DNA of 64,000 nt. It comes from Lachnospiraceae bacterium. Lineage in GTDB: Bacteria; Bacillota; Clostridia; Lachnospirales; Lachnospiraceae. The notes beneath the pieces were generated by a model, which was not told where the DNA came from, searched no databases, and saw only the letters and a program-made list of their open reading frames with translations. How positions within the stretch are numbered: the first letter of the stretch is position 1; each line of letters starts with the position of its first letter. The stretch is taken from NCBI GenBank assembly GCA_017619615.1, contig JAFZRY010000027.1, positions 18,971 to 82,970 on the forward strand, written 5' to 3'. Positions 1 to 64,000 of this stretch are shown piece after piece. Made by a program: the position numbers and the translations under genes.

Positions 1-556
1 CGTCCGCTTCGCTGCCGGAACAGAGAAGGCGAAAGACGCCGCCGGTCTCCTTCAGCGTGTCCAGAAAATCGTCGGCACGCTGATCCATGAGGCTGTTGCG
101 GCCGCGTTCGGACACGACATCGGCAAAGGCCTCCACGGCTTTGTCATCAAAACGGAGGGCGTAGATACGGCCTTGTTCCCGGATGACAGCTTCGGCCTCT
201 TCCGATCCGGCAGCCGTGTGCTGCGATTCCCGGAAGAGCCAGACCAGGTCGCGTTCTTTGACTGGACAGGCGGGGCCGGCCGGAGCCATCGTTTCCCGGA
301 AGATCCAGGCCAGGTCGTCGTCCGGGACAGGGCAGGCGTGATCGGTCAGAGCAAACAGGACAGGCTCACCGTTTTCACGGATCGCCAGCTGCCAGCCGAG
401 CCGGCCGGCAGGGAGAAGGGTCTGGGACACGAGGAAAAAACTGTCCCAGGTCGTTCGGACCAGATCGTCCGGATAAGAAGATCCGGAAGGCTTTAAGGAA
501 AGGGCGGTCAGATGAATGGGAGAGTCGGAAAAAACAGGGAGATCAGTTTCTGTCAA
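1..556 (-). CDS. Unrecognised protein, N-terminal part (runs off the left edge)
   Basis: An open frame of 185 codons reads on the minus strand from a TTG at 554-556 to the edge without a stop. The start is supported by GAGAGG a few bases upstream on the minus strand; no upstream ATG gives a better start. The protein begins MTETDLPVFSDSPIHL and is acidic and soluble-looking, with no signal peptide or membrane helix in the visible part. I see a loose internal duplication: two segments ending DDLAWIFRET and RDLVWLFRES, about 30 residues apart. I do not recognise the family. A strong promoter 290 bases upstream and a long leader belong to it. The real length is unknown. Confidence 0.7.
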   Translation of the reverse strand, partial: MTETDLPVFSDSPIHLTALSLKPSGSSYPDDLVRTTWDSFFLVSQTLLPAGRLGWQLAIRENGEPVLFALTDHACPVPDDDLAWIFRETMAPAGPACPVKERDLVWLFRESQHTAAGSEEAEAVIREQGRIYALRFDDKAVEAFADVVSERGRNSLMDQRADDFLDTLKETGGVFRLLCSGSEAD

Positions 557-840
557 CTAAATACCTCTCTTTCATATAACGGCTTGCCTAATGGGGAAAC
601 ATGTGGTCTGTCCGGCGCTCCGTTGGCAGGCTCGTCTCATCGCCTGCTTCCCCCGGTCCCGCGTCGGGCAGTTCTTCCTTCAGTTGTCAAGGTGCGGGTC
701 TTTGACGTTTGGGGGGACAAAAAAACGATGTCCCAACGTCTTCGGGAAGACAAAATATCCCCTTGGGATACTCAAAACTCCGTTAGTGTCATGACATCTT
801 GGAAATCAAAAGAGTGAAAGGGTAAAAACTGAAAAACACG
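557..840 (-). other. Long hairpin-rich 5' leader of the left-edge gene
   Basis: This gene-free stretch lies between a minus-strand promoter and the TTG start. Read as minus-strand RNA it holds consecutive short inverted repeats: TGTCATGACA (788-797), TATCCC/GGGATA (about 757-771), GTCTTC/GAAGAC (738-751), GGGACA/TGTCCC (about 713-735), and near the gene GCAGGC/GCCTGC with a 10-base loop (about 626-647). None matches a riboswitch or T-box consensus I know. No convincing coding frame on either strand. Confidence 0.45.
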
Positions 841-846
841 CTATAT

Positions 847-876
847 ATAATACCATATTCCGGGGTCGCCTGTCAA
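847..876 (-). promoter_or_regulatory. Sigma-A type promoter for the left-edge gene
   Basis: On the minus strand TTGACA (871-876) and TATTAT (847-852) are separated by 18 bases. Transcription would start near 840. The stretch 877-956 upstream of it shows nothing I can name. Confidence 0.7.
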
Positions 877-956
877 AGACTTTTTCTTATTTCTCTCAAA
901 AACCGCAGTGGCTCCGGATAAGGGAAGAGGATTGGGAGGGGTAAGGCCGTAAGGGA

Positions 957-981
957 ACAAAAAGACCCAAAAACATGGGTC
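957..981 (-). terminator. Rho-independent terminator
   Basis: On the minus strand GACCCA and TGGGTC form a six-pair stem (964-981) followed by TTTTTGTT. It lies about 90 bases after the stop of the sugar epimerase-like gene and would end the polA operon. Confidence 0.75.
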
Positions 982-1068
982 ACAGGAAACGTGCCCATGT
1001 ATTGAATCGGAAGAACCGCGGGAAAGTTACAGCGGTTTTGAAATTTTTTGAGCCTGTGCGGATGTTTT

Positions 1069-1857
1069 TTACTTCAGCAGTTCCCGGATATCTTCTTCCA
1101 GTTCCGCCCCGGCCAGCGCCGGGCTCACATATTCTATGATCAGATCCGCTTCGGGCGTGACCCGGCGGATCTTTTCGGTTACGGCGTCGAAGTCCAGGGT
1201 GCCGTCGTGCAGGCGGCGGTGCTGGTCGCGGAGGCCGTCGTTGTTGTGGAGGTGGTAGGCGCGGATCTGCGGCTGCAGGTCGTCGATCAGGCGCGGGAGG
1301 TCCCAGCCGTTGGCGTTGGCGTGGCCGATGTCGATGAGGACTTCGAAGCGGTTGTCGCGGCACACGTCCGTGAATTCCGCCTGGTCCAGCAGCATGTTGC
1401 CCTGGACGCGCGTGCCGGTGTTTTCCACGAAGATGCGGCAGCCGAACGGCTCGAACAGGCCGCGCAGTTCTTCGTAATTCTCCAGCGCGTTCTGCAGCAT
1501 TTCGTCCTTTTTGCGGGGCAGGACGAGGCAGTTGTTCAGGTGCATGGTGAAGTGGCGGCTGTGCAGGAGGCGGGCGTATTCCAGGGTCTTGCGGACGTGG
1601 AACATGGTGCGCTCGTAAGCTTCGGTGCCGCGCGGGGCGGAGTGTTCGCATTCGTAGACCGGGCCGTGGAAGGAGACAGGGCAGGAGGCGAGAGCGTCCA
1701 GCTGCCGCCGCAGGGCCGGCTCGAAATCAGGCAGGTCGAACATGGACAGGATCTCGAAGCCGAGGCGGCCGGAATAGCGGCCCAACAGTTCGGGGATACG
1801 CTCCATCTTAGAAGTGCCGAAGACGCAGGTATTGATGTAGATCGGAGCGATGCCCAT
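1069..1857 (-). CDS. Sugar phosphate isomerase/epimerase-like TIM-barrel protein
   Basis: A 262-residue soluble protein of the xylose isomerase-like TIM-barrel / AP endonuclease family 2. Visible family features are an early FEILSMFDLP strand, MHLNN (metal-type His in a barrel strand), IFVENTGT (Glu strand), LIDIGHANANG (Asp/His strand), AYHLHNND and a late LIIEY strand; these alternate acidic and His residues bind the divalent metal in the family. The substrate cannot be told from sequence; endonuclease IV is shorter in loops and has a different C-terminus. It starts one base after the polA stop, so the two are almost certainly co-transcribed and perhaps translationally coupled. A terminator follows at 957-981. 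Confidence 0.85.
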   Translation of the reverse strand: MGIAPIYINTCVFGTSKMERIPELLGRYSGRLGFEILSMFDLPDFEPALRRQLDALASCPVSFHGPVYECEHSAPRGTEAYERTMFHVRKTLEYARLLHSRHFTMHLNNCLVLPRKKDEMLQNALENYEELRGLFEPFGCRIFVENTGTRVQGNMLLDQAEFTDVCRDNRFEVLIDIGHANANGWDLPRLIDDLQPQIRAYHLHNNDGLRDQHRRLHDGTLDFDAVTEKIRRVTPEADLIIEYVSPALAGAELEEDIRELLK

Positions 1858-1858
1858 A

Positions 1859-4387
1859 TCAGTGCGCCTCCAGCCAGGTGCGGCCCTGCTGCACGTCGGT
1901 AGTGAGCGGGACGGAATAGGTGACGCAGCCTTCCATTTCCTCGCGCAGGAGGCGGGCCGCGGCCGCGGCTTCGTCTTCGGGCGCCTCGATGATCAGTTCG
2001 TCGTGCACGGTCAGGATCAGGCGGCTCTGCAGGCCCTCTCGGCGGATGCGCTCCCAGACGCGGACCATGGCCAGCTTGATGACGTCGGCGGCCGTACCCT
2101 GGATCGGGGTGTTGCGCGCCATGCGCTCGCCGGCGCTGCGGAGCTGGAAATTGCTGCTCTTGAGCTCCGGCAAAGCCCGGCGGCGGCCGAACAGCGTGGT
2201 GGTATAGCCCTTTTCGCGGGCGTCTTCGATGATGCTCTGCATGTAGCGGTCCACGGACGGGAATGCGGCCAGGTAGCTTTCCAGGAAGGCTTTGCCTTTA
2301 TACAGCGGTACGCCCAGGTCCTTCGCCAGGGAGAAGGCGCCTTTGCCGTACATAATACCGAAGTTGATGGCTTTGGCAGCGGAGCGCTGGGCCGGGGTGA
2401 CCAGGATCTCCGGGATATTGTAGATGCGGGCGGCGGTGGCGCGGTGGATGTCCGCGCCTTCGCGGAACGCGGCCTGCATGTTTTTGTCGCCGCTGGCGTG
2501 GGCCAGGATGCGCAGTTCGATCTGGCTGTAGTCCGCGTCCACCAGCACATGGCCGGGCGCCGCGATGAAATAGGCGCGCAGCTGGCTCCCCAGTTCCGTG
2601 CGGATGGGGATGTTCTGCAGGTTCGGCTCGTCGCTGGAGAGGCGGCCGGTGCGCGCCTCGGTCTGGTTGAAGCGGCCGTGGATGCGGCCGTCCGGGCCGA
2701 TGGCCTTGAGCAGGCCCTCGACATAGGTGGATTTCAGCTTCTGATAAGTGCGGTAGTTCAGGATATCTTCGATGATCGGCGCTTCGTCCTTCAGTTCCTC
2801 CAGCGTGGCGGCGTCCGTGGACCAGCCGGTCTTGGTCTTTTTGCCGTGGCGAAGGCCCATTTTTTCAAACAGGATCTCGCCCAGTTGCTTCGGACTGTTG
2901 GGGTTGAAGCGCTCGCCGGCCTTTTCGTAGATGCGCGCTTCGGCTTCCTGCGCCAGCGCGGTGATCTTTTCGCCGAAGGCTTCGATGCCGGCGCGGTCCA
3001 CCAGGACGCCGATGCGGGTCATGTCCGCCAGCACGCGCGCCAGCGGGAATTCGATGGTATCGTATAATTCTTCCTGCTCCTCGTCCCGCAGCGCCTGCTT
3101 CATGCGGGCGAACAGGTCCGCGAGTCGGCCGGCCTCCGGGAATGATTCGCAGGTGAAGGCGGCTTCCGCCTGATAGCGGTCCGCCAGGCGGGGCAGTTCA
3201 TAGCGGCTGGCACCGGCGTCCAGCAGGTAGGCGGCCAGTTTGCCGTCCCAGAAGATGGCGCGGCCTTCGCCGCCGCGTGCCATGGCCAGCGCATAGAGCG
3301 GAGCGCTGTCAAAGACTTCCCAGCGCAGGGCGGGGGAGTCCAGGAGCGGGATCAGTTCCTCCTCCGTGAGCGGGCATACGGTGTTCCCCTGCACGGCGAA
3401 GCGGCCGCCCGGCGCTTCCGCCAGCAGCCACGTCCCGGAGGCGTCCGCCGGAAAAGGAGAGGGGGCGATGACGGGGAGGTCCGCGGCGGGGGCATCAGCG
3501 CTTGCCGTGGCTCCTTCGGCCGCCTTGGTCCGCAGCCCGAGCCGGTCGATCATCCGGAACAGTTCCAGATCCTGCATCAGCGCCATCGCGGTCGCGGGAT
3601 CGCCCCGGCCGACCGTGTAGGCCCCGGCCTCCGTCGCCACCGGCGCGTCCTTCCGGATCGTGCCCAGCACGCGGCTGAGCTCCGCGTCGGCCCGGTAAGC
3701 CAGCAGGTTTTCGCGCTGTTTGGGCTTGATGAACGGGTCGTCGATATGTTCGTAAACGCCGGCCAGCGAGTCGAATTTCTGCACCAGGCCCAGCGCGGTC
3801 TTTTCACCGATGCCTTTCACGCCGGGGATGTTGTCGCTGCTGTCCCCCATCAGGCTCTTCACTTCGATGAGCTGCGGGGGCGTGACGCCGTACTGCTCGC
3901 GCACGGCGGCCTCGTCCATCCGCTTCGTCTCCCCGTGGCCGGCGGCCAGGAGGACCGTGGTGGCGGGGGAGATCAGCTGCAGGCTGTCGCGGTCTCCGGT
4001 AGCCAGGTAGCAGGCGTCTCCGCGCGCCTCGCAGGCGGCGGCGAGTGTGCCCAGGATGTCGTCCGCTTCCCAGCCTTCGGCGGTCACGATGCGGTAGCCG
4101 AGCAGGGCCAGCAGTTCCCTGATCACGGGCATCTGCTGCGCCAGTTCCTCCGGCATGCCGTGGCGCGTGGCCTTGTAGCCGTCGTACATCTGATGGCGGA
4201 ACGTGGGCGCCTTCAGGTCAAAGGCTACGGCGACCTCGTCCGGCTGCACGTCTTTCAGCAGGGAGAGCAGGATATTCAGAAAGCCGAATACGGCGTTCGT
4301 GTAGCGCCCGTCCCGCGTGGACAGGAGCTTGATGCCGTAATAGGCCCGGTTGGCGATACTGTTTCCGTCTAATACCAATAAGCGCAT
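1859..4387 (-). CDS. polA: DNA polymerase I
   Basis: 842 residues. The N-terminal 5'-3' exonuclease (about 1-290) opens MRLLVLDGNSIANRAYYG and carries the acidic WEADDILGTLA and LMGDSSDNIPGVKGIG motifs. The middle 3'-5' exonuclease-like part (about 300-460) lacks the DxE proofreading motif (WEVFDSAPLYAL at the expected place), as in many Firmicute enzymes. The polymerase has motif A DADYSQIELRILAH (about 616), motif B RSAAKAINFGIMYG (about 667) and motif C LTVHDELIIE (about 790). I chose ATG 4387 over the ATG at 4405 because GGAGG sits six bases before it and family members start there. It shares an operon with the downstream epimerase-like gene. Confidence 0.97.
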   Translation of the reverse strand: MRLLVLDGNSIANRAYYGIKLLSTRDGRYTNAVFGFLNILLSLLKDVQPDEVAVAFDLKAPTFRHQMYDGYKATRHGMPEELAQQMPVIRELLALLGYRIVTAEGWEADDILGTLAAACEARGDACYLATGDRDSLQLISPATTVLLAAGHGETKRMDEAAVREQYGVTPPQLIEVKSLMGDSSDNIPGVKGIGEKTALGLVQKFDSLAGVYEHIDDPFIKPKQRENLLAYRADAELSRVLGTIRKDAPVATEAGAYTVGRGDPATAMALMQDLELFRMIDRLGLRTKAAEGATASADAPAADLPVIAPSPFPADASGTWLLAEAPGGRFAVQGNTVCPLTEEELIPLLDSPALRWEVFDSAPLYALAMARGGEGRAIFWDGKLAAYLLDAGASRYELPRLADRYQAEAAFTCESFPEAGRLADLFARMKQALRDEEQEELYDTIEFPLARVLADMTRIGVLVDRAGIEAFGEKITALAQEAEARIYEKAGERFNPNSPKQLGEILFEKMGLRHGKKTKTGWSTDAATLEELKDEAPIIEDILNYRTYQKLKSTYVEGLLKAIGPDGRIHGRFNQTEARTGRLSSDEPNLQNIPIRTELGSQLRAYFIAAPGHVLVDADYSQIELRILAHASGDKNMQAAFREGADIHRATAARIYNIPEILVTPAQRSAAKAINFGIMYGKGAFSLAKDLGVPLYKGKAFLESYLAAFPSVDRYMQSIIEDAREKGYTTTLFGRRRALPELKSSNFQLRSAGERMARNTPIQGTAADVIKLAMVRVWERIRREGLQSRLILTVHDELIIEAPEDEAAAAARLLREEMEGCVTYSVPLTTDVQQGRTWLEAH

Positions 4388-4446
4388 AACGCACCTCCGT
4401 TTCATCCATCATACGGTTTTTCCCCCGCTTTTTCAACTTGTTTTAC

Positions 4447-4475
4447 TTGTAAATCTTAAGCAGAACCCTTATAAT
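4447..4475 (+). promoter_or_regulatory. Promoter of the ExbB/ExbD-like operon
   Basis: TTGTAA (4447-4452), a 17-base spacer and TATAAT (4470-4475), followed 24 bases later by AAAGGAGG and the ATG at 4511. It sits in the short region divergent from polA. Confidence 0.7.
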
Positions 4476-4510
4476 TATTTCCGAAAAATAATCCGGCAAA
4501 GGAGGTCCCT

Positions 4511-5020
4511 ATGTCATTCTGGCAGGTGATAGGCAAAAACCTTCTGGGTTTCGATCTTCTGATCTTTCTGCTGGCGGCCGGCAACGGCGTCTGCTATTAT
4601 TTCGCGCGGCTCTACGCGGACCAGCTGTATAAAAAACTGAATCTGCTGGTGTTTGTGCCTTCGCATAAGCACGACCCGGAGAAGGTGGCGCGCGCCATCC
4701 GCAACATCGACGAGGCGGAAGTGGTGGCGCTGCGCAAAAAATCGGAGGCGTTTTATTCGATCTTCGCCAACCTGACGGCTATCTTCCCGCTGATGGGGAT
4801 TCTGGGGACCGTCGTGTCCCTGCTGCCCATGGTCGCGGAACTGACCGACATGCAGCAGAATTTCTTTGCCGCCCTGACCTCCACATTCTGGGGGCTGGTC
4901 TTTGCAATCATCTTCAAACTGCTGGACGGCTTTCTGTCCGCCCGGCTGGAGGACAACGACAAGAACGTCGACCTGCTGCTGGAGCGCCGCGAACTGCTGA
5001 AGGATGAGGGGAAGCCGTGA
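4511..5020 (+). CDS. MotA/TolQ/ExbB-type proton-channel protein
   Basis: 169 residues with a first membrane helix near 12-32, a cytoplasmic stretch, and two helices near 84-105 and 118-140. The segment FPLMGILGTVVSLLPMV followed by ALTSTFWGLVFAI is the family signature of MotA/TolQ/ExbB channel subunits, which assemble as pentamers around an ExbD/MotB dimer and let ions drive motion. It is shorter than typical ExbB (about 230-240) and lacks a long N-terminal region. The stop overlaps the start of the next gene by four bases, which fits a two-subunit complex. With no outer membrane expected in this organism, the driven partner is unknown; no flagellar genes are nearby. Confidence 0.8.
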   Translation: MSFWQVIGKNLLGFDLLIFLLAAGNGVCYYFARLYADQLYKKLNLLVFVPSHKHDPEKVARAIRNIDEAEVVALRKKSEAFYSIFANLTAIFPLMGILGTVVSLLPMVAELTDMQQNFFAALTSTFWGLVFAIIFKLLDGFLSARLEDNDKNVDLLLERRELLKDEGKP

Positions 5021-5658
5021 AAAACAAACGGACCATTTTCATAGAGCTGACTTCGCTGCTGGACGTGATCCTGATCATGATCTTCGTCCTGCTCATGCAG
5101 GCGCGCACGCAGACCGCGCAGGCCATGGACAAGGCGGCGGAGGAGGAAAAAGCCGCGCAGGAGATCAACCGGGAACTGGATCAGGCCCGGGCGGAATACA
5201 GCGCGCTGGAAGAGGACGCCCGCACCCGGGAGGAAGGCCTGCAGGAGGAGATCGCGGGCCTGAATCAGGAGATCGGGCAGCAGCAGGAGGAGATCGACGG
5301 CCTCAAGCGCCGCATGTCCTCCCGCGAACTGGTACTGGACAACAGCCTGCTGCTGACGCTCAGCGTGACGGAGGACCGGCGGATCCGCCTGGAAACGGCC
5401 GACCGGGAGGAAGCCCTGATCCCCTACGACTGGGCAAATGAGACTTACGCGGTCAACCGGCTGCGCAGCCTTCTGAGCGAGGGCCTCTGCGCCGCTTCCG
5501 GCCGCGCTGTTTTCCTGGTCTTCCAGTACGACCGGGAGCAGATCTACAAGGCCGAATATGACATGATCCTGCGGCTGGTCAATGAAATGAAACTGGAGGC
5601 GAAGCAGCAGGAGATCCCTTTGAGTTTTTTGGAATTAGACATACAGGAATCGAACTGA
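5017..5658 (+). CDS. ExbD/TolR-like subunit with coiled coil
   Basis: 213 residues. The N-terminus has a short basic cytoplasmic tip and one membrane helix carrying TSLLDVILIMIFVLLM, the ExbD/TolR/MotB helix with the conserved proton-carrying Asp (residue 16). A strongly charged coiled coil follows (about 33-105, many Glu/Gln/Ala heptads). The rest (about 110-213) is a globular extracellular part that does not look like the usual ExbD fold or an OmpA-type peptidoglycan domain. It overlaps the channel gene upstream and is 15 bases from the next gene. Function as a stator-like pair is inferred from order and motif. Confidence 0.75.
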   Translation: MKNKRTIFIELTSLLDVILIMIFVLLMQARTQTAQAMDKAAEEEKAAQEINRELDQARAEYSALEEDARTREEGLQEEIAGLNQEIGQQQEEIDGLKRRMSSRELVLDNSLLLTLSVTEDRRIRLETADREEALIPYDWANETYAVNRLRSLLSEGLCAASGRAVFLVFQYDREQIYKAEYDMILRLVNEMKLEAKQQEIPLSFLELDIQESN

Positions 5659-5673
5659 TACAGGAGGTGCGTG

Positions 5674-6357
5674 ATGGAAGAACGGGGAAAACCGAAATTC
5701 GGGATCCATGAAGCGGTCGGAGAATCCATAGAGAAAATGCTGAGCGGCAGCGGGGCGGCTCCGAAGAAGGGCGGGAATCCGCCGGTGCCGGAGACTCCGC
5801 TGCAGGAAAAAATGGCCCCGCAGGGGCCGGCGCTGGAAAACGCAGCCCCGCAGGGGAATGCTCCGCAGCCCCCGGCTTCGGGCGGCGGGAATCAGAAGCA
5901 CGATGAGAAGGAATCTCCTAAAAAGAGCAGCCATACAACTGGCAAGGCGGCCGGCGCGGTACTTCTGCTGGCCCTGCTGGGCGGCGGTCTCGGCTTTGGC
6001 CTGGGCGGCCGGTCCAACGGCGGGCAGGGAGGATCGGAGACCACCCCTCCCGCGGTGACGCAGGAAGCCACAGGCCAGCCGACGGAAGCACCGACGGAGA
6101 TCCCGGATACCCCGGCTCCCACGCAGGAAACGACGGCAGCCGAGGAAGGCGTTCTGACAGTCACCGTCAGGGAAAACGGGATCGAATACAACGGCCGCAC
6201 ACTGACCGTGGCGGAACTGGAGCAGGCGCTGCTGACGGATTACAAGGAAGGCGACAAGATCCGCCTGATGGATGACCATGCCATCAAGGCCGTGTACGAT
6301 GAAGTGACGGCGCTGCTGGATAAACTGAAAATGCCGGTGGAAACGGCAATTCCGTAA
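5674..6357 (+). CDS. Membrane protein with ExbD/TolR-like C-terminal domain
   Basis: 227 residues. A Pro/Gln/Gly-rich cytoplasmic region (about 1-88) is followed by one membrane helix (about 90-111), a Thr/Pro/Glu linker (112-158) and a compact C-terminal domain (about 160-227). That domain reads LTVTVRENGIEYNGRTLTV, then IRLMDDHAIKAVYDEVTALL: the beta-alpha pattern of the ExbD/TolR periplasmic domain (strand, NG turn, strand, charged strand with Asp, helix). I infer it supplies the domain missing from the ExbD-like neighbour. ATG 5674 is chosen because AGGAGG lies six bases before it; a GTG at 5671 is closer than ideal. Confidence 0.6.
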   Translation: MEERGKPKFGIHEAVGESIEKMLSGSGAAPKKGGNPPVPETPLQEKMAPQGPALENAAPQGNAPQPPASGGGNQKHDEKESPKKSSHTTGKAAGAVLLLALLGGGLGFGLGGRSNGGQGGSETTPPAVTQEATGQPTEAPTEIPDTPAPTQETTAAEEGVLTVTVRENGIEYNGRTLTVAELEQALLTDYKEGDKIRLMDDHAIKAVYDEVTALLDKLKMPVETAIP

Positions 6358-6376
6358 AAGAATCAGAAAGGATCGA

Positions 6377-7318
6377 ATGAATATCAGACGAGCCGGCGCC
6401 GGGGACGTGGAAGCGGTCATGGAATTGATCCGCCGACAGACCCGGCGTCCGAATGAACAAAGAGCGGAACATGGCGCGGCGCAAAACGGTATCGATATCG
6501 GTGTCGCCCGGTATTTCCGGGAGAATATCAACTCGTTCCTGCTGGCGGAGCAGGACGGCCGCCTGACCGGTGCGCTGGCGGTATTTGATCAGGATTCCGC
6601 CTGGAAAGACCACGCCGCGGCCTGCTATCTGCAGCACCTGGTGTCCGACGCGGAGCATCCGGAGAGCAAGGCCGCACTGCTGCATTTTGCGGAAAAAATG
6701 GCATCCCTCCGGGGATGCTCTTTGTCGCGGATCGTGCTGCCCCTGAAGGACCATGTGCGGGCGGATCTGCTGGAATCGATGGGATACCGCGCCACCGGCA
6801 TTTTCCCGCTGGGCAGATCCTGGCTGGTGAAACGCGAGAAGGATCTGCGGCGCGAGGCGCCTCCTTACGACGCAGGCGGCTTTTTCGATTCGGAAGGCCT
6901 GCAGGACGGGGAGATCCGACTGGTGCTGGAGAAAACGTCTCCGGCGGATCCGGAGCGGGGCCGCGTGCCCGCGTATCATTTTGCGATCTGCGGGGAAGGC
7001 GGAGAACGCATGGGCTGGTGCAGTCTGCGGATCGGCCACTGCGAGGCGCTGTATTACGCGGGCCATATCGGCTACGGGGTGGACGAGCCTTATCGGGGCC
7101 GCCATCTGGCGGTGCGCGCCTGCAGATTATTGTTCCGCCTCGCGGACAAACACGGCCTGGGCTACGTCCTCATCACCTGCGACCCGGACAATCCGGCCTC
7201 CCGCCGCACCGCGGAACTTGCGGGCTGCGAATACCTGGAGACCGCCCCGCTGCCTGAGTGGCACGATCTGGCGAAGGAAGGGTTCCGGGAAGTGTGCGTG
7301 TACGGGAAAAAATTGTAG
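6377..7318 (+). CDS. Tandem GNAT-family N-acetyltransferase
   Basis: 313 residues with two GNAT folds. The N-terminal half (about 1-150) begins MNIRRAGAGDVEAVMELI, typical of GNAT strand 1/helix 1, but lacks a clear acetyl-CoA loop. The C-terminal half (about 165-313) has HIGYGVDEPYRGRHLAVRA, matching the Q/RxxGxG/A-type acetyl-CoA loop region, and CDPDNPASRRTAELAGCEY, the familiar NxxS/R segment of the last helix. The acceptor is unknown. It follows the proton-channel genes by 19 bases with an AGAAAGGA ribosome site and is probably in the same transcript. Confidence 0.8.
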   Translation: MNIRRAGAGDVEAVMELIRRQTRRPNEQRAEHGAAQNGIDIGVARYFRENINSFLLAEQDGRLTGALAVFDQDSAWKDHAAACYLQHLVSDAEHPESKAALLHFAEKMASLRGCSLSRIVLPLKDHVRADLLESMGYRATGIFPLGRSWLVKREKDLRREAPPYDAGGFFDSEGLQDGEIRLVLEKTSPADPERGRVPAYHFAICGEGGERMGWCSLRIGHCEALYYAGHIGYGVDEPYRGRHLAVRACRLLFRLADKHGLGYVLITCDPDNPASRRTAELAGCEYLETAPLPEWHDLAKEGFREVCVYGKKL

Positions 7319-7400
7319 AAATCAGGAACTGCTTGTCCGAAAGTCTCTCTTCTCAAACGTTATTGTAATGAGACGGCGGGACAGGAGGGCAGTTTTCCGG

Positions 7401-7434
7401 GACAGGGGGGACGAAAAGGACCGTTCCCCCTGTC
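7401..7434. repeat. Dispersed GACRGGG...CCCTGTC hairpin (repeat family B)
   Basis: GACAGGGGG and CCCCCTGTC form a nine-pair stem around a GGACCGTTC core. The same design recurs near 14.6, 28.7, 48.4 and 53.2 kb, always between genes. Here it may also end the GNAT transcript. Confidence 0.7.
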
Positions 7435-7460
7435 TCTTTCCGGAAAGGGAAAAAAAACGG

Positions 7461-7489
7461 TTGACTTATCGGTCTATTTATGATAGACT
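7461..7489 (+). promoter_or_regulatory. Promoter of the ABC exporter cluster
   Basis: TTGACT (7461-7466), 17 bases, TAGACT (7484-7489) preceded by TGA, an extended -10 form. The first permease gene begins at 7538 with GGAGGAAAG before its ATG. Confidence 0.6.
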
Positions 7490-7537
7490 TCGCAGTAACA
7501 AGAAGTGTTCATCGGATAAACGAACGGAGGAAAGTAT

Positions 7538-9607
7538 ATGAATATACGCATCCGTTTATTGCGAAAACCGCTGACCACGTTTCTGTGGCTGCTCCTCACC
7601 GCGCTGATGAGCGCGTTCCTTTTAGTGGGCTTTTCTCTCTGGTTCTCCACCTCCCGCCTCGCAGAAAACCTGGATAAAAACACGATCGCCGTCGCGGTCC
7701 GTTCGGATCAGGCCCTGCTTTCGCGGGGCAAGGCCATCGTTCCGGAAGAACGGTATTTCACCCAAAAGGACAAAGCGTATCTGGAAAGTCTGAACAGCGT
7801 CAAAGCCGTGCGGAGCCACACGCTGAGCGGCGCCGTGATCCCGCAGCTGACGCCGGTACTGGAGATGAACCGGTATAAGAGCTATGAAGCCGCCGGAAAT
7901 CCGCTGCCGTACTGCAATGCGGTGATCGTGGGGACTTATGTTCAGAAGGTGCATGCCACACCGGGCTATCCCATCCAAATGACATTTGAGGTGAAGGATA
8001 TCCTGCTGATCGGAGAAGAATATGAGCGATGCCGGGCGGCTGAACGTCTGAAAGAAACCGGAGCCGTTACTGTCGTGACGCTCGCGCCTTATGACGATGA
8101 CGGAATCGTCACCTGGGAAACAGATCCGGACATAGGCTTTGGCTTTGGCTTTGACTTCGGATGGGTCACGTGGTTTGAAGAAGGCCGGACATATGTGTTG
8201 GCGGGATATTATGACCCGGGCTTCCATCTGATCAATGCAGCAGGGGAGCTGATGCAGATGTCCGGAAACAGCCAGGTCCTGTACATGAACGAACTGCAGG
8301 TCCGGGATGGTATGCTGTGGGGCTTTAACCGCCGGAAGATCCCGGCAGAGACCTGGATCCAGGAACAGAGCGGCGCACAGATGACCGGGACTTTCTCGGG
8401 ATCTTATATGATTGAGGCGGCAGAGGATTACGCTCTGCCGGCCGCGGAACTCTGGGAAGACGATCCGCAGCGCTTCTTCGAGGAAACGCCTCACGACGCC
8501 TGGCGCACTTACCGGGACGTGTGGGAGAAGCAGCAGCACAGCCTGCCCGTGATCGGAACGGAGCATCTGGAATCCATGTACGCCTTCATGGCGGACCGGG
8601 CGAAGATCAGGGAGGGTCGCAGCTTTACCGAAGAAGAGTATGAGAGCGGCGCGAAAGTGCTGATCCTCTCTCAAATGCTGGCGGATCAGTGCGGCGTAAA
8701 AGTGGGAGACAAACTCTCTCTGACCCAGTACCTGAGTTATTTCGGCGATTACGGCGAGATATCGGACAGGACTGTAGGCATGAGGGCCGGGCAGTATTAT
8801 AACGATCCTTCCGTGGACATCATGAACCTGAATCAGGACTACGGCGCGCCGGAGGAGGAATTTACCGTCGTGGGGACGTATGAACTGCTGAGCGCCTGGA
8901 CCTACGGACCGTATGATTTCGGCCCCAATACATTGTTTATCCCGAAAAAAGCCCAGATCGGCGGGGCGTTCGGCGAGATCCCGGAAACGGAGGAGGGAAC
9001 GGACATTTACGGCCTGCTTCTTTCCGTGGAACTGGTGAACGGCCGGATGGATGAGTTCATGACACAGATCGAGGGCAGCGATTATGAGCAGCAGTTTTTC
9101 GCGTTTGACCAGGGCGTCGAAGGCGCGCTGAAGAATATCAAAGACATGACCTCCTCCATGGAGCGTCTGTTCTATATGTCGGCTTTCGGCTGGCTCCTGT
9201 TCCTGCTGCTGTACCTGCTGATGTTCCAGGGGGCTGAGCGGCAGACGCTGGGCTCCATGCGCAGCCTGGGTGAGCCGGTGAAGCGTACGGCCGGATATCT
9301 GTTCGGCGGCGGCTTCCTGGTGGCGCTGGGCGGCGTGTTCCTCGGAACGGCGGCCGGCGCGCTGGTGCTCCGGACCGTCCAGCAGGGGATCCTGCGCGAT
9401 GCCCTGGCCGGACTGGATCAGGCTATGGAGGCGGAAGCGCTGGCGGCCGCGGAGGAAAAACTGATAACGATGCATGCGTCCAGCAATCTGACGCCTATGC
9501 AGCTGCTCCTGTTGGCGGCCGGACAATTACTGATCCTGACGATCGCCCTGCTCCTGCACGCGGCGGTCCTGTCCCGCCGGCATCCCCGGCACCTGATGGA
9601 GGGCTGA
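7538..9607 (+). CDS. ABC transporter permease, FtsX/MacB-like, copy A1
   Basis: 689 residues. One N-terminal helix (about 12-33) is followed by a very large extracellular region (about 35-540) and three C-terminal helices (about 545-570, 590-615 and 650-680) around AERQTLGSMRSLGEPVKR, the cytoplasmic loop of FtsX-like permeases that contacts the ATPase. Such permeases usually work in export or mechanotransmission. It is homologous along its length to the gene at 11466-13418, with shared blocks such as WEKQQHSLPVIGT and FDQGVE/FDQGYE, and a stretch of more than 30 identical bases. The next gene starts three bases after its stop, so the two halves of a permease pair are coupled. Confidence 0.85.
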   Translation: MNIRIRLLRKPLTTFLWLLLTALMSAFLLVGFSLWFSTSRLAENLDKNTIAVAVRSDQALLSRGKAIVPEERYFTQKDKAYLESLNSVKAVRSHTLSGAVIPQLTPVLEMNRYKSYEAAGNPLPYCNAVIVGTYVQKVHATPGYPIQMTFEVKDILLIGEEYERCRAAERLKETGAVTVVTLAPYDDDGIVTWETDPDIGFGFGFDFGWVTWFEEGRTYVLAGYYDPGFHLINAAGELMQMSGNSQVLYMNELQVRDGMLWGFNRRKIPAETWIQEQSGAQMTGTFSGSYMIEAAEDYALPAAELWEDDPQRFFEETPHDAWRTYRDVWEKQQHSLPVIGTEHLESMYAFMADRAKIREGRSFTEEEYESGAKVLILSQMLADQCGVKVGDKLSLTQYLSYFGDYGEISDRTVGMRAGQYYNDPSVDIMNLNQDYGAPEEEFTVVGTYELLSAWTYGPYDFGPNTLFIPKKAQIGGAFGEIPETEEGTDIYGLLLSVELVNGRMDEFMTQIEGSDYEQQFFAFDQGVEGALKNIKDMTSSMERLFYMSAFGWLLFLLLYLLMFQGAERQTLGSMRSLGEPVKRTAGYLFGGGFLVALGGVFLGTAAGALVLRTVQQGILRDALAGLDQAMEAEALAAAEEKLITMHASSNLTPMQLLLLAAGQLLILTIALLLHAAVLSRRHPRHLMEG

Positions 9608-9610
9608 GCC

Positions 9611-10753
9611 ATGATGTCTACGGTATTCAAACGCATGCTCCGCCGCCCCTGGCTTTCCCTGGCCGGCCTGATCCTGGCCGCCGCCCTCTGCTTCGTTCTC
9701 TGCTTCCTGGTGCGCTACCGGAACGCGCAGGCCGCGCAGCTGGAAGAGATCCGGAACAGTTACGTGGTCCGCGGCGTCGTGACGGACGCGCGGGGCACGA
9801 AATCCAACAACCTGTGCCTGAACCGGATGTGGCTCGAATTTATCCAGGACGAGGAAAAAGGCCTGGGCTCTTATATCACGGACGTGCGGCTGATCAAAAA
9901 CCTGGAGTCGAAGTCGGAACTGGGGACGGCGCTGGCCGTCGGCGTGAGCAGTCCGCAGACGGACAAACGGCTGGACGCCGCGCTGGACGGCGGATACTAT
10001 TCGGAACGGGAAGATTTCTTCGAAACCAAGGATTTCTGCTGCCTGGTCCCGGAATTCGTTTATGAACGATACGCGGGGCAGCAGCTGGCCTGCGTCCTGA
10101 CCAATCCCTACACCTCCGCCGGCCTGGGCAGCGTGGGCGACAATAACGGGACGGAATTCAAACTGGACGTCGTGGGCTGGTACAAGGGCGACGGCGAGGA
10201 TATCATCCTGCCTTTCCCGGCGGCGCAGCGCCTGGGCGGACGCCTCACCAATACCGTGAGCGTGGACGCCATCAGTTTCGCCCTGAAGGACAACAGCCAG
10301 GCGGACCTGGTGCGGGAGATCGCGTCAAAAGAATTCATCCAGCCGGATCCCTCCTCCCTGTCCTTCCGCCCGGGCCTGACCGTGCAGGACCGTCAGTACC
10401 GCGCCGCCCTGACCGAGATGGAGCAGAACGTCCGCCGCACCGAACGCCTGCTGCCGGTCAGCGCCTTCCTGAGCCTGGCCGCCGGCTTTTTCCTGGGCTT
10501 CCTGTCCGTGCGCGGCGAAACGCGGACCTACGCGCTGATGCGCACGCTGGGCGTCGGGGCCGGCCGCCTGACCGGTATGGTATTGTTGGAGCAGCTGCTG
10601 CTCCCGGCCGTTGGTGCACTGGCCGTCGGCCTCATCATGGGACAGCCGCTGCCCGCCTTAGTCTATTTCGCCTGCCACGCGGTGGGCTGCCTGCTGGCGG
10701 TGCTCCGTCCGGCACTGGCGGCGCCGACAAAGCTTTTGCGCGTACAGGAATGA
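9611..10753 (+). CDS. ABC transporter permease, FtsX-like, copy A2
   Basis: 380 residues, with an N-terminal helix (about 14-36, following a basic FKRMLRRPW start), an extracellular domain (about 37-275) and three helices (about 280-300, 315-340, 345-370). GETRTYALMRTLGVG is the FtsX-type cytoplasmic loop. It is homologous to the gene at 13422-14543; both end with AAPTKLLRVQE. GGAGGG seven bases before ATG 9611, inside the end of A1, supports coupling. Paired with A1 it would give a heterodimeric permease. Confidence 0.85.
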   Translation: MMSTVFKRMLRRPWLSLAGLILAAALCFVLCFLVRYRNAQAAQLEEIRNSYVVRGVVTDARGTKSNNLCLNRMWLEFIQDEEKGLGSYITDVRLIKNLESKSELGTALAVGVSSPQTDKRLDAALDGGYYSEREDFFETKDFCCLVPEFVYERYAGQQLACVLTNPYTSAGLGSVGDNNGTEFKLDVVGWYKGDGEDIILPFPAAQRLGGRLTNTVSVDAISFALKDNSQADLVREIASKEFIQPDPSSLSFRPGLTVQDRQYRAALTEMEQNVRRTERLLPVSAFLSLAAGFFLGFLSVRGETRTYALMRTLGVGAGRLTGMVLLEQLLLPAVGALAVGLIMGQPLPALVYFACHAVGCLLAVLRPALAAPTKLLRVQE

Positions 10754-10764
10754 CGTGCTATAAT
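10736..10764 (+). promoter_or_regulatory. Internal promoter before the ATPase gene
   Basis: TTGCGC (10736-10741), 17 bases and TATAAT (10759-10764) with TGC just before it. It overlaps the end of copy A2 and could allow the ATPase and copy B genes to be expressed separately from copy A. Confidence 0.6.
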
Positions 10765-10792
10765 CACCCAAGGACATAACAGGAGAAAAACC

Positions 10793-11476
10793 ATGGAAAA
10801 CGTATTGACCGTACAGAATGTGAGCTTTTCTTACCGCAACAAATATCAGACCGTGAACGCCGTGAAGCGGGCGGACTGCTCGTTCGAGCGCGGCAAAGCC
10901 TACGCCATCGTGGGCAAGAGCGGCAGCGGCAAGACTACGCTGCTGTCCCTGCTGGCCGGCCTGGAACTACCCGGCGGCGGGACGATCCTCTTTGACGGCA
11001 AAAGCACGCAGGAGATGGACCGCGACGCTTACCGGCGCGACAACGCGGCCGTGATCTACCAGAACTACAATCTTTTTCCGCTGCTCACGGTCATGGAAAA
11101 CGTGCTGTATTCCATGAAACTGAAGGGCGTTCCGAACAAAGAGGCGAAGGAGCGCGCGGAGAAAGAACTGGCGGCCGTGGGCATCACTCCGGACCAGTTC
11201 AAGCGCTTCCCGCCGCAGCTGTCCGGCGGCGAGCAGCAGCGCGTCGCCATCGCGCGGGCCCTGGCGGCCGGCAACGAGATCATCCTCGCGGACGAGCCCA
11301 CCGGCAACCTGGACGAGGGCAATTCCGAGCAGGTCGTGGACATCCTGCTGCGCCTGGCCCATGAAGAGAACCGCTGCGTCATCATCATCACCCACGATGC
11401 CGAGATCGCCGCCCGGATGGACGCCATCTACACCATGCGCGACGGCGTGCTGGAGGGAGAGGAGCATGAACAGTAA
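10793..11476 (+). CDS. ABC transporter ATP-binding protein, LolD/MacB type
   Basis: 227 residues, a single nucleotide-binding domain. Walker A is GKSGSGKTTL (about 43-52), the Q-loop is NYNLFP, the signature is LSGGEQQRVAIARAL, Walker B is IILADEPTGNLD and the switch is ITHDAE. The DEPTGNLD form and size place it in the MacB/LolD/FtsE group that pairs with FtsX-like permeases, as both neighbours are. It is the only ATPase between two permease pairs, so either both pairs share it or they form a larger assembly. The stop overlaps the start of the next permease. Confidence 0.93.
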   Translation: MENVLTVQNVSFSYRNKYQTVNAVKRADCSFERGKAYAIVGKSGSGKTTLLSLLAGLELPGGGTILFDGKSTQEMDRDAYRRDNAAVIYQNYNLFPLLTVMENVLYSMKLKGVPNKEAKERAEKELAAVGITPDQFKRFPPQLSGGEQQRVAIARALAAGNEIILADEPTGNLDEGNSEQVVDILLRLAHEENRCVIIITHDAEIAARMDAIYTMRDGVLEGEEHEQ

Positions 11477-13418
11477 GATCCGCCTGCTGCGGAAACCGGT
11501 CACCACATCCCTGTGGCTCATCTTATGCGCTGCGGTCAGCGCATTTCTTTTGATGGGCATATCGCTGTGGTATTCCACCGGACAGCTGTCGCGGACGCTC
11601 AGCGAGAGCCACACGGCCGTCGCAGTGCGGACGGATCAGTCCATGGTGGGGGAGCCGCGGTATTTCACGCAGGAAGACAAAGCCTGGTTCGAAAGCCTGG
11701 ATTCGGTGAAGGCGGTGCGCAGCCATACGCTGAGCGCGGCGGTGTCGCCGTCGTTTTCGCCGCTGGTGGAGATCAGCCGGTTCAACAGTTACCGGAGCAT
11801 GGGCAACCCGCTGCCGTACTGCCACACGGTGCTGCTGGGGGAGGTGTATCAGAAAGAAGTCAGCCAGGGCATCCTGTACGTGAAGTTCTGGCTGGGCGAT
11901 ATCCTGCTGCTGGGCGATGAGTACGTGCGTGGCGAGATCGAGCAGGTATTGCATTATCAGCGGCAGTTTTCCGTGGCGGTCAATCTGGCGGCGGATGAAA
12001 CCGCCGGAGATTTTTTTGAGAAGGGCAATGCCTACATCGTCTGCGGGTATCTGGATCCCGAAACGCATTTTTCGCGGACCCGTGATTACCTCGTGACGGA
12101 CAGCCGCGCGCCCGGCCACATGCTGCTGTATACGGGCTTTGCCGTCCGCGAAGGAGAGATCCTGCGCGGCTACGTGCCGTCTTTCAAGGAGGAAGCGGAC
12201 GGGAGTCAGAGCCTTTATGAGACCTATTCCTTCCCGGCGGCCCAGTGCCTGGGCCCTGCGGAGGAGTTTATCGGGGGCTGGGAGCCGGGCGACGACGTGA
12301 TGGATCCCGGTATCTGGGGCGATTTCCGCGCCGCCTGGGAGAAGCAGCAGCACAGCCTGCCCGTGATCGGCACGGACCGGCTGGAGTCGCTGTACGCTTT
12401 CCTGACCGGCCGCTGCAGCATCCTGGAAGGCCGCAGTTTTACGCAGGAAGAATACGAACAGGGCGCCAAAGTCCTGATCTTATCCGAAAAAGAAGCCTCC
12501 ATGCAGGGCCTGAAGGTGGGCGACACGGTCAGACTTTCGCAGTACGTGCTCGCCTATGAGGAGCCCGGCGGCATAGGCTCGGCGCTGGTGAAGCAGCGGG
12601 CCGGGTACCCGCGGAACAACCCGGTCATCGACATGCTGAATACGGAACAGACCTACGGGGCGGAAGAAGAGTTCACCCTGGTGGGGATCTATTCGATGCT
12701 GGGCGAGTGGTCGCGCGGGACGTACGATTTCACGCCCAATACCGTGTTTATCCCGCGGAAGGCGCAGACCGCCGGCGCGGTCGGGGAGATCCCGGCGGAA
12801 GCGGGCGGCGACGACATTTACGGGATGCAGCTGTCCATCGAACTGGTAAACGGCCGCGTGAACGAATTCATGCTGGAGCTGGATAAGAGCCCGTACAAGG
12901 GACAGTTCTATCCGTTCGACCAGGGCTACGAGGACGTGCAGAAGAGCATCAACGACATGGCGGCGTCCATGACGCGCCTGCTGGTGATGTCCGTGCTGGC
13001 GTTCCTGCTGTTCCTGGTCCTGTACCTGCTGATGTTCCAGGGCGCGGAGCGGAAGACGCTGGGGACCATGCGCTCGCTGGGCGTGACGCCCCGGTCCGCG
13101 GCGGCGTATCTGTTCGGCAGCGGGTTCGCGGTCGCGGCGCTCGGCACGGTGCTGGGGACGGCGGCCGGCGGGCTGATCACGCGGATCGCGCAGGACCGGA
13201 TCCTGGCGGAGGCGCTGGCGAATATCGACCGCACGGTGCGCACGCGCGGGCAGGTGATCACGGAGGAAGCGCTGACGAAAATGGTGCAGGACAGCGGGCT
13301 GTCCGTTGGCAGACTGGCACTGCTGGGGCTGGCGGAACTGCTGCTGATCAGCGTGCTGCTGTTCGCGCAGGCGCGGGTCCTGGCGCGCCGGGATCCCCGG
13401 AAACTGACGGAGGGCTGA
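11466..13418 (+). CDS. ABC transporter permease, FtsX/MacB-like, copy B1
   Basis: 650 residues from ATG 11466, which overlaps the ATPase stop and has GGAGAGGAG before it; upstream in-frame codons lie inside the ATPase gene and are not used. Layout matches copy A1: N-terminal helix (about 11-33), large extracellular domain (to about 510), three C-terminal helices around AERKTLGTMRSLGVTPR. The start MNSKIRLLRKPVTTSLW mirrors MNIRIRLLRKPLTTFLW of A1. The two extracellular domains differ much more than the helices, which suggests different ligands or partners after duplication. Confidence 0.85.
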   Translation: MNSKIRLLRKPVTTSLWLILCAAVSAFLLMGISLWYSTGQLSRTLSESHTAVAVRTDQSMVGEPRYFTQEDKAWFESLDSVKAVRSHTLSAAVSPSFSPLVEISRFNSYRSMGNPLPYCHTVLLGEVYQKEVSQGILYVKFWLGDILLLGDEYVRGEIEQVLHYQRQFSVAVNLAADETAGDFFEKGNAYIVCGYLDPETHFSRTRDYLVTDSRAPGHMLLYTGFAVREGEILRGYVPSFKEEADGSQSLYETYSFPAAQCLGPAEEFIGGWEPGDDVMDPGIWGDFRAAWEKQQHSLPVIGTDRLESLYAFLTGRCSILEGRSFTQEEYEQGAKVLILSEKEASMQGLKVGDTVRLSQYVLAYEEPGGIGSALVKQRAGYPRNNPVIDMLNTEQTYGAEEEFTLVGIYSMLGEWSRGTYDFTPNTVFIPRKAQTAGAVGEIPAEAGGDDIYGMQLSIELVNGRVNEFMLELDKSPYKGQFYPFDQGYEDVQKSINDMAASMTRLLVMSVLAFLLFLVLYLLMFQGAERKTLGTMRSLGVTPRSAAAYLFGSGFAVAALGTVLGTAAGGLITRIAQDRILAEALANIDRTVRTRGQVITEEALTKMVQDSGLSVGRLALLGLAELLLISVLLFAQARVLARRDPRKLTEG

Positions 13419-13421
13419 GCG

Positions 13422-14543
13422 ATGCTGAACTATGTGATCAAACGGATCCTGCGGCGCCCCTGGCTCTCCCTGGCCGGGCTCGTGATCGCGGCGGTGTTCT
13501 GCACGCTGCTGTGCTATCTGGTGAATTACCGGAACGGCCTGGAGGCCCGCCTGCAGGAGGTGCAGGAGAGCTACGAAGTCCTTTGCGTGGTGACCGACAG
13601 CCGCGGCGTCCGCTCGGATAAACTGAATCTGAGCCCGCGCTTCGTTCAGTTCGTGCGGGATAAGGAAGACGGCCTGGGAAATTACGTCAAGACGATCCGC
13701 ATGACGATGGAATTCAAAGTACGCTCCTCCCTGGGGAGCGGTACGCTGTTCGGCGTGACGGATGAGAAGGCGCTGGACCGCCTGGACCCGTCCATGGGCG
13801 GCAGCTGCGATTACACCGTGCCGGAGTTTTTCAATACGCGGGAGAACATCTGCCTCGTGTCCGAGGACGTGTACGAGTCGGTCGCGGGCGAGACGCTTCC
13901 GGTCAAGGTGACGGTCCCGGGCATCGGCGGGGTCGAGGAGGTCTATGAGGCCGAATACAAGGTCGTGGGCCGCTATCGCGGAACCGGCGCGGACCTGGTA
14001 GTGCCGTTCGATACCGCCTCCCGCCTGTCCAGCTCCGCCGGTGACGCCCGCACGGACAGCCTTTCCTTCGTCCTCGCGGACAATTCCAAGGCAGATGAGA
14101 TGATGGAGAAGGCGATGGAAGTCTTCACGACGGTCGATCCCGCTTCCTACTCCAGCCGACCGGCCCTGACCGTGCAGGACCGCCAGTACAAAGCCACGCT
14201 GGCGGAACTGGAGCAGAACATCGCCCGCACCAACTATCTGCTGCCCGTGAGCGCGCTGCTCAGCTTGGCCGCCGGCTTTATGATAGGATTTGTCTCCGTG
14301 CGAGGCGAAACCCGCACTTATGCGCTGATGCGCACGCTGGGCGTCAGCGGCCCGAAACTTGTGCTGCAAGTGCTGGGCGAGCAGGTCCTCCTCCCGGCGA
14401 TTGGTATCTTCCTGGTGGGCCTGCTGATGAAGCAGCCTGCCGCCGCGCTGATTTACTTCGCCTGCCACCTCGTCGGCTGCACGCTGGCGGTCCTGCGGCC
14501 TGCGCTGGCGGCGCCGACGAAACTGCTGCGGGTCCAGGAATAA
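13422..14543 (+). CDS. ABC transporter permease, FtsX-like, copy B2
   Basis: 373 residues with the same plan as copy A2: basic start IKRILRRPWLSLAGL leading into an N-terminal helix, an extracellular domain (about 38-270) and three helices with GETRTYALMRTLGVS between them. It starts three bases after the stop of B1 and ends AAPTKLLRVQE like A2. It completes the second permease pair. A palindrome cluster with a terminator follows. Confidence 0.85.
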   Translation: MLNYVIKRILRRPWLSLAGLVIAAVFCTLLCYLVNYRNGLEARLQEVQESYEVLCVVTDSRGVRSDKLNLSPRFVQFVRDKEDGLGNYVKTIRMTMEFKVRSSLGSGTLFGVTDEKALDRLDPSMGGSCDYTVPEFFNTRENICLVSEDVYESVAGETLPVKVTVPGIGGVEEVYEAEYKVVGRYRGTGADLVVPFDTASRLSSSAGDARTDSLSFVLADNSKADEMMEKAMEVFTTVDPASYSSRPALTVQDRQYKATLAELEQNIARTNYLLPVSALLSLAAGFMIGFVSVRGETRTYALMRTLGVSGPKLVLQVLGEQVLLPAIGIFLVGLLMKQPAAALIYFACHLVGCTLAVLRPALAAPTKLLRVQE

Positions 14544-14548
14544 AAACC

Positions 14549-14573
14549 GTAGGGGCCGATGTTTCATCGGCCC
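14549..14573. repeat. GTAGGGGCCGATG... palindrome (repeat family A)
   Basis: GTAGGGGCCGATG followed by a short loop and CATCGGCCC. An inverted partner copy lies at 14632-14656, so the pair brackets the terminator between the converging permease and surE genes. Confidence 0.75.
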
Positions 14574-14583
14574 GATATAACAG

Positions 14584-14622
14584 AAAAACTGACAAAGGGA
14601 CGGTTCCTTTGTCAGTTTTTTA
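14584..14622. terminator. Bidirectional terminator made from a family B hairpin
   Basis: AAACTGACAAAGG pairs with CCTTTGTCAGTTT over a short loop, with a T-run on each strand. It lies between the last permease gene (+) and surE (-), so it can end both transcripts. Confidence 0.85.
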
Positions 14623-14631
14623 TCATGGGAC

Positions 14632-14656
14632 GGGCCGTTGAAACAACGGCCCCTAC
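14632..14656. repeat. Inverted family A palindrome
   Basis: GGGCCGTTG, loop, CAACGGCCCCTAC: the same design as 14549-14573 read in the opposite direction, adjacent to the surE stop. Confidence 0.75.
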
Positions 14657-14657
14657 G

Positions 14658-15380
14658 TTATTGTACTACATTCAGCATTTTCCGGAACGCCTCCCGGTCC
14701 GTGCGGTCGACGGAGAGGGGCGTGACGGAGATGCAGCCGTTGAAGACGGCGTCGTAGTCGATCTGCGGGTCGAAGGACCCGTCGTAGACGGAGAAGCCGC
14801 GGGCTTTGATGGTGCGGTCTTCCTGCTCGTCGTAGGTGTCGCGGAAGTAGGTGCCGCCCTGGCGGGTGATGAGAATGCCGCCGCCTTCGGGCGGGATGTT
14901 GACGTTGAGGAGGGGGCAGATGTCCAGCAGGCTGTGCTGCTCGATGAAGGCCCAGATCCGGTCCAGATGGCGGCCGGCGGCTTCACAGCTGTCCGGCCAG
15001 GTCGAAAAGGCGACGGCGCGCCAGCCGGCGTAAGCCGCTTCGGAGATGGCGGCGCAGGTGCCGGAGTAGGCGATGTCGGAGCCCATGTTGTAGCCGCGGT
15101 TGATGCCGGCCAGCACCAGGTCGTACTGCCCGCGCAGGTAGCGCTCCGCCACGCGCACGCAGTCCGCCGGCGTGGAATCCACGCTGACCGCCTTCACCCC
15201 GGGCAGCCAGTCCACGGACTCGACCCGGAACGCGGTCTGGATGTTGATGCTGTGGCTCTTCGCGCTCTGCTGCGTCCGCGGCGCCACGACCGTCACATCC
15301 CCCAGTTTCCGGGCCCAGCCCGCCAGCACGCGGATGCCGGCGGCTTCGATCCCGTCGTCGTTAACCACCAGAATATTCAT
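14658..15380 (-). CDS. surE: 5'-nucleotidase SurE
   Basis: 240 residues, a normal length. The N-terminus MNILVVNDDGIEAAGI holds the metal-binding Asp pair; VVAPRTQQSAKSH holds the conserved Ser and LAGINRGYNMGSDIAYSGT the conserved Asn and the phosphate-binding Gly/Ser loop. SurE is a metal-dependent survival protein that dephosphorylates nucleoside monophosphates and some polyphosphates in the cytoplasm. Its start overlaps the nrnA stop by four bases, and cca lies upstream, so the three form a nucleotide/RNA maintenance operon. Confidence 0.95.
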   Translation of the reverse strand: MNILVVNDDGIEAAGIRVLAGWARKLGDVTVVAPRTQQSAKSHSINIQTAFRVESVDWLPGVKAVSVDSTPADCVRVAERYLRGQYDLVLAGINRGYNMGSDIAYSGTCAAISEAAYAGWRAVAFSTWPDSCEAAGRHLDRIWAFIEQHSLLDICPLLNVNIPPEGGGILITRQGGTYFRDTYDEQEDRTIKARGFSVYDGSFDPQIDYDAVFNGCISVTPLSVDRTDREAFRKMLNVVQ

Positions 15381-16357
15381 AGCCAGCCCCTGTTTTCAGC
15401 CTTGAAAGCGGCCAGCCCGGCGTCCGCTTCCGCGATGAGCTGTTCCGCTTCCTCCCAGGAATACACCGTGGCGCCGCTCGCCCGGTCATGCCCGCCGCCC
15501 CGCCAGCGCGACGCCAGCGGCCGCACCTCCGTGAAGCGCGAGCGCAGCCGCACGCGGATGACGCCGTCCGGGTTTTCGATGAACGCCAGCCAGATCAGCG
15601 CGCCCTTGATGGAATCCATCAGATCCACCGTATTCGACGCGGCCTCGCGGTCCAGCCCGAACAGTTTCTGCATTTCCTGCGTCACGAACAGGTACGCGAC
15701 GCCGTGCTCCGTCATCTGCAGGTGCTCGTAAACGTAGGCTTTGTACTTGAAATAACCGTAATCCTCCAGATACAGGTGCGCGAACAGCGTTTCCGTGTCG
15801 ATCCCCTGCTCCAGCAGCACGGCGGCCAGCCGCAGCGTGTCGCCGCTTGTGGAAGGCCAGCGGAAACGGTTGGAATCCGTGATGATCCCGGTGTACAGAG
15901 CGCGCGCGGCGTCCGGGGTCAGAACCAGTTCGTCCCGGTGGAAGACGTAGAATTCGGTGATCATCTCGCAGACGGAAGAACGGTGCGGCTCGACCCAGCG
16001 GATATCGCCCCAGGGCTCCTCCGGGATATGGTGGTCGATGACGATGATCTCCCGGGCCAGGCCGATCTTCGGGTTGGCCACGCGGTCCTGCGTCCCGGAA
16101 TCCACGACGATGGCCAGCGCGTCCGCATAGAAATCATCCGCCGGCGCGGGGTCTTCCGGCCCCAGAAAGGCCAGGAAGTCCGAACTGTCCTCGTTTACCA
16201 CGCGGACGTCCTTATGCGGCCAGGTGCTGCGGATCAGGGCCGCCAGGCCGAGCGTGGCGCCCACGGCGTCGCCGTCCGGCCGGACGTGGCGGGAGAGGAC
16301 GATCTTATCGTAAGCCCTGATGGTGCTCAGGATCTGCTGTTTCACGGTTTCGTTCAT
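15377..16357 (-). CDS. nrnA: DHH/DHHA1 phosphoesterase, NrnA-like nanoRNase/pAp phosphatase
   Basis: 326 residues. The DHH domain has RHVRPDGDAVGATLG (about 21-35), VVDSGTQDRV and VIDHHIPEEPWGD; the DHHA1 domain ends with RWRGGGHDRASGA, the substrate-binding GGGH motif. NrnA-type enzymes degrade 2-5 nucleotide RNAs and remove phosphate from pAp; c-di-AMP-type activity of relatives cannot be excluded. It overlaps surE and lies 45 bases after cca. The C-terminus of the neighbouring Cca looks like a worn copy of this DHH half. Confidence 0.9.
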   Translation of the reverse strand: MNETVKQQILSTIRAYDKIVLSRHVRPDGDAVGATLGLAALIRSTWPHKDVRVVNEDSSDFLAFLGPEDPAPADDFYADALAIVVDSGTQDRVANPKIGLAREIIVIDHHIPEEPWGDIRWVEPHRSSVCEMITEFYVFHRDELVLTPDAARALYTGIITDSNRFRWPSTSGDTLRLAAVLLEQGIDTETLFAHLYLEDYGYFKYKAYVYEHLQMTEHGVAYLFVTQEMQKLFGLDREAASNTVDLMDSIKGALIWLAFIENPDGVIRVRLRSRFTEVRPLASRWRGGGHDRASGATVYSWEEAEQLIAEADAGLAAFKAENRGWL

Positions 16358-16402
16358 GAGTGCTCCTTACGGGTCTTGCTTAGTATAAAACGGCGTTTAT
16401 GT

Positions 16403-18154
16403 TTACGGCGTTTCTTCTTTCCAGCCGCAGAACGCGGCAAATTCTTTGATCTGCGTCAGGCCGCTGAAACGCGCCGTGGCTGCCGCCGTCCGCCAGCGCG
16501 GGTCGGAAGAAGCCTCCGGCCTGCTGCCCGCGAACAGGCACAGGGCCTGCGGGAAGAGGGCGTCCGCCAGTGTGACGGCCGGGGACGGGGTGAACGCCCG
16601 GAACCGCTCCGCCGGCATGCCCGGGGCGTAGACGGATTTCTCCGGGGTGTGGGTCCGCAGCAGGCGGCGCAGCCGTTCGTGCGCGCGGAACGCGTCCTCG
16701 TCCGGCTCCGCGCTGTACGGGAGGATGATCACGTCGGAGGCGCGGATCAGGTCCAGCGTCCGCTGATACGCGGCGAGGGACTGCGCGGGGATGGCGCCGA
16801 GCGCGGGATCCGCCGGCGCGGCGGGGCCGTACGTCTGCAGCAGGTATTCCTTCGTGTTGTGCGACGGTTCGTGCTGCACGTCGTCCAGCATGCGTTTCAG
16901 GACTTCGCCCATCGCCGGGCCGGGCTTTGCGCCGGCGGCGATCAGGTCGGCTCCTTTGACGGCCAGTTCCCCGACTGTGACCGGGTCGCCAGCCCGCAGG
17001 ATCCGGCGGTATGCCGCCTCCGTTTTTTCGTACTGCGGCATGAATTTGTCGCGGGAGACAGGCGATTTTCCCTGCACGTCCGCGAGCGAGAAGGCCAGAT
17101 AGTCCGGGAACAGGTCCCGGCCGATCCGCCCCAGCAGGCGCCGCACGTTCGGCAGCGTCGGAGGGATGCGGACGTCGTGGACGCGGATCAGGCGCAGCAC
17201 ATAGTCCGCGGTTTTATTGTCGTAGCGGAATTCCTTCAGGAATTGCTCCGCGTAGACGGCGCTCAGGACCTGATGGCCCTTGAAGTGATCCCCGCCGGCC
17301 GTATCCAGCGTCCGGGCCGGGACTTTGCCGGTGTCGTGCAGCAGCGCGCAGAGGCGCAGCGGGAGTTCCGGCGGCGCGGCTTTCATGACTTTCAGCGTGT
17401 GATGAGCCACGTCGTACAGGTGGAATTTCGAAAACTGGGGCGTAGCCATCATTTCGTCAAAGCGGGGCATGATCACGGCGGTGATGCCGCACTCCGCGAG
17501 TTTTTCAAAATAGTCCGGATGGTCGGAGAGCAGCAGCTTGTTGATCTCGTCCCGGATGCGCTCCCGGCTGACCATGTCCAGGCGGGGCGATAAGGGACGG
17601 ATGGCTTCGAAAGTCTGCTCCTCAATATCGAAGCCCAGCTGGGCGGAGAAGCGCACGGCGCGCAGCATGCGCAGGGCGTCTTCCGTGAAACGCTCCGCGG
17701 GATCGCCCACCGCGCGGATCAGGCGGCGCTCCAGGTCGTCCAGGCCGCCGAACAGATCCACGACACCGGTCTCCGGTGCGTAGGCCATCGCGTTGATGGT
17801 GAAATCCCGGCGCGCGAGGTCCTCGGCCAGGGAGGAGACGAAGCGCACGGAATCCGGATGGCGGCCGTCGCTGTACGCGCCGTCCGTGCGGTAGGTGGTG
17901 ACCTCGTAGGCCTCTTTCCCCTGCATGACCGTCACGGTGCCGTGCTGCAGCCCGGTATCCACGGTCCGCCGGAACAGGCGCTTGACCTCTTCCGGGCGTG
18001 CGGACGTGGTGATGTCCCAGTCTCCCGGCGTGCGGCCGATCAGGGAATCGCGGACGCAGCCTCCGACGACGAAGGCCTCAAATCCGGCTTCCCGCAGGGT
18101 ATTCAGGATGGCGGCCGCCCGCGGCGGCAGGGTGATCGGCTGAGTGGGCTGCAT
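16403..18154 (-). CDS. cca: CCA-adding tRNA nucleotidyltransferase with extra C-terminal domain
   Basis: 583 residues, about 130 longer than usual class II bacterial CCA enzymes. The head (about 20-160) has FVVGGCVRDSLIGR and the DWDITTSA catalytic carboxylates, then RRDFTINAMAY and ERFTEDALRMLRAVRF. An HD domain follows with CALLHDTGKV (about 269-278). The extra part (about 450-583) begins near IRASDVIILPYSAEPDEDAF and aligns by eye with the first half of the adjacent NrnA (IRAYDKIVLSRHVRPDGDAV), but the His before PD is Tyr and the DHH motif is absent. The start has AAGGAG before it and an extended -10 (TATACT) upstream. The catalytic half appears intact. Confidence 0.9.
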   Translation of the reverse strand: MQPTQPITLPPRAAAILNTLREAGFEAFVVGGCVRDSLIGRTPGDWDITTSARPEEVKRLFRRTVDTGLQHGTVTVMQGKEAYEVTTYRTDGAYSDGRHPDSVRFVSSLAEDLARRDFTINAMAYAPETGVVDLFGGLDDLERRLIRAVGDPAERFTEDALRMLRAVRFSAQLGFDIEEQTFEAIRPLSPRLDMVSRERIRDEINKLLLSDHPDYFEKLAECGITAVIMPRFDEMMATPQFSKFHLYDVAHHTLKVMKAAPPELPLRLCALLHDTGKVPARTLDTAGGDHFKGHQVLSAVYAEQFLKEFRYDNKTADYVLRLIRVHDVRIPPTLPNVRRLLGRIGRDLFPDYLAFSLADVQGKSPVSRDKFMPQYEKTEAAYRRILRAGDPVTVGELAVKGADLIAAGAKPGPAMGEVLKRMLDDVQHEPSHNTKEYLLQTYGPAAPADPALGAIPAQSLAAYQRTLDLIRASDVIILPYSAEPDEDAFRAHERLRRLLRTHTPEKSVYAPGMPAERFRAFTPSPAVTLADALFPQALCLFAGSRPEASSDPRWRTAAATARFSGLTQIKEFAAFCGWKEETP

Positions 18155-18176
18155 GGTAAAATCTCCTTATGGAGGC

Positions 18177-18182
18177 AGTATA
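18177..18182 (-). promoter_or_regulatory. Extended -10 promoter of the cca operon
   Basis: On the minus strand TGT precedes TATACT; no good -35 is visible. The element is 22 bases upstream of the ATG of cca and back to back with the tRNA-Ala promoter. Confidence 0.45.
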
Positions 18183-18203
18183 ACATATTTTTTCAAAAAG
18201 TGC

Positions 18204-18231
18204 TTGCATTTTCTGAAGACTGTGGTAGAAT
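18204..18231 (+). promoter_or_regulatory. Promoter of tRNA-Ala
   Basis: TTGCAT (18204-18209), 16 bases, TAGAAT (18226-18231), ending 11 bases before the tRNA. Confidence 0.65.
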
Positions 18232-18242
18232 AGCAAACGTTC

Positions 18243-18315
18243 GGGGCATTAGCGCAGCTGGGAGCGCGCCACACTGGCAGTGTGGAGGTCAGGGGTTCAA
18301 GTCCCCTATGCTCCA
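18243..18315 (+). tRNA. tRNA-Ala (anticodon GGC)
   Basis: A full cloverleaf can be drawn. The acceptor GGGGCAT pairs with ATGCTCC, the anticodon stem is CCACA/TGTGG with loop CTGGCAG, and the T arm is AGGGG/CCCCT around GTTCAAG... The anticodon GGC reads GCC Ala codons. The discriminator is A and CCA is not encoded, so the neighbouring cca product must add it. Confidence 0.93.
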
Positions 18316-18316
18316 T

Positions 18317-18495
18317 GAAAAGGGGCGGTTCGTATCGTAAGATGGAACGCCCCTTTTCAATGAAATTCGCTCCTGGCAGAGCGAGTGAAAGGCTGCTACG
18401 CAGCATGAAATGGGCATTGCCCATGAAATGCCGACGCATGGATAAGAGCGAATTTCATTTCATATCGAGCGAAGCGAGATATTTCATTCTTCATC
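18317..18495. repeat. Palindrome cluster joined by ATGAAAT units
   Basis: Directly after the tRNA, GAAAAGGGGCG and CGCCCCTTTTC form an 11-pair stem (18317-18358), possibly its terminator. Then come small palindromes linked by ATGAAAT or TTTCAT: GCTCctggcaGAGC, GCTGCtacGCAGC, GGGCAttGCCC, and CGAGCGAAGCGAG, with GCTC-type arms around GAATTTCATTTC. This kind of array is typical of small non-autonomous repeats in gut Clostridia and here sits right before a four-helix-bundle gene. Confidence 0.7.
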
Positions 18496-18526
18496 ATTCA
18501 TCATTCATCCCAATTAAAGGAGCATT

Positions 18527-18884
18527 ATGAAGGAAAACAAACTGCGGGAGATGTCCCTGGAGTTTTCTGTTGGAATAATCCAATTATGCGAATCCGTTAA
18601 AGGCCATGCGTCTCTGGTCAATCAGCTGGAGCGGTCGGGCACGTCTGTCGCGGCCAATATCCATGAGGCAAATCATGCTCACAGCAGGGCGGATTTTATT
18701 GCGAAACTTCAGATAGCCCTTTCAGATAGCCCTGAAAGAATGCTTTGAAACGGAATACTGGCTGGAGTTGTTCCAATTGACGCAGATCGGAAACCCGGAC
18801 AGAGAAAAAGAATTACTTCATCAGTGCGGGACTATCCGCCGTCTCTTCATCGCCTCCCTGAACACCGCCAAGGGCCGCAAATAA
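18527..18884 (+). pseudogene. Four-helix-bundle protein (23S rRNA intervening-sequence family), frameshifted
   Basis: The frame from ATG 18527 (AAAGGAGC before it) reads like a four-helix-bundle protein of the S23/IVP family: MSLEFSVGIIQLCESV, then GTSVAANIHEANHAHSRADF and AKLQIAL. At 18708-18733 a 13-base unit (TTCAGATAGCCCT) is present twice in tandem, which shifts the frame and ends the protein at 18748. Removing one copy restores KLQIALKECFETEYWLELF and continues to GRK and a stop at 18882-18884, giving a normal 114-residue protein. The family shares its fold with DGR accessory protein Avd; its own role is uncertain. A recent inactivation, or a sequencing error at a tandem repeat, could explain it. 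Confidence 0.85.
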
Positions 18885-18919
18885 ATCTACACCCCCTTTC
18901 TTTCTGCATAAAATTACGC

Positions 18920-18948
18920 TTGCCATACTCGCCGCTTTGCTTTATAAT
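18920..18948 (+). promoter_or_regulatory. Promoter of the aminotransferase gene
   Basis: TTGCCA (18920-18925), 17 bases, TATAAT (18943-18948). The coding start is 62 bases further. Confidence 0.75.
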
Positions 18949-19009
18949 GTCAGAAAATGTTTTTCCTGTTTTTATTAATCAAACTGTAAACGTACGGGGA
19001 GGTACCTGC

Positions 19010-20218
19010 ATGATCGCCTGTTCTGACAGACTTGAATACGTCCATTCGGACATCCGCGGCCCTTTATATCAGGAGGCTCTCCGCATGGAAGCGGAGGGGA
19101 CGCCCGTTTTAAAACTCAATACCGGGAATCCGGCGCGGTTCGGGTTCAAATTGCCGGTGTCGGTAAGGCGCGCGCTGACGCAGCATATCGATGAGGCGGT
19201 GCCGTACTGCGACGTAAGGGGCATGCAGGCGGCGCGGGACGTGATCTGCACGTACCATATCGGGAAGGGGCTCAAGGGGGTCCGGCCGGACGACATTTTC
19301 ATCGGCAACGGCGTCAGCGAGATGGCGTCCATGCTGATGGAGGCGCTGATCGGGACGGGCGATGAGATCCTGCTGCCGTCGCCGTGCTATTCGCTGTGGA
19401 GCAACAATACGTACCTGTGCGGCGGCGTACCGGTGTTTTACCGCTGCAATCCGGCGTATCACTGGAATCCGGACCTGGCGGATATGGAGCGGAAGATCAC
19501 GCCGAAGACCAAGGCCGTCCTGGTGATCAATCCCAACAACCCGACCGGCGCGCTGTACAGCCGGGAGACGCTGCTGGGGATCGCGGAGCTGGCGCGGCGC
19601 CATCATCTGGTGATCCTGGCGGACGAGATCTACGACCGGCTGGTCATGGACGATCTGGAACACGAATCGCTGGCGGCGCTGGCGCCGGATCTGCCCTGCG
19701 TCACGTTCAACGGACTGTCCAAGAGCCATATCATCTGCGGGTTCCGCTGCGGGTGGATGATCTTCAGCGGGCCGCAGGAGGAACTGAAGGAGGTCCGGGA
19801 CGGAGTCATGAAGCTGGCGGCGATGCGGCTGTGCGGCAATGCCCTGACCCAGCTGGTCATCCCGGCGGCCCTCGCGGACAGCGCGTCCACGCAGGCGATG
19901 CTGGTGCCCGGCGGGCGGCTGTACGAACAGCGCGGCGCCACCTGCCGCGGTCTGGACCAGATCGACGGAGCGTCCTATGAAAAGAATGACGCGGCCTTCT
20001 ACCTGTTCCCGGCGCTGGATCAGGAACGCTTCCGTTTCGAGAACGCAGGCGATTTCTGCATGCGCTTCCTGCACGAATGTCACGTGCTGGTGATCCCCGG
20101 CCCGGGATTTGACTGGCACGAGGACCTGCGCTTCCGCATCGTGATGCTGCCGGAGCCGGCGGCGCTCGCGGAGGCCATGGCGAAAATGGGCGAGTTCGTG
20201 CAGCGGTACAGAAGGTAA
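19010..20218 (+). CDS. Class I/II aminotransferase, AlaA-like
   Basis: 402 residues, a PLP enzyme of fold type I. LKLNTGNPARFGF near the N-terminus, GNGVSEMASMLMEAL (cofactor-binding), NPNNPTGALYSRE, ADEIYDRLVMD and FNGLSKSHIICGFRCGWM with the PLP Lys are all visible. The PGGRLYEQR segment and general pattern resemble E. coli AlaA/YfbQ, so glutamate-pyruvate aminotransferase is the likely activity; other 2-oxo acid aminotransferases remain possible. ATG 19010 has GGAGG seven bases upstream; in-frame upstream codons overlap the promoter and are rejected. It stands alone. Confidence 0.88.
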   Translation: MIACSDRLEYVHSDIRGPLYQEALRMEAEGTPVLKLNTGNPARFGFKLPVSVRRALTQHIDEAVPYCDVRGMQAARDVICTYHIGKGLKGVRPDDIFIGNGVSEMASMLMEALIGTGDEILLPSPCYSLWSNNTYLCGGVPVFYRCNPAYHWNPDLADMERKITPKTKAVLVINPNNPTGALYSRETLLGIAELARRHHLVILADEIYDRLVMDDLEHESLAALAPDLPCVTFNGLSKSHIICGFRCGWMIFSGPQEELKEVRDGVMKLAAMRLCGNALTQLVIPAALADSASTQAMLVPGGRLYEQRGATCRGLDQIDGASYEKNDAAFYLFPALDQERFRFENAGDFCMRFLHECHVLVIPGPGFDWHEDLRFRIVMLPEPAALAEAMAKMGEFVQRYRR

Positions 20219-20235
20219 GTTTTTTCGGAAAATTA

Positions 20236-20264
20236 TAGACAATTCTGCGGCAATATCGTACAAT
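20236..20264 (+). promoter_or_regulatory. Promoter of the gene at 20286
   Basis: TAGACA (20236-20241), 17 bases, TACAAT (20259-20264), followed by AAAGGAGG and the ATG. Confidence 0.65.
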
Positions 20265-20285
20265 CACGGAAAAGGAGGTGCTACT

Positions 20286-20870
20286 ATGGGCCTTTTATCG
20301 AAATTTTTAAAGAAAGTGGCGAATGAAACGGCGGAGGATCTGTCCTCCAAGGAAGCTAAGAAGATCGGCAGCTTCTTCTCGGAGAAAATCTCCGAGATCG
20401 TGGATCAGGGCAAGAAGGCGGATCAGGAACTGGCCGCGCATCAGCAGAGCGCGTCGTCCTCCGTCTCGGAAGCTGTGCATGAAGCGGTGAATGAAGCGGC
20501 GGAAGAAGGCGAAGTGACGATCCCCGGCAATTCCTGGGGTCCTACGATGCCGCTGGAAGAGTGCCAGTTCAACTTCCCCGGACCGTACACCGCGTACTTT
20601 GAGAAGATCCTCGGCGAAGAATTCTCCGCGTTCCGCCTGAACAAGGAAATGATCCCCAGCGGCCGCGGCGCCGTCTACACGCTGCTGGACGGGGAAAAGA
20701 GAGCGCTGGTGCTGGAAGTTCTGAACAGCAGCTCCGTGCGCAACAAACTGCGCAAGACCTGCCGGATGAGCGGCACGCCTTACGTGCGCCTGTATCACGA
20801 TCACGACGGCTGGTGGAACACCCGCGCCTACGTCGTGGAACGCTGCAGGAAGGCGATGGCGGGCGAATAA
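20286..20870 (+). CDS. Unrecognised soluble protein
   Basis: 194 residues. The N-terminal third (about 1-75) is charged, helical and Ala/Glu/Ser-rich (FLKKVANETAEDLSSKEAKK), suggesting an amphipathic or coiled segment. The C-terminal part (about 85-194) is a compact alpha/beta domain with YFEKILGEEF, ALVLEVLNSSSVRNKLRK, GTPYVRLYHDHDGWWNT and RAYVVERCRKAM. The strand ALVLEVL followed by a YVRLYHDHDGWWN segment is reminiscent of restriction-endonuclease-like or DUF2726-type folds, but no catalytic motif is clear. No signal peptide. It has its own promoter and terminator, and the reverse transcriptase lies 216 bases downstream. Confidence 0.8.
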   Translation: MGLLSKFLKKVANETAEDLSSKEAKKIGSFFSEKISEIVDQGKKADQELAAHQQSASSSVSEAVHEAVNEAAEEGEVTIPGNSWGPTMPLEECQFNFPGPYTAYFEKILGEEFSAFRLNKEMIPSGRGAVYTLLDGEKRALVLEVLNSSSVRNKLRKTCRMSGTPYVRLYHDHDGWWNTRAYVVERCRKAMAGE

Positions 20871-20900
20871 TCCGCCCGTCCCGATCCCTTTATCAAAAAC

Positions 20901-20936
20901 GGAGACAGGGGAAGCCCCGCTTCCCCGCTCCTTTTT
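20901..20936 (+). terminator. Rho-independent terminator
   Basis: GGAG and GGGGAAG pair with CTTCCCC and CTCC, followed by TTTTT. It separates the unknown gene from the reverse transcriptase. Confidence 0.8.
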
Positions 20937-21013
20937 GGCGGAAAGAGAACGCCTGGCGCCTGGGGCGGACCCGGCCCGGACCATCCTTACGGCTTCTCAG
21001 GCAGCCGGTCCCG

Positions 21014-21047
21014 GTACGGTCCCGTACATCCAAGAATTTTCTTGGAT
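21014..21047 (+). other. Two adjacent hairpins before the reverse transcriptase gene
   Basis: GTACGG/CCGTAC with a two-base loop (21014-21027) is directly followed by ATCCAAGAA/TTCTTGGAT with a two-base loop (21028-21047). They lie 39 bases before the start codon. The gene lacks a ribosome site, so a structured or non-coding RNA could occupy 20937-21086. Confidence 0.45.
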
Positions 21048-21086
21048 TTAATGATTTCTCTTTCCGCTTTTTCTGTGATTTAGCCT

Positions 21087-22292
21087 ATGTCTCTGCTGGA
21101 CCGCCTCCCGGACCCTTCGGCCTGGGAGAGATTTTACGCATACAAGACGTCGCTGGCCTGCCCGAAGGATTTCGCGAAAGAACTGCGGACCTTCATCGAT
21201 GAGCAGGCTTATCTTTCTGTCTGCGAAAGCATCCGCGCCGGCGAAGCATTCCCGCTGCCGCGCAAGGCGGTCATCAGTAAGCAGTATTCGCAGAAAAAAC
21301 GTACTGTCTACATCTATCCCCGCCGCGAAAACATCGTCCTGAAACTCCTGACCTACCTGCTGCTGCGGAATTACGACCACATCTTCAGCCGCGGTCTGTA
21401 TTCGTTCCGTCCGGGCCGCTCCGCCAAGGATGCGGTGCGCATGCTGCAGCGGAAACTGCGCGGCCGCCGCTGGTATGCCTACAAAGCGGATATCAGCGAT
21501 TATTTCAACTCCCTGCCCGTGGACCGTTTTCTGCCCGTGCTGAAAGAAGCGGTGGGAGAGGATGAGGCGCTGTACGCGTTCCTGAGCCGCCTGCTGGCCG
21601 AGCCGCGGGTGCGCGACGGGCGCGACGTCATCGAAGAACAGAAGGGGATTATGGCGGGCACGCCGCTGGCCTCATTCTATGCGAACCTGTACCTGAAAGA
21701 CCTGGACGCGCACTTTGCCGCCACGGACATCCCGTACGCGCGCTATTCCGACGACATCATCCTGTTCACGGAGACCCGGGAGGAGGCGGAGGCGCAGGCG
21801 GCGTACGTGCGCGGTTTTCTGGCAGAAAAGGGCCTGCGCATCAATCCGAAGAAGGAGACGTTCTTCAGCCCGGACGACGGCTGGATCTTCCTGGGCGTCT
21901 GCTCCCGCGGCGGCGTCACGGACATCGCCCCGGTCTCCCTGCAGAAAATGAAGGCCAAGATGCGCCGCAAGACGCGGGCCCTGAAACGCTGGCAGGAGCG
22001 CAACGGCCTGGAAGAAGAAAAAGCCGCCAAGGCCTTTATCCGCGTCTTCAACCGCAAACTTTTCGAAAGCCCCGGCGACAACGAACTCAGCTGGAGCCAC
22101 TGGTTCTTCCCCGTGATCGATACCGCGGAGAGCCTGCAGATCATCGACCGCTACGCCCAGGACTGCCTCCGCTACCTCCTGAGCGGCAAGCGCACGAAGG
22201 CGCGCTTTAACGTGCGGTACGAGGACCTGAAAAGGCTGGGATACCGCAGTCTGGTGCACGAGTTTTACAAGAGGGAAGAGGAGAAACAATAA
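21087..22292 (+). CDS. Stand-alone reverse transcriptase of uncertain class
   Basis: 401 residues. The RT fingers/palm are clear: FPLPRKAVISKQYSQKKRTVYIY (RT1), LYSFRPGRSAKDAVR (RT2), YAYKADISDYFNSL (RT3, first Asp), GIMAGTPLASFYANLYL (RT4), YARYSDDIILF (RT5, YxDD), KGLRINPKKETF (RT6) and WIFLGVCSRGG (RT7). A basic helix-rich thumb/C-terminal region (about 285-401) follows, with no HNH endonuclease or maturase X domain visible. The DGR-type SQ motif and retron-type NAxxH/VTG motifs are absent, and no group II intron domains are near. It resembles the unknown-group (UG) or group-II-like RTs. The start is fixed by an in-frame TAG two codons upstream; no Shine-Dalgarno is present. Confidence 0.9.
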   Translation: MSLLDRLPDPSAWERFYAYKTSLACPKDFAKELRTFIDEQAYLSVCESIRAGEAFPLPRKAVISKQYSQKKRTVYIYPRRENIVLKLLTYLLLRNYDHIFSRGLYSFRPGRSAKDAVRMLQRKLRGRRWYAYKADISDYFNSLPVDRFLPVLKEAVGEDEALYAFLSRLLAEPRVRDGRDVIEEQKGIMAGTPLASFYANLYLKDLDAHFAATDIPYARYSDDIILFTETREEAEAQAAYVRGFLAEKGLRINPKKETFFSPDDGWIFLGVCSRGGVTDIAPVSLQKMKAKMRRKTRALKRWQERNGLEEEKAAKAFIRVFNRKLFESPGDNELSWSHWFFPVIDTAESLQIIDRYAQDCLRYLLSGKRTKARFNVRYEDLKRLGYRSLVHEFYKREEEKQ

Positions 22293-22314
22293 GGGCGGAC
22301 GCTTTCGTCCGCCC
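22291..22314. repeat. GGGCGGACG/CGTCCGCCC palindrome (family A)
   Basis: A nine-pair stem with a four-base loop begins at the reverse transcriptase stop codon. Confidence 0.7.
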
Positions 22315-22327
22315 GAAACGGGAAACG

Positions 22328-22352
22328 GGGACGGTTCTAACCGTCCTGTTTT
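22328..22352 (+). terminator. GGACGGTT/AACCGTCC hairpin with T-run
   Basis: GGACGGTT pairs with AACCGTCC around two bases and is followed by TGTTTTATTT. It carries the GGACGGTTC core of repeat family B and lies between converging genes. Confidence 0.65.
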
Positions 22353-22365
22353 ATTTGTCTGCCTG

Positions 22366-24243
22366 TCAGTCTGCGGGGGCGATATCGAAGCGGTATCCCT
22401 CCGCCGTTTGCGTGAACGAAAGAGCCTGCTCCGTGCTTTCGACGCGGCCCGGGTCCTCCAGCGTCAGCGAGACGTTTTGGTCAGTCGAAACGGTAACCTG
22501 ATATGTTTCATGCGCGGGCAGCACGATCCGGATCATACCCGCCCACAGGCCGTTCGGGATCCGGTATCCGGTCTCCGCGGGCAGGTCCTCCTCCACGGCG
22601 GCGATCAGCTCCGACCCCTGCCGCACCGTGACTTTCGTCCCTGGGAACGCCGTCAGCACGTAATACCGGCCGTCCAGCGGGACGCTGACGGGCTCGGATA
22701 CGTAATGCGGATCCATCGCGCGCATGTACGCGAGGCAAAGCTCCGGGTAGTGCGCGCTGGAAACGGCCTTCAGGTTATCGAAGGACAGCAGCGTGGGGAA
22801 CAGGTAGAAACGGTCGAGCAGGGTGGAAAACAGGGCGTTCACCAGGTCGACCACCGTTTTTTCGATCGCGCCCAGTTCCGTGTCCAGGCCCATCCGCAGG
22901 AGGGCGCGGTGGATGATGGGGGCGGCGTCCTGCTTCAGGCGGCTGCGGTTGTGCATCAGGTCGTCGGTCAGGACGGAGACTTCGTCGGTCAGGAGCAGCT
23001 CCCGCGCGAACTGCAGGGCGATGTCTTTCAGCGAGGCGGAGGTGTTTTTGCGCGCGTAGGCGAGGTGGAACAGATCCCGCATCCCGCTCTGCAGCGTTGC
23101 GGCGTAGTCATCCCGGCTCCCGATGACTTCCGCAAAGGCGGTCAGCAGCTCGTCGAGATACTGCGCCTGCGTCCAGTTCCGGACGGAGCCGCTGGCGGTA
23201 AGAGAGATCTTGAAGCCGCTGAACTTCCCGGAATCATAGACGGAGAAGTCGGAGATCCGGTAGATGCCCCAGTCGCCGAAGGAGCGGAGCCGGCTGAACT
23301 GTTCCCGGACGGTCTCCAGCGACTGTTCGAAATGCAGGTCGCTCAGCTCCGTGGGGAGCAGGATCTCGCGGCCGAAGCGGGTGAAGCCCATCGCCGTCAT
23401 CGGCACTTTGGGCACCGGGTCGTTGGGGTTGATGATGCAGAAGATGTTGCTGAACGTGTCGCTTTTCGCGGTGCGCTCCTCATCGAGCGGCGCGCCCTGC
23501 GGCGCTTCGAAGCAGTAGCTGTAGAGGTCTTCTTTGGCCAGCTGCACGGCGTCGCCCAGGAAAGGCACGCCGTCCCGGATGTATTCATCCAGGCGGCCGC
23601 TGGCGACGTTGCAGGCCGCGCCGGCGCGGGAATAGCCGCTGATCCAGATCTTGATCCGGCCCTGCAGCCCGTTGCTGGTCACGTAATTCTTCAGTTCTTC
23701 CAGAATGATCCCGCTGGCCTCATAGAATCCCTTGTGGTATCCGTTCGCGTCCGTTTCCGTCCCGATCGTGAAATTCGAGGCCCATTCGCTCTCGTAATTG
23801 GCGCCCCGCAGGCCCACGGCCAGCAGCGTGGCGCCGTCCAGGTCCTTCCGCCCGATCATCACGCCGAACGAGTCCGTCCCCGGCTTTTCATGGAAAAACG
23901 CGTTGGCCGCGATATCCCGGAAGCCCAGCTTCTTCAGCAGTTCCTCGCCGTTGACGTAGCGGTGGTCGTAGCGGTAATCCTCGATCGAGGCGAAACTGGC
24001 CATGGCAAAGGAGAGGGACGCGGTGGCCAGCGACGCGTCGTATTCCGTGGAAGGGTGACGGAAGAAGTCGTCCGTGTAATACATGAAGCTGTCTTCGTCC
24101 ATCGTCCCGCTCTGGTAGGTGAACGCGGCCCGGGTGAGCGCGGAAGGCGCGCAGGACGTGAAAAGCAGGGCGCAGGCCAGCAGCAGGCAGAGCAGCCCGG
24201 TCAGCAGTTTTTTATTGCGGGAGGTACGGTCAGTCTTTTTCAT
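22366..24243 (-). CDS. Lipase-like lipoprotein (alpha/beta hydrolase)
   Basis: 625 residues from ATG 24243, chosen because AGGAGG precedes it and a signal peptide follows at once: KKLLTGLLCLLLACALLFTSC, with Cys about residue 30 as the lipid anchor. The exported part has an alpha/beta hydrolase core: LLAVGLRGANYESEW, then IWISGYSRAGAACNVA, a GxSxA nucleophile elbow as in class 3 lipase/DUF2974 proteins, and a later INPNDPVPKVPMTAMGF segment with the expected Asp. The C-terminal 90 residues are beta-rich and may bind substrate. Substrate unknown. It overlaps the stop of the upstream HTH-membrane gene by one base. Confidence 0.75.
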   Translation of the reverse strand: MKKTDRTSRNKKLLTGLLCLLLACALLFTSCAPSALTRAAFTYQSGTMDEDSFMYYTDDFFRHPSTEYDASLATASLSFAMASFASIEDYRYDHRYVNGEELLKKLGFRDIAANAFFHEKPGTDSFGVMIGRKDLDGATLLAVGLRGANYESEWASNFTIGTETDANGYHKGFYEASGIILEELKNYVTSNGLQGRIKIWISGYSRAGAACNVASGRLDEYIRDGVPFLGDAVQLAKEDLYSYCFEAPQGAPLDEERTAKSDTFSNIFCIINPNDPVPKVPMTAMGFTRFGREILLPTELSDLHFEQSLETVREQFSRLRSFGDWGIYRISDFSVYDSGKFSGFKISLTASGSVRNWTQAQYLDELLTAFAEVIGSRDDYAATLQSGMRDLFHLAYARKNTSASLKDIALQFARELLLTDEVSVLTDDLMHNRSRLKQDAAPIIHRALLRMGLDTELGAIEKTVVDLVNALFSTLLDRFYLFPTLLSFDNLKAVSSAHYPELCLAYMRAMDPHYVSEPVSVPLDGRYYVLTAFPGTKVTVRQGSELIAAVEEDLPAETGYRIPNGLWAGMIRIVLPAHETYQVTVSTDQNVSLTLEDPGRVESTEQALSFTQTAEGYRFDIAPAD

Positions 24244-26366
24244 CACAGACCTCCTGCCAGAACGACGGCGGCGGCCAGAAGGTAGCCGAAACACAGGGCG
24301 AACAGGTAATAAGCCATGGTGAGCGCGTCCACGGCGCGGTTCCACGGCCCCTTGTGCGGGTGGTAGAACAGGATGAGGGGAATCAGCAGGAGCAGGTCCG
24401 TGGTCTGGCCCCAGCCGAAATCGACGGCGCGCGCGTTGCGCCCCATCAGCAGGTTGACTACGACGATCAGCACGATCAGCCCGCAGGTCAGGCCGTTCTT
24501 GACCCAGATGAACCGGTTCCCGTTGAAGATCCGGCGGGCGTTCTCCGTCCCGTAGCGGTGCTCATAGAACAGGCGCAGGAAGAAGAGCATGAACAGATAG
24601 CCGACGCACAGCACGGAGAACGCGATTTTTTCTTCATTCAGCAGAAGCCGCAGCATGAGCGGGAGCTCGTGCCCGAAAAACTGCACCGACCCCTTGGCGA
24701 TCACGTGCGCGCCGAAGATCACCGCCACCGGGATCAGCGAACAGAGCCGGTACGCGAGCAGGCGCTTCCGCGTGTGCACGAAGCGGGGCGTGAAGAACAG
24801 GAAAAGCATGATCACGAAATACAGGCAGATCGTTCCGAACATGTTGGGCGGCGTGAAGCCCGCGGCCATCTGGTAGAGCGGCGAACTGCTTTCGGACAGA
24901 TAGGACAGGATGCTGTACTCCAGCGCGAACAGGCCCAGGTACAGGAGCAGGTACATAAAGATCTTGCCCATGACGCGCATGTCGTCCAGGAACGTGTCGA
25001 AATCCAGGAAATACAGCAGGAACATGCCCAGGTAGAAGTAATTCATGAACTGGGTGTTGAGCGTGCCGGCGGTGGTCAGGTCCAGATCCCCGGCCCCGAT
25101 AAAGACGAACGCGTAGGTCACGATCCGCATGGAAGACTGCAGCAGGATCGTGCTGCCGACCAGGGAGAGCAGCGTGTCCGGCAGGAACGGCGTCAGGCGC
25201 AGGTCGGTCTTCGGCTCCGCGCGCCTGGCGTAGCGGACCAGGTTGTAGTTGGTCATCGGGGTCCGGCGGACGCCGTTTTTCGTCCCGTAGATCAGCGAAT
25301 AGATCAGACAGAACAGGACAATCAGGGCGAGGCAGCCGCCGCCGATCATGAAGATGAGGGAGCGGAGGAAGCGGGTGTTGTACGCCTGGTATGCGGCAAT
25401 GCCGTCGCGGCTCAGGTTGTCAAAACCGAGAGTCATCCCCAGGCGGGAATCGATCAGCGCTTCGATGTCGGAGTCAAAGGTATCGATCCGGCTCAGCATG
25501 ACGGTGCTCAGTTTTCCGGTCAGCGCCGGGTCGACGACGGTGCTGATGCGGCTGCGCAGGTCCTTCACGACGGGCACCGGCCCGTTCCGGTCGATGACCG
25601 CTTCGTAGGTCTGGTTGGTGGCATAATCGGAATAGCCTGCGGAAACGGTGCCGGGCTCATTCCCGTCCAGGGAGATGAGATAGGAGAGGCGGCCTTCATC
25701 CGTCCAGTGGTGGACCGTGAAATCGATGTTATAGGGGAAGGAATCGTCCGGGTCCGCCTTGACGGAGACCATCTTGCTGTTCCCTTCCACGCTGTAGATC
25801 TCATGGCGCGCGATGGTCCCGCTCGGCGACAGCGTGAAACTGCCTTCTTCGCGCACGCCTTTCAGGACCTCTTTCAGCACGATGGACGCGTCCGCCATCG
25901 GCTCTTCCCGGCAGCGGCCGTACTCCCGGATCCCGTAGGACAGGCAGCCGAGCAGGGCGAAGATAAGCAGGCAGAGGAAGACGCGGAAAGGCGCGGCGCC
26001 CAGCATGTTGAAGAAAATGACGCTGATCTTCAGCCGCTCCTTTTCGGGCAGGTCTTCCGGATAAGAGGAGATGCCCTCGCAGTACGGCTGGTAATCTTCA
26101 CCGAGATACGCGGAGACCTTGGCTTTGGTCCGTCTGCCGGGCTTGAGGTAGCCGGATTCCATCAGGCGGTAGTGGAGCGGGAGGATCTTCAGCGAGCGCG
26201 CGAATTTCCGGCGGCTCAGGCCGCTTTTCATCCGCGCTTCATACAGGACGATGTTGTAGGAGGCGCGGGTGACCGCGCGGCGGTAGCTTTTGATGCGCCG
26301 GGTGCGGGAGCGGGACTTGTTGGATTTGGCGGATTTGCCGGCTTTGCCGGCTTTGCTGCGTCCCAT
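24243..26366 (-). CDS. Polytopic membrane protein with N-terminal HTH-like domain
   Basis: 707 residues, not a family I can name. A very basic Ser/Lys/Arg N-terminus (1-35) leads to an XRE-like segment (about 38-92): LYEARMKSGLSRRKFARSL and a following YRLMESGYLKPGRR helix, the pattern of a five-helix DNA- or protein-binding domain. One helix (about 128-148) precedes an extracellular domain (about 150-335) and then roughly nine more helices to the C-terminus. This suggests a membrane-bound regulator or a membrane enzyme carrying an HTH-derived module. It lies two bases after birA with GGGAGG before the ATG and overlaps the lipase-like gene, so all three are one operon. Confidence 0.75.
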   Translation of the reverse strand: MGRSKAGKAGKSAKSNKSRSRTRRIKSYRRAVTRASYNIVLYEARMKSGLSRRKFARSLKILPLHYRLMESGYLKPGRRTKAKVSAYLGEDYQPYCEGISSYPEDLPEKERLKISVIFFNMLGAAPFRVFLCLLIFALLGCLSYGIREYGRCREEPMADASIVLKEVLKGVREEGSFTLSPSGTIARHEIYSVEGNSKMVSVKADPDDSFPYNIDFTVHHWTDEGRLSYLISLDGNEPGTVSAGYSDYATNQTYEAVIDRNGPVPVVKDLRSRISTVVDPALTGKLSTVMLSRIDTFDSDIEALIDSRLGMTLGFDNLSRDGIAAYQAYNTRFLRSLIFMIGGGCLALIVLFCLIYSLIYGTKNGVRRTPMTNYNLVRYARRAEPKTDLRLTPFLPDTLLSLVGSTILLQSSMRIVTYAFVFIGAGDLDLTTAGTLNTQFMNYFYLGMFLLYFLDFDTFLDDMRVMGKIFMYLLLYLGLFALEYSILSYLSESSSPLYQMAAGFTPPNMFGTICLYFVIMLFLFFTPRFVHTRKRLLAYRLCSLIPVAVIFGAHVIAKGSVQFFGHELPLMLRLLLNEEKIAFSVLCVGYLFMLFFLRLFYEHRYGTENARRIFNGNRFIWVKNGLTCGLIVLIVVVNLLMGRNARAVDFGWGQTTDLLLLIPLILFYHPHKGPWNRAVDALTMAYYLFALCFGYLLAAAVVLAGGL

Positions 26367-26368
26367 GG

Positions 26369-27349
26369 TCAGACCTCCCGGGCGCGCAGGGAGACTTCCC
26401 CGGCGTAGACGGTCTCGCGGCGGCCGTCTTCGTAACGGACGGTGAGGCCGAAATCATCGGACAGGGATTCGGCGAAGGCAGGGGTGACCTGATCGCCGGT
26501 GAGGATATTGACGGCGTGGCCCAGCGTGGCGCAGCGGGCTTGATAGTAGGCGAGGAAGGCGGGATCCTCCGACAGGAAGCCCGCGTAGGCGTCGTCCAGC
26601 GCGTTGATCAGGGCGGCGCAGAGCGTGTCGCGGCGGGGCGCCGTGCCCGTGGCCATCTTCAGGCTGGCGGCGATGTCCCGGATGTCCTCCGGGAAATCCT
26701 CCGGGGCCTGGCCGGTGTTGATCCCCATGCCGGTGAGCATGTACTGGATGGCGCCGCTTTCGCTTTCCAGCGCCATTTCGGTCAGGATGCCGCAGAGTTT
26801 TCTGCCTTCCCACAGGATGTCGTTAGGCCATTTGATGACGGGCGCGAAGCCGCAGACCTCCTCGACGGCGCGGCAGACCGCCACCGCGGCGTAGGCGGTG
26901 AAGCGGGAGGCGCGGAGCGGGGAGATGTCCGGGAAATAGAGGCCGGTCAGGTACAGACCCAGGCCGGCGGGCGAGTAGAAACTGCGGCCGCGGCGGCCCC
27001 GGCCCCCGGTCTGTTCCTCCGCCGCCAGATAGTAATTCTGACTGCGGTCAGGCACGGCCAGCGTCTTGGCGCGGTCGTTGGTGGAGGTGATGGTGGGGAA
27101 GCAGAGCAGGCTGTCGCGGTGGTCGTTTTGGAGGCGCGGCAGGATGCTGCCCGGGGTCAGGCGGTCCGGGGCGGCGGTCAGGCGGTAGCCCCGGCGCGGC
27201 GCGGCTTCAATCTCGAAGCCGTCCTTCTGCAGCGCCTGCACGGCCTTCCATACGGCCGCCCGGGTCACGCCGAGCTGCCGGCTGACGGAAGCGCCGGATA
27301 TGTATTCCCCGATATGCTGCGTGAGCAGGGCCAATAACTGTTCTTTCAT
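26369..27349 (-). CDS. birA: Bifunctional biotin ligase/biotin operon repressor BirA
   Basis: 326 residues. The N-terminal winged HTH (about 1-62) has ISGASVSRQLGVTRAAVWKAV; the ligase domain has GGRGRRGRSFYSPAG (biotinyl-AMP loop, about 115-128), KWPNDILWEGRKLCGILTE and GMGINTG. BirA makes biotinyl-5'-AMP, loads biotin onto acyl-CoA carboxylase and related proteins, and represses biotin genes when loaded. A TTGTAAACC...GGTTTACAA operator lies in the divergent bioY promoter. The ATG at 27349 has no Shine-Dalgarno and is only nine bases after a TAAAAT -10, so the mRNA may be leaderless. Confidence 0.95.
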   Translation of the reverse strand: MKEQLLALLTQHIGEYISGASVSRQLGVTRAAVWKAVQALQKDGFEIEAAPRRGYRLTAAPDRLTPGSILPRLQNDHRDSLLCFPTITSTNDRAKTLAVPDRSQNYYLAAEEQTGGRGRRGRSFYSPAGLGLYLTGLYFPDISPLRASRFTAYAAVAVCRAVEEVCGFAPVIKWPNDILWEGRKLCGILTEMALESESGAIQYMLTGMGINTGQAPEDFPEDIRDIAASLKMATGTAPRRDTLCAALINALDDAYAGFLSEDPAFLAYYQARCATLGHAVNILTGDQVTPAFAESLSDDFGLTVRYEDGRRETVYAGEVSLRAREV

Positions 27350-27358
27350 GATAAGTGG

Positions 27359-27388
27359 ATTTTACCACAATCAGCGCAGGATTGTAAA
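27359..27388 (-). promoter_or_regulatory. birA promoter
   Basis: On the minus strand TTTACA (27383-27388), 18 bases, TAAAAT (27359-27364). The -35 lies within ATTGTAAAC, which resembles half of the BirA operator, so autoregulation is possible. Confidence 0.5.
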
Positions 27389-27405
27389 CGGAATATTGAC
27401 AGGGG

Positions 27406-27434
27406 TTGACAAAAAACGGGAAAGGGATTATTGT
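27406..27434 (+). promoter_or_regulatory. bioY promoter
   Basis: TTGACA (27406-27411), 17 bases, TATTGT (27429-27434). The -10 is covered by the BirA operator. Confidence 0.75.
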
Positions 27435-27462
27435 AAACCTTGTGAAGAAAATGGTTTACAAT
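27430..27462. promoter_or_regulatory. BirA operator
   Basis: A perfect 10-base inverted repeat, ATTGTAAACC and GGTTTACAAT, separated by 13 bases. It matches the known BirA box architecture in Firmicutes and lies over the -10 and start of the bioY transcript, so biotin-loaded BirA would block bioY. Confidence 0.9.
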
Positions 27463-27478
27463 CAACCGGAGGAGACCC

Positions 27479-28033
27479 GTGAAAAAAACCAACGTCTATC
27501 AGATGGTCCTGACCGCCCTGTTCGTCGCCCTGACCGCCGTCGGGGCGTTCATCCGCATCCCGACCCCCACGGTGCCGTTCACGCTGCAGATCCTGTTCGT
27601 TTTCCTGGCCGGGATCCTGCTGGGCCCGGGCCGCGGCGCGCTGTCCCAGCTGATCTACGTGCTGCTGGGGCTGGTCGGCGTACCGATCTTCACGGGCGGC
27701 GGCGGGTTCGGGTACGTGTTCCAGCCCAGTTTCGGATTCCTGTTGGGGTACATCGGCGGCGCGGCCGTGACCGGATGGATCGCGCGGGCGGGGAAACCGT
27801 CGCTGCTGCGGACCGTGCTGGCCTGCGTCGCGGGCCTGGCCGCCATTTACGCGGCCGGCCTGCCGTACATGGCCTGGGTGCTGAACGTACATCTGGAAAA
27901 AAAACTGCCCGCGTCCTATATCATCACCAACGGCATGCTGGTCTTCCTGCCCTGGGACGCCGTCAAGGTGGCGGCCGCTGCCGCGCTGGCAAAAATCCTG
28001 CAGCCCGTGATGAACCGGATGGGCAACGGGTAA
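27479..28033 (+). CDS. bioY: Biotin transporter BioY
   Basis: 184 residues, five to six membrane helices. PTPTVPFTLQILFVFLAG and GGFGYVFQPSFGFLLGYI are strong BioY (ECF-type S component) signatures. It takes up biotin alone or with a shared energising ECF module encoded elsewhere; no AT module is in the window. The start is GTG 27479 with GGAGGAG before it. It is the direct regulatory target of the BirA operator just upstream. Confidence 0.95.
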   Translation: MKKTNVYQMVLTALFVALTAVGAFIRIPTPTVPFTLQILFVFLAGILLGPGRGALSQLIYVLLGLVGVPIFTGGGGFGYVFQPSFGFLLGYIGGAAVTGWIARAGKPSLLRTVLACVAGLAAIYAAGLPYMAWVLNVHLEKKLPASYIITNGMLVFLPWDAVKVAAAAALAKILQPVMNRMGNG

Positions 28034-28041
28034 CTTTCCGG

Positions 28042-28070
28042 TTGAAAAAACAGAAGATTTCGGCTACAAT
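28042..28070 (+). promoter_or_regulatory. Promoter of the LOG-family gene
   Basis: TTGAAA (28042-28047), 17 bases, TACAAT (28065-28070). Confidence 0.65.
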
Positions 28071-28124
28071 AAGAAGCGTGCTCCGGATGCATGCTTTTTT
28101 GCTGTGGGAGAGAAAGAGGACAGG

Positions 28125-28661
28125 ATGAAGATCGGCGTATTTTTATCGTCCCGGATGGGAAAAACCGGCGCGTACCGCAGACTGACCGAGGAACTGGGCC
28201 GCTGGCTGGTGAAAAACGGCCACGAACTGGTCTATGGCGGCGAAAATTACGGCCTGATGGCCGTGCTGGCGGATACCGTGCTGGCCGAAGGAGGCCGCGC
28301 CGCCGGCGTGATCCCGAACCTCTCGCCCATGAAGGAAAACGCGCATCCCGGCCTGCAGGAATACCATTATGTCCTGAGCATGGCGGAGCGCAAATCTCTG
28401 ATGATCAAACTCGCGGACGGCTTCATCGCGCTTCCCGGCGGCATCGGCACCCTGGACGAATTCTCCGAAGTCCTCTGCCTCAACGCCATCGGCGCCCTGG
28501 ACAAACCGCTGGTCCTCCTCGGCACCGGCGGGTATTACGAGCCCTTCCGGGCGGTGCAGGAGAAGATCCTCGAGGAACGGATGGCGGACGAATCGTCGTT
28601 CGAGCGCTTCCTGATCACGGAAGACCTTGACGAAGCGGGGAAGTTTTTGGCCCGGAAATAA
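28125..28661 (+). CDS. LOG-family protein (nucleoside 5'-monophosphate phosphoribohydrolase)
   Basis: 178 residues with a Rossmann-like fold. VYGGENYGLMAVLAD and ALPGGIGTLDEFSEVL (the PGGxGTxxE motif, about 108-116) define the family, which hydrolyses nucleoside monophosphates to a base and ribose 5-phosphate; bacterial members are often nucleotide-cleanup enzymes. ATG 28125 has AGAGGACAGG before it and begins the beta strand KIGVFLSS; a GTG at 28104 would add seven residues and has no ribosome site. Confidence 0.9.
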   Translation: MKIGVFLSSRMGKTGAYRRLTEELGRWLVKNGHELVYGGENYGLMAVLADTVLAEGGRAAGVIPNLSPMKENAHPGLQEYHYVLSMAERKSLMIKLADGFIALPGGIGTLDEFSEVLCLNAIGALDKPLVLLGTGGYYEPFRAVQEKILEERMADESSFERFLITEDLDEAGKFLARK

Positions 28662-28664
28662 AAA

Positions 28665-28693
28665 TCTGACAGGGGGACGGTTCTTTTGTCAGA
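28665..28693. repeat. TCTGACAGGGGGACGGTTC... hairpin (family B)
   Basis: TCTGACA pairs with TGTCAGA around the GGGGACGGTTC core. It follows the LOG gene by three bases. Downstream 28699-28790 has a GGGCCGCC/GGCGGCCC stem and a TCATCCCGAACGAAGG...GAGGGATCTCAT element of a type that recurs in many bacterial genomes. Confidence 0.7.
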
Positions 28694-28820
28694 TTATCGG
28701 GCCGCCCGGCCGGCGGCCCGTGTGAAAACGCGTGTCATCCCGAACGAAGGCGGCGGAGCCGCCGGAGCCGAGGGATCTCATATAAAAAACCATATTTTAG
28801 GAGAATTGGGGGATCACAGC

Positions 28821-30617
28821 ATGAAACGTACCCGACTTCTGCTTCTGGCCTGGGCGCTCGTCCTGGGCCTGTCAGCCTGCGGCAAGGCTCCGTCCGGAAC
28901 CACGACCACTGCCGCATCAGAGCCCGCCTCCACGGAGGCGCCGGCCCCCGCCGCGAAGCATCTGCGGATGCCCGACGGGGAGTGTCAGACATTCAATCCC
29001 TATCTGGCCAACACACAGGATGAAATGATGAATGACTTTGCGCAGGCAAGGTTATACCGCCGTTTCGCCAAAGAAGACCGCAAGACGCTCTACATGCGTC
29101 CGGAACTGGCCGCCGAGGAGCCGAAACAGATGGACGCCGAAGGCAAAGTCTGGCAGATCAGGATCCGCCCGAACCTGTTTTTCACGGACTGTCAGGGCAA
29201 TCTGACGGACAAACCCATCAACGCCGCCGTCTTCGAGCACTCGTTCAAAATGGCCCTGGACCCGGTCCTGAAACAGCGCGCCGGCGACAATATGTCCATC
29301 TACATCACCATCGTAAACGCGAAGGAATACTTCCAGCAGACGCCGGAAGCCCCGGTGAAATGGGAGGACGTGGGCATCAAAACCGTGGATGAGCTGACCC
29401 TGGAACTCACCCTTGCCGCGCCGTCCACGCAGATGAACGTGATGCAGGCCTTTACCGGCTACGGCACCGTCCCGACGGACCCTGACCTCTTCACCTCCCT
29501 GATGGAGAACGGCGCGACCGCCTACGGCACGGACCACACCAAGACCCTGTACTGCGGCGCCTTCTACGTGACCGACTGGGTCAAATCCTCCGCCATCACG
29601 CTGAAAAAGAACCCGCATTACGTGTTCGCGGACGAGATCAAACTCACGGACGCGACGCTGTATTACGTGGAGAATTACCAGACGCAGCTCGAAATGTACC
29701 TGAAGGGCGACCTGGATTCCACGGCGCTGGACGCGGAGATCGCGCCGCGCTACGCGGAGCGTGAGGACTACCTGAGCTACCCCGCCCGCTATCTGATGCA
29801 GATCGAGATCAACCGCGGCAATACCGAAAAACCCATCCTGGACAACATGAATTTCAAGAACGCGCTGTGGTACGCGGTGGACCGCGTCGCCCTCGCGAAG
29901 TTGGAAGCGGCCACGCCGGCCAACTACATCATCCCGGATACCTCGCTGGCAAATTCTGAGACCGGCCTGCTGTTCAAGGACACGGACACCGCGAAGAGCT
30001 ACCGCGAGGACATCAACGCGAGTTATGACCCGGCCAAGGCCAAAGAGTATTTCGACAAGGCGATGGAAGAGGAGAAGGTGAAGGGCAAGCTGACGCTGGA
30101 ACTGATCATTTCTCCGGCCACGCCGGAGCAGAGCCTCTGCGCGCAGTTCCTGCAGCAGCACCTGGCGGAGATCTTCGGAGAAGACCGCTTCGAACTGAAG
30201 ATCACGGAGAACCAGGACCGCGCCAACCTAATGAAGACCTGGCGCGACAACCCCAACGCCTACGAGCTCTGCCTGTCCAACTGGAGCCGCGCCGTGACCG
30301 ACGACAGCCCGTTCAACGTGTTCGACAAATACAGCGAAATCTATGATATGAAGGTGAACGCCCCGTACGGCAACGCGTTCATCAACGAGACCATTTTCCT
30401 GCAGACCACGGATCCGCGGGTCAAGACCGACCAGGCCTACAACGTGGAACTGGCCGGGCAGATGGAGAAGGAAGCCCTGGAGAACCGCCTGGTGATCCCG
30501 ATGTTCGAGCGCAATTTCCAGTACCTGGTCAGCCCGAAGCTGCTGCTGCCGCTGGAGGTCCCGCAGCCGTCGATGGGGTTCACGATGCGGCCGTGGCTGG
30601 CGGATCTGCTGCCGTAA
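28821..30617 (+). CDS. Peptide ABC transporter substrate-binding lipoprotein
   Basis: 598 residues, SBP family 5 (OppA/DppA class, cluster C). The signal peptide KRTRLLLLAWALVLGLSAC ends in a lipobox with Cys about 20, followed by a Thr/Ala/Pro linker. Family features include TFNPYLANTQDEM near the mature N-terminus, WQIRIRPNLFFTD and FKNALWYAVDRVALAKLEA. It delivers oligopeptides to the two downstream permeases. ATG 28821 is chosen for the signal peptide and the GGGGGAT before it; upstream in-frame codons lie in a repeat. No OppD/OppF ATPases follow. Confidence 0.92.
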   Translation: MKRTRLLLLAWALVLGLSACGKAPSGTTTTAASEPASTEAPAPAAKHLRMPDGECQTFNPYLANTQDEMMNDFAQARLYRRFAKEDRKTLYMRPELAAEEPKQMDAEGKVWQIRIRPNLFFTDCQGNLTDKPINAAVFEHSFKMALDPVLKQRAGDNMSIYITIVNAKEYFQQTPEAPVKWEDVGIKTVDELTLELTLAAPSTQMNVMQAFTGYGTVPTDPDLFTSLMENGATAYGTDHTKTLYCGAFYVTDWVKSSAITLKKNPHYVFADEIKLTDATLYYVENYQTQLEMYLKGDLDSTALDAEIAPRYAEREDYLSYPARYLMQIEINRGNTEKPILDNMNFKNALWYAVDRVALAKLEAATPANYIIPDTSLANSETGLLFKDTDTAKSYREDINASYDPAKAKEYFDKAMEEEKVKGKLTLELIISPATPEQSLCAQFLQQHLAEIFGEDRFELKITENQDRANLMKTWRDNPNAYELCLSNWSRAVTDDSPFNVFDKYSEIYDMKVNAPYGNAFINETIFLQTTDPRVKTDQAYNVELAGQMEKEALENRLVIPMFERNFQYLVSPKLLLPLEVPQPSMGFTMRPWLADLLP

Positions 30618-30633
30618 TGGTTTTTGCTGACGC

Positions 30634-30658
30634 GGGCCGTTGAGACAACGACCCCTAC
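30634..30658. repeat. Family A palindrome between binding protein and permease
   Basis: GGGCCGTTG, loop, CAACGACCCCTAC. As an intercistronic stem it may lower expression of the permeases relative to the binding protein. Confidence 0.7.
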
Positions 30659-30697
30659 GTATTATTATCGGCCATTGACAATCCGGCCGTATCGAAT

Positions 30698-31651
30698 ATG
30701 GGACGCTATCTTTTCAAACGTTTCGGCATGATGCTCCTGACGCTCTTTGTCATCCTGACACTGGGCTTTCTTGTGATCCGCTTAATGCCGGGCAGTCCCT
30801 TCGACGATCCGAACTATTCCGCGGAAATGACGCGGATGCTGGAGGAGAAGCACCACCTGCATGAACCGATTATCGTGCAGTACTACTATTACCTGAAAGA
30901 CATCATCACGGGCGGCTACTGGGGCGTTTCCCTGAACCTGGAGCCGATGACGCCGGTGTGGACGGTGATCGGCCGCCGTATCCCGGTGACGCTGACCGTC
31001 AACTTCCTGTCCCTGCTCATCGCGCTGCCGCTGGGCATCCTGGCGGGCACCTGGGCCGCGCTGTACCGCAACAAATGGCCGGACCACGTGATCAGCCTGC
31101 TCACGGTCCTTTTCATCTCCGTGCCGTCCTTCGTGATGGCGTCCCTGCTGCAATACTTCCTGGGGTACAAAGCCGGGCTGTTCCCGCTGATCTATGACGC
31201 GACCGGGACGGAGGCCGTCCGCCTGACTTCGCTGGTGATGCCGGTGCTGGCCCTGAGTTTCCACCCGATCGCCATGATCTGCCGCCACCTGCGCGGCGAA
31301 CTGGCGGAGAACATGCGCGCGGAGTACATGATCACCGCGCAGGCCAAGGGCCTGAGCCTGCGGCAGGCCGTGTTCCGCCACGCGTTCCGCAACTCGCTGA
31401 TCCCGGTGATGAACATCATCGTCCCGCTGTTCACGAACATCCTGGCGGGTTCGCTGGTCATCGAGCGGATCTTCGGGATCCCGGGCGTGGGCGGCCTGAT
31501 GACGCGCTCCATCAACGCCAAGGATCACTGGCTCACCATCACCGTCCTGTTTTTCTACGCGATGATCCACCTGGTCACCGTGCTGGTCACGGACATCTCC
31601 TACGGGCTGATCGATCCCCGCATCCGGCTGGGAGGTGACCGCGATGATTAA
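30698..31651 (+). CDS. Peptide ABC transporter permease, OppB/DppB type
   Basis: 317 residues, six helices. The first helix (about 9-30) and the FDDPNYSAEMTRMLEEKHHL region are typical of OppB; the ATPase-contact EAA loop is seen in MRAEYMITAQAKGLSLRQAV, with FGIPGVGGLM afterwards. It pairs with the next gene, whose start overlaps its stop by eight bases. The ATG has no clear Shine-Dalgarno. Confidence 0.92.
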   Translation: MGRYLFKRFGMMLLTLFVILTLGFLVIRLMPGSPFDDPNYSAEMTRMLEEKHHLHEPIIVQYYYYLKDIITGGYWGVSLNLEPMTPVWTVIGRRIPVTLTVNFLSLLIALPLGILAGTWAALYRNKWPDHVISLLTVLFISVPSFVMASLLQYFLGYKAGLFPLIYDATGTEAVRLTSLVMPVLALSFHPIAMICRHLRGELAENMRAEYMITAQAKGLSLRQAVFRHAFRNSLIPVMNIIVPLFTNILAGSLVIERIFGIPGVGGLMTRSINAKDHWLTITVLFFYAMIHLVTVLVTDISYGLIDPRIRLGGDRDD

Positions 31652-32687
31652 GCGTTTTTGGCAAAACAAAGCCGCCGCGGCCGCCTTCTTCGTCCTGGCC
31701 TTCCTGGTCCTGATGGCGGTCTTTGCGCCGTCATTCACACCCTACAGTTACCGAGAACAGGTCAAAAACGCGGACGGCGAGATCCTCAGCAACATGCCGC
31801 CGAAGATCCCCGCGCTCCGCTTCCTGGGCATCGCGCAGGGCACGGCGGTGCTGCAGGACCGGCAGACGGCGTTCCTGGACGACCCCGCGCGCTACCCGGA
31901 GGGCTGCATCCTGGAGGTCCGCAACCGCCGCGTGACGGAGCGGGGCACCGAATACTGCGACGTCCTGGTGGATTACTACAAGTACATGAAAGCGGGAGAG
32001 GAGACCGCCTTCTGGTTCGGCACGGACCAGCTGGGGCGCGATATCTGGACCCGGCTGTGGCGCGGCACGCGCGTCTCGCTGGTGATCGCGCTGTTCGCGG
32101 TAGCCATCGACCTGGTGATCGGCGTGAGCTGGGGCGCGGTCTGCGGCTATTACGGCGGGAAGACGGACCTGATCGGCATGCGCGTGTGCGAAGTTATCCA
32201 CGCGATCCCGAACGTGATCCTCTGCACGATGTTCATCCTGCTACTGGGCCGCGGCATCGGCACCATGATCCTGGCCCTCGCGGTGCGGAACTGGGTGGAG
32301 ACCGCGCGTCTCGCCCGCGCCCAGTTCCTGCGCTACAAGGAACGCGAATTCGTCGTCTCCGCGCGCGCGATGGGCGTCCGTGACCGCCGCCTGATCTTCC
32401 GGCACATCCTCCCCAACGCGATGGGCCCGCTCATCATCAGCGCCACACTGGCCGTCCCCGGCGCCATTTTCATGGAATCCTTCCTGTCCTTCATCGGCCT
32501 CGGGATCCCCGCCCCGGAGCCCTCCGTCGGCACCATGCTCTCGGACGCCCAGTCGCTGCTGCAGACCTACCCGCACCAGGTGCTGCTGCCCGCCGCCGTC
32601 ATCGCGCTTCTCATGATCGCCTTCCACCTGCTTTCCAACGGCCTGCGCGACGCGTTCGATCCGAAGGAAGAGGACAGTGAGGAATGA
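31644..32687 (+). CDS. Peptide ABC transporter permease, OppC/DppC type
   Basis: 347 residues. A first helix (about 15-33) is followed by an unusually long extracellular insert (about 35-120, FLGIAQGTAVLQDRQTAF...), then WFGTDQLGRDIWTRLWRGTRVSL and five further helices. The EAA loop is EREFVVSARAMGVRDRRLI, and AIFMESFLSFIGLGIPAPEPS is a conserved OppC segment. ATG 31644 has GGAGG eight bases upstream. The operon ends here at a terminator; the energising ATPases must be encoded elsewhere. Confidence 0.92.
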   Translation: MIKRFWQNKAAAAAFFVLAFLVLMAVFAPSFTPYSYREQVKNADGEILSNMPPKIPALRFLGIAQGTAVLQDRQTAFLDDPARYPEGCILEVRNRRVTERGTEYCDVLVDYYKYMKAGEETAFWFGTDQLGRDIWTRLWRGTRVSLVIALFAVAIDLVIGVSWGAVCGYYGGKTDLIGMRVCEVIHAIPNVILCTMFILLLGRGIGTMILALAVRNWVETARLARAQFLRYKEREFVVSARAMGVRDRRLIFRHILPNAMGPLIISATLAVPGAIFMESFLSFIGLGIPAPEPSVGTMLSDAQSLLQTYPHQVLLPAAVIALLMIAFHLLSNGLRDAFDPKEEDSEE

Positions 32688-32766
32688 CATGGCCTGCCGC
32701 CCTCGCCGGTGGATGATTCGACCGCTTCCGTATGATAAACGACACAATCGATTAAATTGACGATTT

Positions 32767-32800
32767 GACGGGCTTGCATTTAATGCCCGTCATTTTTATA
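32767..32800 (+). terminator. Rho-independent terminator of the peptide importer operon
   Basis: GACGGGC pairs with GCCCGTC around an 11-base loop and is followed by ATTTTTATAA. Confidence 0.85.
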
Positions 32801-32802
32801 AT
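32774..32802 (+). promoter_or_regulatory. Promoter embedded in the terminator
   Basis: TTGCAT (32774-32779), 17 bases, TATAAT (32797-32802). The -35 is in the terminator loop and the -10 in its T-run, so the next gene starts where the operon ends. Confidence 0.6.
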
Positions 32803-32844
32803 TATCAACGATTTAACAACCATCTGTCTACGGGAGAGTTCTCG

Positions 32845-33216
32845 ATGAATGATAAAGACCTGCGTGTGATCAATCCCGGGAGCATGCCTGACTCGGGAAG
32901 CATGCCCGACATGAGCAGCTTTAACCCCGGCAGCATGCCCGATATGGGCAGTTTCAACCCCGGCAGCGGGCCCGACACGGAAAATCCGGATTCCGGAAAG
33001 ACGCCGGACGTTCCGGGGACGGAAGATGCGGCGTCTGTTCCGTCGGAGCCGGCGGATGCTTCCCAGGGACAAAACAAAAGGCCGTCCTCCTTCTCCGGCA
33101 GGACCGGACAGAGTTCAGCCAAAACCAATAATATCATCACGCTGAGCGTGTGTCTGGGGATCATGCTCATCGCGCTGGCCGCAGTCAGCGGCCTGAGGCG
33201 CAGAAGAAAGAAATGA
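32845..33216 (+). CDS. Small Pro/Gly/Ser/Asp-rich membrane protein
   Basis: 123 residues. The first half repeats a short unit: INPGSMPD, SGSMPD, FNPGSMPD, FNPGSGPD (about 9-48). A disordered Ser/Pro region follows, then one helix (about 99-116, IITLSVCLGIMLIALAAV) and a RRRRKK tail. There is no N-terminal signal peptide, so the positive tail should stay inside and the repeat region could be on the outside only if the protein inserts tail-last; alternatively a cleavable sorting signal without a visible LPxTG. GGGAGAG precedes the ATG. Family not recognised. Confidence 0.7.
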   Translation: MNDKDLRVINPGSMPDSGSMPDMSSFNPGSMPDMGSFNPGSGPDTENPDSGKTPDVPGTEDAASVPSEPADASQGQNKRPSSFSGRTGQSSAKTNNIITLSVCLGIMLIALAAVSGLRRRRKK

Positions 33217-33228
33217 TAAAAGAAAGAG

Positions 33229-34293
33229 TTATTTCCGCTTCCGCCTTGCCATCCGCCGCGCCTTGATCTTTTCCTGCGCATATTCTGTCGCGGTCAGCAC
33301 GATCCCGCCCAGGATGAAGATGTAGTCGCTGAAGAAGCGCCAGACCAGCATGGCCCAGAAGACCAGGCCGGAGTCCGGCAGCTCTGCGAAGACCAGATAG
33401 AAGGACGCCTCCGCCGCGCCGGCGCCGCCCGGCGTGGGGATGATGGTGATGGCAGCGTAGATGAAGAAGGTGGAGACCATGACCACCGCCCAGTCAACGT
33501 TGCCGCCGAAGGCCTGCAGGATAAAAAACGGCAGGCTGGCACGGCCCAGGTGATACAGGACGGAGAGCAGGAACATCTCCAGCGTCAGGCTACGGTGGCG
33601 GTTGATGTAGTTGATCGCCCGGCTGTATTCCTGCAGCTGCTGCAGGACCTTCGCGCCTTTGCCTTCCGGGTCCTTGATCAGCCGGATCGCTGCCAGGCCG
33701 CGCAGCACGCCCATGACGATCTTGCCCATTCCCTTCGGGAACGCCGCAGAAAGGATGATCAGGATAGGGACGAGCGAATAGCAGCCCAGCCCGATATACG
33801 CGGTGACCTTCAGCGCGCCGACCGTGAACAGATGCCCCAGGAAAATGAAGCACAGCGCCGCGGTCAGCACGAAACTGAGCTGCTGCAGGAGGAACGCGTA
33901 GACCGGAATGGCCAGGGATGCGCCGTCAGAGAGCCCTCGCCGCTTCAGGTACAGGATCTGGAACGGCTGGCCGCCGGCCCCGGAGGGCGTGATGTTGTCG
34001 TAGTACCGGCCGTAGATGGTGACCTTGACGGAGGTGGCCCAGTCCTTCTTGTTCGTCAGCTGGCGGATCAGCGAGTAATATTTGCCGCTTTCGGCGAACA
34101 CCGTTATCAGAAAACACAAAAAGGAGAGCACGAAAAAGATCCAGCGGATCTCCACGTCCTCCAGGTCGGCCGCCCCGGAATTCTTCCGGTTCAGCTCCGA
34201 GATCCCGGTCCAGAGCAGGATGCCGATGTTCATCAGGATGAACAGCAGCGTCCAGATCCAGGATCTCTTCTTTTTTTGCGTGTTCTGTATCAT
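33229..34293 (-). CDS. Lysylphosphatidylglycerol synthase-type flippase domain protein
   Basis: 354 residues with about eight helices. RYYDNITPSGAGGQPFQI is the conserved loop of the YbhN/AglD/MprF N-terminal (UPF0104) family, and IPTPGGAGAAEASF near the C-terminus is its second signature. Only the membrane part is present; the aminoacyl-transferase domain of MprF is absent, so it is a flippase-like or unknown lipid protein. Its stop is 12 bases from the converging small gene. Confidence 0.85.
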   Translation of the reverse strand: MIQNTQKKKRSWIWTLLFILMNIGILLWTGISELNRKNSGAADLEDVEIRWIFFVLSFLCFLITVFAESGKYYSLIRQLTNKKDWATSVKVTIYGRYYDNITPSGAGGQPFQILYLKRRGLSDGASLAIPVYAFLLQQLSFVLTAALCFIFLGHLFTVGALKVTAYIGLGCYSLVPILIILSAAFPKGMGKIVMGVLRGLAAIRLIKDPEGKGAKVLQQLQEYSRAINYINRHRSLTLEMFLLSVLYHLGRASLPFFILQAFGGNVDWAVVMVSTFFIYAAITIIPTPGGAGAAEASFYLVFAELPDSGLVFWAMLVWRFFSDYIFILGGIVLTATEYAQEKIKARRMARRKRK

Positions 34294-34456
34294 GGATTTC
34301 CTTCCAGTACAAAATGACTGCGGAGCAGCCTGGCAAATATTTTATTCCTTTTCGGCGCGTTTGTCAAATCATAGCGCCGCTGCCGCGGAAAAAGGTGCTC
34401 CGGAGCGTTTCCGAAAGGATTTTCCGCGCTGACTTAACAGAATTTCCTCATTTTGC

Positions 34457-34486
34457 TTGACAAGTCTTATTTTTCTGTGCTATAAA
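34457..34486 (+). promoter_or_regulatory. Promoter of tRNA-Trp
   Basis: TTGACA (34457-34462), 18 bases, TATAAA (34481-34486). Confidence 0.75.
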
Positions 34487-34504
34487 AGTCGGGTATTCCT
34501 TTTT

Positions 34505-34575
34505 AGGGGCATAGTTCAAGGGTAGAACAGTGGTCTCCAAAACCATCGATGAGAGTTCGAATCTTTCTGCCCCTG
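34505..34575 (+). tRNA. tRNA-Trp (anticodon CCA)
   Basis: AGGGGCA pairs with TGCCCCT; the anticodon arm is GTGGT/ACCAT with loop CTCCAAA, so the anticodon is CCA. The T loop contains TTCGAAT. The G discriminator is the bacterial tRNA-Trp identity base. The 3' CCA is not encoded. Confidence 0.93.
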
Positions 34576-34578
34576 CTA

Positions 34579-34627
34579 TCAGCACTCTGCCGACATCCGC
34601 ATGCGGTGGGGTGCTGACCTTTATTTT
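34579..34627 (+). terminator. Hairpin after tRNA-Trp
   Basis: TCAGCAC pairs with GTGCTGA around a loop that contains the palindrome CCGCATGCGG, followed by CCTTTATTTT. It lies just before the flavin reductase ribosome site, so read-through would also matter for that gene. Confidence 0.6.
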
Positions 34628-34640
34628 AGGAGAAATCGCG

Positions 34641-35207
34641 ATGAAACAGATCTGGAAACCCGGCAACCTCCTGAATCCCGCCCCGGCGGTCATGGTCAGC
34701 TGCGCGACGGAGACGGAGCGGCCCAACATCATCACGGTCGCGTGGGCCGGCACGGTGTGCAGCGAGCCGCCGATGCTGTCGGTGTCCGTGATGAAGAAGC
34801 GGTTTTCGCACCATCTGATCGCGGAGAGCGGCGAGTTCGTCGTGAACCTGGTGTCCGCGTCGCTGGCGAAGGCGTGCGATCTGTGCGGGGTGAAGTCCGG
34901 GCGGGATATCGATAAGTTCGAGGCCGCGCACCTGACCGCGGCTCCCGCGCCCGGGATGGCCGCCGCGCCGCTGATCGCGGAAAGCCCGGTCAGCCTGTGC
35001 TGCCAAGTGGAGCGCGTCCTGGAACTGGGGTCGCACGACATGTTCATCGGCCGCATCGTGCAGGTGGCGGTGGAAGACAGCCTGCTGGACGGCAGCGGGA
35101 AACTGGACCTGCGGAAGGCCGACCTGATCGCATATTCCCACGGGGAGTATCTGCGGCTGGGGGAGAAAGTGGGCCGCTTCGGGTTTTCGGTGAAGAAAAA
35201 TAAATAA
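34641..35207 (+). CDS. Flavin reductase-like domain protein
   Basis: 188 residues, FMN-binding split-barrel of the flavin reductase family. PAPAVMVSCATETERPNII, TVAWAGTVCSEPPMLSVSV and FVVNLVSASLAKACDLCG are typical of the archaeal/clostridial type that binds FMN; the electron partner is unknown. ATG 34641 with AGGAGAAA is chosen; the longer frame would start inside the tRNA. It ends before a terminator. Confidence 0.9.
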   Translation: MKQIWKPGNLLNPAPAVMVSCATETERPNIITVAWAGTVCSEPPMLSVSVMKKRFSHHLIAESGEFVVNLVSASLAKACDLCGVKSGRDIDKFEAAHLTAAPAPGMAAAPLIAESPVSLCCQVERVLELGSHDMFIGRIVQVAVEDSLLDGSGKLDLRKADLIAYSHGEYLRLGEKVGRFGFSVKKNK

Positions 35208-35220
35208 AACAGACCGGGGG

Positions 35221-35254
35221 ACCGGCCTTTTGCCCCTGAACGGGCCGGTTTTCC
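35221..35254 (+). terminator. Rho-independent terminator
   Basis: ACCGGCC pairs with GGCCGGT, followed by TTTTCC. Confidence 0.7.
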
Positions 35255-35317
35255 CTGAAAATCTCTTTATTTCCGTCATTTTCCCTTCAAAAAACAGTGG
35301 AACTTCCGGCGATCATG

Positions 35318-35326
35318 TGCTAAAAT
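35318..35326 (+). promoter_or_regulatory. Extended -10 promoter of tig
   Basis: TGC followed directly by TAAAAT. A TTGACA at 35333-35338 has no matching -10. The start codon of tig is 89 bases downstream of the extended -10. Confidence 0.4.
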
Positions 35327-35414
35327 AAGCCATTGACATGCGCAGTCGCTGTATTTTTGCGTGTCAGAAAGAAAAGAATGCCCGGCGGAACGGGCCCAGA
35401 GAGGAGCAGTGTCC

Positions 35415-36695
35415 ATGAGTGTCACGGTAGAAAAGTTAGAGAAGAATATGGCTAAGCTGACCATTGAGATCCCCGCGGAGGAAGTGTCTGCGGCCGAACA
35501 GCGGGTATACAACAGAAGCAAAGGCCGGATCCAGATCCCCGGTTTCCGGAAAGGCCACGCGCCGCGCCAGATGGTGGAAAGAATGTACGGCGCGGACGTT
35601 TTCATGGAAGATGCCGTTAACGATCTGCTGCCCGGCGCTTATGAGACGGCCGTGAAGGAATCCGGCCTGGAAGTCGTCTCCCGTCCGGAGATCGATTATG
35701 TGCAGGTCGAGCACGGCAAGGCCCTGATCGTGACCGCGCTGGTCGCTGTCAAGCCGGAAGTGAAGCTGGGCGAGTACAAGGGCCTGGAACTGGGTCTCAC
35801 CGCCCCCGTCGTGACGGATGAGGACATCGAAGCCGAACTGAAGAAGGAGCAGGACAAGAACTCCACCATGAAAGACGTGGAAGACCGCCCCGTTCAGGAC
35901 GGCGACACCGTGAACCTGGACTATGCCGGCACCATCGACGGCGTCGCTTTTGACGGCGGCACCGCGGAGGGCCAGGAACTGGTCATCGGCTCCGGCCGCT
36001 TCATCCCCGGTTTTGAAGAGCAGATGGTCGGCATGATCCTCGGCGAGGAAAGAGACCTGCACGTGACCTTCCCCGAAGAGTACGGCGCGAAGGAACTGGC
36101 CGGCAAGGAAGCCGTGTTCCACGTGAAGGTCAACGCCATCAGCGAAAAGGAACTGCCGGAACTGAACGACGAGTTCGCCTCCGAAGTCTCCGAATTCGAG
36201 ACGCTGGACGCCTACAAGGAAAGCCTGCGCGCCAAGCTGCAGGAGAAGAAGGACAAGGACTTCCGTCAGGAGCAGGAGAACGCGGCGCTGGAAGCGGCCG
36301 TGAAGAACGCGGAGATGGAGATCCCCGCCCCCATGATCGACAGCCAGGCCGAGGACATGGTCCGCGAATTCGGCGAGCGTCTGCAGATGCAGGGCATGCG
36401 CCTGGAGCAGTACCTGCAGTTCACGGGCCTGAGCATGCCGCAGATCGTGGAGCAGTATAAGGAGCAGGCGAAGAAGCGCATCGAAGGCCGCCTGGTGCTG
36501 GAAGCCATCGTGGAAGCCGAGCACCTGGAAGTCACCGACGAAGACCGCGAAAAGGGCTACGCCGACCTGGCGGAGCGCTACGGCATGGAAGTCGACAAGG
36601 TCCGCGAGTTCTTCGACGAGGAATCCCTGGCGAGCTATGACAAGGATCTGGCCACCCAGAAGGCGCTGGATCTGCTGGTCGCCGAGGCGAAATAA
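35415..36695 (+). CDS. tig: Trigger factor
   Basis: 426 residues. The ribosome-binding N-terminal domain has GFRKGHAPRQMVERMYG, the trigger-factor signature (about 41-57). The FKBP-type prolyl isomerase domain (about 150-235) has GDTVNLDYAGTIDGVAFDGG and SGRFIPGFEEQMVGM. The helical C-terminal chaperone arms follow. It binds nascent chains at the ribosome exit. ATG 35415 has GAGGAG upstream and the usual MSVTVEKLEKN start. It heads the tig-clpP-clpX cluster. Confidence 0.96.
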   Translation: MSVTVEKLEKNMAKLTIEIPAEEVSAAEQRVYNRSKGRIQIPGFRKGHAPRQMVERMYGADVFMEDAVNDLLPGAYETAVKESGLEVVSRPEIDYVQVEHGKALIVTALVAVKPEVKLGEYKGLELGLTAPVVTDEDIEAELKKEQDKNSTMKDVEDRPVQDGDTVNLDYAGTIDGVAFDGGTAEGQELVIGSGRFIPGFEEQMVGMILGEERDLHVTFPEEYGAKELAGKEAVFHVKVNAISEKELPELNDEFASEVSEFETLDAYKESLRAKLQEKKDKDFRQEQENAALEAAVKNAEMEIPAPMIDSQAEDMVREFGERLQMQGMRLEQYLQFTGLSMPQIVEQYKEQAKKRIEGRLVLEAIVEAEHLEVTDEDREKGYADLAERYGMEVDKVREFFDEESLASYDKDLATQKALDLLVAEAK

Positions 36696-36719
36696 GCCCG
36701 GCAAAATAAAGGAGTCATT

Positions 36720-37304
<585 letters not shown>

Positions 37305-37313
37305 GGAGCAGGC

Positions 37314-38642
37314 ATGGCAACGAAGCGTAACGACATTCCCCGGACCTGTTCTTTCTGCGGCAAGGACCAGTCCCTCGTGAACCACCTGATCTCCAGCCCC
37401 CTGGAGGAGTGCTACATCTGCGACGAGTGCGTGGAGACCTGCTATGAGATCCTCGAAGAGGACTGGGAGCGGGAGAGCCGGAAGGGCGGACGCGAACCCG
37501 AGCCGGAGCTGTCCCTGGACACGCTCAAGCGCCCGGCGGAGATCAAGGCCTTCCTGGACGAATACGTGATCGGGCAGGAGCAGGCCAAGAAGGTGCTTTC
37601 CGTGGCGGTCTACAACCACTACAAGCGCATCCTGCACGGCGACGTCCCGCAGGATGACGTGGAACTGCAGAAGACCAACGTGCTGATGCTGGGCCCGACC
37701 GGTTCCGGCAAGACGTACCTCGCGCAGACCATCGCGCGCTGCCTGGACGTGCCCTTCGCCTCCTCCGACGCCACCACGCTGACGGAAGCCGGCTACGTGG
37801 GCGAGGACGTGGAGAACATCCTGCTCAAGCTGATCCAGGCCGCGGACAACGACGTCGCGCGCGCGGAACGGGGCATCATCTACATCGACGAGATCGACAA
37901 GATCACGAAGAAGTCCGAAAACGTCTCGATCACCCGCGATGTGTCCGGCGAAGGCGTGCAGCAGGCGCTGCTCAAGATCCTGGAGGGAACGGACGCGAAC
38001 GTGCCGCCGCAGGGCGGGCGGAAGCATCCGTACCAGGAGACCATCAAGATCAACACCACCGGGATCCTGTTCATCTGCGGCGGGGCGTTCGACGGGCTGG
38101 ACAAGATCGTCGAGTCCCGGCTGGGCAGCGGCAGCATCGGCTTCAACGGCACCGTGGTGGAAAAGCAGGACCGCCCGCTGGGCGAGCTGTTCTCCCAGGT
38201 GGTCCCGAAGGACCTCGTGAAATTCGGCCTGATCCCGGAATTCATCGGCCGCGTGCCGGTGACCGTGGCGCTGAACGAGCTGGACGAGGAGGCGATGGTC
38301 CGCATCCTGACCGAGCCGAAGAACGCGCTGGTGAAGCAGTACGAGGCCCTGTTCGCGATGGACGACGTGAAGCTGGAGTTCACGGACGAAGCGGTGCGCG
38401 CGGTGGCGCATAAGGCCATGGAGCGCAATATCGGCGCCCGCGGGCTGCGCGCGGTCATGGAAAACGCCATGATGGACCTGATGTTCCGCATCCCGAGCGA
38501 CGAAACGGTCGGCGTCTGCACCATCACGAAAGAAGCGGTCGAAGGCACCGGCGAACCGGAGATCGTCCGCCGCGAGGACCTGCCCGCCGCCGGCGGCCAC
38601 CGCAGGCGCCGCCAGATCAGCGTCAACAACGTGCTGGGCTGA
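37314..38642 (+). CDS. clpX: ATP-dependent Clp protease ATP-binding subunit ClpX
   Basis: 442 residues. The zinc-binding domain has CSFCGKDQ and [11 protein letters not shown] (four Cys). Walker A is [12 protein letters not shown] (about 123), Walker B IIYIDEID, and FIGRVPV is the sensor/pore region; the FGL-type ClpP-docking loop is seen as GSIGFNG. ClpX unfolds tagged proteins for ClpP. It is four bases from ysxC. The lon gene often found between clpX and ysxC in Bacillus is absent. Confidence 0.98.
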
Positions 38643-38646
38643 CGCC

Positions 38647-39224
38647 ATGGTCATCCGTTCCGTCAACCTGGAAACGGTCTGCGGCATCACGAGCACGCTG
38701 CCGCATCACGACAAGCCGGAGTTCGCGTTCGCCGGCCGCTCCAATGTGGGGAAATCCTCCCTCATCAACGGCCTGATGAACCGCAAGGCCCTGGCCCGCG
38801 TGAGCAGCGCGCCCGGCAAGACCCGGACCATCAATTATTACAACGTCAACGACGCCTTCTACTTCGTGGACCTGCCCGGCTACGGGTACGCGCAGGTCTC
38901 CCTGCAGGAAAAAGAAGCCTGGGGGAAGATGATCGAGCGCTACTTGAAGACCAGCGGCTCCCTGAAGCGGATCTTCCTGCTGGCGGACATCCGCCACGAG
39001 CCCGGGGCGGGCGACAAGCAGATGGCCCGTTTTATCCGCGAAGGCGGCTTTGAACCCGTGGTGATCGCCACGAAACTGGACAAGATCAACCGCAGCCAGC
39101 GGCAGAAGCAGCTGAAACTCCTCCGGGAGGGGCTGGAACTGCCCGCGGACGCGGTCATCCTTCCCTGGTCGTCCCAGACCAAAGAGGGAAGGGAGGAAAT
39201 ATACGAGTATCTGGAGGCATGCTT

Positions 39225-39228
<4 letters not shown>
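38647..39228 (+). CDS. ysxC: Ribosome biogenesis GTP-binding protein YsxC/EngB
   Basis: 193 residues. The G1 motif is [12 protein letters not shown], then [13 protein letters not shown] (G2), DLPGYGYAQ (G3) and TKLDKIN (G4). YsxC is an essential small GTPase in 50S assembly. It starts four bases after clpX and its last four bases overlap the start of asnS. Confidence 0.96.
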
Positions 39229-40619
<1,391 letters not shown>

Positions 40620-40633
40620 GGACCGGTGCATAT

Positions 40634-40658
40634 GTAGGGGCCGATGTTCCATCGGCCC
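40634..40658. repeat. GTAGGGGCCGATG... palindrome (family A)
   Basis: Nearly the same as the copy at 14549, with one changed loop base (TTCC for TTTC). It is between asnS and the sirtuin gene. Confidence 0.8.
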
Positions 40659-40677
40659 TCCCCTGGGAGGATCTGAC

Positions 40678-41415
40678 ATGTCCGTACAAAAACTGACCGA
40701 CATCCTGAACAAAACCAATAACCTCGTTTTCTTCGGCGGCGCCGGCGTTTCCACCGCCTCCGGCATCCCGGACTTCCGCAGCGCCAACGGCCTGTGGAAC
40801 CAGCGCTACGGCCGGCACTTAAGCCCGGAGGAAATGGTCTCCCGCAGCTTTTTCGAGCGCGATCCGGAAGACTTCTTCGCCTTTTATAAGGATAAGCTGA
40901 TCTATCCCGACGCGAAGCCCAACGGATGCCACATCGCGCTGGCGAAGCTGGAGCAGATGGGCAAACTCAAAGCGGTCGTCACGCAGAACATCGACGGCCT
41001 GCACCAGATGGCTGGCAGCAAAACCGTATACGAACTGCACGGCTCCGTGCTGCGGAACTACTGCACGCGCTGCCACGCGTTCTATGACGCAGATTACGTC
41101 CTGAAGGCGGACGGCGTGCCGCACTGCAAAGCCTGCGGCGCCATCGTCAAGCAGGACGTCGTCCTGTATGAAGAAATGCTGGATGAAAACGTAATTGAAA
41201 AAGCGGTGCACGCCATCGCGAAGGCCGATACGCTGATCGTGGGCGGCACTTCCCTGATCGTTTATCCCGCCGCCGGATTCATCCGCTATTTCCGCGGCAA
41301 TAACCTCGTCGTGATCAACAAGACCGAAACGTCGGCCGACAGCCACGCGGACCTCGTGATCCACGACGACATCGCTTCCGTGATGGAGCAGGCTGTCGCA
41401 GCCATGCAGCCTTAA
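40678..41415 (+). CDS. cobB: Sirtuin NAD-dependent protein deacylase
   Basis: 245 residues. FFGGAGVSTASGIPDFRSANGLW is the NAD-binding GAGxSxxSGIPDFR motif; TQNIDGLHQMAG has the conserved QNxD; the active-site His is in ELHGS. A Zn finger is formed by CTRCHAFYD and CKACG. It removes acyl groups from Lys using NAD. GGGAGGAT precedes the ATG. Confidence 0.95.
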   Translation: MSVQKLTDILNKTNNLVFFGGAGVSTASGIPDFRSANGLWNQRYGRHLSPEEMVSRSFFERDPEDFFAFYKDKLIYPDAKPNGCHIALAKLEQMGKLKAVVTQNIDGLHQMAGSKTVYELHGSVLRNYCTRCHAFYDADYVLKADGVPHCKACGAIVKQDVVLYEEMLDENVIEKAVHAIAKADTLIVGGTSLIVYPAAGFIRYFRGNNLVVINKTETSADSHADLVIHDDIASVMEQAVAAMQP

Positions 41416-41427
41416 AACAAGAGATCC

Positions 41428-43467
41428 ATGGATAATAAGAACAACAAAAACGACGACAACAAAAACAAGAACAACCGCTCGATGCTGACGATCCTTCTGA
41501 TCAGCATGGCGGGTCTTGCGCTGTTTTCTTTCTTCTCCCGCAGCCTTCTGGCCGGCCGCACCGCGGAGACCACCTACAATGAATTCCTGGAGATCCTGAA
41601 GACGAAGGAAGTCAAGTCCGTGGTTTTCGACGAGGTATACAACAAGGTCACGGCGGAAGTCACGGAGGAAGGCCGGACGACGGAATACACCACGGCCATC
41701 GTGGACAAGGACGCCGCCCTGGAGATCATCAAAGAGCGCGGCATCAAATACTCGGGCACGGTCGTTTCCAACGGCTCGTGGATCACCATCGCGCTATATG
41801 CGGTCTTCGCGGGCGTCATGCTGTACTGGATGTTCAGCATGCGCAAGGGAGGCGGCATGCTGGGGAACCTGGGAAAGAGCAACGCCAAGGTCTACGTGCA
41901 GAAGAACACCGGCGTGTCCTTCAAGGATGTGGCCGGACAGGACGAGGCGATCGAGTCCCTGGAGGAGATCGTGCAGTTCCTGCATGACCCCGGCCGCTAC
42001 GTGGAGATCGGCGCCAAGCTGCCGAAGGGCGCGCTGCTCGTCGGCCCGCCCGGCACCGGCAAGACCCTGCTTGCCAAGGCCGTGGCCGGCGAAGCCAAGG
42101 TCCCGTTCTTCTCGCTGGCCGGCTCGGACTTCGTGGAAATGTTCGTCGGCATGGGCGCCAGCCGCGTGCGCAATCTGTTCAAGGAAGCGCAGCAGATGGC
42201 CCCGTGCATCGTTTTCATCGATGAGATCGACGCCATCGGCAAATCGCGCGACTCCCGCTACGGCGGCAACGACGAGCGCGAGCAGACGTTAAACGCGCTG
42301 CTGGCCGAAATGGACGGCTTCGATTCCTCCAAGGGCGTCTTCATCCTGGCCGCCACCAACCGGCCGGAGGTCCTGGACCCGGCGCTGTGCCGCCCGGGCC
42401 GTCTGGACCGCCGCATCATCGTGGACAAGCCGGACGTCAAGGGCCGTGTCGCCGTGCTCAAGGTGCACGCCAAAAACGTGAACATGGGCGACGACGTGGA
42501 CTTCCAGGAGATCGCCCTGGCCACTCCCGGCGCCGTGGGCTCCGACCTGGCTAATATGATCAACGAAGCCGCCATCCTGGCCGTCAAAAAAGGCCGGAAT
42601 TACGTGACGCAGGCGGACCTGCTGGAATCCGTGGAAGTCGTGATCGCGGGCAAGGAAAAGAAGGACCGAGTCATGAACGAAAAGGAAAAGCGGACCGTCG
42701 CGTACCACGAAGTGGGCCACGCGCTGGCCGCGGCCCTGCAGAAGCACGCCGAACCGGTGCAGAAGATCACCATCGTGCCCCGCACCATGGGCTCGCTGGG
42801 CTATGTGATGCAGACGCCGGAAGAAGAGCGCTACCTGATGACGCAGGTCGAACTGGAGACCGAACTGGTCACCCTGCTGGCCGGCCGCGCCAGCGAGGAA
42901 CTGTTCTTCGACTCCGTCTCCACCGGCGCCGCGAACGATATCGAAAAAGCCACGTCCCTGGCCCGCTCCATGGTGACCCGCTTCGGCATGAGCGAGGAGC
43001 TCGGCCTGATGGGGCTGGAGACGATTACGGACGAGTACTTAAACGCCCGCGCGGTCATGAACTGCTCGGATGAGACGTCCGCCCGCGTGGACCAGGTGGT
43101 CAAGCAGATGCTGGACAACGCATACGCGAAGGCAAAGGAACTGCTGGACGCCAACCGGGAAGCGCTGGAGAAGATCGCCGCGTTCCTGATCGAAAAGGAG
43201 ACCATCACCGGCAAGGAGTTCATGAAGATCCTGCGGGAGATCAAGGGCGAGGATTTTGCGCCCGAGAAAGAAGCAGAAGAGAGGAAGGCCGCGCTGTTCG
43301 GAACGGCTGAAGAAACGGCTCAGGAAGAGCCGGCGGAACCCGCCCCGGAAACGGCTGAGGAGCCCGCTCCCGCAGAACCGGCGGAGGCGGCCCCCGCAGA
43401 ACCGGCGGAACCCGCCCCGGAACAGGAAGAAGAGACCAAGACGGAAGACGCCCCTTCGGAGGCGTAA
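41428..43467 (+). CDS. ftsH: ATP-dependent zinc metalloprotease FtsH
   Basis: 679 residues. Two membrane helices (about 18-38 and 115-135) flank an extracellular domain of about 75 residues. The AAA module has [15 protein letters not shown] (about 205), [11 protein letters not shown] and [15 protein letters not shown]; the protease has HEVGHALAA zinc motif. The C-terminus (about 620-679) is a low-complexity tail of Glu-Ala-Pro repeats ([17 protein letters not shown]), longer than in most FtsH. The ribosome site (AAGAGA) is weak. It degrades membrane and short-lived proteins. Confidence 0.97.
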
Positions 43468-43485
43468 CGCAGGCAGGAGGAGATT

Positions 43486-44328
43486 ATGTCGCACTTTATC
43501 ATTACCGCGGACACCACGTTCGATCTGGCCCCGGAAACGGTGGAAAGACTGCAGATCGTCCCCATCGTGAGCTACGTCAGCCTCGGCGACGAAATGATGG
43601 ACGACTACCCGGGCATCCCGGCGGAGGATCTGTTTGCCTATGTCGCGAAGACGGGCAAGCTGCCCCAGACGGCCGCCGCCAACCCCGGGGATTATGAGGC
43701 GGCCTTCCGCAAACTGCGCGAGACCGACGACCGCCCGATCATCCACATCGCCAAGAGCAGCGGCATCTCCAGCTGCTACGAAAACGCCGTGATCGCCGCG
43801 CGCGAAGTGGAGAACGTCTACGTCGTGGACTCCAAAAACGTGTCCGGCGGCAGCGCGCTGACCATCGTGCGGGCTGCGGAAAGCACTCTGGAGGATCCGG
43901 AGGAGCTGGTCGCGGACCTGGAAGCCTACACGAAGCGCATCGACTGCAGTTTCATCATCGAAACGCTGGACTTCCTGTACAAGGGCGGCCGCTGCAGCGG
44001 CCTGGCCGCGTTCGGCGCCAACCTGCTGAAGCTCCGTCCGGAGATCATCATGGACGACGGCAAAATGAGCCCCGGCAAGAAATACCGCGGCCCGTACGAA
44101 AAATGCGTCCTGTCCTTCCTCGACGAAAAACTGGAGAACATCGAACAGTTCGAGCCGGAACAGGTCTACATCAACCACACCCTGCAGGATCCGGCCATGC
44201 TGGACCGCGTCCTGGGGCACATCAAAGCCAAGAACTATTTCAAAAACTTCGTGGTGTATTCCGTGTGCGCGGCGGTGGCGACCCACTGCGGCCCGAATAC
44301 GTTCGGGATCATCACGGTGAGGAAATAA
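43486..44328 (+). CDS. DegV-family fatty-acid-binding protein
   Basis: 280 residues. IITADTTFDLAPETV and IVPIVSYVSLGDEMMDDY at the start, the conserved TAAANPGDYEAAF loop, IAKSSGISSCYENAV and ETLDFLYKGGRCSG are DegV/FakB features; FakB-type proteins bind a fatty acid for the FakA kinase. No fakA is near. AGGAGGAG precedes the ATG. It may be cotranscribed with ftsH, and ends at the terminator 44350-44384. Confidence 0.92.
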   Translation: MSHFIITADTTFDLAPETVERLQIVPIVSYVSLGDEMMDDYPGIPAEDLFAYVAKTGKLPQTAAANPGDYEAAFRKLRETDDRPIIHIAKSSGISSCYENAVIAAREVENVYVVDSKNVSGGSALTIVRAAESTLEDPEELVADLEAYTKRIDCSFIIETLDFLYKGGRCSGLAAFGANLLKLRPEIIMDDGKMSPGKKYRGPYEKCVLSFLDEKLENIEQFEPEQVYINHTLQDPAMLDRVLGHIKAKNYFKNFVVYSVCAAVATHCGPNTFGIITVRK

Positions 44329-44349
44329 GACAGGGAATAAGGAATGACG

Positions 44350-44384
44350 ACAGGGGGAGCGGACTGCGGCTCTCCCTGTTTTTA
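44350..44384 (+). terminator. Rho-independent terminator after degV
   Basis: ACAGGG and GAGC pair with GCTC and CCCTGT, followed by TTTTTA. It separates the housekeeping block from the sigma-serpin operon. The sequence 44385-44485 holds GCGCAACC and TTTTTCCGCTGTA blocks that might be an ECF-type promoter, but I am not sure. Confidence 0.8.
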
Positions 44385-44485
44385 TAGATAGTTTTTTGAG
44401 ATTTTACGGAAAATCCGCCCCGCCCGCGCAACCGGACCCGCCGTTTTTCCGCTGTAGAGGGTGAGGAGGTAAGGAGGCCCCCGCC

Positions 44486-45046
44486 TTGGATGATGACAAG
44501 ATCACAGAACTCTATCTGTCCCGGGACGAATCCGCCATCCGCGAAACGGCGGCCAGATACGGCGCGCGCCTGCGGCAGATCGCGTACGCCATCCTGCAGG
44601 ACCGCGGGGCCGCGGAGGAGTGCGAGAACGACACGTACCGCGAGGCCTGGGAGCGCATCCCGCCGAACGAGCCGCGAGGCTATCTGTTCGAATACCTGGG
44701 ACGCATCATCCGGCACCTGGCGATCGACGAGTGCCGGCGGGCCGCCGCGCAGAAGCGTCGAGCCGTATACTGCGAACTGACGCAGGAAATGGCGGAGTGC
44801 CTGCCGGGCCCGGAGGACGTAGAGAGCCGCCTGGAAGCGCAGGAGCTCCGGCGGATCCTGTCGGACTTCCTGGCCGGCTGCCCGCAGGAACAGCGGGCCG
44901 TCTTCCTGCGGCGCTACTGGTATTTCGACAGCATCGCGGAGATCAGCCGCCTCTTCGGATACCGCGAGGAAAAGGTAAAAAGCATCCTGTTCCGGATGCG
45001 GAAAGCGCTGAAAAAGCGGCTGGAGAAAGAAGGGTATACGGTATGA
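44486..45046 (+). CDS. ECF-type RNA polymerase sigma factor
   Basis: 186 residues, a sigma-70 family protein with region 2 (about 5-85) and region 4 (about 125-180) only. Region 2 includes YAILQDRGAAEECENDTYREAWERI and region 4 LAGCPQEQRAVFLRRYWYFDSIAEISRLFGYREEKVKSIL, the -35-binding HTH. The start is a TTG with AAGGAGG eight bases before it; no in-frame ATG is near. The stop overlaps the start of a membrane-anchored serpin by four bases, in the position where ECF operons usually encode the anti-sigma factor. Confidence 0.92.
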   Translation: MDDDKITELYLSRDESAIRETAARYGARLRQIAYAILQDRGAAEECENDTYREAWERIPPNEPRGYLFEYLGRIIRHLAIDECRRAAAQKRRAVYCELTQEMAECLPGPEDVESRLEAQELRRILSDFLAGCPQEQRAVFLRRYWYFDSIAEISRLFGYREEKVKSILFRMRKALKKRLEKEGYTV

Positions 45047-46419
45047 AGTCGGATGTTTTTTTGGACGATATCATCGGCGGCACGGAGGAAAAATGGATCC
45101 GCGAAGCGGAAAACATCGAGGGGAGCGGGATAAAGAAGAAACGGCGGATCCGGAGGATCGGCCGTGCTGTTGCTGCGGCCGCATGCCTAGGCCTGATCAT
45201 TTTTGCCGTCTCCGGCCTTTTGGGAAAGCGGGAGCCGGTGCAGGCGGCTGATCTTCTGGAGAATTATACGGCCCGTCCGGTGGAAAAGAAAGAGCCGGAC
45301 GATGCCTTCGTCCGGGCCGGCTATGACTGGGCCGTCCGTCTGTTTCAGGAGACATACCGGCAGGAAAAGGATCAGAAGACGCTTCTGGTCTCCCCCCTGT
45401 CCGTCATGACCGCCCTGGCCATGACCGCGAACGGCGCCGGCGGGCAGACGCTGCAGGAGATGGAGCAGGTGCTGGGCAGCGGATCGCTGACGCTTGCGGA
45501 TCTGAACGCCTATCTGCACACCTATCTGCAGACTCTGCCTTCTTCGGACCGCGTGAAATTTTCTTTTGCCAACGGCATCTGGTTCAATGACCGCGGAGGC
45601 TTCAAGGCAGAAAAGGCGTTCCTGCAGCAGAACGCGGATTATTATGATGCCGCTATCCGGAAAGCGCCGTTTAACGAAGCCACGGTGCAGGAGATCAATC
45701 AGTGGGTCGCCCTGCATACGGATGACATGATCCCGGAACTGCTGAACAAACTGGAGGACGGCACTCAGATGGTTCTGGTGAATGCCCTGGCCTTCAGCGC
45801 GGATTGGCGGGAGCCGTTTGTGAACGACGGAGAAGAATATTGGGGTCCGTTTACCAATCTGGACGGAAGCACGGTCAGAACGCCGGTCATGTCCGGCGAA
45901 GTGGACTTCTATCTGGAAGATGACACCTGCATCGGATTTGAAAAGCCTTATATCGGAGACACCTATCGTTTCGTAGCGCTGCTGCCGAAAGAGGAAAAAG
46001 ATTTTGCGGGATTCATTGACGGCCTGAATAGGGAAAAACTGGAGTCGCTTATGCAAAACGCCGCGATCGAGAAGGTCAGAATCTCGCTGCCGAAATTCAG
46101 TTATGATTACACCGTCAATCTGCCGGACGTTCTGAAAACGCTGGGCATCCGAGACGCTTTCGATCCGTCCCGGGCGGATCTCTCCGGAATCAGCCGCTCG
46201 GAATCACTGTATATCAGCAAAGTCCTGCACAAAACTCATATCGACCTGGATTCCGCGGGCACGCGGGCCGCCGCCGCAACGGAGGTCGAGGCAATGTACA
46301 GCGGGATGCCGCCCGAGCCTCGGAAAGTCTCACTGGACAGACCGTTCGTCTACATGATCGTAGATACGGAGACAGGCCTGCCCGTGTTTATCGGGACGGT
46401 GACGGAGTTTTCGGAATAA
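45043..46419 (+). CDS. Membrane-anchored serpin with anti-sigma-like N-terminus
   Basis: 458 residues. Residues 1-39 are a short cytoplasmic piece (FLDDIIGGTEEKWIREAENI, then a run of KKKRRIRRIGR); 40-60 are a membrane helix. The D(D)xxIxEAE-plus-basic-plus-AACL design is what clostridial ECF-linked anti-sigma proteins have. The extracellular part (about 68-458) is a full serpin: TLLVSPLSVMTALAMTANGA (helix B), VNALAFSADW (shutter), and a hinge GTRAAAATE at 406-414, with small residues at P12-P9 as in inhibitory serpins, and DRPFVYMI after the loop. By counting, P1-P1' would be about Ser-Gly. It overlaps the sigma stop, so the two are coupled. Confidence 0.85.
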   Translation: MKSDVFLDDIIGGTEEKWIREAENIEGSGIKKKRRIRRIGRAVAAAACLGLIIFAVSGLLGKREPVQAADLLENYTARPVEKKEPDDAFVRAGYDWAVRLFQETYRQEKDQKTLLVSPLSVMTALAMTANGAGGQTLQEMEQVLGSGSLTLADLNAYLHTYLQTLPSSDRVKFSFANGIWFNDRGGFKAEKAFLQQNADYYDAAIRKAPFNEATVQEINQWVALHTDDMIPELLNKLEDGTQMVLVNALAFSADWREPFVNDGEEYWGPFTNLDGSTVRTPVMSGEVDFYLEDDTCIGFEKPYIGDTYRFVALLPKEEKDFAGFIDGLNREKLESLMQNAAIEKVRISLPKFSYDYTVNLPDVLKTLGIRDAFDPSRADLSGISRSESLYISKVLHKTHIDLDSAGTRAAAATEVEAMYSGMPPEPRKVSLDRPFVYMIVDTETGLPVFIGTVTEFSE

Positions 46420-46440
46420 TGGATGACAGGGAGGGAAATC

Positions 46441-46525
46441 GTTGGGGCGCCCACTGGGCGCCCGTTTGATTACGGAAAATGAACCGTCTCTCTATATATT
46501 CAGGGCGGCCAATGGCCGCCCCTAC
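46441..46525. repeat. Two family A palindromes
   Basis: GGGGCGCCC/GGGCGCCCG (46444-46463) and GGGCGGCCA/TGGCCGCCCCTAC (46503-46525), between the serpin gene and the converging dehydrogenase gene. They may end both transcripts. Confidence 0.7.
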
Positions 46526-46531
46526 ATTATA

Positions 46532-47437
46532 TTATTGTCCTTGGAATGCTTTCAGATTTCCGATCACCACCTGCATCATCCGCTCATGGTCATGATCCCC
46601 CACAAAACTGTTATGCGGGGAGAGCAGGACGTTTTCCAGCGTCCACAGCGGGCTTTCGGGCGCCAGCGGCTCGGTCTCGTAGACGTCCAGCGCGGCGCCG
46701 GCGAGGGGGCCTTCCTGCAGGGCGCGGAGCAGGGCGGGCTCGTCGATCAGGCCGCCGCGGGCCGCGTTGATCAGGTAGCTGCCGGGCTTCATGGACTGCA
46801 GGGCCGCATCGTCCAGGATGTGGTGCGTCTGCGGCGAATGCGCCAGAGCGAGGATCAGGATATCCGCCTGCGGGAGCAGCTCCGGGAATTTGTCCAGCGT
46901 GCAGAATTCATCCACGTTGGCGTCCTCCTTCAGGCTGCGGTTGACCACGGTAAGGCGCGCACCGAAGGGTTTCAGGCGCTTCGCGATCTCGCGGCCGTAG
47001 GCACCGAAGCCGGCCAGCAGGACGTTCTTGCCCGTCAGTTCCTGCCATTTCCAGTCCTTTTTGTGGCGCGCCGCCAGCTGGTTGCGGAAGCCCTGCGGGA
47101 CGTGCTTTAAGAGCTCCAGAATCCGCATGATCGTCCATTCCGCCATGGCCGGGCTGTACACGCCGTTCGCATTGTGCACGGTGATGCCGCGCGCGCGGAC
47201 CCAGTCCATGGGCACGCGGTCGTAGCCGGCGCTGGTGATCTGGAGGTAGCGGAGGTTCGTGAAACCCTCGTGGGTCGTGTAGTGGAAGAGGCTGTTGCAT
47301 ACCGCGCCGTCGAACCGCTCAGGATCCTCCACCGGGACGCGCTCGTCCGGATGCAGTACGATCTCGTGCCCCAGCGCGGCTAGGGCTTCCAGGTCCTTTT
47401 CGGTGGCTCCGAGCGAGCCGGTGACCAGTAATTTCAT
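46532..47437 (-). CDS. D-2-hydroxyacid dehydrogenase family protein
   Basis: 301 residues. The NAD-binding Rossmann motif is LLAGFGAYGREIAKRL (GxGxxG form with A in the third place, about 140-155). The catalytic Arg is in NAARGGLIDEPAL and the Glu in VYETEPLAPESPLW; the His is in LLSPHNSF. The reaction is NAD(P)-linked oxidoreduction of a 2-hydroxy acid; substrate unknown. It lies 45 bases after a PIG-L deacetylase gene on the same strand. The -strand pair interrupts the serpin genes. Confidence 0.9.
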   Translation of the reverse strand: MKLLVTGSLGATEKDLEALAALGHEIVLHPDERVPVEDPERFDGAVCNSLFHYTTHEGFTNLRYLQITSAGYDRVPMDWVRARGITVHNANGVYSPAMAEWTIMRILELLKHVPQGFRNQLAARHKKDWKWQELTGKNVLLAGFGAYGREIAKRLKPFGARLTVVNRSLKEDANVDEFCTLDKFPELLPQADILILALAHSPQTHHILDDAALQSMKPGSYLINAARGGLIDEPALLRALQEGPLAGAALDVYETEPLAPESPLWTLENVLLSPHNSFVGDHDHERMMQVVIGNLKAFQGQ

Positions 47438-47482
47438 GATGATTCCTTTCTGAATGGCAGGCCGCCCGACGCGGTCCGCGCT

Positions 47483-48253
47483 TTATTCTCCGAATTCCGC
47501 CAGCACGTGCCCCTGCGTCTTCCCCAGCACGCGGAACCCCTCCGCCCGCCGGTGACCGGAACGCAGACCGCAAAAACCGGCGCGCAGTTTCAGGTATGTC
47601 TGAATGTCCTTCCAGGCGCCGGAACCTGCCGGGAACTGGGTCTGATGCACGGCCAGCGCCTTTTTCTGCAGGCCGGTAAAACCGAAGGTGTCTACGAACC
47701 GGTTCGGCCGCGCGGTCATGTAAAACGCGACGGCTTCGACCGGCGCCGCAGCCGCGCCGTACCGCTCCATGATCCCCTGATTGTACGCAAAGCAGGCGAT
47801 CTGCCCGGCCGCGCGTCCGACCCGCAGGTGGTCCGGATGCGTCTCGTTGATGGGGGCCGGATCCGGCGCGAAGATGACCTGCGGCTGAAAGTCCGCCGTC
47901 ACCGCGGCGAGGCCGCGGACCAGTTCCTGCTCCTCATAAAACCCGCCGTCGGACAGATCCAGGAAACGCACGTCTTTCACACCCAGGACCGCCGCACTTT
48001 CGATCGCCTCCCGGTGCCGCCGCGCCGCCAGTTCGTCCGGCGCGACCGGCTCGGTCAGGTTTTCCACCCCGTACCGCCCGTCGGTCACAATCAGGAAGCA
48101 GACGGCCTTCCCCGCCGCGGCCAGTTTCGCCGCCGTGGCGCCCGCGCCAATCTCGATATCATCCGGATGGGGGCCGATAAAGAGAAAGCGCTCAAACGAT
48201 TCCGGCTTCGGCGCCGGCACCGCGCATTTTATCAGTTGATCCAAAGGAAACAT
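47483..48253 (-). CDS. PIG-L/LmbE-family deacetylase
   Basis: 256 residues. FIGPHPDDIEIGAGATAAKL has the HPDD zinc motif and NETHPDHLRVGR the third metal His (HPDH); AGKAVCFLIVTDGRYG is a family strand. These enzymes remove N-acetyl groups from GlcNAc-linked or related small molecules. There is no signal peptide. It probably shares a transcript with the dehydrogenase 45 bases downstream. AAAGGA precedes the ATG. Confidence 0.92.
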   Translation of the reverse strand: MFPLDQLIKCAVPAPKPESFERFLFIGPHPDDIEIGAGATAAKLAAAGKAVCFLIVTDGRYGVENLTEPVAPDELAARRHREAIESAAVLGVKDVRFLDLSDGGFYEEQELVRGLAAVTADFQPQVIFAPDPAPINETHPDHLRVGRAAGQIACFAYNQGIMERYGAAAAPVEAVAFYMTARPNRFVDTFGFTGLQKKALAVHQTQFPAGSGAWKDIQTYLKLRAGFCGLRSGHRRAEGFRVLGKTQGHVLAEFGE

Positions 48254-48381
48254 GGAGTTGTCCTTTCTTCCCGCCGACCGGGACTCACGCTGTTTCTGCT
48301 GTTATTCTACCAAATCCGCACCCTGCGTACAAGCCCCGCAGAGGCCGGAAACAGGCGGCTTTGTGATTCTCGAAAAATATT

Positions 48382-48410
48382 TGCAACATTTTCCCTCTGT
48401 ATCGTGTATT
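48382..48410 (+). promoter_or_regulatory. Possible ECF-type promoter of the serpin pair
   Basis: TGCAAC (48382-48387), 15 bases, CGTGTATT (48403-48410). The AAC and CGT cores are those of many ECF-sigma promoters; spacing is one base short of the usual 16. A sigma-A reading (TTGCAA, 20 bases, TATTAT) has poor spacing. The sigma factor 3.4 kb upstream is the obvious candidate. Confidence 0.45.
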
Positions 48411-48436
48411 ATGGGTAAAGAAAGCAAATCGGAAAA

Positions 48437-48465
48437 TCTGACAAAGGAACCGTCCCCCTGTCAGA
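48437..48465. repeat. TCTGACAAAGGAACCGTCC... hairpin (family B)
   Basis: TCTGACA pairs with TGTCAGA; the core is the reverse of that at 28665. It lies in the 5' leader of the serpin mRNA just before its ribosome site and may affect translation. Confidence 0.7.
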
Positions 48466-48480
48466 AAAAGGAGGTACATC

Positions 48481-49830
48481 ATGAACGCGATGAAGAAAAT
48501 GACTGCCCTGCTGCTGGCGGCGGCAATGTTGCTGGGGCTGGCTGCGTGCGGAGCGAATACGCAGCAGACGACGGAGGCGACCCCGTCCGCGACGGAGGCG
48601 CCGACGAACGCCCCTACAGAAGCCCCCACCCAGGGAACGCTTCCCAAAGCCCAGGCTGCCGACCTGCTGGAAGGTTATACCGCGCGCCCGGTGGAGGATA
48701 AACAGGCGGACGACGCTTTCATCAAAGCTAGTTATGAATGGGCCGCCGGGCTTTTCAAGCAGGTCTACCGCACGGAAACGGAGCAGAAGACCCTGCTGGT
48801 CTCCCCGCTGTCCGTCGTGACCGCCCTGGCCATGACCGCGAACGGCGGCGGCGGCAACACGCTGAAGGAGATGGAGCAGGTCCTGGGCAGCGGCTCCCTG
48901 AGCATGGACGATCTGAACGCCTATCTGCACACCTATCTGAACAGCCTGCCGTCTTCGGAGCGCGCGAAATTCAGTTTCGCCAATGCCATCTGGTTCAAAG
49001 ATATGGAAACCTTCTGCGTGAAAGAAGATTTCCTGCAGAAGGACACGGACTATTACGACGCCGCCATCCGCAAAGCGCCGTTTGACGATTCCACGGTCCG
49101 CGAAATCAACCAGTGGGTCGACCAGCACACGGACGGCATGATCCCCAAACTGCTGGAACAGCTGAACGAGGGCGACCGGATGATCCTGATCAACGCCCTG
49201 GTCTTCGACGCCAAATGGGCGGTCCCGTTTTACGAATCGGGCGAAGATTATAAACAGCCCTTTACCGGTCTGGACGGCAAACAATCGAGCGCCAGCATGA
49301 TGTTCGGAGAAGAATACAGCTATCTGGAAGACGATACCTGCACCGGGTTCACCAAATCCTACGCGAACGACACTTACCGCTTCGTGGCGCTGCTGCCGAA
49401 GGATGGTAAGGATTTCGAAGGCTTCATCGACGGCCTGACCGGCGAGCAGCTGGCCGCGCTGCTGAGCGGCGCTGCCGAGGAGCGGACCCTCATCATGGTG
49501 CCGAAATTCAGTTATGATTACGAAGTCAGCCTGCCGGAAGCGCTGAGCGCGATGGGCATGCGCGACTGCTTTGATCCCTACCGCGCGGATTTCTCCGGGA
49601 TCAGCGATACCTCGCTGTACATCAGCGACGTGCTGCACAAGACCCACATTGACCTGGACTCCGAAGGCACCCGGGCTGCCGCAGTGACCGCCGTCATGGT
49701 GGCGGAATCCGCCATGCCGATGGAACCGCCTCACGAAGTGTATCTGGACCGTCCGTTCGTCTATATGATTGTGGACACTGCGACGAACCTGCCCGTTTTT
49801 ATGGGGACCGTGACCGGGTTCGGTGAATAA
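48481..49830 (+). CDS. Serpin lipoprotein (first of pair)
   Basis: 449 residues. Signal peptide and lipobox (LLAAAMLLGLAAC) give a lipid-anchored surface protein after Cys about 23, followed by a Thr/Ala/Pro linker to about 60. Then the conserved QAADLLEGYTARPVE block that the membrane serpin also has, and a complete serpin domain: TLLVSPLSVVTALAMTANGG, INALVFDAKW (shutter) and hinge GTRAAAVT from 396, with DRPFVYMI after the reactive loop. By counting from the hinge, P1-P1' is about Ser-Ala. A surface serine-protease inhibitor is the likely role, as known for serpins of gut Firmicutes. AAAGGAGG precedes the ATG. Confidence 0.9.
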   Translation: MNAMKKMTALLLAAAMLLGLAACGANTQQTTEATPSATEAPTNAPTEAPTQGTLPKAQAADLLEGYTARPVEDKQADDAFIKASYEWAAGLFKQVYRTETEQKTLLVSPLSVVTALAMTANGGGGNTLKEMEQVLGSGSLSMDDLNAYLHTYLNSLPSSERAKFSFANAIWFKDMETFCVKEDFLQKDTDYYDAAIRKAPFDDSTVREINQWVDQHTDGMIPKLLEQLNEGDRMILINALVFDAKWAVPFYESGEDYKQPFTGLDGKQSSASMMFGEEYSYLEDDTCTGFTKSYANDTYRFVALLPKDGKDFEGFIDGLTGEQLAALLSGAAEERTLIMVPKFSYDYEVSLPEALSAMGMRDCFDPYRADFSGISDTSLYISDVLHKTHIDLDSEGTRAAAVTAVMVAESAMPMEPPHEVYLDRPFVYMIVDTATNLPVFMGTVTGFGE

Positions 49831-49846
49831 GGACAGGAGAGAAATC

Positions 49847-51205
49847 ATGTCGAACTTCAGAATAATAATTGCTTTGCTGCTGACAGCCGCGATGCTGCTG
49901 GCCCTGACCGCCTGCGGGGAAAACACGCAGCAGACGACGGCGCAGGCTCCGCCCGCATCGGAAGTTCCTGAGACAGCCGCCCCCACGGAGCCCCCCACCC
50001 AGGGCGCCCTCCCGGTCGCCCAGGCCGCCGACCTGCTGGAAAACTATACCGCCCGCCCGATGGAAGATAAAAAGGCGGACGACGCCTTCATTCAGGCCGG
50101 ATTCGAATGGTCGGCGGAACTGTTTAAGCAGGTCTACCGCCTTGAACCGAAGCAGAAGACCCTCCTGGTCTCCCCGCTCTCTGTCGTGACCGCCCTGGCC
50201 ATGACCGCGAACGGCGCCGGCGGCAACACGCTGAAAGAAATGGAACAGGTCCTGGGCAGCGGCTCCTTGAGCCTGGACGACCTGAACGCGTACCTGCACA
50301 CGTACCTGAACAGCCTGCCTTCCTCGGAATCCGCGAAGTTCAGCTTTGCCGACGGCATCTGGTTCAAAGAGGAGGACGGCTTTCTCGTCAAAGAGGATTT
50401 CCTCCAGAAAAACACGGACCACTTCGATGCCGCCATCCGCAAAGCGCCGTTTGACGAGTCCACGCTCCGGGAGATCAACCAGTGGGTGGCCCAGCACACG
50501 GACGACATGATCCCCAAAATGCTGGATGAACTGGGCCCGGACACCGTCATGGTGCTGATCAACGCCTTGGTTTTCGACGCCAAATGGGATACACAGTTCC
50601 GCGAGACGGGCGAGACTACCCTGTGCCCGTTTACCTGTCTCGACGGCACGGAAGTGGAGACCGCCGTCATGTACGGGGAAGAATACAGCTACCTGGAAGA
50701 CGAGACCTGCACCGGTTTCACGAAATCCTACGAGGGCGACACCTATCGCTTTGTGGCGCTCCTGCCGAAGGATGAGACGGACTTTGCGGGCTTTGTCGAC
50801 AGGCTGACAGGAGAGCAGTTGGCGTCCCTGATGGCGAATGCCGCGGAAGAGCGCACCCTCATCATGCTGCCGAAGTTCAGTTATGATTACAAGATCAGTC
50901 TGCCGGGCGTGCTGGGGGCGATGGGTATGCATGACTGTTTTGACGACGTGCGCGCGGATTTCTCCGGGATCAGCGACACCCTGCTGTACATCAGCGACGT
51001 CCTGCACAAGACGCATATCGACCTGGATTCCGAGGGCACCCGGGCCGCGGCCGCGACAGTCGTGGAGATGGCTAAGTACACGGCGTTTCTGCCGGAGTCG
51101 GAGCCGCATAAGGTCTACCTGGACCGCCCGTTCGTGTACATGATCGTGGACACGGCGACAAATCTGCCCGTGTTCATGGGCACTGTGACCGGGTTCGGGG
51201 AATAA
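49847..51205 (+). CDS. Serpin lipoprotein (second of pair)
   Basis: 452 residues from ATG 49847 (ACAGGAGAG before it); a GTG at 49823 would overlap the previous stop. Signal peptide IIIALLLTAAMLLALTAC gives a lipid anchor. The serpin domain is very similar to its neighbour along its length, including DNA blocks, so this is a tandem duplication. The reactive loop is different: hinge GTRAAAAT at 397, then VVEMAKYTAFLPESEP, with P1-P1' by counting about Tyr-Thr. The divergent loop in otherwise conserved paralogues suggests a different protease target. The two genes are 16 bases apart. Confidence 0.9.
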   Translation: MSNFRIIIALLLTAAMLLALTACGENTQQTTAQAPPASEVPETAAPTEPPTQGALPVAQAADLLENYTARPMEDKKADDAFIQAGFEWSAELFKQVYRLEPKQKTLLVSPLSVVTALAMTANGAGGNTLKEMEQVLGSGSLSLDDLNAYLHTYLNSLPSSESAKFSFADGIWFKEEDGFLVKEDFLQKNTDHFDAAIRKAPFDESTLREINQWVAQHTDDMIPKMLDELGPDTVMVLINALVFDAKWDTQFRETGETTLCPFTCLDGTEVETAVMYGEEYSYLEDETCTGFTKSYEGDTYRFVALLPKDETDFAGFVDRLTGEQLASLMANAAEERTLIMLPKFSYDYKISLPGVLGAMGMHDCFDDVRADFSGISDTLLYISDVLHKTHIDLDSEGTRAAAATVVEMAKYTAFLPESEPHKVYLDRPFVYMIVDTATNLPVFMGTVTGFGE

Positions 51206-51217
51206 GAGCGGGGAGCA

Positions 51218-51246
51218 TTGACATTGCCGCACGCACGCTTTATCAT
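51218..51246 (+). promoter_or_regulatory. Promoter of the DUF805/radical SAM pair
   Basis: TTGACA (51218-51223), 17 bases, TATCAT (51241-51246); the start codon of the DUF805 gene is at 51279 with AAAGGAG before it. Confidence 0.75.
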
Positions 51247-51278
51247 AACAGCAGAATATCCTTGCGAAAGGAGCCGCG

Positions 51279-51968
51279 ATGGACAATAAGCCGGGCTTCG
51301 GCCGTGCCTACATAGAATTTTGGAAGAGGAGCTTCGATTACCGGGGCACCTCTTCCCTGCGCGAATACTGGATGCCGGTGGGCCTGCATCTGGGCCTGAC
51401 CGCGCTGCTCGTCGCATTCTATCTGCTGAAATGGAACATCCCCTTCTGGATCCTGCTGATCTACCTGCTGTTGTCGGTGATCCCCTTCGTCGCGCTGACG
51501 GTACGGCGGCTGCGGGACACCGGGCTGTCCGGGCTGTGGGCGCTGCTCCTGTTGTTTGTCGGCGCAGGGACCTGCGTGGTGCTGGCGCTCTGCGCGGCCG
51601 GCAGCGGCTTTCTGCCGGGCGAAAACAGGCCGGTCAATCTGTACGGCCCGCCACCTATCGAGACGGCGTTCGATCCGTCGGAAATGCCCGTAGAGGACAT
51701 CTACGGCCCGCCGCCCAGCGAGGAGGCTTTTGACCCCACAAAAGAGACCGCTGCGCCGCTGTACGGCCCGCCGCCTACGCAGGGAAGCAATATCGCCTCG
51801 GTCACGGAAACCGTGCCCGCGCTGTACGGCCCGCCGGTTTCTTCTGAACTGGAAACAGAGAAAAAAGATCCGGCGCAGACCGAAGAAAGCGGTTCGGATT
51901 TCGATCCGTCGGAGATGACTGCGGAACCGCTGTACGGCGTCCCGGAATCTCCTTCGGTGGTACGCTGA
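51279..51968 (+). CDS. DUF805 membrane protein with LYGPPP-repeat tail
   Basis: 229 residues. The N-terminal part is DUF805: FWKRSFDYRGTSSLREYW, three helices (about 33-52, 55-74, 85-107) and VRRLRDTGLSGLWALL. After the last helix comes an acidic, unstructured tail with five motifs at about 20-residue spacing: LYGPPP (121), IYGPPP (141), LYGPPP (161), LYGPPV (182) and LYGVPE (218), with FDPSEM between some. A repeated aromatic-Gly-Pro motif beside a radical SAM/SPASM gene 22 bases downstream looks like a modification target. The function of DUF805 is unknown. Confidence 0.85.
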   Translation: MDNKPGFGRAYIEFWKRSFDYRGTSSLREYWMPVGLHLGLTALLVAFYLLKWNIPFWILLIYLLLSVIPFVALTVRRLRDTGLSGLWALLLLFVGAGTCVVLALCAAGSGFLPGENRPVNLYGPPPIETAFDPSEMPVEDIYGPPPSEEAFDPTKETAAPLYGPPPTQGSNIASVTETVPALYGPPVSSELETEKKDPAQTEESGSDFDPSEMTAEPLYGVPESPSVVR

Positions 51969-51990
51969 GGACCTGATTGGTAGAACGCTG

Positions 51991-53100
51991 ATGGCTTTGT
52001 TTCAGAAGAAAAAATCAAATTCCGGCCTCCCGCGGGACGTCAAGCAGGCGCACCTGGAGCAGCTGGCCGAATACCGGGAATCGCAGCTGAGGAAGCATCC
52101 GCAGCTGCGGCTCCTTTTTATTGAAATGACCGAGCTCTGCAATGAGCACTGCCGCCACTGCGGCTCGCAGTGCGGGGATTACGTGGAGAAGGACCGCCTG
52201 AGCGGAGAGGAGATCAAAGCCTTCCTGTGCCAGGTCAAAGAAGATTTCGACATCAAAAAGATCCAGCTCTGCATCACCGGCGGCGAGCCCCTGCTCCGCC
52301 CGGATTTCTTCGAACTCATGGATTACGCGAACCGCCTGGGCTACATCTGGGGCATGACCTCCAACGGCACGCTGATCACGGAGGAAGTGGCCCGGAAACT
52401 GTACGAGACCGGCATGCGCACCGTATCCATCAGCGTGGACGGCATGAAGGAGAGCCACGAGTGGTTCCGGCAGGCGCCGCGCTATGACGCGACCATCCAA
52501 GGCGTGAAAAACCTGCTCGCCTACCCGTTCGAGCACGTGCAGATCACCACGGTGATCCACGGCCGGAACATCGGCGAGATGGAAGAGATGTACCGGTTTT
52601 TCACCACGCTCGGCGTGCGCTCCTGGCGCCTGGTCAACATCGAACCGATGGGCCGCGCCAAGGAGCAGCCCGAACTGCTGCTGGATCAGCGGCAGATGAA
52701 ACAGGTGCTGGATTTCATCCGCGAAAAGCGCTTTGCCGGCCCTCTGGAGGTGGTCTACGGCTGCAGCCACTACCTGGGCGTGGACTGGGAGCGGGAGATC
52801 CGCCCCTGGTACTTCATCTGCAACGCCGGCGTCTACACCGCCAGCCTCACCGCCGGCGGTAATTTCGTCAGCTGCCTGGACCTCCCCCGCCGCCCCGACC
52901 TCATCGAAGGCAACGTCCGCACCGACCGCTTCCGCGACGTCTGGGAAAACGGCTACCGCATCTTCCGCACCGACTTCCGCAAGACCGGAAAATGCGCCGA
53001 CTGCCCGCACTACCGTTACTGCGCCGGCGACTCCTTCCACAGCTGGGATTTCGACAAAAATGAACCGATGATGTGCCTGCGGGGCGTGTTGTTCTCATAA
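51991..53100 (+). CDS. Radical SAM/SPASM-domain protein
   Basis: 369 residues. The radical SAM Cys triad is CNEHCRHC (CxxxCxxC, about 50-57), ITGGEPLLRP binds SAM, and SISVDGMKESHEWFR is a typical barrel strand. The C-terminal region is a SPASM-like auxiliary cluster domain: CNAGVYTASLTAGGNFVSC, then CADCPHYRYCAGDSFHSW. Such proteins include peptide (RiPP) maturases and sulfatase-activating enzymes. No sulfatase is near; the adjacent YGPPP-repeat protein is a candidate substrate. The ribosome site is weak, so translation may be coupled to the preceding gene. Confidence 0.93.
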   Translation: MALFQKKKSNSGLPRDVKQAHLEQLAEYRESQLRKHPQLRLLFIEMTELCNEHCRHCGSQCGDYVEKDRLSGEEIKAFLCQVKEDFDIKKIQLCITGGEPLLRPDFFELMDYANRLGYIWGMTSNGTLITEEVARKLYETGMRTVSISVDGMKESHEWFRQAPRYDATIQGVKNLLAYPFEHVQITTVIHGRNIGEMEEMYRFFTTLGVRSWRLVNIEPMGRAKEQPELLLDQRQMKQVLDFIREKRFAGPLEVVYGCSHYLGVDWEREIRPWYFICNAGVYTASLTAGGNFVSCLDLPRRPDLIEGNVRTDRFRDVWENGYRIFRTDFRKTGKCADCPHYRYCAGDSFHSWDFDKNEPMMCLRGVLFS

Positions 53101-53127
53101 AAGCGGACGGTATGTACCGTAAAAAAC

Positions 53128-53234
53128 GAAGGGACCGATGTGTCATCGGCTCGAAAAACAGGAAAAAACAAGGGCGGCCATTGGCCGCCCTTAGTGTCGA
53201 ACAGGACCGAAAGAGAACCGTCCCCGGTTGGTCC
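53128..53234. repeat. Three dispersed palindromes in a row
   Basis: GGGACCGATG/CATCGGCTC (53130-53152) and AGGGCGGCCA/TGGCCGCCCT (53171-53192) are family A; GGACC...GGTCC around GAACCGTCCCC (53204-53234) is family B. They fill the gap between the radical SAM gene and the converging thioesterase gene. Confidence 0.7.
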
Positions 53235-53257
53235 TGCTTCTGTTGTGTTTTCTAGTT

Positions 53258-53977
53258 TTATTCGTACTGCAGGCAGAGCGTGATAATGTCCTGGCCGTCC
53301 CGCGTTCCGTGCAAAACATAATACTCATCCTCCCGGCCGATCCCGATCTGCATGGTCTCGCCGAGCTTTAGCTCATGCGTAAATTCAATGAGAATACTGC
53401 GCAGGAGGCGGCCTTCGCGGGGAGCGGGAATCAGGTTTTCCGCCAGCTCCAGGTAGCGGGTATTGTTCATGTGGCTGATGACGTCGATGTAAGAGTAGGG
53501 GACGGTGAATTCCGCGGTGTCCGTGACCGGCGGGAACTGCTTGGGAAGGCGGGGCAAGGACATCAGCGGCTCGCGGTCGGAACAAGGCATGTCGAGGCCG
53601 CAGGTTTTCGGCTGGATCATGACGCGGGCGGTTTTGTCCATGATCACCCAAAGGAAGCAGAGGCGGATCAGAATCTCGCCGGCCGGCGTGCCGATCTCCA
53701 TGTAGCGCGGGAACAGGCCGTGCAGGCCGCGGCCGGGCCAGGTGGTGAAGGAGAGGACTTCGCCTTCGCCGGGCATGCGGCTGATCTCGATCTTCTGGCG
53801 GACTACGACCCAGCCCAGGCCGCGGCTGCCCAGTACATCGCCGCCCAGGCCGAGCGCCGCGGCGTGGCGGCCGGAGACGGTCTGAATCAGTTCCAGCAGG
53901 CGGGCGGGGCGGAGACGGCCGAACATGTCCAGGTCGGTGGTCTCAAGCGTATAAGTATCGTGATAAATCAGTTCCAT
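53258..53977 (-). CDS. Acyl-ACP thioesterase
   Basis: 239 residues with two hotdog domains. The first has LETTDLDMFGRLRPARLLELIQ and GWVVVRQKIEI; the second has YSYIDVISHMNNTRYLELAENL, where the conserved Asn/His are the catalytic region of FatA/FatB-type enzymes. It releases fatty acids from acyl carrier protein in the cytoplasm. The gene stands alone with a GGAGGGC ribosome site. Confidence 0.92.
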   Translation of the reverse strand: MELIYHDTYTLETTDLDMFGRLRPARLLELIQTVSGRHAAALGLGGDVLGSRGLGWVVVRQKIEISRMPGEGEVLSFTTWPGRGLHGLFPRYMEIGTPAGEILIRLCFLWVIMDKTARVMIQPKTCGLDMPCSDREPLMSLPRLPKQFPPVTDTAEFTVPYSYIDVISHMNNTRYLELAENLIPAPREGRLLRSILIEFTHELKLGETMQIGIGREDEYYVLHGTRDGQDIITLCLQYE

Positions 53978-54006
53978 GGTAGGCCCTCCATTCGGGTCTA
54001 TAAAAC

Positions 54007-54066
54007 AAGGGCGACCAAAGGCCGCCCCTGCCGGGGTTGGATACGGGCGGAGACTGGCTCCGCCCT
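54007..54066. repeat. Two palindromes between thioesterase and DUF1508 genes
   Basis: GGGCGACC/GGCCGCCCCTGC (54009-54031, imperfect) is family A; GGGCGGAG/CTCCGCCC (about 54045-54066) is a perfect eight-pair stem. Confidence 0.6.
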
Positions 54067-54086
54067 GTTCAGATCACGCAGACCGA

Positions 54087-54464
54087 TTACTCTTCCTCGA
54101 CGATGATCGGGGATTCCGGCGCGTTGCGGCGGATGGAATCGATGCCGTTCAGGCAGCTGGCTTTGGCCTTGTAGCCTTCGCCGTGGCAGATGATCTCGCC
54201 GTTGCGGGCTTTCAGACGGAAGCGGAACTCGCCGGCCTTGTCCTTGTACACTTCGAACTTGGGGTTGGTCAGCTTTTCGAAATTCTCAACCGTCTGGTCT
54301 TCCAGCTTGGCTTCGACCGCATTCTTGCGGATGCTCTCAATGCCGTTGCGGCAGGCAGATTCCGTGGTATAGGTCTCACTGGTCGCAATGATCTCGCCGT
54401 TGCCGGCCTTTAAATTGAAGCGAAAACCGCCGTTCTTGGTCGGTCCCAATACAAACTTGCCCAT
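54087..54464 (-). CDS. Two-repeat DUF1508 (YegP-like) protein
   Basis: 125 residues made of two DUF1508 repeats. The first has NGGFRFNLKAGNGEIIATSETYTTESACRNGIESIR, the second AGEFRFRLKARNGEIICHGEGYKAKASCLNGIDSIR, each followed by RKNA/RRNA. The fold is small alpha/beta; the role is unknown, often linked with stress or DNA/RNA contacts. A clear promoter lies upstream and AGAAGGAG before the ATG. Confidence 0.92.
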   Translation of the reverse strand: MGKFVLGPTKNGGFRFNLKAGNGEIIATSETYTTESACRNGIESIRKNAVEAKLEDQTVENFEKLTNPKFEVYKDKAGEFRFRLKARNGEIICHGEGYKAKASCLNGIDSIRRNAPESPIIVEEE

Positions 54465-54497
54465 AAAGCACGCTCCTTCTGGTGTTTATTTTTATTT

Positions 54498-54526
54498 AAT
54501 ATATCACGGCCAAAACCGAAGTGCAA
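54498..54526 (-). promoter_or_regulatory. Promoter of the DUF1508 gene
   Basis: On the minus strand TTGCAC (54521-54526), 17 bases, TATATT (54498-54503). Confidence 0.8.
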
Positions 54527-54537
54527 GTTTTTTTATT

Positions 54538-54577
54538 AAATAGAAAAGGGCCGCGGCATCGGAAAATGCGGCGGCCC
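54538..54577 (-). terminator. Terminator of the GH13 gene
   Basis: On the minus strand GGGCCGC and GCAT pair with ATGC and GCGGCCC, followed by TTTTCTATTT. It is 30 bases after the stop. Confidence 0.8.
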
Positions 54578-54607
54578 CGTCTGGCGCGGCTTTCCGCGGC
54601 CCGCGGT

Positions 54608-56272
54608 CTATTTCCCGGGGTGCAGGATCACGCTGGTCAGTCCGCTGAGCACCAGCTTGCCGTCCTCGATGGACGCTTCGCCCATCCCCAGCACGCCGGC
54701 GATCTCCGAGAAATTGTACTGCGAGGACAGTGACGACAGCGCGATGCGCTCCGTGCCCTTTGACGTGTTGTGGATCACGCATACGATGTTGTCGTCCTTC
54801 TCCGCGATGAACCCGCCGGCCTTGATGTCCTTCAGCCCGGTGAGCGGTTTGAACGTCCCCTCCGCGATAGCCGGATTCGCCTTGCGCAGCGCGAGGATCT
54901 TCCGGTAATGCTCGAACAGGCTGCCGTATTTTCCCCGCTGCTCCGCCACGGTCCCGTTCACCTGGTTCTTCTCCTCGTAGGTGGAGCCGCTCGGGTTTTT
55001 GACCGTGTCGTCGTCGCCCCAGCGCATGGCCAGGCGGCGGTTGGCGTCCGTGTTGGCGCCGCCGCGCGCGCCCTTCAGGCCGATCTCTTCGCCGTAGTAC
55101 ATGAACGGCGAGCCGGGCGTGAGCAGGTACAGGCTGGCCGCCATCTGCATCTGGCCGCTGATCAGGGTCAGGTAGCCGCTGGCGCGGTCCGTGTCGTGGT
55201 TGGAGATGAATTCATGCAGCATCGCGCCGTCGCGCTTCTGCTGAATGGTCTTCAGATAGTTATCGATGTACGACATGTACTGCTCCACGTACCCCGCCTT
55301 GGCCGTGGAATCGATGAGGCCCTCCGCCCCGGCGGTGGTGAAATTGAAGCAGTCCAGCGCGGCATAGTAGGCGTCGGTAATGCGGTCCGCGTCCCAGACT
55401 TCCGCGATTGCGTAGACGTTCGGATCGATCTTGCGCAGCTCGCCCATGTACCATTTCCAGAATTCGACGCTCTTTTCTGTGTCGCCCAGGTAGATGTACT
55501 TGGCCGCGTCGAAGCGGAAGCCGTCCACGCCCAGCTCCATGTAGTATTTGGCGACGTCCAGCGTGGCCTGACGAACCTCCTCCTGATCGAAATCCAGTTC
55601 CGGCATGTCGGTGGAGAAGTTGCATTCGTAGGAGATGTCCGTGCCGGTCAGCGGCGTGAAGGCGCGGCCCGCGGGCTGCGTTTCGCTCTGGCTGCAGCAG
55701 GAGTAGAAATTATAGTACGGATCGTCCGTTTTGCCCTGGCGCCGCGCAATGACGAACTGGTTAAACCAGGGGTTGACGGAACCGGTGTGGTTGATGGGCA
55801 GGTCCAGGATCAGTTTCACGTTGCGCGAGTGGCAGAGGGCGATGAGTTCCTTCAGGTCGTCCATTGTGCCGAACTGCGCGTCGACCTCGTAATAGTCGTT
55901 CACGTTGTACTTGTGATAGCTGTTGGACTTGAAGATGGGGGTCAGCCAGATGCCTTCGATGCCCAGGCTGCTGCCCTGTTCGCCCCGCCCGTCGTTCAGG
56001 TAATCCATGCGGTTGATGATGCCCCGGAGGTCGCCGATGCCGTCGCCGTCCGAATCCGAGAACGAGCCGACGAAGATCTCATAGAACACGCGGGAATTCT
56101 CCGGCGTGAGCTCCAGGTTGACCGGTTCCGGCGCCTCGGTCTCCGGCGTGGGCGTGGTGGTCTCTACAGCAGGCGCGGTAGTCTCATCCTTCTGTTTTTT
56201 TCCGCTGCAGCCGGACAGCAGCAGGGCGAAGACAAGCAGAACGGCCAGAACTTTATTGACACGGTGTTTCAT
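54608..56272 (-). CDS. GH13 alpha-amylase-family lipoprotein
   Basis: 554 residues. The signal peptide and lipobox (LLVFALLLSGC, Cys about 22) lead to a Thr/Pro linker and a GH13 barrel. VFYEIFVGSFSDSDGDGIGDLRGI is the first strand and calcium-type loop; DLPINHTG, GVDGFRFDAAKYI (nucleophile Asp), AIAEVWDAD (acid Glu) and FISNHDTDR (third Asp) are the four GH13 blocks. A short beta C-terminal domain follows. It should cut alpha-1,4/1,6-glucans at the cell surface. The gene ends at a hairpin terminator and is convergent with DUF1508's transcript only on the same strand. Confidence 0.93.
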   Translation of the reverse strand: MKHRVNKVLAVLLVFALLLSGCSGKKQKDETTAPAVETTTPTPETEAPEPVNLELTPENSRVFYEIFVGSFSDSDGDGIGDLRGIINRMDYLNDGRGEQGSSLGIEGIWLTPIFKSNSYHKYNVNDYYEVDAQFGTMDDLKELIALCHSRNVKLILDLPINHTGSVNPWFNQFVIARRQGKTDDPYYNFYSCCSQSETQPAGRAFTPLTGTDISYECNFSTDMPELDFDQEEVRQATLDVAKYYMELGVDGFRFDAAKYIYLGDTEKSVEFWKWYMGELRKIDPNVYAIAEVWDADRITDAYYAALDCFNFTTAGAEGLIDSTAKAGYVEQYMSYIDNYLKTIQQKRDGAMLHEFISNHDTDRASGYLTLISGQMQMAASLYLLTPGSPFMYYGEEIGLKGARGGANTDANRRLAMRWGDDDTVKNPSGSTYEEKNQVNGTVAEQRGKYGSLFEHYRKILALRKANPAIAEGTFKPLTGLKDIKAGGFIAEKDDNIVCVIHNTSKGTERIALSSLSSQYNFSEIAGVLGMGEASIEDGKLVLSGLTSVILHPGK

Positions 56273-56433
56273 GATGATTCCCTCCTGACGGCGGATGCCT
56301 CCGGATTGATTTGCCTTGTCGCACAGGCTTCTGACACAAAAATAATCCCCGGGGCGGAAAATGTCAAGATTTTCTCCGCGCGGGAGGGGATGCGCCTTCC
56401 GGCCGGGCGGCTGGCGCAGGCGCGGGAAAAAAC

Positions 56434-56461
56434 TTGCAACCCGCCCCGGATATGCTATAAT
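56434..56461 (+). promoter_or_regulatory. Promoter that places transcription start at the ATG
   Basis: TTGCAA (56434-56439), 16 bases, TATAAT (56456-56461), preceded by TGC. Only seven bases separate the -10 from the ATG at 56469, so the mRNA should begin at or next to the start codon. The gap 56273-56433 has no other signal I recognise. Confidence 0.75.
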
Positions 56462-56468
56462 CCGAACT

Positions 56469-56975
56469 ATGGAAACGCATGAATTATATCATGAATTATA
56501 TTCAGAGGAGATCGGAAAGACAGCCCGCACGCGCCTGCTCGCGTGGCGGATCGTCCTGGGCGTCCTGGCGGCCGGCCTGGTGCTGGGCATGGTTTTGTTC
56601 TGCGTGAACGCGGATCCCATCGAACCGGGGACGCAGCAGTTGAAGGCCACGGTCTTCCTGGTGCTGGGCGGCTGGCTGGGGCTGTTTCTGCTGTTCCACG
56701 GCCTGAGCCCGGCGTCGCGGGAAAATAAGCACGTCCTGCGGATACGGCAGGAGGAAGGGATGACGGAGACGTACGAAGGGCGCATCCGCTGCGGCGAAAA
56801 GCCGGAGTATATCCCCGGCAGCGTCCCGGTCCTCCGCGTCCGGCTGGAGGATGACCCGCATGACGGCAAGGCGCTGCTGAGAAAGAGCGCGGCAAAAGAC
56901 TTTCCCCGCGAAGGGCGGCTCCGCCTGCAGATCAAAAACGGCTTTATCACGGCCTGGCAGGAGGCGAAGCAATGA
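56469..56975 (+). CDS. Small membrane protein of unknown family
   Basis: 168 residues with two helices (about 25-45 and 63-82) and a soluble C-terminal domain of beta type (YEGRIRCGEKPEYIPGS, VPVLRVRLED...RLRLQIKNGFITAW). The start has no Shine-Dalgarno and lies seven bases after a TATAAT, so it is probably translated from a leaderless mRNA. The stop overlaps the next gene by four bases. No function can be given; its neighbours suggest a link with the surface glycan genes. Confidence 0.75.
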   Translation: METHELYHELYSEEIGKTARTRLLAWRIVLGVLAAGLVLGMVLFCVNADPIEPGTQQLKATVFLVLGGWLGLFLLFHGLSPASRENKHVLRIRQEEGMTETYEGRIRCGEKPEYIPGSVPVLRVRLEDDPHDGKALLRKSAAKDFPREGRLRLQIKNGFITAWQEAKQ

Positions 56976-57553
56976 AAAAACGCAGTATTTTCGACCGCGT
57001 GCCGCTGTACCTGCTCTGGGCTTTGTTCGCGGTGCTGCTCACAATGGGCCTGTTCCAGGCGGTCACGGACACCGGCCGGCAGAACAAGCTGACGCTCATG
57101 GTCAATGCGCAGGAAGTGCAGGACACCGCACTGATGCGGACGTTAGCGGAGGACCTTCCGGAAGGCATCCGTATGATCAAGGTTCGGCCGTTTTCGTATG
57201 CCATGCTGTCCGAAAGCAGTCTGAAAGAGGCCGACATCTGGCTGATCCGCGCGTCGGATTTTGAAAACTTTCTGCCGGACTTCGGCCCGGTGGCGGGCTA
57301 TAAGGAGAACCATCCGGAACATGAATACATTACGGCGCCGGCCGGGGAGGACGAGATCTGGGGCGTGAAAGTCTACGATGCGGCCACGGGCTCCGGTGCG
57401 CTGAAAGAATACGTCGGATATGCGCCGGCGGGGGCGGAAGATACGCCGGAGGACTGGTACCTGGTCTTCAATCCCGCGTCCCTGCATATAGGCAAAAACG
57501 GGCAGGACACCGCGGCCTTCACGCTGGCCGAGCGCCTGCTGACGCTTCCCTGA
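56972..57553 (+). CDS. Membrane-anchored protein of unknown family
   Basis: 193 residues. A basic start and one helix (about 11-31) anchor an extracellular domain (about 36-193) that includes KLTLMVNAQEVQDTALMRTL and ADIWLIRASDFENFL. It resembles, in outline only, substrate-binding or transport-accessory domains, but no family is clear. It overlaps the upstream membrane gene and is 14 bases before the galactanase gene, so these three are likely cotranscribed. Confidence 0.7.
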   Translation: MKKRSIFDRVPLYLLWALFAVLLTMGLFQAVTDTGRQNKLTLMVNAQEVQDTALMRTLAEDLPEGIRMIKVRPFSYAMLSESSLKEADIWLIRASDFENFLPDFGPVAGYKENHPEHEYITAPAGEDEIWGVKVYDAATGSGALKEYVGYAPAGAEDTPEDWYLVFNPASLHIGKNGQDTAAFTLAERLLTLP

Positions 57554-57567
57554 AGGAGGTTTTATTG

Positions 57568-59592
57568 ATGAAGAAAAGTGTGCTGTGCATCCTGCTGGCC
57601 GCGCTGCTGGCCCTGACTGCCTGCGGCGGGAACGCGTCGCCGACGACGGCGCCGTCCGGGGAGTCTCCGGCGGAGACCACCGCAGCGGGAGAGAAGGAGG
57701 GGAAACCTGTGGAAAAGATCGAGGAGAACCCCCTGTACGTCCGGAAAGTCGAAAACATGCCGGCGGATTTCATCCTGGGCATGGACGCCTCCGCCGTCCC
57801 GGCGCTGGAAGCCAGCGGCGTGAAGTATTACAACTATAAGGGAGAAGAGCAGGACGTGTTCCAGACGCTTGCTGAATGCGGCGTAAACATGATCCGCGTG
57901 CGCGTGTGGAACGACCCGTTCGATGAGGCCGGCAACGGTTTCGGCGGCGGCAACTGCACGGCCGACACCGCCGTGGAAATCGGGAAACGCGCCGCGCAGT
58001 ACGGCATGAGCCTGCTTGTGGACTTCCATTATTCGGATTTCTGGGCGGACCCCGGCAAGCAGATGGAGCCGCGCGCCTGGAAAGGCATGCGCTTCCCGGA
58101 CAAACTGGACGCCCTGTATCAGTTTACGAAGGAATCGCTGGAGAAACTGAACGCGGCGGGTGTGAAGGTGGGCATGGTGCAGATCGGCAACGAGACCAAC
58201 GGCGCCATGGCCGGCGCGCACGCCTGGGAAGATATCTGCGAATTCATGAAGGCCGGCTCCCGCGCGATCCGTGAGGTCTGCCCGGACGCGCTCATCGCGG
58301 TGCATTTCGCCAACCCGGAGAAGGCGGACTCCTATCACGGCTACGCGGATTATCTGAAATTCTACGGCGTGGACTACGACGTCTTCGGCTCTTCCTACTA
58401 CCCGTACTGGCACGGGACGCTGGACAATCTGGCGGCCGTGCTGAACGACATTTCGGCCACGTACGGCAAGAAGACCGCCATCCTCGAAACTTCCTACGCC
58501 TACACGCCGGACGACACTGACTTTTCCGGGAACACGATCGGCGAGGGCACGAGCGGCATTACCAAGAACTATCCCTTCACGCAGCAGGGCCAGGTGAACA
58601 GCCTGACGGACGTCGTTGACACGGCCGTGAACAAAATGACGGACTGCATCGGCGTCTTCTACTGGGAAGGCACGTGGATCAGCGTGGGGACGAACAGCTG
58701 GGAAGAAAACCATACGCTGTGGGAGAAATACGGTTCCGGCTGGGCCTCCAGCTACGCGGCGGTCTATGACCCGGACGACGCGGGCAAGTACTACGGCGGC
58801 TGCGCGGTGGACAACCAGGCGTTTTTCGACGCCTCCGGCCGTCCGCTGGATTCCCTGCAGGCCTTCAATCTGATGCGCTTCGGCAACGAAGTCCCGCTCA
58901 GGGCGGATGCACTGGAGGACGTCACCCTGATGTTCGACCTGAACGGCGAGATCGAAATGCCCGCCCGCATCAACGCGGTCATGAACGACGGCTCGCGTCA
59001 GGAAGTGGACGTCACCTGGCAGCTGACCGACGCGGACAAGGCGAAGATGAAGAGCGGCGGCGTGGCCGTGTACGAAGTGAAGGGCGAGGCCTCCGGCATG
59101 GAAGCCAAAGCGCAGGTCTCGATGATCGAATACAATTTCCTGCAGAACTACAGTTTTGAGGAGGGCGACGCGGGCTGGACCGTCACGGACCTGGCCAAAG
59201 CGGACGAACTGCGCGTGGAGAACAAGCCCACCGACTCCCTGACCGGCCCCTGCCACTACCACTTCTGGAGCGCCGCGAAGAATTCCGTGGAATTCACGCT
59301 GGAGCAGGAGGTGAAGGACCTGCCCGCCGGGAAATACAAGTTCGCGATCTCCATCATGGGCGGCGACGCGGGCGACACGGATATCTACGCGTACGTGAAG
59401 ATCGGCGGCGAGATCGTCGGCAAGGCCCCGATGAAGATCACCTCCTACGGCAGCTGGGACACCGGCCGCATCGGCGGGATCGAAGTGGGAGAGGGGCAGG
59501 CCGTCTCCGTCGGCATCTACGTCAAATGCGCGGGGGCCGGGAACGGCGCCTGGGGAAAGATCGACGACGCTTTGCTCAACACGGAACCGTGA
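57568..59592 (+). CDS. GH53 endo-beta-1,4-galactanase lipoprotein
   Basis: 674 residues. Signal peptide with lipobox (LCILLAALLALTAC) anchors it after Cys about 18. The GH53 barrel (about 60-430) has ILGMDASAVPALEASG, MIRVRVWNDPFD, LVDFHYSDFWADPGKQ, MVQIGNETNGAM (acid Glu) and ILETSYAYTPDD (nucleophile Glu). An Ig-like segment (about 440-520) and a C-terminal beta-sandwich (about 530-674, NYSFEEGDAGWTV) follow; the last resembles CBM61, a galactan-binding module. It cuts beta-1,4-galactan of pectin side chains at the cell surface. ATG 57568 has AAGGAGG eight bases before it. Confidence 0.93.
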   Translation: MKKSVLCILLAALLALTACGGNASPTTAPSGESPAETTAAGEKEGKPVEKIEENPLYVRKVENMPADFILGMDASAVPALEASGVKYYNYKGEEQDVFQTLAECGVNMIRVRVWNDPFDEAGNGFGGGNCTADTAVEIGKRAAQYGMSLLVDFHYSDFWADPGKQMEPRAWKGMRFPDKLDALYQFTKESLEKLNAAGVKVGMVQIGNETNGAMAGAHAWEDICEFMKAGSRAIREVCPDALIAVHFANPEKADSYHGYADYLKFYGVDYDVFGSSYYPYWHGTLDNLAAVLNDISATYGKKTAILETSYAYTPDDTDFSGNTIGEGTSGITKNYPFTQQGQVNSLTDVVDTAVNKMTDCIGVFYWEGTWISVGTNSWEENHTLWEKYGSGWASSYAAVYDPDDAGKYYGGCAVDNQAFFDASGRPLDSLQAFNLMRFGNEVPLRADALEDVTLMFDLNGEIEMPARINAVMNDGSRQEVDVTWQLTDADKAKMKSGGVAVYEVKGEASGMEAKAQVSMIEYNFLQNYSFEEGDAGWTVTDLAKADELRVENKPTDSLTGPCHYHFWSAAKNSVEFTLEQEVKDLPAGKYKFAISIMGGDAGDTDIYAYVKIGGEIVGKAPMKITSYGSWDTGRIGGIEVGEGQAVSVGIYVKCAGAGNGAWGKIDDALLNTEP

Positions 59593-59614
59593 ATGCATTC
59601 CGTTGATATACCTG

Positions 59615-59648
59615 AAAAACGGACCGACGGTGCATCGGCCCGTTTTTA
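59615..59648 (+). terminator. Rho-independent terminator of the galactanase gene
   Basis: CGG and CCGA pair with TCGG and CCG, with TTTTTA after; the stem resembles family A palindromes. Confidence 0.75.
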
Positions 59649-59687
59649 TGTCCGGACTAAATTTGTTAAAAATCTATGAACAAGAGA

Positions 59688-59715
59688 TTGACAATCTATG
59701 CAAAAGTGCTAAAAT
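59688..59715 (+). promoter_or_regulatory. Promoter of the sugar importer operon
   Basis: TTGACA (59688-59693), 16 bases, TAAAAT (59710-59715) with TGC before it. A GGGGAAAAACCCC hairpin follows in the leader before AAGGAGG. Confidence 0.75.
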
Positions 59716-59774
59716 ACTTTTTATTAAAGGGGAAAAACCCCGGCTTCATTGCGTAAGTTAAGGAGGAAAACAAA

Positions 59775-61397
59775 ATGAAGAAATTAATTGCCTTAGTTCT
59801 GGCTGTGGCAATGGTCCTGTCCCTGACCGCCTGCGGCGGCAAGACCGAACCGACCACCACCGCGGCCCCTCAGCCCGGCGAGACCACCACGGCCGCGGCC
59901 CCTGAGACCACCCCCGGCGGCACTGCTTCCCCGCTGGCGGGCACCTATCAGATCAAAGTCTGGGCTCCCGAAGCCGCCGTTGAACTGACCAAGAAGCAGA
60001 TCAACGACTTCAACAGCTCCAACACCGACGGCATCAAGTTCGAAGCCACCGTGGAAGCGGTCTCCGAAGCCGATGCCGGTACCAACGTCATCACCGACGT
60101 GGACGCTGCCGGCGACCTGTACTTCTTCGCGCAGGACCAGTTCGCCCGTCTGGTGCTGGCCGGCGGTCTGGCTCAGTTAGGCCAGGGCGCTGCCACCATC
60201 GTGAAGGAAACGAACGATGCCGGTGCCGTAGCGGCTGCTTCCGTGGGTGAAGATCTGTATGCCTACCCGCTGACCGCTGATAACGGCTACTTCATGTACT
60301 ACGACAAGAGCGCCGTCGACGCCGCTCATCTGGGCTCCCTGGAAGACCTGATCGCCGACTGCGAAGCCGCCAACAAGTACTTCGCCATGGAACTGGAGAA
60401 CTCCGCCTGGTATGCGATCTCCTTCTTCTTCGGTGCCGGCTGTGTCTCCGAATGGACCACCGACAATGACGGCAAGTTCATCGCCGTGAACGACGACATC
60501 AACTCCGACAAGGGTCTCATCGGCGCGAAGGGCCTGCAGAAGCTGGTCACCTCCAAGTCCCACATCGAGTCCTCTGACGTAGGCGAATTCTCCAAGGGCG
60601 CTGCCATCGTGGTATCCGGTCCCTGGGCCTACAACGATGCCAAGAACATCCTGGGCGACAACCTGGGCGCTGCCGAACTGCCCAGCTTCACCGTGGACGG
60701 CCAGTCCTATCACATGGGCAACTTCAGCGGCTACAAGCTGCTGGGCGTGAAGCCTACCACCGATGCCGCCCGCTCCGCTTCCCTGCACAAGTTGGCCCAG
60801 TACCTGACCAGCGAAGCCGGCCAGCTGGAACGCTTCCAGGCCATCGCCTGGGGCCCTGCCAACAAGGCTGCGCAGGACAACGCCGAAGTGAAGGCCAATC
60901 CTTCCCTGGCCGCTCTGGCCGCTCAGGCCCCTTACTCCAAGGTCCAGGGCAACATCCCCGGCACCTGGTGGGATATCGGCAAAGTCATTGCCACCGACAT
61001 CAAGGACGCTGCGGATGAAGCCGGCCTGAAGGCTGCGCTGGAATCCTACAACACCAAGATCCAGAATGTTCTGAAGATCGACACCACCGGCTTCATCCTG
61101 GTCGGTGCCTGGAACGACTGGAAGAACGATGATGAAGCGTACCGCATGGAAGCCAAGGACGGCGCGTTCATGTTCACGCTGGAAGTTCCTCAGTCCGATT
61201 ATATGGGCGGCCGTATCGTGGTGCCCGGCGACTGGGGCACTGACAGAGGCTGCCTGATCGTGACCGAAGGTGTGGATCTGCTTGACCAGGTCGGCGATCC
61301 CAACAACAGCGACAACAACATCGTCTTCAAAGAGGCCGGCACGTATGTGATCACCTACAACGAGGCCGCCAACACCATCACGATCGTCAAGAAATGA
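59775..61397 (+). CDS. MalE-type sugar-binding lipoprotein with extra C-terminal domain
   Basis: 540 residues. The signal peptide and lipobox (VLAVAMVLSLTAC, Cys about 20) are followed by a Thr/Pro linker, then an SBP family 1 domain (about 55-430): YQIKVWAPEAAVELTKKQI, DLYFFAQDQFARLVLAGGL and YFMYYDKSAV are typical of maltose/maltodextrin-binding proteins. An additional 110 residues (about 430-540, FILVGAWNDWKNDDEAYRM) form a beta domain like starch-binding CBM26/SusE-type modules. Codon use here is biased to a narrow set, which fits high expression. AAGGAGG precedes the ATG. Confidence 0.92.
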   Translation: MKKLIALVLAVAMVLSLTACGGKTEPTTTAAPQPGETTTAAAPETTPGGTASPLAGTYQIKVWAPEAAVELTKKQINDFNSSNTDGIKFEATVEAVSEADAGTNVITDVDAAGDLYFFAQDQFARLVLAGGLAQLGQGAATIVKETNDAGAVAAASVGEDLYAYPLTADNGYFMYYDKSAVDAAHLGSLEDLIADCEAANKYFAMELENSAWYAISFFFGAGCVSEWTTDNDGKFIAVNDDINSDKGLIGAKGLQKLVTSKSHIESSDVGEFSKGAAIVVSGPWAYNDAKNILGDNLGAAELPSFTVDGQSYHMGNFSGYKLLGVKPTTDAARSASLHKLAQYLTSEAGQLERFQAIAWGPANKAAQDNAEVKANPSLAALAAQAPYSKVQGNIPGTWWDIGKVIATDIKDAADEAGLKAALESYNTKIQNVLKIDTTGFILVGAWNDWKNDDEAYRMEAKDGAFMFTLEVPQSDYMGGRIVVPGDWGTDRGCLIVTEGVDLLDQVGDPNNSDNNIVFKEAGTYVITYNEAANTITIVKK

Positions 61398-61411
61398 TCT
61401 GACCGCCTGAA

Positions 61412-61448
61412 CGAAGAGGTTGGAGCTTTATGCTCCAGCCTCTTTTCG
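61412..61448 (+). terminator. Attenuating hairpin between binding protein and permease
   Basis: GAAGAGG and TGGAGC pair with GCTCCA and CCTCTTTTC. It lies 14 bases after the binding-protein stop and 58 before the permease, and would give more binding protein than permease. Confidence 0.8.
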
Positions 61449-61505
61449 TAAGAAATCTTCGAAAGAAATCGCTTTCTTCACTGCTTTTTCTGGATCGGGG
61501 GAACT

Positions 61506-63044
61506 ATGAAAATAACGGATCTAGAGTATTTAAAACTGCCGAAATGGCGGCGGGCGCTCATTAAGATCGCCCAGTTCTTTATCTCCATCCCGAAAGCCTT
61601 CCTCAACCTGTTCGTCAAGATCGGTCGGTTCTTCAAGAAAGTAGGGCTGGCTATCGGCAGAGAGATCAAAGATATCATTCTGACCTTTAAAAACGGAGAC
61701 TGGAAGACCCGGATCTCGTACGTGATCATGGGCTTCGGCAACATCACGCGGGGACAGGTCCTCCGGGGACTGCTGTTCCTGCTGTTCGAAGCGGTATTCC
61801 TGTTCTTCATGTTCAAACCCACCGGCGGCCTGTACTGGCTGTCCATGCTGCCGTCCCTGGGCAAGGAAGGCCCCGGCAAGGCCTATGACCCCATTTACGA
61901 CACTTACGTCACGACCTATAACGACAACTCTTTCCAGATCCTGCTGTACGGCGTGCTGACCATCTTCTTCATCATTGCGTTCATCATCACCTGGCGCATG
62001 AACGTGAAGCAGAACAAGCTGGCCCAGCAGATCCTGGATTCCGGCAAGCCGTTAAAGAGCGGCAAAGACGACCTGCGCTCCATGGTGGACGACAACTTCC
62101 ACAAGACGCTGCTGGCCCTGCCGCTCACCGGTATCATCGTCTTTACGGTCATGCCGATCGTGTTCATGATCCTCGTAGCGTTCACCAACTACGACGGCAC
62201 GCACGACGGCTACTCCAACGCCCTGTTCACCTGGGTGGGCCTGGAGAACTTCAACACCATGCTGGGTATCGGCAACGGCACGAAAGTGTACGCGGCCACG
62301 TTCGGGGAGATCCTGCTCTGGACGCTGGTCTGGGCATTTTTCGCGACGTTTACCAACTACTTCCTGGGCATGCTGGTCGCCATGATGATCAACAAGAAGG
62401 GCATCCAGTTCAAGAAGTTCTGGCGGACCGTGCTGGTCATGACCATCGCCATACCACAATTTATTTCGCTGTTGTACGTATCGAAGATGTTCGCCCAGAA
62501 CGGCATGGTGAACCAGTTCCTGCAAAGCATCGGGGTATTGAAAGGGCTGGACTACATCCACTTCCTGGATGAAGCGACGCCGGCCCGGATCTCCGTCATC
62601 CTGATCAACATCTGGATCGGTATCCCGTACCTGATGCTGATCGCGACCGGCATCCTGATGAACATCCCGCAGGACCTGTACGAATCCGCTAAGATCGACG
62701 GCGCGAGCGGCTGGAAGCAGTACACGAAGATCACCCTGCCGTACATGCTGTTCATCACCGGCCCGTACCTGCTGACCAGCTTCATCGGGAACATGAACAA
62801 CTTCAACGTGATCTACCTGCTGACAGGCGGCGGACCGACGAACGCGGCGGCCTCCACGGCGGCCGGCTCGGCAGGCTACACGGACCTGCTGATCACCTGG
62901 CTGTTCAAGATCACGACCGGCGCGGAATCGCAGTACTACTTCGCTTCCGTCATCGGTATCCTGGTCTTCATGATCGTCGCGGCCATTTCGCTGATCGTCT
63001 ACAACCTGATGCCGTCCGTGAAGAATGAGGAGGATTTCCAGTGA
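61506..63044 (+). CDS. Sugar ABC transporter permease, MalF type
   Basis: 512 residues, longer than usual because of an N-terminal extension (about 1-100) with amphipathic basic segments (FLNLFVKIGRFFKKVGLA) before the first helix near 90-105. Further helices are near 140-160 and 200-500. The ATPase-contact loop is DLYESAKIDGASGWKQYTKITLP (EAA motif). FNVIYLLTGGGPTNAA is a MalF signature. It partners with the next gene, whose start overlaps its stop. Confidence 0.93.
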   Translation: MKITDLEYLKLPKWRRALIKIAQFFISIPKAFLNLFVKIGRFFKKVGLAIGREIKDIILTFKNGDWKTRISYVIMGFGNITRGQVLRGLLFLLFEAVFLFFMFKPTGGLYWLSMLPSLGKEGPGKAYDPIYDTYVTTYNDNSFQILLYGVLTIFFIIAFIITWRMNVKQNKLAQQILDSGKPLKSGKDDLRSMVDDNFHKTLLALPLTGIIVFTVMPIVFMILVAFTNYDGTHDGYSNALFTWVGLENFNTMLGIGNGTKVYAATFGEILLWTLVWAFFATFTNYFLGMLVAMMINKKGIQFKKFWRTVLVMTIAIPQFISLLYVSKMFAQNGMVNQFLQSIGVLKGLDYIHFLDEATPARISVILINIWIGIPYLMLIATGILMNIPQDLYESAKIDGASGWKQYTKITLPYMLFITGPYLLTSFIGNMNNFNVIYLLTGGGPTNAAASTAAGSAGYTDLLITWLFKITTGAESQYYFASVIGILVFMIVAAISLIVYNLMPSVKNEEDFQ

Positions 63045-63925
63045 TGAAACAGAATGAAAATACTTCCTTGAAAAAACATATGGGCATCAAGGCCAAGACG
63101 CGGGTCAGCAATACAATCATCTACATCATCCTGGTGCTCATGACGATCATCTGGCTGTTCCCGTTCGTCAGCATCGTGCTGCAGTCCTTCCGCGGCGGCC
63201 CGGTCAAGGGCATGACCAATGAGATCATCCCGAGCATCTGGAGCCTGGAAAACTACGTCGCCCTGGCGAAAACGGACTTCTTCCGCTGGTACCTGAACAC
63301 CCTGATCATGGCGCTGGTCGTCAGCGTGCTGCAGACGGTGATCGTGCTCTGCATGAGTTATACGCTGTCCCGCTTCCGCTTCAAAATGCGGAAAGGCCTG
63401 ATGCGCTTCATGCTGATCCTGGGCATGTTCCCGGGCATGCTGACGATGATCATCCTGTACCGGGTCCTGAAGGACCTGGGGCTGACGCAGGCCAACGCGG
63501 TGCCCGGCCTGATCCTGGTCTATGTGGCCTCCTCCGGCATGGGCTACTACGTGTCCAAGGGCTTCTTTGACACGATCCCGAAATCGCTGGATGAGGCGGC
63601 CCGCATCGACGGCGCGACCCGCGCGCAGGTGCTGACCAAGATCATCCTGCCGCTGGCCAAGCCCATCGTCATCTATACCGTTCTGACGTCCTTTATGGCT
63701 CCCTGGGGAGATTTCGTGTTTGCCCGCTATATTTCCTTCGGCGCTTCAAAAGGGATGAACGTGGCTGTAGGTCTGTTCAACTGGCTGAGCAAGGACCAGA
63801 TCAACAGCAGTTATACGATGTTCTGCGCCGGCGGCGTGATCGTGGCCATCCCGGTCACCATCATATTCATGTGTCTGCAGAAATATTACGTGGAAGGCGT
63901 CACCGGCGGCGCCGTGAAGGGATAA
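63044..63925 (+). CDS. Sugar ABC transporter permease, MalG type
   Basis: 293 residues with six helices. SLDEAARIDGATRAQVLTKIILPL is the EAA loop that docks with the ATPase, and FMAPWGDFVFARYI is characteristic of MalG. The start is taken as ATG 63044, which overlaps the previous stop; AGGAGG is ten bases before it. A GTG at 63041 with seven-base spacing is also possible. Confidence 0.93.
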   Translation: MKQNENTSLKKHMGIKAKTRVSNTIIYIILVLMTIIWLFPFVSIVLQSFRGGPVKGMTNEIIPSIWSLENYVALAKTDFFRWYLNTLIMALVVSVLQTVIVLCMSYTLSRFRFKMRKGLMRFMLILGMFPGMLTMIILYRVLKDLGLTQANAVPGLILVYVASSGMGYYVSKGFFDTIPKSLDEAARIDGATRAQVLTKIILPLAKPIVIYTVLTSFMAPWGDFVFARYISFGASKGMNVAVGLFNWLSKDQINSSYTMFCAGGVIVAIPVTIIFMCLQKYYVEGVTGGAVKG

Positions 63926-63937
63926 GGAGGAAGAACA

Positions 63938-64000
63938 ATGGCAAGCGTATCGCTTCAGCATATCAAGAAGGTATATGACAATAAGGTTGAAGTCGTGCAC
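63938..64000 (+). CDS. Sugar ABC transporter ATPase, MsmX/UgpC type (start only)
   Basis: The first 21 codons read MASVSLQHIKKVYDNKVEVV and continue past the edge. MASVxLxxIxKxY is the normal start of MsmX/UgpC-type sugar-import ATPases. AAGGAGG is nine bases before the ATG, 12 bases after malG. It would energise the importer upstream. Confidence 0.85.
   Translation, partial: MASVSLQHIKKVYDNKVEVVH

Follow-up and report, generated by a model that had tools for sequence, protein, structure and literature searches.

An ECF sigma factor and a putative membrane anti-sigma factor whose outer part is a serpin are encoded by overlapping genes in the window, by which we mean the whole 64,000-nucleotide stretch of Lachnospiraceae DNA analyzed here. 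As an architecture, a serpin in the anti-sigma position is strongly supported, about as firmly as sequence allows, and the best reading of the locus is that it belongs to a group of ECF sigma/anti-sigma systems whose ectodomains are exchangeable and include the serpin. The locus exposes a modular family in which one short cytoplasmic module bears 25 ectodomain clusters (delimited by BLAST) in addition to the serpin, and most of the ectodomain representatives scanned are without a clear Pfam domain. Little is known of bacterial serpins and their regulation, according to the portions of two reports available to us (PMC6718151, PMC10090351). No description of a sigma-serpin unit was found among the titles and abstract beginnings listed by searches of an open-access library (a scope outside which subscription papers mostly fall). 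An earlier sequence-only reading of this DNA knew of no such signaling unit.

An ECF sigma factor gene overlaps a membrane serpin gene

The sigma gene (44486..45046, + strand) encodes 186 amino acids from a TTG start, which is backed by an upstream AAGGAGG and by TTGGAT or TTGGAA in several relatives. Its product has sigma regions 2 and 4 only, as ECF factors do: it scored 68.8 bits against NCBIfam sigma70-ECF (TIGR02937, cut-off 42.9) and matched Pfam Sigma70_r2 above the family cut-off (E = 2.2e-6), while Sigma70_r4_2 scored 25.4, just below its cut-off of 25.7. The gene for the membrane serpin (45043..46419, + strand; 458 aa, ATG start) lies where anti-sigma genes are expected, directly downstream of the sigma gene and usually overlapping it. 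The two ORFs share the bases ATGA (45043-45046; offset -4), which confirms the four-base overlap of sigma stop and serpin start previously noticed. A terminator-like hairpin is present 3' of the serpin gene (46445..46463, + strand); the region contains 9 sites of this kind, where shuffled sequence would give 4.6.

The membrane serpin begins with a putative cytoplasmic sigma-binding module (residues 1-41, 45043..45165, + strand), followed by a single transmembrane helix (residues 42-60, 45166..45222, +; mean hydropathy 2.48), a juxtamembrane segment (residues 61-94, 45223..45324, +) and the serpin domain (residues 95-454, 45325..46404, +; Pfam E = 1.9e-90), in which the hinge GTRAAAAT (residues 406-413) opens a reactive center loop that runs to the RPF motif (residues 406-434, 46258..46344, +). 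The sequence-only reading was right to describe a single membrane helix and a whole serpin whose hinge is of inhibitory type. A 39-residue cytoplasmic piece was also described there, and a short piece of this kind is indeed present, although its length is closer to 41 residues given the hydropathy helix at 42-60. The Pfam match covers positions 5-368 of the 370 in the Serpin profile (PF00079, MEROPS I4), that is, a full domain, and the loop is full length, with 28 residues from P15 to RPF (27-31 in 79 of 83 parsed unlinked serpins). The closest solved structure is tengpin (2pee, E = 3.8e-97), the start of whose chain aligns with residues 66-90 of the juxtamembrane segment. An AlphaFold2 model (mean pLDDT 85.3, pTM 0.81; input alignment of 74 sequences) placed the serpin body mostly above a pLDDT of 90 and predicted one helix at residues 30-59, together with two short low-confidence helices at 6-11 and 15-24; loop residues 409-422 had a pLDDT below 50 and formed no strand.

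Sigma-serpin pairs recur within and beyond the genus

We assessed recurrence in 16 congeneric Lachnospiraceae genomes (MAGs, source genome included), all 16 of which contain serpins. Close serpins occur in related Lachnospiraceae MAGs, some of them isolates from goat omasum and from water buffalo rumen. The source genome (1.98 Mb assembly, 34 contigs, 91% complete) has six serpins, of which another besides the window's membrane serpin, encoded on contig 12, is likewise preceded by an ECF sigma gene with an identical overlap. In a first count, 30 of 85 distinct serpins in the genus were encoded immediately 3' of a related ECF sigma gene, the genes overlapping in 30/30 cases (24 at -4, 6 at -8) and a hydrophobic helix being present near the N terminus in 30/30 linked serpins. 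This count had merged two near-identical serpins, and the pair table accordingly holds 31 genus pairs (L124 being the named copy of G012:C44).

The genus sigma search returned 118 matches at E ≤ 1e-20 (108 at E ≤ 1.5e-44, the other 10 at E > 1e-30), and matches under 120 bits were left unpaired. Among the 106 genus sigmas read, 31 had a serpin partner, 73 another partner and two no readable partner. A search of ECF neighborhoods for fused serpins, as the sequence-only reading had suggested, thus revealed 31 pairs, distributed over 13 of the 16 genomes (no pair is tabulated for G008, G010 and G013). With other genera included, the table comprises 121 sigmas; their 119 partners, 44 of them serpins and 75 of other kinds, have start offsets of -4 in 94 cases, -8 in 17 and, depending on the chosen start, -11 to +89 in eight. 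Two of the 75 (the second copy of L053, and L244) end at contig ends with their ectodomains unseen; they are included in the HMM training described below and fall outside the 73 partners that were clustered.

In other Lachnospiraceae genera, a strong related ECF sigma was directly upstream in 12 of 28 loci (12 genera), which is not a family-wide rate because these 28 are the best matches to a linked-serpin profile, drawn from 138 matching genomes among 397 searched; in a further locus (L170) only a sigma fragment was upstream. A second family set, the 28 best plain Pfam Serpin matches, had an ECF gene directly upstream in L133 only. Class-wide, 82 of 391 genomes matched, and four of the 29 loci fetched had an ECF gene directly upstream, these four lying in three further clostridial families. 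Two of them (L284, L289) have related ECF sigmas upstream of the serpin, and in the other two (L300, L302) the ECF is of a different type and the cytoplasmic part is longer. A search of genome contigs with the single protein found no relative; the alignment-based search found nine loci. One locus alone could reflect accidental adjacency of a serpin and a sigma gene, and it is the recurrence in the genus, among best-matching loci of other genera, across the class and beside other ECF types that leads us to reject this explanation, which we regard as extremely improbable.

Two loci from these searches differ in composition. At L133:700-2850, beside a different ECF type, a membrane serpin is followed by BspA-type leucine-rich repeats. 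At L283:1495-2937, in another clostridial family, module, helix and serpin are present, and no ECF sigma was found upstream.

The cytoplasmic module is shared with non-serpin partners

An HMM was trained on the N-terminal 30 residues of the 75 non-serpin partners and on no other sequence. It scored above 5 bits in 44/44 serpin partners and above 10 bits in 41 of them (20.0 bits in the window protein), and above 5 bits in 0/90 unlinked serpins, a set cleared of duplicate loci (maximum 4.3). Background rates were low, with 6 of 880 shuffled sequences above 5 bits (one above 10) and 12 of 859 other ORF starts, the top four of which are copies of non-serpin partners. A lipobox near an M was found in 68 of the 90 unlinked serpins, and a lipobox-like match within the first 90 residues in 2 of the 44 linked ones.

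Named families matched the partner N-termini weakly. The commonest was NCBIfam 'anti-sigma factor' NF052375, found below cut-off in 40 of 119 partners (best E = 2.6e-5); its match in the window protein is weak (E = 0.027) and covers residues 31-80, overlapping the membrane helix. Weak matches to CU044_5270 were present in 31/119 partners and to Pfam DUF4179 in 10/119 (best E = 0.0038). Among 60 unlinked serpins, NF052375 was not one of the 25 families shown, which go down to two members, and CU044_5270 was found in four. Membership of a known anti-sigma family was rejected, as no match to a curated family exceeded its cut-off.

Clustering of 73 non-serpin partners gave 25 ectodomain clusters, as separated by BLAST (remote kinship between clusters is possible). 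Pfam cut-offs were reached by 2 of 20 cluster representatives, one with VWA and YfbK_C and one with DUF4367 just above the cut-off. In L218:504-2504 (- strand), the N-terminal module is joined to a VWA/YfbK ectodomain, which may be a further type of sensor.

Exchange of ectodomains on the module

Among sigmas with a non-serpin partner, L190 and L191 come nearest to the window sigma, at 77% identity. The L191 partner is 51% identical to the window protein over residues 1-68 (E = 2e-13) and the L190 partner 39% identical over residues 1-90 (E = 2e-13), and neither has significant homology to it beyond the module and helix, indicating that the ectodomain was swapped. Trees were built by quick or fasttree methods; the sigma tree drew long-branch warnings, and 6 of the 90 unlinked serpins were omitted from the serpin tree as too short. 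These trees gave 15 serpin/other changes along the sigma tree, at least six forced by starred branches, and 16 linked/unlinked changes along the serpin tree, at least 11 forced. For L124 (G012), sigma and module are nearest L088-L093, while among linked pairs the serpin is nearest L001/L067/L068, and it clusters with L043, a secreted serpin from its own genome. Across the linked serpins (n = 44), sigma distance correlated with module distance at rho 0.55 (partial 0.47) and with ectodomain distance at rho 0.38 (partial 0.21). Neither partial value was reached in any of 1,000 permutations, and the stronger correlation of sigma with module persisted after thinning to 34, although a sigma-module distance correlation can reflect shared descent.

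The cytoplasmic piece of the window protein thus has homologs at the N-termini of 75 non-serpin partners, and module divergence tracks the sigma factor better than the serpin does; together these results strongly support the earlier proposal of a serpin in the anti-sigma position. By the same comparisons, the serpin and other ectodomains are repeatedly exchanged on a common, putatively sigma-binding module. These data also bear on the view that the serpin is an effector only, with the module as its anchor, the sigma factor co-expressing a tethered inhibitor and sigma activity being controlled otherwise. Serpins are inhibitors, and in other genera they also adjoin such operons without fusion: a secreted serpin is found 31 bases after a sigma/partner pair in L152 (order sigma, partner, serpin) and precedes such a pair in L135 (serpin, sigma, partner). 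An anchor alone, however, would need neither a module held in common with 75 partners of other kinds nor its co-divergence with sigma, and most free serpins of the fetched loci carry the lipobox noted above near their start. An effector-only role is, in our judgment, quite unlikely.

The ectodomain of the window protein is under purifying selection (omega 0.28), and positive selection on the membrane serpin is not supported. Relative to G006 (L277), dS of the membrane serpin is 0.41-0.62 compared with 0.04-0.22 for nine neighboring genes, and dN is raised too, a combination that fits allele replacement. Relative to G004 (L278), the corresponding values are 0.53-0.69 and 0.28-0.65, and the serpin is not clearly out of line.

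Comparison with known systems

Like the window pair, SigV-RsiV (Bacillus subtilis, Enterococcus faecalis and C. difficile) consists of an ECF sigma factor and a single-pass partner with a short cytoplasmic piece. In the portions of the reports available, RsiV has its helix at 37-59 and binds and inhibits lysozyme (PMC4183432, PMC5014341), and it is cut by signal peptidase and then by RasP, freeing sigmaV (PMC6066255). On this partial view of the sources, its ectodomain, which binds and inhibits a hostile enzyme, is the closest working analog of the window serpin. The ectodomains themselves differ, being DUF4163/DUF3298 for lysozyme in RsiV and a serpin here, and no DUF4179, DUF4163 or DUF3298 match was found in the window protein.

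Clostridium thermocellum offers two further comparisons, the ECF-like sigma24C and SigI, which is not an ECF factor and whose partner RsgI has an N-terminal domain of its own. The available text pairs sigma24C with a membrane anti-sigma factor, Rsi24C, that contains a GH5-like module (PMC3990059), a sugar enzyme fold as opposed to the protease inhibitor here, and proposes that SigI-RsgI pairs sense different extracellular substrates (PMC3990059, PMC12203970). Pfam gave no match to the RsgI N-terminal domain in the window protein or in the 20 (of 25) ectodomain representatives, and none of RsgI type is among the 25 families shown for the 119 partner N-termini. As for class I anti-sigma domains (ASD-I), which are cytoplasmic helical bundles with or without a zinc motif in the text available (PMC7406223), the window protein has a piece of only about 41 residues, with no Hx3Cx2C motif and no Pfam match there. 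As far as these partial sources go, Rsi24C-GH5 and RsgI are the nearest precedents in architecture and RsiV the nearest works-like precedent. By analogy, the window system would work like RsiV; it is not a shown member of the RsiV, RsgI or ASD-I families.

Tengpin and the siropins have the serpin fold found here; in the part of the report available (PMC6718151), neither an ECF partner nor a cytoplasmic module is named for them, and Clotm-3 appears as a membrane serpin of C. thermocellum. A serpin phylogeny, seen in part, includes some membrane-anchored prokaryotic serpins, and its main text is without 'sigma' words (PMC8233489).

Reactive loop and juxtamembrane segment

The hinge was parsed in 40 of the 44 linked serpins (an early match displaces approximately six of the parses). 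Residues P12-P10 are mostly small and the loop is variable from P7 onward. The classical GTRAAA is present in 4 of the 40, including the window serpin, and in the others V/I is frequent at P14 and Y/F at P9. Some non-inhibitory serpins bind hormone-like ligands, and the scaffold might likewise be a ligand-binding ectodomain (for a peptide, glycan or hormone-like ligand) in which the loop is not bait. The 36 parsed linked serpins without GTRAAA, often with the P9 and P14 residues just given, speak for such a sensor, and the other ectodomains on the same module have no known ligand. Against it stand the classical hinge of the window serpin, the small P12-P10 residues of most parsed linked serpins, a loop that is full length and variable, and the closeness of the window serpin to tengpin, an inhibitor of human neutrophil elastase that acts through a covalent complex, as described in the available part of the report (PMC6718151). 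On balance we consider a non-protease sensor unlikely, and protease sensing the best single reading of the mechanism, if an unproven one.

The same partial source gives the N-terminal extension of tengpin as essential to stabilize the metastable native state (PMC6718151). By homology, the segment between the membrane and the serpin body could therefore feel the state of the serpin in the window's group; a tengpin-like juxtamembrane segment is not visible in more distant linked serpins. An AxA motif follows the helix in 18 of 44 linked serpins (7.4 expected) and in 6 of 73 other partners (5.4 expected, not enriched). Because this region is common to secreted serpins and the motif is unenriched in other partners, it is weak evidence for signal-peptidase cleavage.

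Candidate promoter and regulon

A candidate autoregulatory ECF-type promoter, GCAAC-N12-TTTTCCGCTRTAG, lies at 44428..44457 (+ strand), upstream of the sigma gene. The window has no other match to this pattern (chance expectation 0.09), and the promoter is kept in four genomes (G000, G006, G004 and G011). In G011 it is kept though the partner ectodomain differs (L191), and it is not visible upstream of L190, the other swapped relative. In the source genome, the sole site with zero mismatches is this one, and elsewhere there is one match with three mismatches compared with two control matches. The sequence-only reading had envisaged release of the sigma factor as inducing protective genes, a suggestion that gains no support from this count. 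On the same count, the two secreted serpins encoded downstream (from 48481 and 49823) are unsupported as members of the regulon. A conserved block precedes 48481, but its AAC...CG pair is, by eye, spaced differently from that of the sigma promoter.

Proposed mechanism

We think it reasonably likely that the genes form a two-gene ECF sigma/membrane anti-sigma operon in which the serpin is the outer sensing domain and a protease triggers release. A one-shot protease sensor is plausible and, by analogy, fits the RsiV precedent. In such a mechanism, residues 1-41 would hold the sigma factor at the membrane until the reactive loop comes under attack from a protease outside the cell. Insertion of the loop, or formation of a complex, might then alter the juxtamembrane segment, and the altered segment would open the stalk or helix to site-1 cleavage and subsequently to an M50 site-2 protease; an M50 protease is encoded in the source genome (E = 2.0e-60). 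The freed sigma factor would transcribe at least its own operon, and the cell would consequently make more of the membrane-bound inhibitor. One molecule could thus be both an inhibitor and a single-use reporter, as RsiV is for lysozyme.

More tentatively, and with the odds somewhat against it, clostridia may employ serpins as single-use protease receptors, in which cutting of the bait loop and the ensuing stressed-to-relaxed transition, passed on through the juxtamembrane segment (the guard of the metastable state in tengpin), free an ECF sigma factor. Paralogous pairs, each with its own loop, would then make up a panel indicating the proteases around the cell, renewed as secreted serpins of the same genome are taken up as ectodomains. 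If serpins sense as well as inhibit, an irreversible protein trap becomes a signaling switch, and which proteases these bacteria respond to is a question open to reporter testing.

Genomic context

Two further serpins with lipoprotein-type signals are encoded downstream of the pair (48481..49830 and 49823..51205, both + strand), each 63% identical to the membrane serpin. The first is not sigma-linked and is a possible ectodomain donor lineage. The gene order DegV-sigma-serpin-2HADH-PIG-L-serpin-serpin-DUF805-rSAM-thioesterase is kept in G006 (from FtsH on) and in G004, and in G012 the sigma and membrane serpin genes are absent between DegV and 2HADH. Apart from its membrane serpin, the G006 locus is near-identical to the window, and the adjoining sigma is 98% identical.

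The sequence GACAAAGGAACCGTCCCCCTGTC occurs at window positions 48440-48462 and in 54 copies across the 1.98-Mb genome (≤2 mismatches; control 0). Several copies form close inverted pairs, REPIN-like, and one lies within the leader of the secreted serpin gene at 48481.
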